From an uncultured Bacteroidota bacterium (lineage in GTDB: Bacteria; Bacteroidota; Bacteroidia; Chitinophagales; LD1): a stretch of DNA of 39,257 bases. The notes under the pieces were generated by a model. It was not told where the DNA came from. It saw only the letters and a list, made by a program, of their open reading frames with translations, and did no database searches. This document shows, piece by piece, positions 1-39,257 of the stretch (its first letter is position 1; each line of letters opens with the position of its first letter). The position numbers and the translations under genes were made by a program. The stretch is from the NCBI GenBank assembly GCA_903919075.1, contig CAIXGR010000027.1, forward strand, positions 1 through 39,257, read 5' to 3'.

Positions 1-1164
1 ATTCAAATTTTTGGAGTTGAGCAAAAAGAAGAAAAGAAGTTTAGTGCCATTAACAGCTCATTGCGCGATGCAACTATTCGCGGTATTTGGTATTACTCGC
101 TTTTCTTTCCGGCTGTGGAAGTTTGTCTTGCGCTGGCGTTGGGCGCCATGGTTTGGATGGCATCGAACGAAGTGATACGTGATATTATTGCAAACCCTAA
201 CCCAAATAGCAGAATTGTGGGCGTGGGCATTATAGCAGGGTATATATTGCTTATCAATATGCTTTTCCGCCCCCTACGTTTTATTGCCGATAAGGTGAAT
301 GTAATACAGCGCGGCATAGTTGCAGCCGAAAGAGTTTTTAAGCTGTTGGATAAAGACGAAACAATTCCAGATACCGGCACATACAGCTCGGAAAAAATGG
401 ACGGCAAAATTGCTTTCGAAAATGTTTGGTTTGCTTACAACGATGAAAATTATGTACTGAAAGATGTTTCGTTTAAAATTAATGCCGGTGAAACATTGGC
501 CATAGTTGGCGCTACCGGTTCCGGTAAAACATCTACTATGAGCATTTTGGGAAGGTTTTATGATATTAATAAAGGCGCAATAAAAATTGATGATGTTGAC
601 CTGCGCGATTACAAGCTTTCGGCACTACGCTCAAAAATGAGTGTGGTATTGCAGGATGTTTTTCTTTTTGCCGGTAGCGTGCACGACAACATTGTGCTGC
701 GCAACGAAAATATTACGCGCGAAGAAGTAATACATGCAGCAAAGCTGGTAGGTGCTCACGGGTTTATTTCGAAACTGCCGGGTGGTTACGATTATTTAGT
801 AATGGAGCGCGGAGCAACACTTTCCATGGGCCAGCGGCAATTAATATCTTTTGTGCGTGCGCTGGTTTTTAATCCAAGCATTCTTATTCTTGACGAAGCG
901 ACCTCTTCTATCGACACCGAGAGCGAACATCTGATTCAGCATGCTATTGAAGAATTAGTAAAGGGCCGCACCTCCATTGTTATCGCGCATCGCCTTTCTA
1001 CCATCCGCCACGCACATAAAATTATGGTGTTGGACAGGGGAGAAATGAAAGAATTTGGAAGCCACGAAGAATTGATTGCAAAAAATGGCTACTATAAAAA
1101 ACTGTACGACATGCAGTTTATGAAAGAAAAAACTACGGAATCAATTGGTAGCGAAAATTCCTAA
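1..1164 (+). CDS. ABC transporter, fused permease/ATP-binding protein (5' end missing)
   Basis: The reading frame is open from base 1, so the start lies upstream of the window; about 387 C-terminal residues are present. The first ~100 visible residues are hydrophobic helices ending in a stretch typical of the last transmembrane helices and elbow of type IV (MsbA-like) exporters. The nucleotide-binding domain follows, with Walker A GATGSGKT near nt 508, a Q-loop (VVLQDVFLF), the signature LSMGQRQ near nt 820, Walker B ILILDEATSSID and the switch histidine in IAHRLST. These half-transporters dimerise in the inner membrane and use ATP to export lipids, drugs or peptides; the substrate cannot be told from this fragment. 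A partner half-transporter often lies just upstream in Bacteroidota, but this is outside the window. The family call is secure. Confidence 0.95.
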   Translation: MQIFGVEQKEEKKFSAINSSLRDATIRGIWYYSLFFPAVEVCLALALGAMVWMASNEVIRDIIANPNPNSRIVGVGIIAGYILLINMLFRPLRFIADKVNVIQRGIVAAERVFKLLDKDETIPDTGTYSSEKMDGKIAFENVWFAYNDENYVLKDVSFKINAGETLAIVGATGSGKTSTMSILGRFYDINKGAIKIDDVDLRDYKLSALRSKMSVVLQDVFLFAGSVHDNIVLRNENITREEVIHAAKLVGAHGFISKLPGGYDYLVMERGATLSMGQRQLISFVRALVFNPSILILDEATSSIDTESEHLIQHAIEELVKGRTSIVIAHRLSTIRHAHKIMVLDRGEMKEFGSHEELIAKNGYYKKLYDMQFMKEKTTESIGSENS

Positions 1165-1239
1165 ATTCAGGTTTGCTTTTTAATAAAACAATCGTCATTA
1201 TAATAACAGTTGCCCTGTTTTTATTTGCCCCCACTATCC

Positions 1240-1914
1240 ATGCAAATTATGAAAGAATACGAATATACATTAGAATATTTCCCCAAATTCGATTCTGGGA
1301 TAACCGGTTTTTTAAAAAGTGATCATAAAGATGATATAGAAAAGGCTGAAAAATTTTTGAATAAATATTGGCTTGATAAATCAGAATATGATTCTGTTTG
1401 GAAACCTGTCCAGGATTATATATTCCACGCTAAACAACGGAGAAAGGGTACAATTTTTAAGGATGATTTTACTTTGATTGTGGCTAAAGGAGGCCAGCTT
1501 TTTTGGCCAGAGCGCTTTGAAAAATTTAAAGCTTTTATTTCTGCAATGGGCGAAGAAAATTTTGTTGTAGTTCATAATGTGAACGAACTAAACACGCCCT
1601 TGTTTCGATTGAAATTTCCAGTTGACATTACGTGGGATGAGATGATGAGCGGGGATTATGTTTCAGCTTTTTTATGCGGCTTCCCCTGTGAGGAATATAT
1701 GCTTTATGGCAAATCTCGGAAATGGGGTAGGTATGCAGGAAATGATTTTGCATTCCCCTTAGATATGTATGCTTTTGAACAAGAATATGCTAACGTATTT
1801 GATGAGATATTCAAAATTTCAAAACAGGAAAGAAGAGAGCTCTATGAGAATGATAGATTTCATCTTCCCCAGGCATACAAAGATTTAATAAAAAAACAGG
1901 GGGACATTTTGTGA
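1240..1914 (+). CDS. Hypothetical protein, unrecognised family
   Basis: I do not recognise this protein. From the ATG at 1240 it has 224 residues; an ATG three codons later (1249, giving MKEYEYTLEYF) is equally likely, and the frame is also open upstream to a TTG at 1210. It has no signal peptide or membrane segment and is rich in aromatic and charged residues (many Y, F, W, K, E), which suggests a soluble cytoplasmic protein. The middle contains a beta-rich stretch (DDFTLIVAKGGQLFWPERFEKF) that is aromatic and hydrophobic. It stands alone between the ABC exporter and a glycosyltransferase, with 75 and 209 nt gaps, and no partner gene is visible. Its composition resembles stand-alone immunity-like or SMI1-type proteins, but no diagnostic motif supports that. 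It is judged a real gene from its length, coherent composition and lack of an opposing gene. Confidence 0.7.
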   Translation: MQIMKEYEYTLEYFPKFDSGITGFLKSDHKDDIEKAEKFLNKYWLDKSEYDSVWKPVQDYIFHAKQRRKGTIFKDDFTLIVAKGGQLFWPERFEKFKAFISAMGEENFVVVHNVNELNTPLFRLKFPVDITWDEMMSGDYVSAFLCGFPCEEYMLYGKSRKWGRYAGNDFAFPLDMYAFEQEYANVFDEIFKISKQERRELYENDRFHLPQAYKDLIKKQGDIL

Positions 1915-2110
1915 TGATTCATTTTTTGTTTGTTTCATTTTCCCGATAACCTTTAACAACTGCCCTATCAGGTAAGGCGTTAATCTGATATTGTTACCAC
2001 TTTTTATCGTGGAAATCCTAGCAAGCTATTTATTTCTGGCAGCATGAACAAAATCAACAAGTGCTTTCACACGGAAAGCTGATTTTGGAATAGCAATTCC
2101 CTATAAATCT

Positions 2111-2118
2111 TATTTTTG
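2111..2118 (+). promoter_or_regulatory. Candidate Bacteroidota -7 box (TATTTTTG) for the glycosyltransferase
   Basis: TATTTTTG matches the Bacteroidota housekeeping -7 consensus TAnnTTTG. A TTTG at 2084-2087 lies 23 nt upstream as a possible -33 box, at the long end of the allowed spacing. The start codon follows 5 nt later, so the transcript would be almost leaderless. This is a consensus match only. Confidence 0.35.
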
Positions 2119-2123
2119 AAGGA

Positions 2124-3296
2124 ATGAAGAAAATTTTATTCTTTTCTCCTTTTTGGGGCCGAACCGGCTCAGAGCTTTTGCTGAAGCATTACATTATGAT
2201 GCTTGACCCTAAAAAAATTGAATACGCTATTGCCGGAAGAAATAAAGGACAGCTTTACGCCGATTTCCCAACGCACATAAAAAAGTATGACTTCCGCACT
2301 TTCAATCACGAATACAAAGCCGAAACAGCTTCAGCCTTCGGAAAAGTATTTATTGATATCATGCGCTTTCGCCGAAAGTTTTACAGCAAAATAGTTAACC
2401 GCAATTTGCTATACCAGTTTTTAGATAATGTGGCGTATGATTTTCCGGCAGATATATGGTACATCAATACCATTTTTATGCCCGAAATTATTGAGTATGC
2501 GGAGGCGCATAAAATAAAATGTATTGTTCATACTCATGAACTGGAACACATGTTCGCGCACATCAATAAACAACAAACCCAGCGGCTGGTTAACTACCCC
2601 GAACATATTATAAGCGTTGCCAAAAGAAATTCGCGCATATTCGAAACGCTGGGGCGCAGTAAAAAAATTTCAACCATTCATCCTTTTATTAATGTTGATT
2701 TATGGAAATCGGATAGCGCTTCAAGACAAAAAATCAGAAATGAATTTGGCTTTGGCGAAAAAACTTTTGTGTGGGCCATGTCGGGCGAATTGGATACTAA
2801 TAAGGACCCGCTTATTTTTACTGAAATAGCAGCCAAGGTAATTAAGCAACACCCCGATTCGGCTTTTGTTTGGTTTGGTGGCAATCATCAATCCGGTTAT
2901 TCGGAATATGCAAAAAAACAAGCTGAGCTTTTGGGCCTCGGAAATAAAATAATATGGGCCGGTGCAATAAAAGATGGTTACGCCGACCACGTTAATGCTG
3001 CCGATGGCATGATGCTTACCTCACACCGCGATTCTTTTCCACTGGTAATGATTGAAGCAGCAGCGCTAGGGAAACCCATTGTTGCATTTGATTCAGGCGG
3101 TATATCAGAATTTTTGAACGACGATAGAATGGGCATTATCATTAACTCTCGCGATACAGATTTATTTAAAGATGCATTGATTAAAGTAATGGAATCGCCG
3201 GAAAATTACGATCCAGAAATTTCGAAGAAAAGGGCGGGCGAGTTTGATAAAACCAACAGAGGCGTTGAATGGAAAACACTAATGGAAGCGCTGTAA
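2124..3296 (+). CDS. Glycosyltransferase, GT4 family (GT-B fold)
   Basis: The protein has 390 residues. It starts with a hydrophobic strand and a Rossmann-like opening (KKILFFSPFWGRTGSE), as in the acceptor domain of GT-B enzymes. The C-terminal half carries the GT4 donor-site signature SFPLVMIEAAALGKPIVAF followed by DSGGISEFL, the E-x7-E-like nucleotide-sugar binding motif. It should transfer a sugar from a nucleotide donor to an envelope polysaccharide, glycan or glycolipid; the sugar and acceptor are unknown. There is no signal peptide, so it acts in the cytosol or on the inner face of the membrane. It is monocistronic and converges with serC, the two stop codons being one base apart. The start is the ATG preceded by a GAAGGA Shine-Dalgarno-like sequence. 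Confidence 0.88.
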   Translation: MKKILFFSPFWGRTGSELLLKHYIMMLDPKKIEYAIAGRNKGQLYADFPTHIKKYDFRTFNHEYKAETASAFGKVFIDIMRFRRKFYSKIVNRNLLYQFLDNVAYDFPADIWYINTIFMPEIIEYAEAHKIKCIVHTHELEHMFAHINKQQTQRLVNYPEHIISVAKRNSRIFETLGRSKKISTIHPFINVDLWKSDSASRQKIRNEFGFGEKTFVWAMSGELDTNKDPLIFTEIAAKVIKQHPDSAFVWFGGNHQSGYSEYAKKQAELLGLGNKIIWAGAIKDGYADHVNAADGMMLTSHRDSFPLVMIEAAALGKPIVAFDSGGISEFLNDDRMGIIINSRDTDLFKDALIKVMESPENYDPEISKKRAGEFDKTNRGVEWKTLMEAL

Positions 3297-3297
3297 C

Positions 3298-4374
3298 TCA
3301 AGCCCTGCTTTCAAAATCACGCATCGCCTCAACTAAAGTATCTACACCAATTTCGCTCATAGCGTTATAGATTGAGGCGCGAAATCCACCAACGGTTTTG
3401 TATCCTTTAATACCAACTATATTATGCTCGGCTGCAAAAGCCACAAATTTTTCTTCCGTCAATTCTTTCTTAGCCTCTTTCGAAAACCGGAAACACACAT
3501 TCATTAACGACCGGTCTTCCTTTGCCACCGTTCCTTCAAATAAATAGCTTGCATCTATGGCATCATAAAGGCTTTTTGCCTTCTGTATATTTCTTTCTTC
3601 TATTTTTTTCAGCCCTTGCTTTTTAATCCATTGCAACGTTAAAAACGAAAGATACACGGGAAACACCGGTGGTGTATTATGCATGCTTTGCTTTTCTATA
3701 TGCACCCGGTAATCGAGCATAGCGGGCAGTTTTCTTTTTACATTACCCAAAAGTTCTTTGTTTACTACTACCATAGTTACACCGGCAGCACCCATGTTTT
3801 TTTGGGCACCGGCATAAATAAGACCGAACCTATTGAAATCAAGTTGCCGCGAAAATATATCTGACGACATATCGGCCACTACCGGGCATTGCACCTCGGG
3901 CCACCAATGGAATTGGCTTCCATAAACCGTATTATTAGAAGTTAAGTGCAGGTATTTAGCACCGGCGGGCACATTATATTTTTTAGGTATGTGGGTAAAG
4001 TTTTCGTTTTTAGAACTGCAGGCTACATGCACAGCGCCAAAGTTTTTGGCTTCTTCCATGGCTAAATGTGCCCACCGGCCGGTTTCGAAATATGCTGCCG
4101 TTTCAGCATCGCCCAGTAAATTCATTGGCACCATAAAAAATTGCGATGATGCCCCGCCATGTAAAAACAACACTTCATAATTATCTTTTAGCTGCATTAA
4201 TTCCTTAACTAATGCGCGGGCTTCATCCATTACACGCACAAACTCTTTACTGCGGTGCGATATCTCTAATATGCTTAACCCCATACCTGCAAAATCGCGG
4301 ATAGCCTCCTGCCCTTGTAGTAAAACTTCTTCAGGCAAAACAGCCGGGCCGCTATAGAAATTTATTTTTTTCAT
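3298..4374 (-). CDS. serC: Phosphoserine aminotransferase
   Basis: This 358-residue enzyme is the length expected of SerC. It converts 3-phosphohydroxypyruvate and glutamate to phosphoserine and 2-oxoglutarate in serine biosynthesis, and also works in the PLP synthesis branch. The N-terminus (NFYSGPAVLPEEVL) is the family hallmark. The pyridoxal-phosphate lysine is Lys192 in GAQKNMGAAG. Other family blocks seen are HGGASSQF, ADMSSDIFSR and the C-terminal GGFRASIYNAM. It is cytosolic. Its usual Bacteroidota partner serA is not adjacent here. It is transcribed divergently from the DUF72 gene with only 49 nt between the start codons, so the two promoters must be close together. Confidence 0.96.
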   Translation of the reverse strand: MKKINFYSGPAVLPEEVLLQGQEAIRDFAGMGLSILEISHRSKEFVRVMDEARALVKELMQLKDNYEVLFLHGGASSQFFMVPMNLLGDAETAAYFETGRWAHLAMEEAKNFGAVHVACSSKNENFTHIPKKYNVPAGAKYLHLTSNNTVYGSQFHWWPEVQCPVVADMSSDIFSRQLDFNRFGLIYAGAQKNMGAAGVTMVVVNKELLGNVKRKLPAMLDYRVHIEKQSMHNTPPVFPVYLSFLTLQWIKKQGLKKIEERNIQKAKSLYDAIDASYLFEGTVAKEDRSLMNVCFRFSKEAKKELTEEKFVAFAAEHNIVGIKGYKTVGGFRASIYNAMSEIGVDTLVEAMRDFESRA

Positions 4375-4423
4375 GATACAATTGTAGCTACATTTCGGCA
4401 GTAATTAAACATTAACTATAGCT

Positions 4424-5338
4424 ATGGAATTCGGAAGAGTTGAAAATATTAAATCCGTTGACTTTACTTTGCCCGAAGACGACAAACTTACGTTGCAGCT
4501 TTTTAAAGAGTTAAAGAAGAAAAAAACTAAGCCGAAAGTTTATGTGGGTTGCGCCAAGTGGGGCCGGCCCGACTGGGTTGGCAAATTTTACCCCAAAGGA
4601 ACCAAGCAGGCCGATTTTTTAAAATACTACGTAACACAGTTCAATAGTATTGAGCTAAATGCTTTATTCTATCAATTGTTTCCGGTGCCTACTATTGAAA
4701 AATGGGCTGGGCTGGCTGATGATAATTTCCGGTTTTGCCCTAAATTCTCCCATGTTATTACACACATCCGAAGATTAAAAAATGCCGAAAAAGAAACCGA
4801 TGCTTTTTTAAATACAGTAAGCCATTTCGGTAATAAGCTGGGCACTTCGTTTATACAACTGGGCGATAATTTTGCACCAAAAAGTTTTGAGTCCATACAT
4901 GATTATTTAAAAGCCTTGCCGCGCGATTTTGATGTAGCGCTTGAATTGCGACACCCCGATTGGTTTGCCGATACCGTAGCAAGCAGCGAAGTTTTTGAAT
5001 TGATGAAAGAGTTGGGCGTAACCGCAATAATTACTGATACCTCGGGCAGAAGAGATGTGCTACATACTAAGCTTACAACGCCTAAAGCCTTTATACGCTT
5101 TGTGGGCAATGGCCTACACCCAACAGATTTTAAGCGTATTGATGATTGGGTAAAAAGAATTTCGCATTGGCTGGATAATGGCTTGCACACACTTTATTTT
5201 TTTATTCACCAGCACGATGAATTGCATTCGCCCGAGTTGAGCAAGTATATGATTGATGCCTTGAATAAAAAATGCGGCTTACGTCTTGAGCCGCCAAAAA
5301 TTATTGACGATAATTCTCCACCTTCTTTATTCAAATAA
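4424..5338 (+). CDS. DUF72 domain-containing protein
   Basis: The protein has 304 residues. After a ~35-residue charged, lysine-rich N-terminal extension comes the DUF72 opening (VYVGCAKWGRPDWVGKFYP). The rest follows the family: FNSIELNALFY, a KFSHVITH block, LGDNFAPKSF, then a beta-strand with ELRHPDW and a C-terminal FIHQHDE. DUF72 proteins are predicted TIM-barrel proteins related to YecE. Their biochemical activity is not established; a hydrolase or nuclease-like role has been suggested from the fold. It is cytosolic. The next gene (DinB-like) starts 1 nt after the stop, so the two are probably co-transcribed. Confidence 0.9.
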   Translation: MEFGRVENIKSVDFTLPEDDKLTLQLFKELKKKKTKPKVYVGCAKWGRPDWVGKFYPKGTKQADFLKYYVTQFNSIELNALFYQLFPVPTIEKWAGLADDNFRFCPKFSHVITHIRRLKNAEKETDAFLNTVSHFGNKLGTSFIQLGDNFAPKSFESIHDYLKALPRDFDVALELRHPDWFADTVASSEVFELMKELGVTAIITDTSGRRDVLHTKLTTPKAFIRFVGNGLHPTDFKRIDDWVKRISHWLDNGLHTLYFFIHQHDELHSPELSKYMIDALNKKCGLRLEPPKIIDDNSPPSLFK

Positions 5339-5339
5339 T

Positions 5340-5804
5340 ATGAGCACAGAAATTTCACGCATTCAGAAAACATTTAAACATAGCTGGACTGGCCCCATGT
5401 GGCATGGAGCTAATCTTAAAGAAATTCTTGATTGCATTGATTACCAAAAAGCATTTCGCAAGCCCGCAGCCGGTTCGCATAATATTTACGAATTGGTAGC
5501 GCACATGCTTTGCTGGCGAAAATTTGTATTGGAACATTTTAAAGGCAACACATCCTATAAAGTTGAACTAAACTCGGAGTTGGATTGGCCCACCCAATAT
5601 GAAACCACCGAGGCAAATTGGAAAAACACCATTGCAGCCTTTGAACAAAATCAAATAGAATTAGAAAATGCATTGAGCAATGCCACTGATTCGCAACTTC
5701 AAGAAATTGTGCCGGGCAAAGAATTTAACTGGTATATTTTTATTCATGGTTTAATACACCACGATATTTACCATTCGGCACAAATAGCTATTCTAAAAAA
5801 ATAG
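5340..5804 (+). CDS. DinB-like (DUF664-type) four-helix metal-binding protein
   Basis: From the ATG at 5340 the protein has 154 residues, the normal length for the DinB/YfiT-like superfamily. The frame stays open upstream inside the DUF72 gene, but 5340 is preferred because it lies directly behind that gene's TAA and gives a typical N-terminus. The family's histidine pattern is present: a His in ELVAHMLCW near residue 46 and an HxxxH-like set in HGLIHHDIYHSAQI at the C-terminus, which would bind a divalent metal. Superfamily members include thiol transferases and DNA-damage-induced proteins; the reaction here is unknown. Expected location is the cytosol. Confidence 0.85.
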   Translation: MSTEISRIQKTFKHSWTGPMWHGANLKEILDCIDYQKAFRKPAAGSHNIYELVAHMLCWRKFVLEHFKGNTSYKVELNSELDWPTQYETTEANWKNTIAAFEQNQIELENALSNATDSQLQEIVPGKEFNWYIFIHGLIHHDIYHSAQIAILKK

Positions 5805-5810
5805 TTATTA

Positions 5811-6152
5811 CTATTTACCCAATTCCTCCCAATACTCAGCCGCCCTGCGGGTATGTGGAATAACTATAGAGCCGCCCACTAAATTGGCAATGGCAAATAC
5901 CTCGTACATTTCATCAGTAGTAACTTTTAATTCAAAACATTTGCCCAAATGGTATTTAATGCAATCATCGCACCGCAAAACCATTGAAGCTACCAAGCCC
6001 ATCAATTCCTTTGTTTTTGAAGGCAGTGCGCCATCGGCATACGCCTGATTATCTAAACTCCAGAACCGCTTCATTACCAGGTTGTCTTTTGAAAGTATCA
6101 CCTCATTCATGCGTGTTCGGTAATCATTAAATTCGTTGATAAGCTTGCTCAT
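5811..6152 (-). CDS. Carboxymuconolactone decarboxylase / AhpD-like family protein
   Basis: The protein has 113 residues, typical of the small CMD family. It carries the AhpD-type redox pair in RCDDCIKYHLGKCFE (Cys-x-x-Cys followed by a His), which favours a peroxidase or thiol-redox role over true carboxymuconolactone decarboxylation. The C-terminal half has the helix GGSIVIPHTRRAAEYWEEL usual in Bacteroidota members. It is cytosolic. It converges with the DinB-like gene (6 nt gap) and diverges from lemA across 128 nt. A perfect TAnnTTTG box on the minus strand (6177-6184) lies 24 nt from the start codon. Confidence 0.9.
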   Translation of the reverse strand: MSKLINEFNDYRTRMNEVILSKDNLVMKRFWSLDNQAYADGALPSKTKELMGLVASMVLRCDDCIKYHLGKCFELKVTTDEMYEVFAIANLVGGSIVIPHTRRAAEYWEELGK

Positions 6153-6176
6153 ACAATTTTATTTTAGCCAATACGT

Positions 6177-6184
6177 CAAAAGTA
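6177..6184 (-). promoter_or_regulatory. Candidate -7 box (TACTTTTG) for the AhpD-like gene
   Basis: On the minus strand this reads TACTTTTG, a full match to TAnnTTTG, 24 nt before the start codon at 6152. No clear TTTG -33 box is seen at the expected distance. Confidence 0.4.
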
Positions 6185-6280
6185 GTAATTTGAGGTTGCT
6201 TGTTTTAAACGAAAACCGGAAATATTCCTCATTTATTTTATTCATAGAGCAAAAAAACTTTATACCTTTATCGCAATTAA

Positions 6281-6874
6281 ATGTCAAAAAAATATATGAA
6301 AAACATATTCAGGCTTTTTATCGGATTAATGATTGCCTCATCACTTACCAGCTGCAGTTACAACGGCATGGTTGAAAAACGCGAGGCTGTAAACAAACAA
6401 TGGGGTAATGTAGAATCGGCTTACCAACGCCGTGCCGACCTTGTTCCTAACTTAGTAAACACTGTAAAAGGTGCTGCCAATTTCGAACAAACTACTTTGC
6501 AAAATGTAATTGAGGCACGCGCAGCAGCAACAAGCATTAAAATAGACCCTAAAGATTTAACTGACGAGAATATTGCCAAATTTCAAGCGGTACAAAACCA
6601 GTTAAAAGGCTCTATTTCCCGATTGCTGGCAACAGTTGAAAACTATCCTGATCTTAAAGCCACCGAAAGCTTTAAGGAATTACAGGCACAGTTAGAAGGC
6701 ACCGAAAACCGCATTAATACTGAGCGAAACCGGTATAATGAATCTGTGAATGATTACAATGCCTACATTCAAAGTTTTCCGCAATTAATTACTGCACATA
6801 TGTTTGGCTTTACACAAAAAGGTTATTTCAAAGCCGATGCGGGTTCGGAAAAAGCGCCGACGGTTAAGTTTTAG
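6281..6874 (+). CDS. lemA: LemA family lipoprotein
   Basis: The protein has 197 residues (192 if the ATG at 6296 is used). It begins with a lipoprotein signal ending in the lipobox LTSC, so the mature form is probably anchored to the inner or outer membrane through its Cys. The family core follows: NKQWGNVESAYQRRADLVPN, LVNTVKGAANFE, then RLLATVENYPDLKA and ENRINTERNRYNESV, a helical bundle. LemA proteins have no proven enzymatic role. In Bacteroidota they sit next to TPM-domain genes, as here, and are thought to work with them at the envelope. A near-consensus -7 sequence (TACCTTTA) occurs about 20 nt upstream. Confidence 0.93.
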   Translation: MSKKYMKNIFRLFIGLMIASSLTSCSYNGMVEKREAVNKQWGNVESAYQRRADLVPNLVNTVKGAANFEQTTLQNVIEARAAATSIKIDPKDLTDENIAKFQAVQNQLKGSISRLLATVENYPDLKATESFKELQAQLEGTENRINTERNRYNESVNDYNAYIQSFPQLITAHMFGFTQKGYFKADAGSEKAPTVKF

Positions 6875-6961
6875 AAAGGCAATTCTTCTCTTTCTCTACA
6901 ATGTCATATGAATGATCCGGACGACATCTAATTTGTTTTGGGAAAAGATAAACCAACAAAC

Positions 6962-7399
6962 ATGTTTTCGAAAAAGCGATTTTTTACCGAAGCAGAAAAA
7001 AAGGCATTAGTGCAAGCCATTACTGATGCTGAGTCTATGAGTTCGGGCGAAATACGTGTGCACATTGAAGCTAAATGCAAAATAGATGTATTGAAACAGG
7101 CTACTGAAATTTTTTACCGCCTGGGAATGGATAAAACAACACATGCTAACAGCACCCTTATTTACATTGCACACGATGATAAAAAATTTGCCATTATAGG
7201 CGATAAGGGTATACACGCGGTAGTGCCTTCTAATTTTTGGGAGGGAATTAAACAAGTAATGCACGAACATTTTAAGCGAGGAGAATTTTTTGAAGGAACC
7301 GTTTTCGCCATCAAGGAAACAGGCACCCACCTAAAACAATATTTCCCCTACGAGAAAGATCAAAAAAACGAACTGCCTAATGAAATCAGCGAGGGATAA
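6962..7399 (+). CDS. TPM domain protein without signal peptide
   Basis: From the ATG at 6962 (MFSKKRFFTEAEKKAL) the protein has 145 residues; the frame continues to a TTG at 6938 that I do not favour. It is a single TPM (TLP18.3/Psb32/MOLO-1) domain: ESMSSGEIRVHIE, then a strand with STLIYIAHDDKKFAIIGDKGI and the HFKRGEFFEGTVFAIKETG helix. It lacks the signal peptide and glycine-rich tail of its downstream neighbour, so it is presumably cytosolic or loosely membrane-associated. Plant Psb32 helps photosystem repair, but the bacterial role is unclear. It lies between lemA and the secreted TPM gene, a common Bacteroidota arrangement. Confidence 0.88.
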   Translation: MFSKKRFFTEAEKKALVQAITDAESMSSGEIRVHIEAKCKIDVLKQATEIFYRLGMDKTTHANSTLIYIAHDDKKFAIIGDKGIHAVVPSNFWEGIKQVMHEHFKRGEFFEGTVFAIKETGTHLKQYFPYEKDQKNELPNEISEG

Positions 7400-7403
7400 C
7401 ATC

Positions 7404-8156
7404 ATGGGCATAATAAAAAGATTATCAAGCGCCTTTGTATTTTGCTGGCTGATGGTTTGCAGCGTTTTTCTGTTTGCGCAAACCTATCCCGAAAAACCAA
7501 ACCCGCCACGGCTGGTAAATGATTTTGCCGGTATGCTTTCAGCACCCGAAAATCAGGCACTTGAACAAAAGCTGGATTTATACAACGACTCTACCTCAAC
7601 ACAAATTGCCATTGTTATTATTAATTCGCTCGAGGGTACCGAAAAGGCTCAGTATGCTACTGAGTTAGCAGAAAAATGGGGCATTGGCACTAAACATAAA
7701 GACAATGGGGTTTTAATTTTAGTATCAAAAGGCGACCGGCAAATTTTTATTGCCACCGGCAGAGGGGTGGAAGAACATTTGCCCGATGCCATATGTGAAC
7801 GAATTATTCAAAATAAGATTAAGCCTGCCTTTAAAGCAGGGAATTATTACGGTGGCTTAAATAGTGCCGTTGATGAAATGATTGCTCGCCTATCGGGTAA
7901 TTTTGTGAATGACGAAAAGGATACGGGCGATGGCAAGAAGGTTCCTACCTGGATAATATTGCTGATTATTTTCGGCGTGTTTTTCTTGCTCCCGTTTATT
8001 TTCAGAAACCGTGGCGGAGGAACCACTTACGGAAGTACCGGTGGCGTTTTTTGGGGTGGCGGCGGATTTGGCGGTGGCGATAGTGGTGGTGGTGGTGGGT
8101 TTGGAGGATTTGGTGGTGGTAGCTTTGGCGGCGGCGGAGCCGGTGGCTCATGGTAA
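7404..8156 (+). CDS. TPM domain protein, membrane-anchored with Gly-rich tail (YgcG-like)
   Basis: I choose the ATG at 7404, which gives 250 residues and a clean signal peptide (MGIIKRLSSAFVFCWLMVCS...FAQ). GAGGGA lies 8-13 nt in front of it (7391-7396), and the alternative ATG at 7380 is inside the previous gene. The mature protein is a TPM domain (LVNDFAGMLSAPENQALEQ, STQIAIVIINSLEG, KWGIGTKHKDNGVLILVSKG, IFIATGRGVEEHLPD), then one membrane helix (WIILLIIFGVFFLLPFIF) and a ~45-residue tail almost entirely of Gly and Ser ending in GGSW. This is the YgcG-type layout, placing the TPM domain in the periplasm. It overlaps nothing and follows the other TPM gene by 4 nt. Confidence 0.92.
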   Translation: MGIIKRLSSAFVFCWLMVCSVFLFAQTYPEKPNPPRLVNDFAGMLSAPENQALEQKLDLYNDSTSTQIAIVIINSLEGTEKAQYATELAEKWGIGTKHKDNGVLILVSKGDRQIFIATGRGVEEHLPDAICERIIQNKIKPAFKAGNYYGGLNSAVDEMIARLSGNFVNDEKDTGDGKKVPTWIILLIIFGVFFLLPFIFRNRGGGTTYGSTGGVFWGGGGFGGGDSGGGGGFGGFGGGSFGGGGAGGSW

Positions 8157-8188
8157 TGGATTAGAATAGATTTTTACATTTTCAGATC

Positions 8189-8515
8189 ATGACAATTGAA
8201 GAAGCACAACAAATAGTAGACAACTGGATAAACACCACCGGTGTGCGCTATTTTAACGAACTTACCAATATGGCTATGCTAACCGAAGAGGTTGGCGAAG
8301 TGGCCCGCATAATAGCCCGCCGCTACGGCGAACAATCGTTTAAAGAAAGTGATAAGCATAAAGAGTTGGCTGACGAGCTTGCTGATGTATTATTTGTTCT
8401 AATCTGCATTGCCAACCAAACCGGTGTTGACCTTACCGAAGCCCTGCAAAAAAATTTAGACAAGAAGACGAAGCGAGATGCCGACCGGCACCGCAATAAT
8501 GAAAAGTTGAAATAG
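8189..8515 (+). CDS. MazG-like nucleotide pyrophosphohydrolase
   Basis: The protein has 108 residues, the size of a single-domain all-alpha NTP pyrophosphatase. The metal-binding acidic clusters are present: EEVGEVARII near residue 32 and ELADELADVLFVLICIAN near residue 65, matching the E-x2-E and E-x2-D pattern of MazG/dUTPase-like enzymes. It should hydrolyse a nucleoside triphosphate to the monophosphate and pyrophosphate, cleaning the pool of aberrant nucleotides in the cytosol; the preferred base is unknown. It converges with rodA across a 62-nt gap in which I see no strong hairpin. Confidence 0.92.
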   Translation: MTIEEAQQIVDNWINTTGVRYFNELTNMAMLTEEVGEVARIIARRYGEQSFKESDKHKELADELADVLFVLICIANQTGVDLTEALQKNLDKKTKRDADRHRNNEKLK

Positions 8516-8577
8516 TTCTCTTCTACATTTCACTTTTTACCTCTCTAATCTTGGTTGTAAGTTCTTGATTCTATTCT

Positions 8578-9834
8578 TTATCTCATCACCTCATACCGCT
8601 GAGTATCCAGCCGGATAAAAATAAAAAGCAATAGTGTAAACGAAAGCAATGACGAGCCGCCATAACTTATAAACGGCAGCGGAATACCTATTACCGGCGC
8701 CACCCCAATAGCCATTCCAATATTAATAAGGAAGTGAAAGAACAGAATACATGCTACACAATACCCATACACACGGCTGTAAGCCGACCGCTGTCGCTCT
8801 GCCAGAAAAAGCAGGCGGAAGAATAATGCGAGAAATATACCAATAAGAATAACGCTACCGGTAAAGCCAAACTCCTCGCCTATTGAGCTGAAAATAAAAT
8901 CGGTGCTTTGCTCAGGTACAAATTTAAGTTTGGTTTGCGTTCCGTTTAAGTAGCCTTTCCCAAAAAAGCTACCGGAGCCAACCGCGATTATAGATTGGCG
9001 AATGTTCCAATCTTTACCTGCTTCAACTTCTTTACCAAGCAATACATTAATCCGGTCGCGCTGGTGAGATTTTAATACTTTATTAAAACTGTAGTTTACC
9101 GAAAACACATAGGCAAAAGAAACAAGGTAGATTCCAGCAATGAACCAGATTAATTTTTTTCGCCTTAGCTGATACGCTATTATGCCAGCCAGAATAGTTA
9201 AGCCGATGCCAATACTTAATGGGGTAAATAAAAGCGCCAGCACCGATAATACTATTACCACACTGCCTACAATAAGAAAGTACGACTCAAGCCCTTCGCG
9301 AAATAGAACCAATGCAAAAGTCGCAAAAACAACTGCCGAGCCGGCATCGCCCTGTACCAAAATAATCATCATGGGGACGCCTATGATAGCAAAGGCTTTC
9401 CATTTATCCGCCCACTTACGCAGGTCAACATTTAACGATGAAAGATATTTAGCAAGCGCTAAACTAACAGCAACCTTGGCCAACTCTGAAGGCTGCATTT
9501 GAAATCCCCCGATTCGAATCCAGTTCCTCTGGCCCTTTACCACAACCCCAATAAACATTACTGAAACGGTACAAACCATCAGGAAGGCATAAATGGGATA
9601 TGAAAAAGTTACATAAAAGCGCGAATCGATAATTAAAATAACAAAGGCAATTATAACAGAACCAATAATCCATTGAAATTGACTGCCGCTTCTTAAAGTG
9701 GGATTAAAAATACTTTTACCCTCATCAGTATATACCGATGAATAAATCATTACCCAACCCAGAAATACCAATATTACATACAGCAATACTGTTATCCAGT
9801 CTATCTTTCCGGTAAGTGATTCGCTTTTTGCCAA
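8578..9834 (-). CDS. rodA: Rod shape-determining protein RodA (SEDS glycosyltransferase)
   Basis: The protein has 418 residues with about ten membrane helices. RodA is the SEDS-family peptidoglycan polymerase of the elongasome, using lipid II and partnering PBP2. Family blocks are KGQRNWIRIGGFQMQPSELA near residue 100-120 and the C-terminal GVAPVIGIPLPFISYGGSSL. In the middle there is a long loop carrying FGKGYLNGTQTKLKFVPEQ followed by STDFIFSSIGEEFGF, with the acidic residues expected for the catalytic region. It is the last gene of the mre operon, 24 nt after mrdA, a common order in Bacteroidota. RodA is preferred over FtsW because of the linkage to mrdA and mreBCD. Confidence 0.97.
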   Translation of the reverse strand: MAKSESLTGKIDWITVLLYVILVFLGWVMIYSSVYTDEGKSIFNPTLRSGSQFQWIIGSVIIAFVILIIDSRFYVTFSYPIYAFLMVCTVSVMFIGVVVKGQRNWIRIGGFQMQPSELAKVAVSLALAKYLSSLNVDLRKWADKWKAFAIIGVPMMIILVQGDAGSAVVFATFALVLFREGLESYFLIVGSVVIVLSVLALLFTPLSIGIGLTILAGIIAYQLRRKKLIWFIAGIYLVSFAYVFSVNYSFNKVLKSHQRDRINVLLGKEVEAGKDWNIRQSIIAVGSGSFFGKGYLNGTQTKLKFVPEQSTDFIFSSIGEEFGFTGSVILIGIFLALFFRLLFLAERQRSAYSRVYGYCVACILFFHFLINIGMAIGVAPVIGIPLPFISYGGSSLLSFTLLLFIFIRLDTQRYEVMR

Positions 9835-9858
9835 TTGATTTAAGTTAGAATTTGATAA

Positions 9859-11754
9859 TTAATCCTCGCCCAGTTTATTCATCATTACAGTTTTGTTCGT
9901 CTTCACACCATACCGGCTCAGTAAATTTCCTTCCATCATTTTTTTCTCCAACGGCAACCGGTTGGTTTGAATAGTATCGTTCAAATATTTTTCTACCATT
10001 AAACTGGCAATGGGTGCTGCAAAGTCGGCACCGAAGCCTCCGTTTTCAACCACAACTGCAATTGCAATTTTTGGTTTATCCATTGGTGCAAAACCTGCGA
10101 ACATAGAGTGGTTATCACCATGCGGGTTTTGTGCAGTACCGGTTTTACCACAGAGTGTAATACCGTTTACATGCGCCGCTCTAGCGGTACCAGATTCAAC
10201 CACCTGAAAAAGCCCTTCAACCACCGGTGGAAAATGTTCGTAGTCAATTAAAGTAGTGTGCTTTTGATACCGGTGGGTTACGTCTTTGTTAGTTTCCGGG
10301 TCAGTAATTTTTTTGACGATGTGTGGCGTGATATAATATCCCCTGTTAGCCATACATGCATAAAGATTAGCCATTTGAATTGGCGTAACCAAAATTTCTC
10401 CCTGGCCTATGCCCAACGAAATGAGCATAGAAGAATGCCAGGATCCTTCGCCGTAAATTCGATTAAAATAATTTACCGAAGGTATATTTCCGTTTACTTC
10501 GCTGGGAAGATCGACACCGGTTTTAATGCCCAAGCCAAAACTGTTGCAATACTGCGTCCACTTACCGTAAATATCCTGTATGTGCGCATACTTTTTGTTC
10601 TCAATAGTGTTTCTGAAAGTTTGCCAGAAATAAGAGTTGCAAGATTGCTCTAACGCATACTGCATACATGTAGCAGTTGGGTGATGGTGCGAGCAGTGCA
10701 ATGATAGCCCCGCAAAAGAATAAACACCGCTGCAAGGTACCGTATAGTTTACGGGCTGCACCCCTTCCTGCAAAGCAATAAGACCCACCACCGGTTTAAA
10801 AGATGAACCGGGCGGATAAGTAGCAAGTGTTGGGCGCGTATATAAAGGAAGAAGGCTATCAGTTAAAAGCGATTTATAGTTGGCACCGCGCACTGCGCCG
10901 CATAATAAATTAGGGTCGTAACCGGGGCTGCTTACTAATGCAATAATCTCACCGGTCTCCGGTTCAATAGCAACTATGCTACCTTTTTTATTTTGCATTA
11001 ATTTTTCGCCGTACTCCTGCAGTTTAATGTCAAGCGTGGCAATAACATTATCACCCGATTTAGCTACGGTATCAAACTCGCCGCCGCTAAAGCTTCCCAT
11101 TTCTCGGTTGTGAACGTCAACAAAAACAAATTTTTTGCCACGGGTACCACCCAATTCTTTTTCATAAACTTTTTCAATACCACTTTTGCCAACGTAATCG
11201 CCCGGTTTATAATAGCCCTTAGTCTCTTCTATTTGCCTATCGTCTACTTCGCCAATGTCACCCAAAACGGTTCCCCCACAATGATGTGGGTATTTGCGTA
11301 TGGTACGCACCTGCCCATAAAATCCGGGAAAGAGGTACAAGTACTCCTGCAAGCGCGAATAATCTTTTAGCGAAAGCTGCTTAATAAAAACATTGGGCTT
11401 GTACGATGAATATCCTTTAGCGCTTTTCAATGCCCTCATTCGTTCAGTATAATCATCGCGCGTTATGTTCAGTAGCTCGCACAGTTTGGTGGTATCAATT
11501 CCTTTCGCCTGGCGGGGGATAATCATTAAATCGTAAATGGCTTCGTTGTATACAATTAATTCTCCTTTGCGGTCGTACACCATACCACGGGTGGGGTAAA
11601 CTTCAATTTCTTTAATGGCATTATTCTTTGCCAACGAAACATACTTGCGGTCAACAACCTGCAAATAGAACAAGCGAAGCACAAACACCATTGCAAAAGC
11701 AAAGATGATAATGCGGAGAATTTGATAACGATTTCTATAGCGGTCTTTACTCAC
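9859..11754 (-). CDS. mrdA: Penicillin-binding protein 2 (elongasome transpeptidase)
   Basis: The protein has 631 residues with a GTG start (no better ATG upstream). It has an N-terminal membrane anchor (residues ~12-32), a dimerisation/pedestal domain opening with EVYPTRGMVYDRKGELIVYN, then the transpeptidase domain. The class B active-site motifs are all present: SSFK with Ser317 and Lys320, SCN near residue 370, and KTGT at 537-540. It cross-links peptidoglycan in the periplasm during lateral wall growth with RodA. It lies between mreD and rodA; the 95-nt gap to mreD is the longest in this operon after the mreB-mreC gap. The beta-lactam target site is intact. Confidence 0.97.
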   Translation of the reverse strand: MSKDRYRNRYQILRIIIFAFAMVFVLRLFYLQVVDRKYVSLAKNNAIKEIEVYPTRGMVYDRKGELIVYNEAIYDLMIIPRQAKGIDTTKLCELLNITRDDYTERMRALKSAKGYSSYKPNVFIKQLSLKDYSRLQEYLYLFPGFYGQVRTIRKYPHHCGGTVLGDIGEVDDRQIEETKGYYKPGDYVGKSGIEKVYEKELGGTRGKKFVFVDVHNREMGSFSGGEFDTVAKSGDNVIATLDIKLQEYGEKLMQNKKGSIVAIEPETGEIIALVSSPGYDPNLLCGAVRGANYKSLLTDSLLPLYTRPTLATYPPGSSFKPVVGLIALQEGVQPVNYTVPCSGVYSFAGLSLHCSHHHPTATCMQYALEQSCNSYFWQTFRNTIENKKYAHIQDIYGKWTQYCNSFGLGIKTGVDLPSEVNGNIPSVNYFNRIYGEGSWHSSMLISLGIGQGEILVTPIQMANLYACMANRGYYITPHIVKKITDPETNKDVTHRYQKHTTLIDYEHFPPVVEGLFQVVESGTARAAHVNGITLCGKTGTAQNPHGDNHSMFAGFAPMDKPKIAIAVVVENGGFGADFAAPIASLMVEKYLNDTIQTNRLPLEKKMMEGNLLSRYGVKTNKTVMMNKLGED

Positions 11755-11849
11755 TGGTTGTAAAAATAATAGCCTGCAACTTCAACACTAAAACTTAGCA
11801 GATGTTTAACGTAAAAACTAATTATAACACTTCACAAAAGCAACTGTGG

Positions 11850-12371
11850 TTATACATATCGCCTTTTTTGTCTTGAGGAAAACAAGAAAAGGAAAATAAG
11901 CATAAACACAACTGATGCGATAACACTTAAAATAATTTTAACCAGTAGTAAAAGGAAATTGTAAAACGTGGCTGCTTCCATTAAAAAATAAAATGTAAGA
12001 TAAAGCAACATGCCAATGCCAAGGTATATTACAAACCAGGTTAATCCCTGCGCATATACATTAGGGCTTATTTCAAACTCCGTGCCTTTAGGGGTAATAA
12101 TATTGATGAGAAAGGGCCTGAGATAACCTATCAGCAAACAGGCCGCAGCATGCATGCCTGTTGAGCCTAAAAAAACATCAAGTGCCAACCCTGCAAAAAA
12201 ACCGATAAGCATTAATAGCCACCGGGGAGTTTCGAATGGTAACAATAAAATAAAAAGAGGAAAAATATACGGGTTTACAAACGAACTAAAGTTGATGTTA
12301 CTGAAAATAAGTATCTGTGCCAGCAACAGCAATAAAAAACGAAAAAGGTTTACAGGTATTTGGTTAATCAT
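11850..12371 (-). CDS. mreD: Rod shape-determining protein MreD
   Basis: The protein has 173 residues and is almost entirely hydrophobic, with five or so predicted membrane helices. MreD sequences are poorly conserved, so the call rests on topology, length and position directly between mreC and mrdA. The stretch FETPRWLLMLIGFFAGLALD, followed by a TGMHAAACLLIGYLRP block, is typical of Bacteroidota MreD. It is an inner-membrane elongasome component. Its ATG lies 8 nt inside the end of mreC, indicating translational coupling. Confidence 0.93.
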   Translation of the reverse strand: MINQIPVNLFRFLLLLLAQILIFSNINFSSFVNPYIFPLFILLLPFETPRWLLMLIGFFAGLALDVFLGSTGMHAAACLLIGYLRPFLINIITPKGTEFEISPNVYAQGLTWFVIYLGIGMLLYLTFYFLMEAATFYNFLLLLVKIILSVIASVVFMLIFLFLFSSRQKRRYV

Positions 12372-13203
12372 TTTTGTTTGTAAGACTGTCTAATGTTAGA
12401 ATTTCATTTCGTTTTAAATTTTTCACAACATACACATAACTTAGGTTGCCGAAATTAGTTGAAAGGTTAACACTGATATCCAAAAAGTTTTTATCCGCCT
12501 TCGATTTAAAATCACGAACAGTCCCAATCATAATGTTTCGCGGAAACAAATCTGAATAGCCGCTGGTAACAATAGTATCGCCAATTTTAACCGGAACGTG
12601 TTTTGGAATCTCCTCTAAAGTTGCAGTTGTTGAGTTGATGCCATCCCAGTGCAGGTTTCCGAAATATTCGTTCTTCTTCAGCTTGGCGCTCACTTTAAAA
12701 TCTTTGCTAAGCACACTCATTACCACCGCGTAGTTGGGGGTCGTATTTATTATCCACCCAACAATACCATTGCTATTTACTACACCCATATGCGAATTAA
12801 TACCCTGCAACTGGCCCTTATCTAAATATATAAGATTTGCAGGTTGGTTTACCGAATTGCGAATAACCCTTGCAGTTACATATACAAAATGCTGCACATA
12901 CCTGCCACTGCTGTCATGCATTTGTACTGAATCAATCTTATTATCTAACCTTGATTCGGGCAGCTTTGCGCGCAGTGCAGCATTTTCGGCTACAAGGCTA
13001 TCGTTTACACTTCGCAAATATAAATAGTCTACACCGGTGTGAAATATTTTATATGCTTTGCCGCTGGCGCTATTAGCCACATTAATATAGGCAGCTTGGT
13101 TATAATGCCTGCTCCGGTAGGTAAGATAAAAGCACAAAACTTCGAGCGAAATAAAAACGATGAACAAATAATAGCGAAGAAAAAATCGAAGTAGATTATA
13201 CAC
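12364..13203 (-). CDS. mreC: Rod shape-determining protein MreC
   Basis: The protein has 279 residues with a GTG start. An N-terminal membrane helix (residues ~8-28) is followed by a coiled-coil segment (SLVAENAALRAKLPES) and the two-domain beta-barrel region typical of periplasmic MreC: YLDKGQLQGINSHMGVVNSNG, IVGWIINTTPNYAVVMSVL, and GDTIVTSGYSDLFPRNIMIG. MreC bridges MreB and PBP2 and activates it. It overlaps mreD by 8 nt and follows mreB by 89 nt, a gap that contains a run of tandem GTTTCGA heptamers. Confidence 0.96.
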   Translation of the reverse strand: MYNLLRFFLRYYLFIVFISLEVLCFYLTYRSRHYNQAAYINVANSASGKAYKIFHTGVDYLYLRSVNDSLVAENAALRAKLPESRLDNKIDSVQMHDSSGRYVQHFVYVTARVIRNSVNQPANLIYLDKGQLQGINSHMGVVNSNGIVGWIINTTPNYAVVMSVLSKDFKVSAKLKKNEYFGNLHWDGINSTTATLEEIPKHVPVKIGDTIVTSGYSDLFPRNIMIGTVRDFKSKADKNFLDISVNLSTNFGNLSYVYVVKNLKRNEILTLDSLTNKND

Positions 13204-13211
13204 GGTAGCGG

Positions 13212-13237
13212 GTTTCGAGTTTCGAGTTTCGAGTTTC
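13212..13237. repeat. Tandem heptamer GTTTCGA, three full copies plus a partial one
   Basis: Between mreB and mreC, GTTTCGA occurs at 13212, 13219 and 13226, followed by a broken copy. On the coding (minus) strand it reads TCGAAAC repeats, about 10-35 nt upstream of the mreC GTG. This is a short tandem repeat that could vary in copy number; no function is shown. Confidence 0.85.
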
Positions 13238-13292
13238 TGATTTCATTTTATAACTTATTGCAAACTACCATTGCCAACATCAAACCCGCAGG

Positions 13293-14321
13293 TTATTCAT
13301 CCATAAGGAATGTAAACCTGCTGATGTTTTTCAAGGCAATACCGGTGCCCCTTACCACAGCACGAAGCGGGTCTTCGGCTACATGAACAGGCAGTTTTGT
13401 TTTTTGGCCTATACGTTTATCAAGGCCTCGTAGCAACGCACCACCACCGGTAAGGTATAAACCGGTTTTAAATATATCGGCAGCTAATTCCGGCGGTGTA
13501 GTTTCCAGCGCCTTTAAAATTGCTTCTTCAATTTTCGAAATAGATTTATCAATAGCATGTGCAATTTCCGAGTACGAAACAATAATTTGTTTTGGTATAC
13601 CGGTCATCAAATCTCGGCCGTTTACCGGGTAATCATCTGGTGGTACATCAATATCTGTCAATGCCGAGCCTACATTTATTTTTATCATTTCAGCAGTACG
13701 TTCACCAATCAACATATTATGTTGGCGGCGCATATAATCAACAATATCTAAAGTAAATTCATCACCGGCTACACGAATTGATTGATCACAAACTATACCG
13801 GATAGAGCGATTACTGCAATTTCAGTAGTACCACCACCAATATCAATAATCATATTTCCATTTGGCTCTTCCACATCAATTCCAATCCCAATTGCTGCAG
13901 CCATGGGTTCGTGAATCATTTTCACCTCCTGCCCACCGGCTTGCTCGGCCGAATCTTTTACCGCACGTTTTTCAACTTCAGTAATACCCGATGGAATACA
14001 AATAACCATCCGGTAGCGTGGTGGAAACAAAGGCTTCTTAACACCGTAAATCATATTAATCATTTCACGAATCATACTTTCAGCAGCTCTGAAATCGGCA
14101 ATTACTCCGTCTTTAAGCGGGCGTACCGTTTTAATATTCTCGTGCGTCTTCTCATGCATCTGCATGGCTCTTTGCCCAACGGCAATTACCTTATCCGTTC
14201 GTCGGTCAATAGCCACAATCGAAGGTTGGTCAACCACCACTTTATCATTATGAATAATTAGTGTGTTTGCAGTGCCAAGGTCAATGGCAATTTCTTGAGT
14301 TAAAAAGTTAAACAAAGCCAT
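13293..14321 (-). CDS. mreB: Rod shape-determining protein MreB (bacterial actin)
   Basis: The protein has 342 residues, the standard MreB length. It is an actin-fold ATPase that polymerises under the inner membrane and directs the elongasome. Nucleotide-binding blocks are clear: IDLGTANTLI near residue 15 (phosphate 1), NMIIDIGGGTTEIAVI near residue 155 (phosphate 2) and the adenosine motif GLYLTGGGALLRGLD near residue 290. The N-terminal MALFNFLTQE is likely the membrane-binding part. It is the first gene of the mre operon; 156 nt separate it from the upstream CPBP gene and should hold its promoter, but I find only a degenerate -7 sequence there. Confidence 0.98.
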   Translation of the reverse strand: MALFNFLTQEIAIDLGTANTLIIHNDKVVVDQPSIVAIDRRTDKVIAVGQRAMQMHEKTHENIKTVRPLKDGVIADFRAAESMIREMINMIYGVKKPLFPPRYRMVICIPSGITEVEKRAVKDSAEQAGGQEVKMIHEPMAAAIGIGIDVEEPNGNMIIDIGGGTTEIAVIALSGIVCDQSIRVAGDEFTLDIVDYMRRQHNMLIGERTAEMIKINVGSALTDIDVPPDDYPVNGRDLMTGIPKQIIVSYSEIAHAIDKSISKIEEAILKALETTPPELAADIFKTGLYLTGGGALLRGLDKRIGQKTKLPVHVAEDPLRAVVRGTGIALKNISRFTFLMDE

Positions 14322-14477
14322 GCTTTGGAGTGGGTTCTAGGTTATTTTTCAATAAGTCGCAAAGTAGAGAAAAACTTCTTACACTTTACCTTCATTATCA
14401 ATAAAAAATTATTGTGCGAAAAGCCAAACGAATTTGCAGCCCTTAACCAAGGCTTTAATAACAGGTACTTTGAGAGG

Positions 14478-15092
14478 CTAAGAAGCCGACTTAGATTCTT
14501 CTTTATACGAATATTTCAATATGCTGAACATAGAAACATCGTACACAAAATGGGCGGTTATACTGCTGGTAAGCCCAAAAAACTTAAATAGGTAGCCAAA
14601 GCCCGAGCAAATAACAATCAGAAAAACCCCGTAAACAGTAAGGCTGATATTATAGGGATTGAGATACCCATGCAAAAACACAAAAACTATAGCTGCAGGC
14701 CAAATACCCACCCACGGCAGTGGTTGAATGCCCGCTCTAAAAAGCACTTCTTCACCAACGCTGGCGCAGAAAGAGTAAAACAGGATATTGATAAACGATG
14801 GGTTAATTTCATGCATCAGGTTTTCGAAAAAACTACGAACACTTTTAAGCTGGCGGCTTTTCACCAATATCAACGATAGTAACGATGATATACCACCAAA
14901 ACACAACCCCGAAATAACCTGCTGGTAATAATCTTTACCCCCTAGCAAAGCCTCGTGCACACTCTTTTTTTGCAGGTAGTGAATAAGCAAAATACCTATG
15001 GCGCTCATACCAAAAAGGGTAAGCCAACTTAAATAATACAACCGCTTTTTATCGGGAACTACCATTAATTTAATCAGGTTAGGGCTTTGCAA
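14478..15092 (-). CDS. CPBP family intramembrane metalloprotease
   Basis: The protein has 204 residues from a TTG at 15092 (195 from the ATG at 15065; an in-frame stop at 15102 limits it upstream). It has about six membrane helices. The three ABI/CPBP motifs are present: GEEVLFRAG (Glu pair at residues 114-115 from the TTG), FVFLHG, and HFVYD. In this family the glutamates and histidines bind zinc in a membrane-embedded protease related to eukaryotic Rce1. Substrates of bacterial members are mostly unknown. It is upstream of mreB on the same strand, and could be in the same transcript or separate. Confidence 0.9.
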   Translation of the reverse strand: MQSPNLIKLMVVPDKKRLYYLSWLTLFGMSAIGILLIHYLQKKSVHEALLGGKDYYQQVISGLCFGGISSLLSLILVKSRQLKSVRSFFENLMHEINPSFINILFYSFCASVGEEVLFRAGIQPLPWVGIWPAAIVFVFLHGYLNPYNISLTVYGVFLIVICSGFGYLFKFFGLTSSITAHFVYDVSMFSILKYSYKEESKSAS

Positions 15093-15155
15093 AAACCATC
15101 GCTACTTCCTATTTGAGTTCTAATATACTAATCTTGCGCCATCAAATCAATTAAT

Positions 15156-16196
15156 ATGGCTGACGACAAGAAGGTAACCCCGGTAAGTAAGCTGGGCGAA
15201 TTTGGACTGATTGAACACTTAACTAAAGGTTTTACCACCGTAAATCCGGGCACCATAAAGGCCGTAGGCGATGATGCGGCCATCATTGACAACAAGGCTA
15301 AATTGACTGTAGTAAGCACCGATTTGCTGATTGAAGGAATACATTTCGATTTGATGTATATGCCATTAAAACACCTCGGTTACAAAAGCGTCATAGTTAA
15401 CCTCAGCGACATATATGCCATGAATGCCGAGCCCAAACAAATCACCGTTTCTATTGCCATCTCATCGCGGTTTACGGTTGAGGCACTCGAAGAACTTTAC
15501 GAAGGCATAAAGCTAGCCTGTCATAATTATAAGGTCGACCTGATAGGCGGCGACACCACCTCATCTTTAACCGGCCTCGTTATTTCAATAACCGCCATTG
15601 GCGAAGCAATGCCCGAAGACATTGTTTACCGCAATGGCGCAAAGGTTGGCGATTTAATTTGCGTAAGTGGAGATTTAGGCTCAGCTTACCTGGGCCTAAA
15701 AATACTAGAGCGCGAAAAAAGAATTTATTTAGAACACCCCGATGTGCAGCCCGAATTGGAAGACGCCCCTTACTTAATAGGTCGCCAATTAAAACCGGAA
15801 GCCCGCAAAGATGTCATCCAGTATTTCAAAGAACAGGGCCTGAAACCCACTGCCATGATGGATTTAAGCGATGGCCTTAGCAGCGACATTATGCATATTT
15901 GCAAGCAAAGCGGCACCGGCTGCGAAATAAACGAAAGCCAGGTTCCTATAAGCGAAGAGGCCTACAACATGGCCATTAAATTTAATCTTGACCCAATTAC
16001 CTGCGCCCTCAACGGCGGCGAAGACTACGAACTACTGTTTACCATTACCCCCGAAGACGAAACCAAAGTAGCTAACGACGAGAACTTCTCTATCATAGGC
16101 CAAATAACCGAAGCCGACAAAGGCTATATGCTGGTAACCAAAGGCGGCAACCGCCATAAGTTAACTGCACAGGGCTGGAATCATTTTGGTGGATAG
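15156..16196 (+). CDS. thiL: Thiamine-monophosphate kinase
   Basis: The protein has 346 residues, in the ThiL range. It phosphorylates thiamine monophosphate to thiamine diphosphate with ATP. Family motifs are LIEHLTKGF, the metal/nucleotide site VGDDAAII, the conserved NLSDIYAMNAEP, LIGGDTTSS, then MDLSDGLSSDIMHIC and the C-terminal NGGEDYELLFTI. It is cytosolic. No other thi genes are adjacent, which is usual for ThiL in this phylum. It is divergent from the CPBP gene; a near-consensus -7 box (TAATCTTG, 15129-15136) lies 19 nt before the ATG. Confidence 0.96.
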   Translation: MADDKKVTPVSKLGEFGLIEHLTKGFTTVNPGTIKAVGDDAAIIDNKAKLTVVSTDLLIEGIHFDLMYMPLKHLGYKSVIVNLSDIYAMNAEPKQITVSIAISSRFTVEALEELYEGIKLACHNYKVDLIGGDTTSSLTGLVISITAIGEAMPEDIVYRNGAKVGDLICVSGDLGSAYLGLKILEREKRIYLEHPDVQPELEDAPYLIGRQLKPEARKDVIQYFKEQGLKPTAMMDLSDGLSSDIMHICKQSGTGCEINESQVPISEEAYNMAIKFNLDPITCALNGGEDYELLFTITPEDETKVANDENFSIIGQITEADKGYMLVTKGGNRHKLTAQGWNHFGG

Positions 16197-16228
16197 CAAT
16201 TAGTGCTAACCCAACAATTTAACCAAAC

Positions 16229-16375
16229 TGTCAACCCAGTCAACTCGCACACGTTCATAATAAACTCATTATCAACAACCTGCAAATCAACATGGTTGAC
16301 AGTTGACACATTAAAAACTACATTATTGATAATCAAAACACTAACTAACAAAAGTGTCAACCATTGTCAACCATG
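16229..16375. repeat. Six TGTCAAC-type heptamers arranged as three pairs, with a large inverted repeat
   Basis: The 305-nt gap between thiL and the rhomboid gene holds TGTCAAC at 16229, AGTCAAC at 16238, GTTGACA (reverse) at 16295 and 16302, and TGTCAAC at 16355 and 16365. The middle and last pairs form an inverted repeat (16291-16309 against 16354-16375) that differs by a 3-nt insertion and could fold into a stem of about 19 bp around a 44-nt loop. The remainder of the gap is AT-rich. It could be a protein-binding array, a terminator-like structure behind thiL, or a mobile-element relic. Confidence 0.8.
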
Positions 16376-16420
16376 CTTGGCGTTGCACAATACAAATATA
16401 ACAAAATTAGCTATATTTTA

Positions 16421-16428
16421 TAATTTTG
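16421..16428 (+). promoter_or_regulatory. Candidate -7 box (TAATTTTG) for the rhomboid gene
   Basis: TAATTTTG matches TAnnTTTG exactly and lies 73 nt before the rhomboid start. No good -33 TTTG is seen. It falls in a very AT-rich stretch, so chance is possible. Confidence 0.3.
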
Positions 16429-16501
16429 AATTATACAAGAATCTATTTCAAAATTTCTTTTTTTACATGGGAAATAAAGCAGGACTCAAGAATCTGAACT
16501 A

Positions 16502-17362
16502 ATGGAACCAATTGGAATAGTAAGTTTACTAATCATTGTGATTAATGTTTATGTTTCCTACAAAGGATTAGCGGACCATCAGTTTTTTGATGACTATTCA
16601 TTTGAGGTTGACAAGGTTTTAATTGGCCAAGACTACAAGCGCCTTATTACCTCAGGTTTCTTACATGTTAACTGGATGCATCTTTTGCTTAACATGGCAT
16701 CCCTTTATGCCTTTAGTGTTGGTTTGGAGCAATTTCTTGGAGCATCTAATTTTTTGATAATATATTTTGGCAGTTTAATTGGAGGAAACTTATTTTCCTT
16801 ATTCATACACCGGCATCATGGCGATTACAGTGCGGTGGGCGCATCCGGCGCTATGTGCGGAGTGATATTTGCTGCAATTGCTATTTTTCCGGGAATGAGC
16901 ATCGGTTTTTTATGTGTCTCATTATATATACCTGCATGGCTATACGGAATCTTGTTTGTCCTGTATTCAATTTATGGCATCAAATCAAAATCTGACAATA
17001 TTGGACACGAAGCACACCTGGGTGGCGCACTGGTTGGAATGATAGCTGCCATCATCATGCAGCCAGCCTCACTTATACAAAACTATTTGCCCATAATACT
17101 AATTGCAGTCCCTTCCGTTTTTTTTATTTATATGATCATTAAAAGGCCTGAATTTTTATTGATTGACAACTATTTTTCTAACACACACAAATATTATTCG
17201 GTTGAGGATAAATACAACTCCAATAAAAACAGCAAACAAAAAGAGATAGACCGGATTCTTGAAAAAATAAATGAAAAAGGGATTGACAGGCTAACTAAAT
17301 CGGAGAGAGCTTTTCTTGAAGGTTTTGCTGGTAAGGATTCAGTTAAAGAGGGCAATAGGTGA
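16502..17362 (+). CDS. Rhomboid family intramembrane serine protease
   Basis: The protein has 286 residues. The rhomboid core has six membrane helices with the catalytic serine in GASGAMCG (Ser115) and the catalytic histidine in GHEAHLGGALVG (His172). The HVNWMHLLLNM block near residue 55 is the family's first-loop motif. After the core there is another hydrophobic segment (residues ~198-215) and a ~65-residue charged C-terminal tail (KNSKQKEIDRILEKINEKGI...LTKSERAFLEGF), which is the short amphipathic tail often seen in Bacteroidota rhomboids. It cleaves membrane proteins in the inner membrane; the substrate is unknown. Confidence 0.95.
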   Translation: MEPIGIVSLLIIVINVYVSYKGLADHQFFDDYSFEVDKVLIGQDYKRLITSGFLHVNWMHLLLNMASLYAFSVGLEQFLGASNFLIIYFGSLIGGNLFSLFIHRHHGDYSAVGASGAMCGVIFAAIAIFPGMSIGFLCVSLYIPAWLYGILFVLYSIYGIKSKSDNIGHEAHLGGALVGMIAAIIMQPASLIQNYLPIILIAVPSVFFIYMIIKRPEFLLIDNYFSNTHKYYSVEDKYNSNKNSKQKEIDRILEKINEKGIDRLTKSERAFLEGFAGKDSVKEGNR

Positions 17363-17484
17363 AATGACATGCTGTAACCTCACAAATCACCCTTTAAAAC
17401 CAGCAATTAACCCCATTCGTAACCCCTAAACTCCCAACCTCAAACCCTAAACTCGCCCCCTCACCCCTCTCTTGACTATTTTTT

Positions 17485-17492
17485 TATCTTTG
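17485..17492 (+). promoter_or_regulatory. Candidate -7 box (TATCTTTG) for the uppS-bamA operon
   Basis: TATCTTTG fits TAnnTTTG exactly and lies 47 nt upstream of the uppS ATG. The expected start of transcription (about 7 nt downstream) falls on the first base of a perfect 8-bp inverted repeat at 17498-17521. The TTGAC at 17472 is too close to serve as the usual -33 element. Confidence 0.5.
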
Positions 17493-17497
17493 CCCGC

Positions 17498-17521
17498 TTT
17501 CAGAAAATAAAAATTCTGAAA
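17498..17521 (+). promoter_or_regulatory. Inverted repeat in the uppS 5' leader
   Basis: TTTCAGAA (17498-17505) and TTCTGAAA (17514-17521) are perfect reverse complements separated by an 8-nt A-rich loop. If the -7 box at 17485 is used, this hairpin would sit at the very 5' end of the uppS-bamA mRNA, where it could protect the transcript from decay or bind a regulator. The structure is seen; the role is inferred. Confidence 0.55.
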
Positions 17522-17539
17522 TTCGTTTAATTACCCTTG

Positions 17540-18289
17540 ATGGCAAGCCTGAAAGACCAAATCGACACTACTAAACTGCCCAAACACATAGCCGTTATTA
17601 TGGATGGCAACGGGCGTTGGGCGGGTCGCTTGGGCAAAACCCGAATTTTCGGACATACCAATGGGGTCAAATCTGTGCGCGAAATATCCGAAGCCTGCGC
17701 TGAATTGGGTGTTGAGTATTTAACCCTCTACGCCTTTTCAACCGAAAACTGGACCCGCCCGCAAACCGAAGTATCGGCATTAATGTCGCTTCTGTTAAAA
17801 ACGATTAAAGTAGAGCTGAAAACGCTTCTTAAAAATGATATTCGCCTCCGCGTTATTGGCGATGTAAGCTCTTTGCCCCGCAGTGTAGTTGCCGAATTAA
17901 ATGAAGCAATGGAAAAAACAAAGGGCAATAAAAAGATGAACACCATACTAGCATTAAGTTATAGCGGCAAATCCGAAATAACCCATGCGGTAAAAGAAAT
18001 TGCAAATAAATTGCAGCGTGGCGAGATAGCGGCAAATGATATTAATGAAAGCCTGATAAGCGATAACCTGTATACTGCCGGTATACCCGACCCCGAACTG
18101 CTAATACGTACCAGCGGAGAAAAGCGGGTAAGTAATTTTATGCTTTGGCAACTGGCCTACGCAGAATATTATTTTACCGATGTAATGTGGCCCGATTTTA
18201 ATAAAGAGGAATTATATAAAGCTATTATTGACTTCCAAAGCCGCGAGCGCCGGTTCGGAAAAACCAGCGAACAGTTAGTAACCAAATGA
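17540..18289 (+). CDS. uppS: Undecaprenyl diphosphate synthase (isoprenyl transferase)
   Basis: From the ATG at 17540 the protein has 249 residues (a TTG one codon earlier is also possible). It condenses isopentenyl diphosphate onto farnesyl diphosphate to make the C55 lipid carrier for peptidoglycan and LPS. Family motifs are IMDGNGRWAGRLGK near residue 19 with the catalytic Asp, LTLYAFSTENW, ALSYSGKSEI and the C-terminal LIRTSGEKRVSNFMLWQLAY. It is cytosolic. The TGA overlaps the bamA ATG (ATGA), so the two are translationally coupled; this uppS-bamA order is usual in Bacteroidota. Confidence 0.97.
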   Translation: MASLKDQIDTTKLPKHIAVIMDGNGRWAGRLGKTRIFGHTNGVKSVREISEACAELGVEYLTLYAFSTENWTRPQTEVSALMSLLLKTIKVELKTLLKNDIRLRVIGDVSSLPRSVVAELNEAMEKTKGNKKMNTILALSYSGKSEITHAVKEIANKLQRGEIAANDINESLISDNLYTAGIPDPELLIRTSGEKRVSNFMLWQLAYAEYYFTDVMWPDFNKEELYKAIIDFQSRERRFGKTSEQLVTK

Positions 18290-20967
18290 ATTTAACCCTG
18301 AAACAGTCCTTTCTTATTCTTTGTGTTTTTATTTCATCAGCCATATTCGGGCAGGATTCACTGCAATTGTTCGACTATGCCAAAGGCGGCGAATTTGAAC
18401 TTGCCGATATTAAAGTTGAGGGCGCAAAATTTCTCGATTCAAAAATCTTAATTACCCTTTCGGGCCTTAGCAAAGGCGATAAAATTAAAATCCCCGGCGA
18501 TCAGATTCAAAAAGCCATTAAAGCTTTATGGCGTCAAAAACTATTCACCAATATTTCAATTATTGCCGATAAAATTGAAGGCGGCAAAATATATTTAGTA
18601 ATACATGTTGAAGAACGTCCGCGTATTTCCCGCTACTCTTTTAAAGGCATTAAAAGCAGCGATGCTGAAGAGCTGAAGAAAAAAATTGATTTGCGTGCCG
18701 GTAGCATTTTTACCGAAAACATGAAGAGCCTTACCACTAACGCCATTCGCAATTATTATATCGATAAAGGCTTTATGGATGTAAAAGTTACTATCGACGA
18801 ACAAAAAGACACCATACTTGCCAATAGCGTTCTTTTAAAAATACGGGTTGAAAAAGGCGATAAAGTAAAAATTGACCAGATTAATTTTTATGGCAACCGT
18901 CTTTTCACGTCTGATAAATTGCGCAGCCAAATGAAGGAAACGCACGAAAAACCTCAGTTCGATGTAAGCCAGTTCCTTCACTTCCACCGAAATTTGATGA
19001 AGGACTCTGTAACTGCAAAATGGTACCAGGTTTTGGGTAATATTTCGCCTTCGTTAGCATGGAAATACTGGGTAAAGCATACACACGTAAACCTCAACAT
19101 CTTCCGCTCGTCAAAATTTAAGCGTAACGATTACGAAGACGACAAGAATAAAGTAATAGAGTTTTACAACAACAAAGGCTACCGCGATGCGAAGATTGAT
19201 TCTTCTTTTTATTACCCGGTTGATGCCAGAAATATTAGAATTGACATTTATGTAAATGAAGGACGGCGTTATTATTTCCGCAACATTTATTTTAATGGCA
19301 ACACCAAATATCCCGACTCGCTGCTTAGCAAAATTGTAAATATTAAGCGCGGCGAAGTTTATAGCCAAAGGCTAATTGACGAACGAATTTTCATGAACCC
19401 TAACGGCGGCGATTTAAGCTCGCTATATATGGATGATGGTTATTTGTTCTTTAGTGTTACACCCAACGAAGTAAAAGTAGAAGGCGATTCAATTGACCTT
19501 GAATTGCGCATTAGCGAAGGCGCGCAGGCTACCATTAACGAGATTCGTATTATGGGTAACACCAAAACTAACGAAAACGTAGTGCGCCGTGAGCTAAGAA
19601 CCTTGCCCGGCAATAAATTCAGCCGTACAGATTTAATACGTTCGCAGCGCGAAATAGTAAACCTGGGCTATTTCGATGCACAACAATTAGATGTAGTGCC
19701 TATTCCTAATCCCGAAAACGGAACGGTTGATATTGAATACCGCGTAGTTGAAAAACCATCCGATCAATTAGAATTATCTGCCGGTTACGGCGGCCAGGCA
19801 ACAGCAACCAACACCGGTGGCTTGTTTGGTACACTAGGCGTTAACTTTACCAATTTTTCAATCAAAAATATAGTTGATAAACACGCCTGGACCCCACTGC
19901 CTTCAGGCGATGGACAAAGATTAAGTATTCGTTTCCAATCAAACGGAACGGCATTTCAATCATACAGTGCATCATTTACCGAGCCTTGGTTAGGTGGTAA
20001 AAAACCTCAGTCACTTAACATTGCATTTAACCGTTTACGCGCTAATAACTTAAATCCGCTTGATGCCACACAGGTGTTGGGTAAATATTATTCTACCAGC
20101 TTATATGTAGGTTTAGGCTCGCGCTTAAAATTCCCCGATGACTTTTTTACCGGAGAAATAGGCGTAGAGTTTCAGCATTATATTCTCGATAACTACACAT
20201 CTTACTTTACTTTCACCAACGGTAGGGCAATTAACTTAAACCTGCAACTCACCATTTCACGCGACTCTCGCGAAATGGCAGGCCCTACTTTTTATAATAA
20301 AGGGATGTATTTCTTAGTGCAGGGCAAATTCACTTTACCTTACTCGTTTATGTTTAACGACCGTAAAAACATCGATTACCAAAGCCCTGCAGTTACCGAT
20401 GCCGAGAGATATAAATGGGTTGAGTTTCATAAATGGAAAATGTTGTTTGAATGGTATGCGCCTATTTATAAAAACCTGGTGTTTAAGGCAAATGCCAACC
20501 TGTCGTTTTTGGGTTATTATAATCCGGCAATTGGCTACTCACCTTTCGAACGGGTTGAGTTGGGTGGCGATGGTATAAGCAACCTTACCAGTGCTACACA
20601 GTTGGGCCGCGATATCGTTTCATTACGCGGTTACCCTATTGTAACACCTACAGGTGGCTCGCCTATTTACAACAAATACTCTATTGAGCTTCGCTATCCT
20701 TTCTCGCTTAGTCAATCGGCTACTATTTATGCCTTGCTATTTACCGAAGCCGGTAACTATTGGAACAGCATCGGCGATTACAAACCTTACGACCTTGCGC
20801 GTTCGGCAGGCGTAGGTGTGCGTGTATTCTTACCAATGTTCGGTTTACTTGGTTTCGATTATGGTTTTGGATGGGATAGAGAGAAATTTGGAATTACACC
20901 AAGTGGAACAAGTGTTTTTTCAAAATACGGACAGTTTAGAATTATCCTGGGCCGCGAACCGGAATAG
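18286..20967 (+). CDS. bamA: Outer membrane protein assembly factor BamA
   Basis: The protein has 893 residues. It starts with a signal peptide (...SSAIFGQ), followed by five POTRA repeats (roughly residues 35-500) and a C-terminal 16-strand barrel. An insert of about 65 residues (about 219-285, rich in W, H and K) interrupts the middle of the POTRA series; it is a feature seen in Bacteroidota BamA. The conserved loop motif of the barrel appears as SLRGYP near residue 780. The protein ends in ILGREPE rather than the aromatic residue typical of proteobacterial barrels. It inserts and folds outer-membrane proteins. It is coupled to uppS and followed by three chaperone genes. Confidence 0.97.
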   Translation: MNLTLKQSFLILCVFISSAIFGQDSLQLFDYAKGGEFELADIKVEGAKFLDSKILITLSGLSKGDKIKIPGDQIQKAIKALWRQKLFTNISIIADKIEGGKIYLVIHVEERPRISRYSFKGIKSSDAEELKKKIDLRAGSIFTENMKSLTTNAIRNYYIDKGFMDVKVTIDEQKDTILANSVLLKIRVEKGDKVKIDQINFYGNRLFTSDKLRSQMKETHEKPQFDVSQFLHFHRNLMKDSVTAKWYQVLGNISPSLAWKYWVKHTHVNLNIFRSSKFKRNDYEDDKNKVIEFYNNKGYRDAKIDSSFYYPVDARNIRIDIYVNEGRRYYFRNIYFNGNTKYPDSLLSKIVNIKRGEVYSQRLIDERIFMNPNGGDLSSLYMDDGYLFFSVTPNEVKVEGDSIDLELRISEGAQATINEIRIMGNTKTNENVVRRELRTLPGNKFSRTDLIRSQREIVNLGYFDAQQLDVVPIPNPENGTVDIEYRVVEKPSDQLELSAGYGGQATATNTGGLFGTLGVNFTNFSIKNIVDKHAWTPLPSGDGQRLSIRFQSNGTAFQSYSASFTEPWLGGKKPQSLNIAFNRLRANNLNPLDATQVLGKYYSTSLYVGLGSRLKFPDDFFTGEIGVEFQHYILDNYTSYFTFTNGRAINLNLQLTISRDSREMAGPTFYNKGMYFLVQGKFTLPYSFMFNDRKNIDYQSPAVTDAERYKWVEFHKWKMLFEWYAPIYKNLVFKANANLSFLGYYNPAIGYSPFERVELGGDGISNLTSATQLGRDIVSLRGYPIVTPTGGSPIYNKYSIELRYPFSLSQSATIYALLFTEAGNYWNSIGDYKPYDLARSAGVGVRVFLPMFGLLGFDYGFGWDREKFGITPSGTSVFSKYGQFRIILGREPE

Positions 20968-21151
20968 AAAATTAATATCCAAAAATCAGATTTAAGTCTT
21001 TGTTTATTGTTTCGGTTCTTAATTGATTATTGGCTGTTTGCTCTGGTTTCCCTTTAGGGGATGGAAGGGGTGGTGTTGTTACATTTTGTTATACAACTAA
21101 TCATATAAAACAAAAACACCCTAAATTGCTTTGATAAATAAAACTAAGGTC

Positions 21152-21667
21152 ATGAAAAAATCAATTGTTGTTTTTGCCATACTGCTAATGAGCGTTGTAA
21201 CCTTTGCTCAAAAATTTGCCTTTGTAGATATGGATTACATACTTGGCAAAATGCCTCAATACACCGAGGCCCAAAAGCAGTTAGATAAAATTGCTGAGGG
21301 TTGGCAAAAAGATGTTGAAAGCAAAATGAAAGGGGTTGATGATATGTACAAACAGTTTCAGGCCGAGCAGGTATTGATGACCGACCCCATGAAACAACAA
21401 AAAATAAAAGAAATTGAAGGAAAAGAAAAAGAAGTTAAAGATTTTCAAAAAGCTAAGTTTGGCCCTAATGGCGAATTATTTAAAAAGCGCGAAGAGTTGG
21501 TAAAACCAATACAGGATAAAATTTACAACGAAATTCAAAAATATGCCCTTGCAAAAAGCTTCGATTTCATCTTCGACCGCTCCAACGGCGCTACCATGCT
21601 TTACTCGGCTGAAAAATACAATAAAAGCGAAGACATATTACAGGCGCTTGGAGTTACAGGAAAGTAA
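21152..21667 (+). CDS. OmpH/Skp family periplasmic chaperone (copy 1)
   Basis: From the ATG at 21152 the protein has 171 residues, starting with a signal peptide (MKKSIVVFAILLMSVVTFAQ). The mature part has the Skp N-terminal strand (KFAFVDMDYILGKMPQYTEA), then a long charged coiled-coil of about 90 residues that would form the tentacle, and the closing strand block (FDFIFDRSNGATMLYSAEKYN). Skp trimers hold unfolded outer-membrane proteins in the periplasm for BamA. It follows bamA with a 184-nt gap. It is more divergent than the two copies behind it, having the FVDMDYIL form at the N-terminus. An imperfect hairpin followed by T's (21676-21698) lies after the stop. Confidence 0.93.
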   Translation: MKKSIVVFAILLMSVVTFAQKFAFVDMDYILGKMPQYTEAQKQLDKIAEGWQKDVESKMKGVDDMYKQFQAEQVLMTDPMKQQKIKEIEGKEKEVKDFQKAKFGPNGELFKKREELVKPIQDKIYNEIQKYALAKSFDFIFDRSNGATMLYSAEKYNKSEDILQALGVTGK

Positions 21668-21675
21668 AAATTAAC

Positions 21676-21698
21676 AGCCCCTGTTTCGGGTGCTTTTA
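21676..21698 (+). terminator. Weak hairpin with T-run after the first ompH
   Basis: AGCCCC (21676-21681) can pair with GGGTGCT (21688-21694) with one bulge, followed by TTTTAT. It lies 9 nt after the ompH stop. The stem is short; it may only attenuate transcription into the next gene. Confidence 0.35.
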
Positions 21699-21715
21699 TG
21701 CTTAATATAAAAAAT

Positions 21716-21723
21716 TATCTTTG
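21716..21723 (+). promoter_or_regulatory. Candidate -7 box (TATCTTTG) for the second ompH
   Basis: TATCTTTG, the same octamer as at uppS, ends 9 nt before the ATG at 21733. If functional the mRNA would be nearly leaderless. It lies just after the weak hairpin, so copies 2 and 3 and murI may have their own promoter. Confidence 0.4.
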
Positions 21724-21732
21724 AGCGCGCTA

Positions 21733-22242
21733 ATGAAAAAAAACATAACCATTTTACTCTTATTACTTTTTGTTTTTAAGATAGGTGCCTTTGCACAGCA
21801 AAAATACGGGCATATCAATTCTAACGAAGTGGTAAAAACCATGCCCGAGTTTAAGCAAATGACCGATGCAGTTGAAAAGCAAAAACGCGATGCACAAGCC
21901 AAGCTGCAAAAAATGTACGATACCTATCAAACCAAACAAAAAGAGCTGAACCAATACGGAACAAGCATGATGGAAGCCGTGCGCGAGGAAAGAGTGAAAG
22001 AGCTGGATACCATTCAGCGCCAGGTTACTGCTTTCCAGCAAAACGCAAGCGCCGATATACAGAAGTACCAGGAAAAACTATTAAAACCGCTAAACGATAA
22101 ATACCTTAAAGTAGTAGGCGCGGTAGCTAAAGAAAACGGCTACACTTATATTTTCGACCTTGCCTCAGGCGCAGTAGTTTATTCGCCCGAAAGCACCGGC
22201 GATATAAGTGGTTTAGTAAAAAAGAAATTAGGCATTAACTAA
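21733..22242 (+). CDS. OmpH/Skp family periplasmic chaperone (copy 2)
   Basis: From the ATG at 21733 the protein has 169 residues; a TTG at 21721 is in frame but overlaps the promoter-like box. A signal peptide (MKKNITILLLLLFVFKIGAFAQ) precedes QQKYGHINSNEVVKTMPEFK, a coiled-coil of about 80 residues, and the C-terminal YTYIFDLASGAVVYSPEST. It is closely similar to copy 3 over both ends (QQK-GHINS and MPE-KQM), pointing to a tandem duplication. Its role is periplasmic chaperoning of outer-membrane proteins. Confidence 0.94.
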   Translation: MKKNITILLLLLFVFKIGAFAQQKYGHINSNEVVKTMPEFKQMTDAVEKQKRDAQAKLQKMYDTYQTKQKELNQYGTSMMEAVREERVKELDTIQRQVTAFQQNASADIQKYQEKLLKPLNDKYLKVVGAVAKENGYTYIFDLASGAVVYSPESTGDISGLVKKKLGIN

Positions 22243-22268
22243 AAACAACATAAATCAAACTCAAAACA

Positions 22269-22841
22269 ATGAAAAGGACAATTGCAATAATTCTTACCGC
22301 ATTTACTGCTTTCTTCGGCACTGCAAATGCACAACAAAAAATAGGTCATATCAACTCAGTATCAATTATACAGGCTATGCCCGAGTATAAACAAATGAGT
22401 TCCGATATCGAAAAACAAAAAGTATCTTACCAAAAAGCATTGGAAGGAATGTACGGCGACTATGATAAAAAACAAAAAGACCTACAGGCATTAAGCCAGG
22501 ACAAAACTACTCCTGATCCAATTGTTGAATCAAAAATTCAGGAGTTACAGGATTTGCAAAAAAGAATTCAGGACTTTGAAAGCAAAGCAAATGATGATAT
22601 TCAGAAATTACAGCAAGAAAAATTAAAGCCAATAAACGACAAATATTTAAAGGCTGTAAAAGAAGTAGCAGTAGCAAGTGGCTATTCTTATGTACTAGAT
22701 GTAGTATCCGGCGCGGTAGCATATTTTCCTGAAAACAGCGACGATGTAACCGAACTTGTAATGAAAAAAATGGGCATTACTGCTTTACCGGCAGCACCCG
22801 CATCAACCGGAACAACACAACCGAAGACCGGAAGCAAATAA
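22269..22841 (+). CDS. OmpH/Skp family periplasmic chaperone (copy 3)
   Basis: The protein has 190 residues: a signal peptide ending in TANAQ, the OmpH opening (QQKIGHINSVSIIQAMPEYK), a coiled-coil from about residue 50 to 125, and the closing block YSYVLDVVSGAVAYFPENS. It has an extra C-terminal tail of about 20 residues (LPAAPASTGTTQPKTGSK), rich in Ala, Pro and Thr, absent from the other copies. It follows copy 2 by 26 nt and precedes murI by 4 nt, so it is in the same transcript. Confidence 0.94.
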   Translation: MKRTIAIILTAFTAFFGTANAQQKIGHINSVSIIQAMPEYKQMSSDIEKQKVSYQKALEGMYGDYDKKQKDLQALSQDKTTPDPIVESKIQELQDLQKRIQDFESKANDDIQKLQQEKLKPINDKYLKAVKEVAVASGYSYVLDVVSGAVAYFPENSDDVTELVMKKMGITALPAAPASTGTTQPKTGSK

Positions 22842-22845
22842 ATAA

Positions 22846-23667
22846 ATGACAACTAATAAACATCAACCCGTTGGTGTATTCGATTCAGGTATTGGCGGCT
22901 TAACGGTCGCCAATGCCATTTCTAAGCTATTGCCAAACGAACAAATTATTTATTTTGGCGATACCGCCCACATGCCCTACGGCGATAAATCAAAAGAATT
23001 AGTAAGCTCCTACGCCGATAAAATCACCGATTTTTTATTGAAAGAAAAAAACTGCAAAACTGTAGTTATTGCGTGTAATACAGCTTCGGCAGCTGCGTAC
23101 GAGTTGTTACGCGATAAATACAAAGGCGTGGTGCCAGTCATCAATGTTATCGACCCCATGATTGAAGCCATTGTTGCCGATGACACCATTAAAAAAGTAG
23201 GCATCATAGCCACAAAAACCACCATCTCTTCCGGCGTATATCAGGAAAAATTTTCAAGAAGAAAACCCTCGCTTAATTTTTCAGCAGTTGCTACCCCCCT
23301 ATTGGCTTCAATGATTGAAGAAGGTTATTACAATAACGATATCAGCACTGCTATTCTGGAAAACTACCTTTCGGACCCCGATTTAAAGGATATTGACGCT
23401 CTGGTTCTGGCTTGCACACATTACCCCTTAATCAAAAAAGAAATTTCAGCCTTCTTCCACAACAAAATAAAAATCTTCGACTCAGCCGAAGTAGTAGCCA
23501 ATAAACTACAATGGATTTTGCAAAAAGAAGGTTTGGCAAACGAGCAAAAAGCCCATCCAGACACATTTTACGTTTCAGACTTTACCGCCTCCTTCGAAAA
23601 AACCACCAAAATATTCTACGGCCACCAAATTCGCCTCGAGCTTTGCAATATCTGGCATGGTGAATAA
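22846..23667 (+). CDS. murI: Glutamate racemase
   Basis: The protein has 273 residues, the usual MurI length. It interconverts L- and D-glutamate, supplying D-Glu for peptidoglycan. The N-terminal GVFDSGIGGLTV with its acid/base aspartate, ACNTASAAA with catalytic Cys77, and LACTHYPLI with catalytic Cys190 are all intact. It is cytosolic. It ends the uppS-bamA-ompH run with a 4-nt gap to ompH copy 3, a standard Bacteroidota order. Confidence 0.97.
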   Translation: MTTNKHQPVGVFDSGIGGLTVANAISKLLPNEQIIYFGDTAHMPYGDKSKELVSSYADKITDFLLKEKNCKTVVIACNTASAAAYELLRDKYKGVVPVINVIDPMIEAIVADDTIKKVGIIATKTTISSGVYQEKFSRRKPSLNFSAVATPLLASMIEEGYYNNDISTAILENYLSDPDLKDIDALVLACTHYPLIKKEISAFFHNKIKIFDSAEVVANKLQWILQKEGLANEQKAHPDTFYVSDFTASFEKTTKIFYGHQIRLELCNIWHGE

Positions 23668-23743
23668 TCGGCAATTTTTGTTATAAAAACCGTGCCTGAG
23701 GCTGCTCCTTTAAGCACCCCTACCAGTTTCATAGCTTAATCAT

Positions 23744-23751
23744 TACATTTG
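23744..23751 (+). promoter_or_regulatory. Candidate -7 box (TACATTTG) for the thioredoxin-TPR gene
   Basis: TACATTTG fits TAnnTTTG exactly and ends 18 nt before the ATG at 23770. No convincing -33 element is seen. Confidence 0.4.
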
Positions 23752-23769
23752 TATACCATTAAAACGAGT

Positions 23770-24969
23770 ATGAAAACAAGAATAGTCATTGCATTTATCG
23801 CTTTGTTGTCAATAGCCGGCACCCCGTCATTTGCTGATGGAATAGAATTTATACACGACAAGAAATTTCAGGAATTGTTGGACATGGCCAAAGCACAAAA
23901 CAAATTGGTGTTTATTGATTGTTACACTTCATGGTGTGGCCCTTGCCGCAGGTTGGCTGCATCTGTTTTCCCCGACCCCGCCGTTGGAGAATTCTTTAAC
24001 GCAACCTTCATCAATGCAAAGTTCGATATGGAAAAGGATGAGGGAGTAACCGTTGCAAATAAATATAGTATTCGCGCCTATCCTACACTGCTTTGGTTAG
24101 ATAGCGATGGGAAACTAGTTCATGAAATTGTTGGCGGGCTTGAACCCGACGGGCTTATTCAAAACGGGAAAAAAGCTATTGACCCTACTCCCGGCATACT
24201 TACAGCTATGCGCAAACAATACGCCGATGGCGACCGTAAAGCTGATTTCTTGGGCGACTATGCACATACTCTGTATATATCAGAAGAAAAATATCAGGAT
24301 GTTTTTAAAGAGTATTTAGATAAACTTTCAAACGGCGATTTTACCGATACAAAACACGCCAAAATTATTTTCGACCTAACCAACGATATCAAATCACCGG
24401 GACTTAGCTACATCGTTAAAAACCGCGATTACTACGTTCACCTGGAAGGTATTGATGCATATAACCGCAAACTAAATACAATTGCCACCAAAGCTGTTGA
24501 TGAAGCCCCGCGTGCCGATGACCAGGCCATGTTTGAGGGTGCGCTTAAATTGATAAAATCAGGTAAAGCACCGGATACTGAAGAAAAAGCATTAAAACTA
24601 TCTATGAATTATTATTCGCACATGGCCCAATGGGATAATTACGACAAGTGTGCATCGAAATACATTAAAAAATATGGAACCAAAAATGCGGCATTACTAA
24701 ATGATGTAGCATGGGATTACTTCCTCAACGTTCACGATAACGGCCAGCTTGAAAAAGCAAAAAACTGGGCTTATCAAGCGCTTAATATCGATAACAAATA
24801 CACATACAACCTTACATACGCATATTTGCTTTACAAACTCAACAATTATAAAGAAGCTGAAAAAGCCTGCGACTATGCTATTATTCGTGCTAAAGCCGAA
24901 AACGTAACACCAACCTCAGCCAATGGCTTAAAAGATGCCATTAAAAAATCGTTGACTACTGCGCAGTAA
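23770..24969 (+). CDS. Periplasmic thioredoxin-domain protein with C-terminal TPR-like repeats
   Basis: From the ATG at 23770 the protein has 399 residues; an in-frame TTG at 23749 overlaps the promoter-like box. A signal peptide (MKTRIVIAFIALLSIAGTPSFA) exports it. The thioredoxin domain has the active site SWCGPCRRL (Cys56 and Cys59) and the cis-Pro block YSIRAYPTLLW. From about residue 130 the protein is all-helical; the part from ~300 to the end (NDVAWDYFLNVHDNGQLEKA... LTYAYLLYKLNNYKEAEKAC) reads as TPR-like helical pairs. This is a thiol-disulfide protein of the periplasm, like others in Bacteroidota; the partner is unknown. It is monocistronic. Confidence 0.9.
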   Translation: MKTRIVIAFIALLSIAGTPSFADGIEFIHDKKFQELLDMAKAQNKLVFIDCYTSWCGPCRRLAASVFPDPAVGEFFNATFINAKFDMEKDEGVTVANKYSIRAYPTLLWLDSDGKLVHEIVGGLEPDGLIQNGKKAIDPTPGILTAMRKQYADGDRKADFLGDYAHTLYISEEKYQDVFKEYLDKLSNGDFTDTKHAKIIFDLTNDIKSPGLSYIVKNRDYYVHLEGIDAYNRKLNTIATKAVDEAPRADDQAMFEGALKLIKSGKAPDTEEKALKLSMNYYSHMAQWDNYDKCASKYIKKYGTKNAALLNDVAWDYFLNVHDNGQLEKAKNWAYQALNIDNKYTYNLTYAYLLYKLNNYKEAEKACDYAIIRAKAENVTPTSANGLKDAIKKSLTTAQ

Positions 24970-24995
24970 GAAATTGCTGTTATAAAAGATTTTGA

Positions 24996-26042
24996 TTAAA
25001 GCGAGAACGCCCCAAAGCCCAGTCTTTCATTTAAAGCCTGTGGCAGTTCGGGTAGCTTATTGCGTTCAATCATAAAGCTGGTAAGCTCTGCAAACTCGCC
25101 GAAAATATAATGCCGGTCAAGTGCCCCTTTTAAATAATCTTTACCGGTGCTTCCGCCGGTACCGGTGCGGGTGCCTATCATACGATGTACCATATTCATG
25201 TGCCGGTAGCGCCAGGTGGCCGTGCTTTCATCAATTTCAAGCAATACTGTTATTAATTGAAAAGGTAATTGCAACAAGGGATAATCGCGATACATCATAA
25301 TAAACAAAGCTGCTCGGCGCGCTTTAGGGCTAAGGTTCCATTCGGGTTTCTTTTCATTGCCCAGCAATACATCTTCAAACCGCTTGTAATTAAACTTCTC
25401 CCCCTCAGTAAGGCTGGCTGAATAAATGCCTGAATATTTTTTCCAAAACGGATGTATGCCATTATCTGCTTCCCAACCGGTCCATAATTTTTTATCATCA
25501 AAAAAAGGTGTCCGCTCCAGCCATTCATTCACCAAAGCAATCAACGGCTTTTTGGTTTCAGCATTTTTAATGGTTTCAACATCGGCGGGCTTTAGTTGGC
25601 TTACATAATATTCCTTGCCATGGCGTTGTTCCATACGCAGGCCTAAGTATGCTTCTAATAATTTAAACTGTATGCTTTGAAAACCAGATGCAGGGCGCAG
25701 CATATTTCTGAAATCTAAAAAATCAAGCGGCGTCATGGTTTCAAGAATGTTAATCTTATCAATCAACATATGAAAAATAGTTACAACTCGTTTCAATCTG
25801 TGGTTCGCCATAAAAAGGTCGGGTGAATTATCATGTATATTAGGTTTCGACAAAACATCAATTACCGAGCCCACCTCGAAAAGAATTTGCTTAAACCACA
25901 GCTCGTACGATTGGTGAATGATAATAAACAACATTTCATCATGCGCGTGCTGGTTGCCCGGTTTGTCACTTTCTAAAGCCTGCGCGCCCAGAATTTTATC
26001 TAGTTGCAGGTAGTCGCCGTAATACAATCCTTCTCCTTTCAT
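24996..26042 (-). CDS. kynA: Tryptophan 2,3-dioxygenase
   Basis: The protein has 348 residues, longer than the ~280 of many proteobacterial enzymes but normal for Bacteroidota. It is a cytosolic haem enzyme that opens the indole ring of L-tryptophan to N-formylkynurenine, the first step of the kynurenine pathway. Signatures are YGDYLQLDKILGAQ, HDEMLFIIIHQSYELWFKQI near residue 35, FRNMLRPASGFQS, and the C-terminal RYRHMNMVHRMIGTRTGTGG with the haem-ligating histidine and the substrate-binding Thr/Gly loop. No other kynurenine gene is nearby. It diverges from the tetR gene with a 275-nt gap. Confidence 0.96.
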   Translation of the reverse strand: MKGEGLYYGDYLQLDKILGAQALESDKPGNQHAHDEMLFIIIHQSYELWFKQILFEVGSVIDVLSKPNIHDNSPDLFMANHRLKRVVTIFHMLIDKINILETMTPLDFLDFRNMLRPASGFQSIQFKLLEAYLGLRMEQRHGKEYYVSQLKPADVETIKNAETKKPLIALVNEWLERTPFFDDKKLWTGWEADNGIHPFWKKYSGIYSASLTEGEKFNYKRFEDVLLGNEKKPEWNLSPKARRAALFIMMYRDYPLLQLPFQLITVLLEIDESTATWRYRHMNMVHRMIGTRTGTGGSTGKDYLKGALDRHYIFGEFAELTSFMIERNKLPELPQALNERLGFGAFSL

Positions 26043-26236
26043 TTTCTTACCTTTTTAATTATAAAAGCGGGGCAAATTAATACTATCCTTTTTATCCTTT
26101 GGGCATAAACATTGTTTAAAGGCAAAAAACCATATATTATATTGAATTTCAAGTGTTTAATAAAAAAATCATGGCCAATCCATCCTGGTTTACAGCTTTT
26201 CCACAAAAACCAATGGATAAATTAAACATTTTTCCC

Positions 26237-26252
26237 TACCAACCGTTTGGTA
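26237..26252. promoter_or_regulatory. Putative TetR operator 1, upstream of tetR
   Basis: TACCAACCGTTTGGTA has perfect 6-bp arms (TACCAA/TTGGTA) around CCGT and resembles known TetR-family operators of the ACCGACCGGTCGGT type. A TTTG inside it (26246-26249) is 20 nt before TAATATTA (26270), a weak -7 box, so binding would cover the -33 region and repress tetR. A matching site lies in front of fadN. Confidence 0.65.
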
Positions 26253-26317
26253 TATTAATAAAGTGTTTTTAATATTACCTCGAAAAGGATAAAATAAAGC
26301 CACTTTTCGAATAGTAT

Positions 26318-26914
26318 ATGCCCAAACAAAAAGCCGACGAGCAGATGATTATTGATGAAGCACTGAAACTTTTCAGGCAGAAGAGTTATTTTAATACCTC
26401 CATGTCAGATATAGCCGGTGCCTGTGGTTTACAGAAAGGCTCTTTGTATCATTATTTTCCAAGCAAAGAGGATTTAATGAAGAAGGTAATTAAACAAGTA
26501 CACGAGTTTTTTAAAACTAATGTATTTGCTCACGCCTACGATAAAAGTGTACCTCCCCAAAAACGGTTGGAGAACCTTTTTAAATCTGCCGAAAAAATAT
26601 TTTTAGATGACGAAAAGGGCTCGCTGCTTGGTAACCTGGGCGTCGAAACAGCATTGATGATACCCGAATTTGGCGAATTGGTAAGAAGGTTTTTTACCGA
26701 TTTTTTCCACGCCGTTAAAACCATTTATTTAGATAAATACCCCGAAGAAATTGCCAACGAATTGGCCGAGCGCAGTGTAGCCGAAATTGAAGGAAGTTTA
26801 ATGTTCTCGAGGGTATTTAACGATCATACTTATTTACAAAATACAACCAAAAGAATATTGAATCGTATAACAAGCGCGCCTAAGCAATCAAACACCGAAA
26901 AGGTGCCCGATTAA
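26318..26914 (+). CDS. TetR/AcrR family transcriptional regulator, probable repressor of the fad operon
   Basis: The protein has 198 residues. The N-terminal DNA-binding domain has the TetR helix-turn-helix FNTSMSDIAGACGLQKGSLY followed by HYFPSKEDLMKKVI (residues ~24-55). The remaining helical part would bind a ligand and dimerise. It lies directly upstream of the beta-oxidation operon on the same strand, and two nearly identical palindromes lie in front of it and in front of fadN. By analogy with the TetR-type FadR of Bacillus, which represses fad genes and is released by long-chain acyl-CoA, the ligand could be an acyl-CoA; that is inference. Some TetR regulators of this subfamily control detoxification genes instead. 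Confidence 0.9.
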   Translation: MPKQKADEQMIIDEALKLFRQKSYFNTSMSDIAGACGLQKGSLYHYFPSKEDLMKKVIKQVHEFFKTNVFAHAYDKSVPPQKRLENLFKSAEKIFLDDEKGSLLGNLGVETALMIPEFGELVRRFFTDFFHAVKTIYLDKYPEEIANELAERSVAEIEGSLMFSRVFNDHTYLQNTTKRILNRITSAPKQSNTEKVPD

Positions 26915-26936
26915 TAGGTTTAAAGGCTTTTTGCAA

Positions 26937-26951
26937 ACCAAACGGTCGGTA
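26937..26951. promoter_or_regulatory. Putative TetR operator 2, upstream of fadN
   Basis: ACCAAACGGTCGGTA is the reverse complement of the tetR-proximal site with one internal difference (14 of 16 positions equal over the full palindrome). It lies 23 nt after the tetR stop and ends 12 nt before a TAATATTA that resembles the weak -7 box at tetR. A TetR dimer bound here would block transcription of the fad operon. Confidence 0.65.
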
Positions 26952-26983
26952 GATTGTTGAATTAATATTAATAAGAGGTTGGA

Positions 26984-27073
26984 GGGGAGCGGTTCTCCCT
27001 TTAGGGAGTCAGAGGGTGCAGCGGAGGAAAAGGGGAGCGGTTCTCCCTTTAGGGGGTCAGAGGGTGCGGGGGG
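26984..27073. repeat. Tandem 48-bp direct repeat, two copies, in the fadN leader
   Basis: A G-rich unit beginning GGGGAGCGGTTCTCCC and continuing TTTAGGGAGTCAGAGGGTGC starts at 26984 and again at 27032, with only a few differences. Each copy holds the small hairpin CCCT-TT-AGGG. A related CCCTTTAGGGG core occurs between bamA and ompH (21049-21061). It lies between operator 2 and the fadN ATG, so it would be part of the leader RNA. Confidence 0.85.
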
Positions 27074-27108
27074 CCGATAAACGAATTTTAAAAGCAATAA
27101 ATTAAACC

Positions 27109-29550
27109 ATGGAAGTAGCAACTGAAAAAAAGACAGTAAACGTAATACCCGCCAAATCGCGAAAAATAAAAACCGTAGCGGTATTGGGTTCAGGCGTAAT
27201 GGGCTCGCGTATTGCTTTGCATTTTGCCAACATAGGCCTTAAAGTTTTTTTGCTGGACATAGTAACACCCAAATTGAGTGAAGAAGATGCAAAGAAACCG
27301 GCACTACGAAACAAAATGGTGAACGATGCTTTGGTCTTTGCATTAAAAAGCAACCCCTCTCCGGTTTACGACAAATCTTTTGCCTCAAGAATTACCACCG
27401 GCAACTTCGATGATAATTTAGACTGGATAAAAAATGCCGATTGGGTTTTAGAAGTAGTGGTTGAAAACCTCGACATCAAAAAATCGCTTTTCGAGAAGGT
27501 TGAAAAGTTCCGCAAGCCGGGCACTTTAATTACATCCAATACTTCGGGCATTCCTATTCATTTAATGAGCGAAGGGCGAAGCGATGATTTTCGCGCACAT
27601 TTCTGCGGAACGCATTATTTCAATCCGCCGCGCTATTTGCATTTGCTCGAAATTATTCCGACGCCTGAAACGCACCCCGAAGTAATAGATTTCTTAATGC
27701 ACTACGGCGATTTGTATTTAGGTAAGCAAACCGTTCTTTGTAAAGATACCCCGGCATTTATTGCCAACCGGGTTGGTGTGTTCAGCATTTGCGCCGTATT
27801 TAAGCTGCAGCAGGAAATGGATATGACTATCGACGAGATTGATGCCCTTACCGGCACCTTCACCGGTAAACCAAAATCGGCAACTTTCCGAACTACCGAT
27901 GTGGTGGGATTGGATACCATGGTTAAAGTAGCCAAAGGTGCTTACGATAATTTGCCGAACGATGAACGCAGAGACATTTTTAAATTTCCTGATTTCATCA
28001 ACAAAATGGTAGCCAATAACTGGATAGGCGATAAATCCGGACAAGGCTTTTATAAAAAAGGGAAAGATGCTACCGGTAAAAAAACATTCAGCACTTTGAA
28101 TGTAAAAACGTTGGAATATGAGCCTTCCAATAAAAAACCAAAACTACCGGTGCTTGAAGCTGGTAAACCCATTGAAAACTTAAAAGACCGCTTAAAGCTA
28201 ATTGCAAAAAGCAAGGATAAAGGCGCTGAGTTTTTAAACAAACTTTCTTTTTACGTAAATGAATATGTAAGCAAACGTATACCGGAAATTGCCAATGAAT
28301 TATATAAAATTGACGACGCCATGCGCGCCGGTTTCGGCTGGCAGCTGGGCCCGTTTGAACAGTGGGATAATGTAGGCGTGCGTAAAACTGTTGAGGTAAT
28401 GACCGCAGCGGGTTTTAACGTTGCCCCTTGGGTAAATGAAATGCTTGCCGCCCGTAATGAATCGTTTTACAAAATTGAAAACGGGATTAAGAAGTATTAC
28501 GACATCTCGACAAAATCATACAAATCAATACCAGGCAGAGAATCATTTATCATTCTTTCAGATATAGCAGCCTCCACAAAACCTGTTTGGAAATCATCGG
28601 CATGCCGCTTAGATGATATAGGTGATGGAATATTAAATATTTCGTGGAACACCAAAATGAACAGCATTGGCGGCGAAGTGCTGGAAGGCATAAACAAAGC
28701 GATTGATGTTGCCGAACAACAAGGCTGGAAGGGTGTAGTAATAGGCCACGAAGGCGAAAACTTTAGCGCCGGTGCCAACCTTGCCATGATATTTATGATG
28801 GCTATCGACCAGGATTTTGATGAGCTTGATTTTGCTGTGCGCGCTTTCCAGTCAACTACTATGCGCACACGTTATTCCGGTATACCAGTGGTAGCAGCAC
28901 CGCATCATCTTACTTTAGGTGGTGGTTGCGAGTTCACAATGCACTCCGATTCAGCCGTAGCATTAGCCGAAACTTATATTGGCTTAGTTGAAGTAGGCGT
29001 AGGCTTAATCCCCGGCGGCGGCGGCACCAAAGAAATGGCCCTGCGTGCCAGCGATGCCTACTACACCGGCGACTCTCAAATTCCGCAATTGGTAGAAAGA
29101 TTCCAAGCTATTGCAACCGCTAAAGTTGCCACATCAGCTTATGAGGCTTTTGGAATTAGTGTATTGGATAAGAAAAAAGATTTAATTGTATTGAATCAGG
29201 ACCGGTTGATTGCAGCCGCAAAAGAACGCGCCTTAGAACTATTCAACCAAGGCTACGTTCAAAAACCACAACGCACCGATATTACTGTGCTTGGCAAAAC
29301 CGGCTTAGGCGCTTTATACGCCGGTATCGCAGCCTTTAATGTTGGCGGTTACGCATCGGAACATGATATGAAGATTGCAAAGAAGATAGCTTACGTATTA
29401 TGCGGCGGCGACCTATCAACCGAAACAAAAGTTAGCGAACAATATCTTTTGGATTTAGAAAGAGAAGCGTTCCTATCACTTTGTGGAGAGAAGAAAACAT
29501 TAGAGAGAATTCAAAGCATTCTCACTTCAGGTAAACCATTAAGAAATTAA
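27109..29550 (+). CDS. fadN: Bifunctional 3-hydroxyacyl-CoA dehydrogenase / enoyl-CoA hydratase (FadN type)
   Basis: The protein has 813 residues. Unlike FadB/FadJ, the dehydrogenase comes first: a Rossmann motif VLGSGVMGSRIALHFANIG from residue 26, the HYFNPP motif near 168 with the catalytic His, and the C-terminal dehydrogenase domain to about 450. The hydratase (crotonase) domain follows: NFSAGANLAM near 550, then GGGCEF with Glu608 and LVEVGVGLIPGGGGT with Glu628, the two catalytic glutamates spaced by 20 residues as in crotonase. It should hydrate 2-enoyl-CoA and oxidise the 3-hydroxyacyl-CoA in the cytosol. It starts the fad operon with a long leader after tetR. Confidence 0.96.
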   Translation: MEVATEKKTVNVIPAKSRKIKTVAVLGSGVMGSRIALHFANIGLKVFLLDIVTPKLSEEDAKKPALRNKMVNDALVFALKSNPSPVYDKSFASRITTGNFDDNLDWIKNADWVLEVVVENLDIKKSLFEKVEKFRKPGTLITSNTSGIPIHLMSEGRSDDFRAHFCGTHYFNPPRYLHLLEIIPTPETHPEVIDFLMHYGDLYLGKQTVLCKDTPAFIANRVGVFSICAVFKLQQEMDMTIDEIDALTGTFTGKPKSATFRTTDVVGLDTMVKVAKGAYDNLPNDERRDIFKFPDFINKMVANNWIGDKSGQGFYKKGKDATGKKTFSTLNVKTLEYEPSNKKPKLPVLEAGKPIENLKDRLKLIAKSKDKGAEFLNKLSFYVNEYVSKRIPEIANELYKIDDAMRAGFGWQLGPFEQWDNVGVRKTVEVMTAAGFNVAPWVNEMLAARNESFYKIENGIKKYYDISTKSYKSIPGRESFIILSDIAASTKPVWKSSACRLDDIGDGILNISWNTKMNSIGGEVLEGINKAIDVAEQQGWKGVVIGHEGENFSAGANLAMIFMMAIDQDFDELDFAVRAFQSTTMRTRYSGIPVVAAPHHLTLGGGCEFTMHSDSAVALAETYIGLVEVGVGLIPGGGGTKEMALRASDAYYTGDSQIPQLVERFQAIATAKVATSAYEAFGISVLDKKKDLIVLNQDRLIAAAKERALELFNQGYVQKPQRTDITVLGKTGLGALYAGIAAFNVGGYASEHDMKIAKKIAYVLCGGDLSTETKVSEQYLLDLEREAFLSLCGEKKTLERIQSILTSGKPLRN

Positions 29551-29568
29551 AAGTTTAGAATAAAAAAC

Positions 29569-30744
29569 ATGGAAGCATATATAGTAGCAGGCTCAAGAAC
29601 CGCAGTAGGAAAAGCAAAAAGAGGGGGATTTCGTTTTACAAATCCAGTTGACTTGGCTTATTACACCATTATGGATTTATTGAAAAGAACACCAAGCCTG
29701 GATCCTAAACGTGTTGATGATTTAATTGTAGGCAATGCAGTGCCCGAAGCAGAACAAGGCTTACAAATGGCGCGTTGGATAGCAATTCGCTCATTACCGA
29801 TTGAAGTACCCGGTGTAACCGTAAACCGCTACTGCGGCTCGGGCCTGGAAACAATAGCCATGGCTACCGCAAAAATTAAAACCGGTATGGCCGATATTAT
29901 TATTGCCGGTGGCACCGAATCTATGAGCCTGGTTCCAACCGTAGGCTATAAAACAGCGCCCGATTATGAAGTAGCCAATACGCATCCCGAATATTATATA
30001 GGCATGGGCTTAACTGCTGAGTTAGTAGCTGCGAAGTACGGCGTTACCCGCGAAATGCAGGACGAGTTTTCATTCAACTCGCACCAAAAAGCTATTGCAG
30101 CTATCGAAGCTGGAAAATTTAAAGACGAAATAGTGCCGGTTGATATTGAAGAAACCTATTATGATGCCGCAGCCGGTAAAAAGAAAACTAGAAAATTTAC
30201 AGTAGCCGTTGATGAGGGTCCACGTAAAGATACTACCCGTGAAGCCCTCGCTGCATTGAAACCGGCTTTTAAAGTAGGTGGCTCTGTTACTGCCGGTAAC
30301 TCATCGCAAACATCTGATGGCGCAGCCTTTGTTATAGTAGCCAGCGAGTGGGCAGTAAAGGAATTTAAACTTACACCTATTGCAAGATTAATTACCGCTT
30401 CATCGGTTGGTGTTGACCCTACTATTATGGGCATAGGCCCCGTATCAGCAGTGCCTAAGGCATTAAAGCAGGCAGGGCTAAGTTTAAATGATATTGACTT
30501 AATAGAATTGAACGAAGCTTTCGCAGCACAAGCAGTTGCCGTTACTAACGAATTAAAATTAGACAAAGATATTTTGAATGTTAACGGTGGCGGCATTGCA
30601 TTGGGCCATGCCCTCGGCAGCACCGGTGGCCGGTTAACTGTTCAAATTATTAATGAATTAAAAAGAAGAAATAAAAGATACGGCCTTGTTACCGCTTGTA
30701 TTGGTGGCGGACAGGGAATTGCCGGAATTATTGAAAGACTATAA
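29569..30744 (+). CDS. fadA: Acetyl-CoA acyltransferase (3-ketoacyl-CoA thiolase)
   Basis: The protein has 391 residues, the standard thiolase length. The nucleophilic Cys89 is in NRYCGSGLETI, His347 in ALGHALGSTGG, and the second Cys377 in TACIGGGQG, so all catalytic residues are present. It cleaves 3-ketoacyl-CoA with CoA to acetyl-CoA and a shortened acyl-CoA. It starts 18 nt behind fadN and should form the thiolase partner of that protein. It is cytosolic. A degradative thiolase is preferred over a biosynthetic acetoacetyl-CoA thiolase because of its operon. Confidence 0.96.
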   Translation: MEAYIVAGSRTAVGKAKRGGFRFTNPVDLAYYTIMDLLKRTPSLDPKRVDDLIVGNAVPEAEQGLQMARWIAIRSLPIEVPGVTVNRYCGSGLETIAMATAKIKTGMADIIIAGGTESMSLVPTVGYKTAPDYEVANTHPEYYIGMGLTAELVAAKYGVTREMQDEFSFNSHQKAIAAIEAGKFKDEIVPVDIEETYYDAAAGKKKTRKFTVAVDEGPRKDTTREALAALKPAFKVGGSVTAGNSSQTSDGAAFVIVASEWAVKEFKLTPIARLITASSVGVDPTIMGIGPVSAVPKALKQAGLSLNDIDLIELNEAFAAQAVAVTNELKLDKDILNVNGGGIALGHALGSTGGRLTVQIINELKRRNKRYGLVTACIGGGQGIAGIIERL

Positions 30745-30829
30745 CAACAAACCGAATTATCCGTATAACAATAAATTCTTGTGCTACACAAATTCTAAAT
30801 ACTTGATACTTAATACTAAATATTAACCA

Positions 30830-32638
30830 ATGGAAACCAAAACAGAAAAAAAAACCTTCTTAAAAGGCGGCGAGTTTGTAATTCGTGAATCATCATGGGA
30901 AGAGACTTATATACCGGAGCAGATAACTGAAGAGCAGCAGATGATGCGCAATACAGCCAAAGATTTTTTGAAAACAGAAATTCTTCCGGTATTAGACCGA
31001 TTAGATGCGCAGGAAGATGGCTTGACGGTAGAAAAATTAAATAAGCTAGGCGAACTGGGCATGTTAGGCCTTACAATTCCCGAGCAATATGGGGGCTCCG
31101 GTGTCGATTTCACCACCTCAACTTTTGTTGGCGAAGTATTCGGCAGCGCACATGGCTTTACGGTTTCAATAGGTGCACAAACTGGTATCGGCACATTGCC
31201 AATTCTTTATTATGGTACCGAAGAGCAACGTAATAAATTTCTTCCCAAACTTGCATCCGGCGAGTTGAAATCTGCCTACTGCTTAACCGAGCCCGGTTCC
31301 GGTTCCGATGCATTAGGTGCAAAAACCAAAGCTGAATTAACGCCAGATGGCAATCATTATATTCTTAACGGACAGAAAATTTTTATTACCAACGCAGGCT
31401 TTGCCGATATATTTATTGTATTCGCCAAAATAAATGGCGACGACAAAAAATTTACCGCTTTCATTGTCGAAAAAACTTTCGAAGGTGTAAGCCTGGGCTT
31501 GGAAGAAAAAAAGATGGGTATCAAATCATCATCTACCCGTCCGGTGTTTTTTAATAATGTAAAAGTGCCTAAAGAAAACTTGTTAGGCGAAATAGGTAAA
31601 GGCTACAAAATCGCTTTTCAGATATTAAACGTAGGCCGTTACAAATTGGGTAGCGCTACTATTGGTGCTTCAAAAACCGCATTGGATACTACAGTTAAAT
31701 ATGCCTGCGAAAGACAACAGTTTAAAACCCCCATTGCACAGTTTGGTGCTATAAAACACAAGTTAGGCGAAATGGGTATCAGGCTATGGGCTGCCGAAGC
31801 AGCTTCATTCCGCCTATGCGGACTTATTCATGAGAAGGAGCATGCTTTACAGGAATCCGGTGCTTCGTTAACTGATGTGCTTACCGGTGGTGCCGAAGAA
31901 TATGCTATTGAGTGCGCTTTGCTGAAAATAGTTGGCAGCGAAGTATTAGACTTTGTAATTGATGAATGCTTACAAACATACGGCGGCTATGGCTTTATTG
32001 AAGAATACCCAATGGCCCGCGCTTACCGCGATTCTCGTATCAACCGTATTTTCGAAGGCACTAATGAAATCAACCGTTTGCTTTCGGTAGATACTTTATT
32101 GAAACGCGCCATGAAAGGCCAAATAGATTTGATGACACCCGGTGCAGCTATTCAAAAAGAATTGATGAGCATACCTGATTTTTCATCGACTGATACTGAT
32201 GATGTTTTTGCTGCAGAAAAGAAGGCGCTGAGAAATGCAAAAAAAGCATTCCTGTTAGTAGCCGGTGGTGCAGTTCAAAAACTAATGATGGAACTGGAAA
32301 AAGAACAGGAAATTATCATGCACGCAGCCGATGTATTGATCGACATATTCGTTATGGAATCAGCCCTTCTTCGCGCCGAAAAATTAATGAATTTGCAAGG
32401 CCAGCAAGCTGCGCAAATTTATATCGATATGGTAAAATCACTTTTCTTTGATGCTATGGACCGTATCAACATCAACGGCAAACAGGCACTTGCAGCATTT
32501 GCTGAAGGTGATGACCTTCGCCTCATGATCATGGGATTAAAGAGATTTACTAAATACGAAATGGTAAATACTAAAAACACCCGTCGTGCCATTGCCGATA
32601 AAATGATTGCCGAAAACGGATATTGTTTTTGGAGTTAA
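30830..32638 (+). CDS. Acyl-CoA dehydrogenase with long C-terminal extension (FadE type)
   Basis: The protein has 602 residues. An N-terminal acyl-CoA dehydrogenase domain, the FAD-binding middle domain (AYCLTEPGSGSDALGAKT) and the C-terminal domain are followed by about 170 extra helical residues. The base, Glu409, is in RIFEGTNEI, preceded by the YGGYGFIEEYPMARAYRD block. The size and extension resemble VLCAD-type and Bacillus FadE proteins rather than the ~380-residue short-chain type. It performs the first, FAD-linked step of beta-oxidation. It is 85 nt downstream of fadA and is closed by a strong terminator, so the operon is fadN-fadA-fadE, as in Bacillus. Confidence 0.95.
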   Translation: METKTEKKTFLKGGEFVIRESSWEETYIPEQITEEQQMMRNTAKDFLKTEILPVLDRLDAQEDGLTVEKLNKLGELGMLGLTIPEQYGGSGVDFTTSTFVGEVFGSAHGFTVSIGAQTGIGTLPILYYGTEEQRNKFLPKLASGELKSAYCLTEPGSGSDALGAKTKAELTPDGNHYILNGQKIFITNAGFADIFIVFAKINGDDKKFTAFIVEKTFEGVSLGLEEKKMGIKSSSTRPVFFNNVKVPKENLLGEIGKGYKIAFQILNVGRYKLGSATIGASKTALDTTVKYACERQQFKTPIAQFGAIKHKLGEMGIRLWAAEAASFRLCGLIHEKEHALQESGASLTDVLTGGAEEYAIECALLKIVGSEVLDFVIDECLQTYGGYGFIEEYPMARAYRDSRINRIFEGTNEINRLLSVDTLLKRAMKGQIDLMTPGAAIQKELMSIPDFSSTDTDDVFAAEKKALRNAKKAFLLVAGGAVQKLMMELEKEQEIIMHAADVLIDIFVMESALLRAEKLMNLQGQQAAQIYIDMVKSLFFDAMDRININGKQALAAFAEGDDLRLMIMGLKRFTKYEMVNTKNTRRAIADKMIAENGYCFWS

Positions 32639-32663
32639 AACAAGCTTCTACAATAATTAAAAT

Positions 32664-32706
32664 AAAAAGCGCTGCCAAATTCAACGGGCGGCGCTTTTTA
32701 TTTTTT
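32664..32706 (+). terminator. Intrinsic terminator of the fad operon
   Basis: A GC-rich stem with arms AAAAAGCGCTGCC (32664-32676) and GGCGGCGCTTTTT (32687-32699), one G-T pair, is followed by a T-run. It lies 25 nt after the acyl-CoA dehydrogenase stop. The symmetric A and T tracts could make it work on both strands. Confidence 0.88.
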
Positions 32707-32746
32707 GTTGTATCTTCTGTTTTTTGAATTTAATATTACGGCCTTT

Positions 32747-32881
32747 GAGAATTTTCCGCTAAGAAATTCATGTAATGCAGCGTTAAAAAATGGATGCTGT
32801 TTGAGCTTGCTTCAATGTTATTGGCGTTGGCGAGTTCATCCATTTTAGCGAAATGAAATGAATTTCAGCTTAAAATCCTCA
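32747..32881. repeat. Long imperfect palindromic element A (REP-like)
   Basis: The left arm 32747-32796 and right arm 32838-32881 are imperfect reverse complements over about 45 nt. The tip holds GCTGTTTGAGC (32796-32806) and GGCGAGTTC (32829-32837), and the left base holds CCGCTAAGAAATT (32756-32768). The same boxes in the same order occur in element B (39022-39165), where the stem sequence is different but again self-complementary. It fills most of the 374-nt gap between the fad terminator and the next gene. Confidence 0.75.
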
Positions 32882-32897
32882 CAGCCTTGATTTTTTG

Positions 32898-32923
32898 GTT
32901 CTTTTTGATCAAGCAAAAAGAAC
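32898..32923. repeat. Perfect 10-bp inverted repeat GTTCTTTTTG / CAAAAAGAAC
   Basis: Arms 32898-32907 and 32914-32923 are exact reverse complements around a 6-nt ATCAAG loop. Similar GTTnCTTTTTG hairpins are, as I recall, abundant in intergenic regions of Bacteroidota. It directly follows element A and lies 90 nt before the next ATG; it may be part of a composite repeat unit or a weak terminator. Confidence 0.8.
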
Positions 32924-33012
32924 AATTGTCTGCTCAAGTTAACACTTCACGCATTGCCGTTTGTAAGGAAACAAAGCCCCACGCGTGCTATTTGCTATTT
33001 TTACTGGCTTTT

Positions 33013-33678
33013 ATGAACTCGAAAACCGCATTAATTATAGGCGCTACCGGATTAACCGGTGCCGAATGTTTGCGCCTGTTATTGCAATCCGATAATTACA
33101 ATAAAGTAATTGCGCTTGTAAGAAAACCACTTGAAATTAGCCATCCTAAGCTGTTACCTCTAGTAGTTGATTTCGAAAACCTCGAACAATATGCCCCGCA
33201 AATAAAAGCCGACGACATTTACTGTGCTATTGGCACCACCATCGCCAAAGCTGGCAGCCAGCAGGCATTTAAAAAAGTAGATTATGAAATTCCGTTAAAG
33301 GTGGCACAATTGGCATTACAGAATGGGGCAAAAAAGTTTATTTTGGTTTCGTCAATGGGTGCAAATGCCAAGTCGGGCATTTTTTACAGCCGTGTGAAAG
33401 GAGAGTTGGAAGAAGCCATTAAAAAGCTGAACTATTTGTCGTTTATTATATTTCGCCCTTCTCTTTTACTTGGCAACAGAAAAGAAAAGCGAACCGGAGA
33501 AGCAATAGGCAGGTGGATGTCGGAAAAATTATCTTTTCTTTTTAGCGGGCCGCTTAAAAAATATAAAGGTACGCCGGTAGATGTATTGGCCAAAGCCATG
33601 CTTAAAGCTGCTATGCAGAATATTAACGGTGTTCGCATTATTGAAAATGAAGAGATATTTATTTTAGCTGAACAATAA
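33013..33678 (+). CDS. NAD(P)-binding oxidoreductase, atypical SDR (HTATIP2-like)
   Basis: From the ATG at 33013 the protein has 221 residues; the frame is open to a TTG at 32887 but that part lies in a hairpin repeat and reads as junk. The Rossmann dinucleotide motif ALIIGATGLTGAECLRLLL starts near residue 5. Other blocks are YCAIGTTIAKAGSQQAFKKVDYE, KFILVSSMGANAKS and YSRVKGELEEAI, the last two corresponding to the SDR Ser and Tyr-x-x-x-Lys region. These small epimerase-like proteins lack a confirmed substrate. It is the first gene of the run to lptC, with 4 nt to the next gene. Confidence 0.9.
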   Translation: MNSKTALIIGATGLTGAECLRLLLQSDNYNKVIALVRKPLEISHPKLLPLVVDFENLEQYAPQIKADDIYCAIGTTIAKAGSQQAFKKVDYEIPLKVAQLALQNGAKKFILVSSMGANAKSGIFYSRVKGELEEAIKKLNYLSFIIFRPSLLLGNRKEKRTGEAIGRWMSEKLSFLFSGPLKKYKGTPVDVLAKAMLKAAMQNINGVRIIENEEIFILAEQ

Positions 33679-33682
33679 ATAA

Positions 33683-36316
33683 ATGACAACAAGGGTATTT
33701 TTCTTTCTCTCTTTTTTGGCTTTGCACTTTGCTATAGTTGCTCAGGATAGCAGCAATATCCTAAAAGTGAAACATCATTTATTGCAGCGCAACCCCGACG
33801 AGCTTCAGGAGGTGGCAGACTCTTTTCGCATACTACACTTGGTAATTGGCGGCAATATATATCAAACCGAAAAGCATCTTAATTATGCCTATGATGTCCC
33901 GGCAGGCCCGTTCGATTTTAAGGATGAGTTAAAATATATACAGCCCGTTTTTAATATCGGCGATATTAGCATTGCCAATCTTAAAACATCTTTTGCCAAC
34001 GACTCCAGCAATGTGTTTTCAGCACCCGATGAATTTGCTGCCGCTTTAAAATATGCCGGCATTAGTGCGTTAATGCATGCCAACCAGTCAACAGCCAATA
34101 TTAATAAGGCTGCCCTGCTACGTACCCGCGAATTACTGAATACTTTCGATATTAACCATACCGGTGCCTTTTTAAATCAGGCCGAGCGATTAGGTAATTA
34201 CCCGCTTATACTTCATAAAAAAGGATTTACCATTGCTGTATTAAATTACACCACGTTACTTAACCGGCCCGATGTATCGAAAGATTTTATAATTAATGAA
34301 TCAGAAAAGTTTTTTATAGACCATGATATGGTTTTGGCCCGCGCCAACAAACCCGATTTTATAATTGTATATTTTAACTGGGGCGATGATGCGCATGAAA
34401 CCCCATCTGCAGCTCAACATGATCTGGCACAATATGTTTTTGAAAGAGGCGCAAATATTGTGGTAGGTACCGCACCCAATAAACCCATGCCGGTTGAATA
34501 CCTTAATTTTTATTATAACGGAAAACCCGGCGAAGGAATTGTTGCTTATTCCATGGGAAATATAGTTTCAAGCAACGAGGAAATAAAAAACCGCAATGGC
34601 TATGTTTTAGATATTAATCTCAAGAAAAATGGCTTCACCGGTCAAACCAAAATTGATGATTGGGGAGTAATACCGGTTTACACTTATTACGACACTACTA
34701 CCGTAAAAAATAAAACTAAAGTGTATTCACTTCCATGCTGGGCAGTTGAAAACGGTGATGTTTTTCAGGGCATGCCTTACATTGAAAAAAGAAGAGTAAT
34801 AAATGGTGCTTACCAGGTACGCCAAATGTTAGGAAGCGCCGCCGATGAAATTCAATACAACCTTAACGAGCAAATTGTAAATAACGTAATGGAGTCGGTA
34901 CACCTTACCCGCGCACCTTTGAATAATAAATTCAGCCAATTGCGCGAAGAGGATATTAAACTAAGCCCTGCGCCACTTGCTGTTACTTACCTTCCGGGTA
35001 GCAATATTCCTTTATCGTTGGCTATGGTAACCGAGCAAACCAAGCCTAAGGAAGAACCGGTAATAGCCAATAAAACAACAAAGGCTCCGCCGGCCCCAAC
35101 GGCTTACCAGAAAGAAAAAAGCAAAGCAGCCAATGTATTTGATGCCCCGCTACCGCCTGTAGATAAGGTGAGTAACATTACCGCCATCAACACTCCGAAA
35201 GCAATAGCAGATACAGCAACCGCTTCTGTTGCAAAGCCCTTGGCAATAGCTAAAAAAGATTCTGCACTTATAATTGCAGAAACCACTCTGCCTATAAAAA
35301 GCGATGCTAAAAATATTGCGGCAGCAGCACCAGTTGCCATCCCCAAAAAAGATACTACTAATACAATAATAGCTTCACCGGTAACTTTGGCAAAAAATGA
35401 TACTAATAATAAGAAAGCTACAATTGCACCACCCATAGCCGTTATCAAAAACGACATGGCGAATGCAAATATTCCGACTCCTGTTTTACCTGTAAAAAAG
35501 GACACTACCAGCAAAACCATTGCACCACCTGTTGTTGTTGCAAAAACTGATGTAAAAAATCCACCGGTTGTTGCACCGGTAGTAGCCGAAACAAAAAAAG
35601 ACACCATCGTTAAGCACATTACACAGCCCGTAGCAGAAGCAACAAAAGATACAACTCACAAAAACATTACTCAGCCTGTTATTGCAAAAAACGATGTAAA
35701 AAACGCACCGGTAGTTCAGCCCCCGGTTACTGCAAAAAATGACATTAAGACTCCGCCTTTGGCTACAGCGAAAATCGATACAACCAATAAAAATATTTCG
35801 CGAACCGTAATTGCCCCAAAAAATGTTCCGGGAAATACTACTGCAAAACAATCTGTTGCCAACCCGAAAACAAACATCAAGAACCCAACTACTACATCAC
35901 CAGTAACTACAGCAAAAAACAACACAAAAAATACTGCCACACAACTTCCTGAACCCAGAAAACCAATAACTCCCATTAGCCCTGTTGCGCCTACTGCAAC
36001 CAATATTGCCAACTCCACTACTACCGAAATAAAGGTTAACTTAGACAAGGTAAATGGCAAACAAATTAAGTTACAGGTTGATACTTTTTACAGGATTCAG
36101 TTTTACGCCCTTGCAAAATATGTTCCTTTAGATACCAATTATTATACGCACCTAAAAGGCTACCAGGTTGTAGAAGAAAAAGGCCTTTATAAATACCTGT
36201 TAGGAAAGTACAAGAGTTATAATGAATGCTATAAATATTGGAAAGGCCAAATACAACCCCGCTACAAACAAAGTTTTATTATAAAATACATTGAAGGTAA
36301 ACGAGTAATAAAATGA
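33683..36316 (+). CDS. CapA-like (PGA_cap fold) protein with repeat linker and SPOR-like tail; active site apparently lost
   Basis: The protein has 877 residues. A signal peptide (...AIVAQ) leads to a CapA/PGA_cap metallophosphatase-like domain (about residues 48-400). The usual metal ligands are replaced: GD by GG in LVIGGNIY, NLE by NLK in IANLKTS, NNH by NQS in MHANQSTAN, HWG by NWG in VYFNWGDD, and HPH by APN in VGTAPNKPM, while the surrounding pattern and the late YSMGNIVSS remain. Residues ~450-780 are low complexity, with an irregular ~18-residue repeat of K-x-DT and PPV elements. The last ~80 residues (FYRIQFYALAKYVPL to FIIKYIEGKRV) look like the Bacteroidota SPOR-like domain, which may bind peptidoglycan. 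Its ATGA overlap with coaX shows coupling. The fold call is solid; function is unknown. Confidence 0.82.
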   Translation: MTTRVFFFLSFLALHFAIVAQDSSNILKVKHHLLQRNPDELQEVADSFRILHLVIGGNIYQTEKHLNYAYDVPAGPFDFKDELKYIQPVFNIGDISIANLKTSFANDSSNVFSAPDEFAAALKYAGISALMHANQSTANINKAALLRTRELLNTFDINHTGAFLNQAERLGNYPLILHKKGFTIAVLNYTTLLNRPDVSKDFIINESEKFFIDHDMVLARANKPDFIIVYFNWGDDAHETPSAAQHDLAQYVFERGANIVVGTAPNKPMPVEYLNFYYNGKPGEGIVAYSMGNIVSSNEEIKNRNGYVLDINLKKNGFTGQTKIDDWGVIPVYTYYDTTTVKNKTKVYSLPCWAVENGDVFQGMPYIEKRRVINGAYQVRQMLGSAADEIQYNLNEQIVNNVMESVHLTRAPLNNKFSQLREEDIKLSPAPLAVTYLPGSNIPLSLAMVTEQTKPKEEPVIANKTTKAPPAPTAYQKEKSKAANVFDAPLPPVDKVSNITAINTPKAIADTATASVAKPLAIAKKDSALIIAETTLPIKSDAKNIAAAAPVAIPKKDTTNTIIASPVTLAKNDTNNKKATIAPPIAVIKNDMANANIPTPVLPVKKDTTSKTIAPPVVVAKTDVKNPPVVAPVVAETKKDTIVKHITQPVAEATKDTTHKNITQPVIAKNDVKNAPVVQPPVTAKNDIKTPPLATAKIDTTNKNISRTVIAPKNVPGNTTAKQSVANPKTNIKNPTTTSPVTTAKNNTKNTATQLPEPRKPITPISPVAPTATNIANSTTTEIKVNLDKVNGKQIKLQVDTFYRIQFYALAKYVPLDTNYYTHLKGYQVVEEKGLYKYLLGKYKSYNECYKYWKGQIQPRYKQSFIIKYIEGKRVIK

Positions 36317-37026
36317 ACCTGGCAGTTGACATTGGCAATACCCACGTTAAAATGGGCCTCTTCGTTAAAAAAGAATTGAAAGATGTTTTTTTAAAGGATA
36401 CTGATATTGACCATATTCTCGATGCTTATAAAATTAAAAATGCCATTATTTCAAAAACCGGCTCCAATGATTTAATAGCCTATAAGCTGAAAGAAAAAAA
36501 GGTGAACACCATTTTGCTTTCGCATGATTTAAAACTACCCATCAAAATTCTTTACAAAACACCTGAAACGTTAGGTGCCGATAGAATTGCCGGTAGCGTG
36601 GCTGCACATGCTCTCTTTCCTGAAAACAATATTCTTAAAATTGATTTTGGCACCTGCATTACTTACGATTATACTGACAGTAAGGGGCATTATATAGGCG
36701 GGGCCATATCGCCGGGTTTAATGATGCGCATTAAAGCCCTGCACAATTACACCCAAAACCTGCCCCTGGTTGACCCCATGCAATTCGGCTCGGTTGATTT
36801 AACGGGTACCGACACCACTACTTCCATTTTAAGCGGTGTTATAAATGGCATAAAAGAAGAGGTATTGGGTATAATAAAAGAGTATAACTTGCGTTTTGGC
36901 ACTTTAAAGGTAATAGCCACAGGGGGCGACATGGGTTTTTTTGTTACTCTGCTCAAAAGTGAGATATTTGCCAGCCCTTATCTTGTTTTAGAGGGATTGA
37001 ACCGGATTTTAAATTTTAACATATAG
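36313..37026 (+). CDS. coaX: Type III pantothenate kinase
   Basis: The protein has 237 residues. It phosphorylates pantothenate, the first step of CoA synthesis, and needs a monovalent cation. ASKHA-fold motifs are DIGNTHVKMGLF at the N-terminus, GADRIAGSVAAH near residue 90 and DFGTCITYDY near 115, then GGAISPGLMMR and ATGGDMGFF. It is cytosolic. It overlaps the CapA-like gene by 4 nt and is 1 nt from the next gene, so it lies inside a tight operon. Confidence 0.96.
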   Translation: MNLAVDIGNTHVKMGLFVKKELKDVFLKDTDIDHILDAYKIKNAIISKTGSNDLIAYKLKEKKVNTILLSHDLKLPIKILYKTPETLGADRIAGSVAAHALFPENNILKIDFGTCITYDYTDSKGHYIGGAISPGLMMRIKALHNYTQNLPLVDPMQFGSVDLTGTDTTTSILSGVINGIKEEVLGIIKEYNLRFGTLKVIATGGDMGFFVTLLKSEIFASPYLVLEGLNRILNFNI

Positions 37027-37027
37027 A

Positions 37028-38356
37028 GTGAAAGCAAAAACAATTAATACCCTTTTTTCCGCAACTAAAACCCTGCAAGTTATTTTTGCTTTTCTTCTGG
37101 TTATCTGCTATGTTACTGCTTTCGGCCAGGCCGAAATGCCTTATTCGCATTATGGCTTAGGGTATATCAGGTCTCCGGTTTTTTCATCTAATAGCGGCAT
37201 GGGCTACCTGGAAGCTCCTTTTGCAAGCGCAGTAAATATTAATGCCGCCAATCCGGCCTCTTACGCATCGCTTACCAGAACAACTATTGAGGTAGGCTTT
37301 TTAGTTGATGGCAGTGGCATTAGTAATAAGGACTCGTCGTACCGTGCTGCTAGCGGCTCTGTTAATCATTTGGCTATAGCTTTTGTTCCCAACTCAAAAC
37401 ACAACAACTGGGCTTTAAGTATTGGCTTGCTACCCTATAGCTATGTTGATTACAACTTTGCAAAAAGCTATAGCGATTCGGCATTGGGACGGTATACTCA
37501 ATTGTATTCAGGCTCGGGTTCATTATATCAGGTATATGTGGGTGCGGCGTTTAAAATAAAGGGGCTTTCAATAGGTGCTAACTTGGGCTATGTTTTTGGC
37601 AAGTTGCAGTATCAAAAAATAGTAGCCTTTGATGATACGCTTAATAATTACGACACCCGAAATATTACTAACCTAAACGTAAAAAGCTTTACTTATAAAA
37701 TAGGCGTTCAGTATCAAAAGTTAATATATCATAATCACGATAATCCTGATACACGTAAAGATATTTACCTTTTTGCCGGTGCCGATGGCTCTGGTGGGGC
37801 AAAGATGAACGCTTCGGTTTCGAATTATTGGGACAGGTTCCATCACGATTTGAATGGCAACTTAGTGGTAATTGATACACTTCAGTCAACATTTAATCAG
37901 AAAGGAAAAATCATCTTGCCGTTCAATCTGGGCGCTGGTATTATGTTTGGTAATGAGCGCTATTGGCTGCTGGGTGCCGATTTTAAATATATGAATTGGA
38001 GCAGCTACTCAACCCCGCTTGATAACGGCGGGCTAAGCAATAGCTGGCAAATTTCATTAGGTGCCCAACTTACCCCTAAATACGATGACCGGAATTTTCT
38101 TAACCGCATACAATACAGAATAGGTGCTTATTATGGTAAAAGTGAAGTTTCGGTGCAGGGATATAACTTATCACAAGCCGGTGCTACTTTGGGTTTAGGC
38201 TTGCCGCTTAAAAACATTGCGCACATTAATATTGCCGGCGATTTCGGTTCTATCGGCGGCTCACCCGACCGTTCTGTGTTCAGCGAAAGCTTCTATCGGG
38301 TTACTTTCGGAATTGTGTTGAACGACATTTGGTTTGTTAAACGTAAATTCGATTAA
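37028..38356 (+). CDS. Outer-membrane beta-barrel protein of unknown function
   Basis: The protein has 442 residues with a GTG start one base after the coaX stop. It begins with a signal peptide (...VICYVTAFGQ) and then a pattern of alternating polar and hydrophobic residues with many Gly, Tyr and Asn. Typical segments are MPYSHYGLGYIRSPVF, VNINAANPASYASL and GLSIGANLGYVFGKLQY, resembling FadL/porin-type barrels of Bacteroidota. Its position between coaX and lptC is conserved in many Bacteroidota and hints at a role in the outer membrane or in lipid handling. No catalytic residues are visible. Its 3' end overlaps the possible upstream extension of lptC, but the likely lptC ATG lies after the stop. 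Confidence 0.88.
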   Translation: MKAKTINTLFSATKTLQVIFAFLLVICYVTAFGQAEMPYSHYGLGYIRSPVFSSNSGMGYLEAPFASAVNINAANPASYASLTRTTIEVGFLVDGSGISNKDSSYRAASGSVNHLAIAFVPNSKHNNWALSIGLLPYSYVDYNFAKSYSDSALGRYTQLYSGSGSLYQVYVGAAFKIKGLSIGANLGYVFGKLQYQKIVAFDDTLNNYDTRNITNLNVKSFTYKIGVQYQKLIYHNHDNPDTRKDIYLFAGADGSGGAKMNASVSNYWDRFHHDLNGNLVVIDTLQSTFNQKGKIILPFNLGAGIMFGNERYWLLGADFKYMNWSSYSTPLDNGGLSNSWQISLGAQLTPKYDDRNFLNRIQYRIGAYYGKSEVSVQGYNLSQAGATLGLGLPLKNIAHINIAGDFGSIGGSPDRSVFSESFYRVTFGIVLNDIWFVKRKFD

Positions 38357-38414
38357 TAGCAAGCCGAATTTCCGGTTTAGGTCTATTCAACTAAAGGCAA
38401 AAAATTCCGGGTTT

Positions 38415-38960
38415 ATGCAAAAACTACTTTTTGTCTGTTTCTTTTTATCTCTTATTCTTTCGGGCTGTAATAGCAGTATTAACGGGGTAAATTATGTTAC
38501 CACCCACGCCAATATAAATATCGAAAAAGGCAAACAGGTAGAAATTGACTATTCCGATAAAGGCGTTGTAAGAATTAAAGCTATTGCCCCTACTGCAACC
38601 CGGTTTGTTAAAGAAAAACCCTATTTTGAATTTTCGAATGGCATTAAACTTCTGTTTTATAATGCCGAACATAAAATTGAAAATACACTTACCGCAAAGT
38701 ATGCCACAGCTTACGAAAACAGCCACTCTATGACCGCCCGCGACAGCGTGGTAGTAATAAACAACAAGGGCGAACTATTAAATACCGATGAACTGATTTG
38801 GGATGAAGAGAAAAAAATTATTTACTCCAACTCCTTTGTAAAAATCACCACCGCCGACGAAATAATATACGGCAACGGAATGACCGCCAACGAAAACTTT
38901 ACCGATTACGTAATCAAAAACATTACCGGTAAAATAAAAGTAAAAAGCAACGAGTTATAG
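38415..38960 (+). CDS. lptC: LPS export periplasmic protein LptC, lipoprotein form
   Basis: From the ATG at 38415 (MQKLLFVCFFLSLILSGC) the protein has 181 residues; the frame is open to 38334 but the extension has no signal-like start. It has a lipobox LILSGC, so the Bacteroidota protein is probably lipidated, in contrast to the membrane-helix form of E. coli. The LptC-type beta-jellyroll strands include GIKLLFYNAEHKIENTLTAK, ELLNTDELIWDEEKKIIYS and NFTDYVIKNITGKIKV. It passes LPS from the LptBFG extractor to LptA. It ends the coaX operon. Confidence 0.92.
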   Translation: MQKLLFVCFFLSLILSGCNSSINGVNYVTTHANINIEKGKQVEIDYSDKGVVRIKAIAPTATRFVKEKPYFEFSNGIKLLFYNAEHKIENTLTAKYATAYENSHSMTARDSVVVINNKGELLNTDELIWDEEKKIIYSNSFVKITTADEIIYGNGMTANENFTDYVIKNITGKIKVKSNEL

Positions 38961-39021
38961 TTACTCCCCTGCAATCAGCAAGCCAATATTTAGCTGTTTT
39001 TTGTTTTTTAAAATGCCCTTC

Positions 39022-39165
39022 ATGAAAATGCCGTTAAGAAATTTTCTCGTAGCAGAGCAAGAGAACAAAACGCTGTTCGAGCACAACCAACTCTATAAAC
39101 TTAATACTAAGTGAAAGGCGAGTTCGTTTTGTTGCGCGTAGGGAGAAAATTTTAGGCCTTTTTCA
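39022..39165. repeat. Long imperfect palindromic element B (REP-like)
   Basis: The left arm 39022-39071 and right arm 39126-39165 are imperfect reverse complements, including AACAAAACG against CGTTTTGTT and AAATTTTCTC against GAGAAAATTT. The boxes CCGTTAAGAAATT (39031), GCTGTTCGAGC (39072) and GGCGAGTTC (39117) match element A at 32747-32881 in order and position. It occupies the gap after lptC; the 60 nt between the lptC stop and the left arm show nothing else. Confidence 0.75.
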
Positions 39166-39170
39166 TCCAG

Positions 39171-39257
39171 TGTCTCGTCCCAGAAAAAGTTGACTATAAA
39201 AAGTCAAGATTATGGAGAGCAAAAGGATTAAGGGCAATAATACTTTTCCCGGAAAGA
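39171..39257 (+). mobile_element. Possible insertion-sequence left end, truncated by the window
   Basis: TGTCTCGTCCCAGAAAAAGT (39171-39190) starts with TG and resembles the terminal inverted repeats of IS3-family (IS150-group) elements. At 39212 an ATG opens a frame (MESKRIKGNNTFPGK) that runs to the window end, where an OrfA transposase would start. The 3' end and the transposase proper are outside the window, so this remains tentative. Confidence 0.35.

Follow-up and report, generated by a model that had tools for sequence, protein, structure and literature searches.

The attC sites of integrons work as folded single strands, with extrahelical bases on one arm, a structure that is conserved over sequence and a variable tip. 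REP and REPIN repeats, which are associated with the RAYT (TnpA-REP) transposase, are short (21–65 nt for REPs, PMC6006769), dispersed, intergenic, hairpin-forming and non-autonomous, and are targets of insertion sequences (IS). The ends of IS200/IS605 elements (e.g., IS608 and ISDra2) carry subterminal hairpins that are recognised as single strands, and coupling to the lagging-strand template gives these elements an orientation bias, as described in PMC6006769. The CGTC-tagged REPs reported in PMC3733652 are 20–40 bp palindromes with a CGTC tag, occur in Bacteroidetes too, and are described there with flanks that lack a dedicated transposase. Certain IS of the IS3 family, namely IS1397, ISKpn1 and ISPsy8, land in REPs, with 5/5 copies of ISPsy8 given as lying in REPs in PMC1525189.

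The window (the whole stretch of DNA analysed here, 39,257 nt) carries two elements, A and B, which are two of about ten copies of one element in a 3.53-Mb genome. The element consists of two parts. The hairpin, H, spans about 110–180 nt and contains three conserved internal motifs; behind it comes the tail, T, whose two stems (S1 and S2) interlock. Its features in the window are:

32746..32880, + strand: element A, hairpin H (covariance model limits, 89 bits)
32756-32768, + strand: element A, box I, CCGCTAAGAAATT
32787-32796 with 32837-32846, + strand: element A, inner stem
32796-32806 and 32829-32837, + strand: element A, tip boxes, GCTGTTTGAGC and GGCGAGTTC, respectively
32886..32923, + strand: element A, tail T (two interlocked stems, S1 and S2)
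32886-32891 with 32908-32913, + strand: element A, tail stem S1, CTTGAT with ATCAAG
32898-32907 with 32914-32923, + strand: element A, tail stem S2, GTTCTTTTTG with CAAAAAGAAC (S2 pairing examined over 68 distinct tails)
39021..39166, + strand: element B, hairpin H (covariance model limits, 172 bits)
39031-39043, + strand: element B, box I, CCGTTAAGAAATT
39039-39048 with 39143-39152, + strand: element B, stem, the first arm being AAATTTTCTC
39064-39072 with 39125-39133, + strand: element B, inner stem
39072-39082 and 39117-39125, + strand: element B, tip boxes
39171..39257, + strand: left end of an IS3-like insertion sequence (TGTCTCGTCCCAG...), which stops at the contig end

A sequence-only reading of the window had reported these boxes and stems, all of which were found where it placed them, and had noted stems that differ between the two elements yet pair with themselves; AAAATGGATG/CATCCATTTT and AACAAAACG/CGTTTTGTT are indeed each 100% complementary. 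The common loop that it described did not hold up, as the stretch between the two tip boxes is the most variable part of the element. Relative to shuffled sequences, the predicted RNA fold of the window strand is 5.1 SD better for A and 2.5 SD better for B, compared to 2.4 SD (A) and 1.6 SD (B) for the minus strand. The box GCTGTTTGAGC taken singly, at up to two mismatches, is not enriched (11 in the window vs. 10.2 in shuffles), so the evidence lies in the ordered combination of boxes and in the other copies.

The search for such copies, which the sequence-only reading had proposed, used six copies to build a covariance model, which returned 10 places in the genome at E ≤ 2.5e-8; below these came a truncated copy (E 0.07), and the C41 copy gave an echo on the opposite strand (E 0.099). 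The two-box pattern gave 5 matches in the genome when searched forward and 0 when the pattern was reversed. Under stricter filters, 0 to 11 copies per genome were found across 30 genomes of the window's family, and related elements are present in several orders of Bacteroidota. A wider search gave 47 matches, of which 33 passed an inner-stem filter, every one labelled Bacteroidota; the 14 that failed it included five from other phyla. Copies for the H–T, gene-orientation, subfamily, divergence and other-lineage counts were selected by the tip motif and at least 7/8 paired inner-stem positions, which makes their inner-stem pairing partly a product of construction. In this set, T follows H in 48/65 copies by a strict script; by eye, the remaining 17 include three split by the IS3-like element, five with an insert of tens of nucleotides before T, and nine in which T is present with mismatches or an insert.

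The copies are dispersed over unrelated sites. In 21 within-genome pairs the arms are 95.1% alike, while the upstream flanks agree at chance level (0.593 vs. 0.605 for random flanks), and at least two neighbour genes are held in common by only three pairs among 61 located loci, indicating that most copies are separate insertions. The empty site of A was sought in relatives and none was obtained; the upstream acyl-CoA dehydrogenase gene aligns and the downstream gene lies on other contigs in the relatives compared, which places A near a synteny break. A recurring neighbour protein of ~315 aa with a carboxypeptidase-regulatory-like domain, whose gene has an element on either side in G010 and G014, was dropped as a candidate partner because seven element-bearing genomes of the genus lack it (G000, G006, G008, G011, G012, G013, and G015) and the element-free G009 has four copies. 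Six 15-base tip strings had no match in the open-access papers searched, and looser strings do match 94 papers, those among the matches listed sharing the 10-mer alone. The elements thus appear to form a large, scattered and undescribed repeat family of the Bacteroidota.

Pairing within the arms is maintained through sequence change. In the model alignment, which was fitted to the structure and includes the opposite-strand echo, 30/35 pairs are altered on both sides, and 90.7% of the cells are paired compared to 64.2 in shuffles (0/500 shuffles as high). Across 29 subfamilies less than 70% alike, pairing occurs at 1158/1369 aligned arm positions, a count without a shuffle control that comes from arms aligned for best complementarity and includes some doubtful representatives (e.g., L043, L181, L189, and L199). 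The tip loops diverge much faster than the arms. The proposal of selection on structure in an element with many genomic copies is therefore strongly supported, and neither outcome named beforehand as refuting it (a lack of further copies, or stem changes without compensation) was seen. Mismatches on the window strand are more often G-T than A-C (39 vs. 18 in 62 representatives; 18 vs. 9 in 29), an excess which suggests that the window strand, and not its complement, is the folding strand. The minimal tip contains GCGNAGC, a motif known to form a very stable mini-hairpin in DNA. In the tail, S2 reaches at least 8 bp in 45/68 distinct tails, which had been selected for S1, compared to 3.7 (at most 9) with tails swapped, and S1 and S2 adjoin with a 0-nt linker in 53/68. 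A peptide reading of the tip (LFE..SEF) was rejected by eye, given stops in the loop and box I and tip frames that are not kept together; A-to-N mutation of the loop, as in diversity-generating (DGR-like) systems, was likewise set aside as an A bias was not evident by eye.

These features could also be read as those of a transcribed structured RNA (a small RNA or an mRNA element), with H as an RNA hairpin and T as a pseudoknot or switch. Arm covariation, the interlocked stems of T, the G-T excess on the window strand (39 vs. 18) and the better fold of that strand over the minus strand would all fit. The orientation of the copies does not: they are random with respect to neighbouring genes (119 copies) and non-random with respect to GC skew, a combination that points to DNA rather than RNA. 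The left-hand gene is on the same strand in 54 cases, on the opposite strand in 60 and not near in 5, so that the position just 3′ of an operon noted for A and B is no rule, and an mRNA 3′ element was rejected. Rfam scans returned 0 matches at the gathering score over the whole window, 0 at E ≤ 5 over 32700-33000 and only sub-threshold matches at four related loci, one of them to the Fst antitoxin model (29.9 vs. 72 bits) over the element tail in L173. A full pseudoknot is also sterically doubtful, as the adjacency of S1 and S2 would leave it without a linker. We therefore regard an RNA as quite unlikely.

Taking GC skew as a proxy for replication direction, 60/69 regions in 18 genomes of the window's family are oriented one way, rising to 54/57 for clear-skew regions and 51/53 on a stricter definition; in the window's own genome, 6/6 regions follow the skew. 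The exploratory set agreed in 26/29 regions. In the confirmatory set (40 regions that are part of the remaining copies among the matches listed, with strands taken from the covariance model), 34/40 agreed, with 31/32 at |skew signal| ≥ 0.03 and 29/29 at ≥ 0.06, the thresholds 0, 0.03 and 0.06 being reported together. A first pooled look over all lineages gave 35/44. In other lineages, where the tests are small, use short flanks and leave out loci with elements on both strands, no bias was detected in G307 (21 loci, p 0.69), Marinilabiliales (11, p 0.32), Lewinella/Saprospiraceae (4, p 0.63), G131 (3, p 0.49) or a mixed set (15, p 0.66); Flavobacteria lean opposite to the window's family (6 loci, p 0.12), and 5/5 loci in G395/G328 follow the skew (p 0.06).

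Such near-complete orientation could reflect function rather than the mode of insertion, if the repeat were a host element with replication-polar work (a priming or restart site, or a fork or segregation signal) and selection removed wrong-way copies. The retention of boxes and arms while loops drift, as though selection acted on every copy, is in keeping with this idea. We nonetheless consider it unlikely, given the range of 0 to 11 copies among the 30 family genomes, the occurrence of copies with 95% identical arms at unrelated sites, and the failure to detect the bias in several other lineages. Our favoured reading, with a probability of roughly 0.48, is instead a dispersed non-autonomous mobile DNA repeat (H plus T) that folds as a single strand in replication and is moved by an enzyme encoded elsewhere.

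The sequence-only reading had likened A and B to REP palindromes mobilised by RAYT transposases. The general likeness stands, as the element is a dispersed intergenic hairpin and IS target with many copies (10 in the window's genome and 40 in the distant genome G307), whereas the proposed link to a RAYT does not: 0/14 RAYT-like Y1 loci, which are part of the Y1 matches listed, hold the tip, box I or the two-stem tail, and one of them has its own GTGG-tagged hairpins instead. A RAYT as the mobiliser would suit the REP-like lifestyle, and Y1 genes occur in 19/19 element-bearing genomes; moreover, ssDNA transposases of the Y1 superfamily act on the lagging-strand template, according to PMC6006769. 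Y1 genes are also present in 29 of the other 41 genomes, including 9/11 element-free genomes of the window's family, so their presence separates the two groups poorly and a Y1 enzyme could still act at a distance. Among the matches listed, no contig holds both a Y1 gene and a model match in G000, G006, G010, G011, G012, G013 or G017; in G023 and G025, some Y1 genes lie on the element's contig at least 14 kb away. Compared to REPs, H is several times longer, contains three conserved internal motifs and is followed by a tail, and the copies inspected by eye showed no constant GT[AG]G foot. A RAYT-mobilised REP is thus improbable. The CGTC-tagged REPs share with the element a palindromic form, an occurrence in Bacteroidetes and flanks that lack a dedicated transposase, but at 20–40 bp plus tag (PMC3733652) they differ from its 110–180 nt, bulged boxes and tail. 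The IS200/IS605 ends share with the element the recognition as single strands that we propose for H–T, and a replication-linked orientation bias (60/69, and 54/57 at clear skew, by the GC-skew proxy for the element), yet the element has no transposase gene inside and defined guide/cleavage tetranucleotides were not found.

In G307, the hairpin is part of a repeat that is bounded by inverted ends (GGCTCTATG...) and flanked by 8-bp target duplications, and in at least this one distant lineage it may instead travel as cargo of a transposon-like repeat. Both ends were recognised at 20 of the 29 loci given, and 16/20 show the duplication by the rule used, compared to 1.9 (at most 6) with swapped flanks. 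Extended to the whole family, this would mean that classical (DDE) transposons spread the hairpin as cargo, or left it behind as a remnant, within MITE-like repeats. Inspection by eye showed no such ends or duplications in the window's family, where the strong orientation bias is unexpected for DDE insertion, and the core occurs elsewhere without G307-type ends, which renders the explanation very improbable.

Elements in array-like arrangement were found in G131 and L165, with isolated copies elsewhere. The same-strand arrays of G131 enclose intervals whose genes were classed by eye as toxin-antitoxin-like, Fic-like and ATPase-like, and a 2.06-kb unit is duplicated there from element start to element end. 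Together with bulges that all lie on one arm of the folded strand, structure kept over sequence and a variable tip, this recalls the attC-like sites at which an integron-like cassette system would recombine. Unlike attC, the element has other box sequences and lies mostly outside cassette arrays, isolated between ordinary genes. An integron integrase over the TIGR02249 cut-off was found in 0/10 genomes, so that an integron was rejected as the general explanation, and weaker tyrosine-recombinase matches occur in 10/10 genomes and 14/14 controls alike. We give this possibility hardly any weight.

The element is itself a target. The IS3-like element at 39171 stands between B's hairpin and B's tail, and 6/6 of its left ends in the window's genome lie at the H/T junction. 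Three right ends adjoin a tail, these having been noticed through the abutting tails, with other right ends outside the count. The IS, whose family assignment is inferred from its ends only, recalls the REP-targeting IS, which are likewise of the IS3 family and land in REPs (PMC1525189); here, the hairpin family is a different one, and the 6/6 left ends stand at its foot. The H/T junction may offer this IS a safe place to insert, and, if the overall reading is right, it would be an example of an insertion sequence landing only in another repeat.

The data establish the family itself, with arms that covary and with bulges and a tip that are conserved; they also show that its copies have dispersed to unrelated sites, that these copies follow GC skew in the window's family, and that one IS uses them as a target. 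Under the mobile-repeat reading, one strand would fold while single-stranded during replication, and an enzyme from elsewhere in the genome would recognise the fold through its tip, TTTGAG..GCGAG, and through the bulged boxes, in which CC[GT]TAA[G]AAA faces TTTTTAGG, moving or copying the element via the single-stranded DNA of one fork arm; transfer by this route would fix the orientation. By convention, the leading strand is taken to be the one richer in G; if this applies, the complement of the window strand is the lagging-strand template. The G-T excess on the window strand counts against the complement as the folding strand. The analysis turned up no mobilising gene, no excised form and no true empty site. 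In the window's family, the ends are not exactly defined, and no target duplication stood out on inspection by eye.

More tentatively, and with less likelihood than the mobile repeat as such, H–T could be the folded substrate of a single-strand DNA mobility or recombination system specific to Bacteroidota, with a so far hidden enzyme that acts at the fork and a tip loop that is a tolerated or actively diversified insert; such a system would work like an attC site or an IS608 end and belong to neither. If the overall reading is right, a widespread repeat class in a major phylum has so far gone without a name, and its near one-way orientation in one family would make the hidden enzyme and a replication-coupled route directly testable. 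It would also account for the recurrent intergenic hairpins of Bacteroidota and the small spurious ORFs across them.

The hairpin-tail family to which the two elements of the window belong is real and structural. Each element comprises a long imperfect hairpin (H, about 110-180 nt) followed by a tail (T) with two interlocked stems (S1 and S2). Both elements that the sequence-only reading had described, with shared boxes and self-pairing stems, are present in the window, alongside a separate inverted repeat:

32746-32880, + strand: element A
39021-39166, + strand: element B
32640-32704: inverted repeat (18 bp, 94% complementary) directly 3' of the acyl-CoA dehydrogenase gene, and probably its ordinary terminator

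The two-box pattern matches five times in the genome and not once on the backward reading, and a covariance model built from six copies gives 10 copies in the 3.53-Mb genome at E <= 2.5e-8 and one more that is truncated. Matches occur in 19 of 60 related genomes (the window's own counted), all 19 within the 30 of the window's family; under the stricter filters of this search, the 30 genomes from other families gave none. A stem filter was passed by 33 of 47 named hits (Flavobacterium, Flavobacteriaceae, Marinilabiliaceae, Alkaliflexus, Geofilum, Bacteroidales, Lewinella, Saprospiraceae, Chitinophagales, and unnamed Bacteroidota), and the strict tip pattern occurs in 11 of 395 genomes of the class, one of which alone holds 39 matches. 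Across 21 within-genome pairs, the arms are 95.1% identical while the flanks are no more alike than random (0.593 vs. 0.605), indicating that the copies were dispersed. The tip loops of these pairs are only 72.6% alike (random, 56.6%), indicating that loops change much faster than arms.

The base stem of H forms both its start and its end. Within it, box I, 5'-(C/G)CGTTAAGAAA, faces TTTTTAGG(C), and many copies hold a second box resembling it. As pairs, the boxes form a bulge of 2 nt, then a short paired stretch and another small bulge, with all bulges on the 5' arm in most subfamilies; at one locus (L105, 376-396 region) we noted the bulged box on the 3' arm, the stem looking exchanged relative to the tip. 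The tip reads CTGTTTGAGC...GCGAGTT, with a loop of 22-75 nt in the window's family. In many lineages the loop is a single GNA-type turn and the tip is TTTGAGCGNAGCGAGTTT, a mirror sequence containing GCGNAGC. In T, S1 pairs CTTGAN with N'TCAAG, and S2 has its 5' strand within the S1 loop and its 3' strand after S1, reaching at least 8 bp in 45 of 68 distinct tails (mean 3.7 with tails swapped). Given that 0 nt separate the stems in 53 of the 68, S1 and S2 probably form in alternation rather than together as a full pseudoknot. A strict script places T after H in 48 of 65 copies; by eye, the other 17 comprise three split by an IS, five with an insert before T, and nine with an imperfect T.

Selection on structure, suggested from elements A and B, is supported by 48 distinct aligned copies, where both sides are altered in 30 of 35 pairs. 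In the same alignment, 90.7% of cells pair, compared to 64.2% when shuffled and at most 48% with partners slid; helix 4 (the inner box-II helix) is low (57%) because its sequence region differs between subfamilies. Among 29 representatives <70% alike, chosen by tip motif and inner-stem pairing, complementarity extends over 1158 of 1369 arm positions once the arms are aligned to maximise it. Quasi-palindrome correction could make paired changes in one event; however, it would not keep the bulges.

The junction of H and T is also the target of an IS. Element B is followed by 4 nt and then by an IS end that coincides with the contig end. All six left ends of this IS in the genome lie 3-4 nt past a hairpin foot, and its right end, with a tail immediately after it, stands at one end of each of three contigs, indicating that H and T are halves of one target; as far as the left ends show, it inserts at this junction only. 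A precedent is known in IS3- and IS110-family elements that target REPs (PMC1525189). The IS at element B is putatively IS3-like, judging from its TGT...ACA ends, and a 33-aa piece of the first ORF had no match in Pfam. The same junction has a second use in five copies (L280, L285, L301, L322, and L324), where it is occupied by a related insert some tens of nt in length.

One genome outside the window's family (G307) has 40 tip copies, the hairpin being embedded in a larger repeat bounded by the inverted ends GGCTCTATGTCGAA.../...GAATAGAGCC, which appear similar to those of the ISL3 type. Both ends were recognised at 20 of 29 loci examined, and 16 of these 20 show 8-bp duplications (7-of-8 level), against a mean of 1.9 with flanks swapped. 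No orientation bias was found in G307, as expected of a transposon-like insertion mode. Its carrier repeats (L218-L240) come in modular variants: the left module takes two different forms, and inserts of two kinds occur within the tail.

Elements also occur in same-strand arrays. In another genome outside the family (G131 C2:304000-330000; L211, L212), six lie within 20 kb. The intervals that they delimit contain genes that by eye look toxin-antitoxin-like, Fic-like, and ATPase-like; a 2.06-kb unit, bounded by an element's start and an element's end, is present in duplicate, and some elements are preceded by tandem repeats of 51 bp. Flavobacterium sp. HSC-61S13 (L165:1-3300) has five 3' of a susCD-like pair; four are spaced at about 325-345 nt, and a small toxin-antitoxin-like two-gene pair separates the last two of the five. 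In two genomes (L283:17626-18834, L301:8174-9121), two same-strand elements flank the gene of a ~315-aa protein, one end of which is carboxypeptidase-regulatory-like; its paralogues elsewhere lack elements.

The orientation of elements to genes is random (119 copies; left neighbour, 54 with and 60 against; right, 56 and 56). Orientation to replication was judged by gene-corrected third-position GC skew over regions of up to 20 kb. A first pooled look at all lineages gave 35 of 44 regions skew-consistent, most strongly in the window's family, where a refined correction gave 26 of 29 and a confirmatory set of 40 newly fetched regions gave 34 (31 of 32 at signal >=0.03). Pooled over 18 genomes, both sets of the family reach 60 of 69 (54 of 57 at 0.03, 51 of 53 at 0.06), including 6 of 6 in the window's own genome. 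Few of these loci look orthologous: among 61 located, three pairs have at least two neighbouring genes in common and 16 have one or more. In other lineages, where samples were small and flanks short, no significant bias was seen (G395/G328, outside the family, 5 of 5, p 0.06; Flavobacteria, an opposite lean of 1 vs. 5, p 0.12).

The strand shown in the window is the C-rich side. Its complement, as lagging-strand template, might fold when single-stranded; however, G-T mismatches exceed A-C on the strand shown (39 vs. 18), which suggests that this is the strand that folds.

The proposed mobilisation by a RAYT did not find support in adjacency, none of the 14 RAYT-like Y1 loci examined having the element alongside, and no integron integrase was found at the cut-off in 10 genomes tested. 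Given that Y1 genes are present in 19 of 19 element-bearing genomes and tyrosine recombinases in 10 of 10 tested, either class of enzyme could act from afar. At one locus (L357, G015 C9), a RAYT-like gene is accompanied by GTGG-tagged hairpins of its own, which lie inverted close to it and are not related to the H-T elements. A structured RNA, also proposed from the sequence, and a host replication function remain the main rivals to a mobile element. Since orientation follows replication and not genes, the evidence argues for a role of the element as DNA; in the simplest reading, a single-strand process at the replication fork would use it as substrate, and it would be mobilised in trans.
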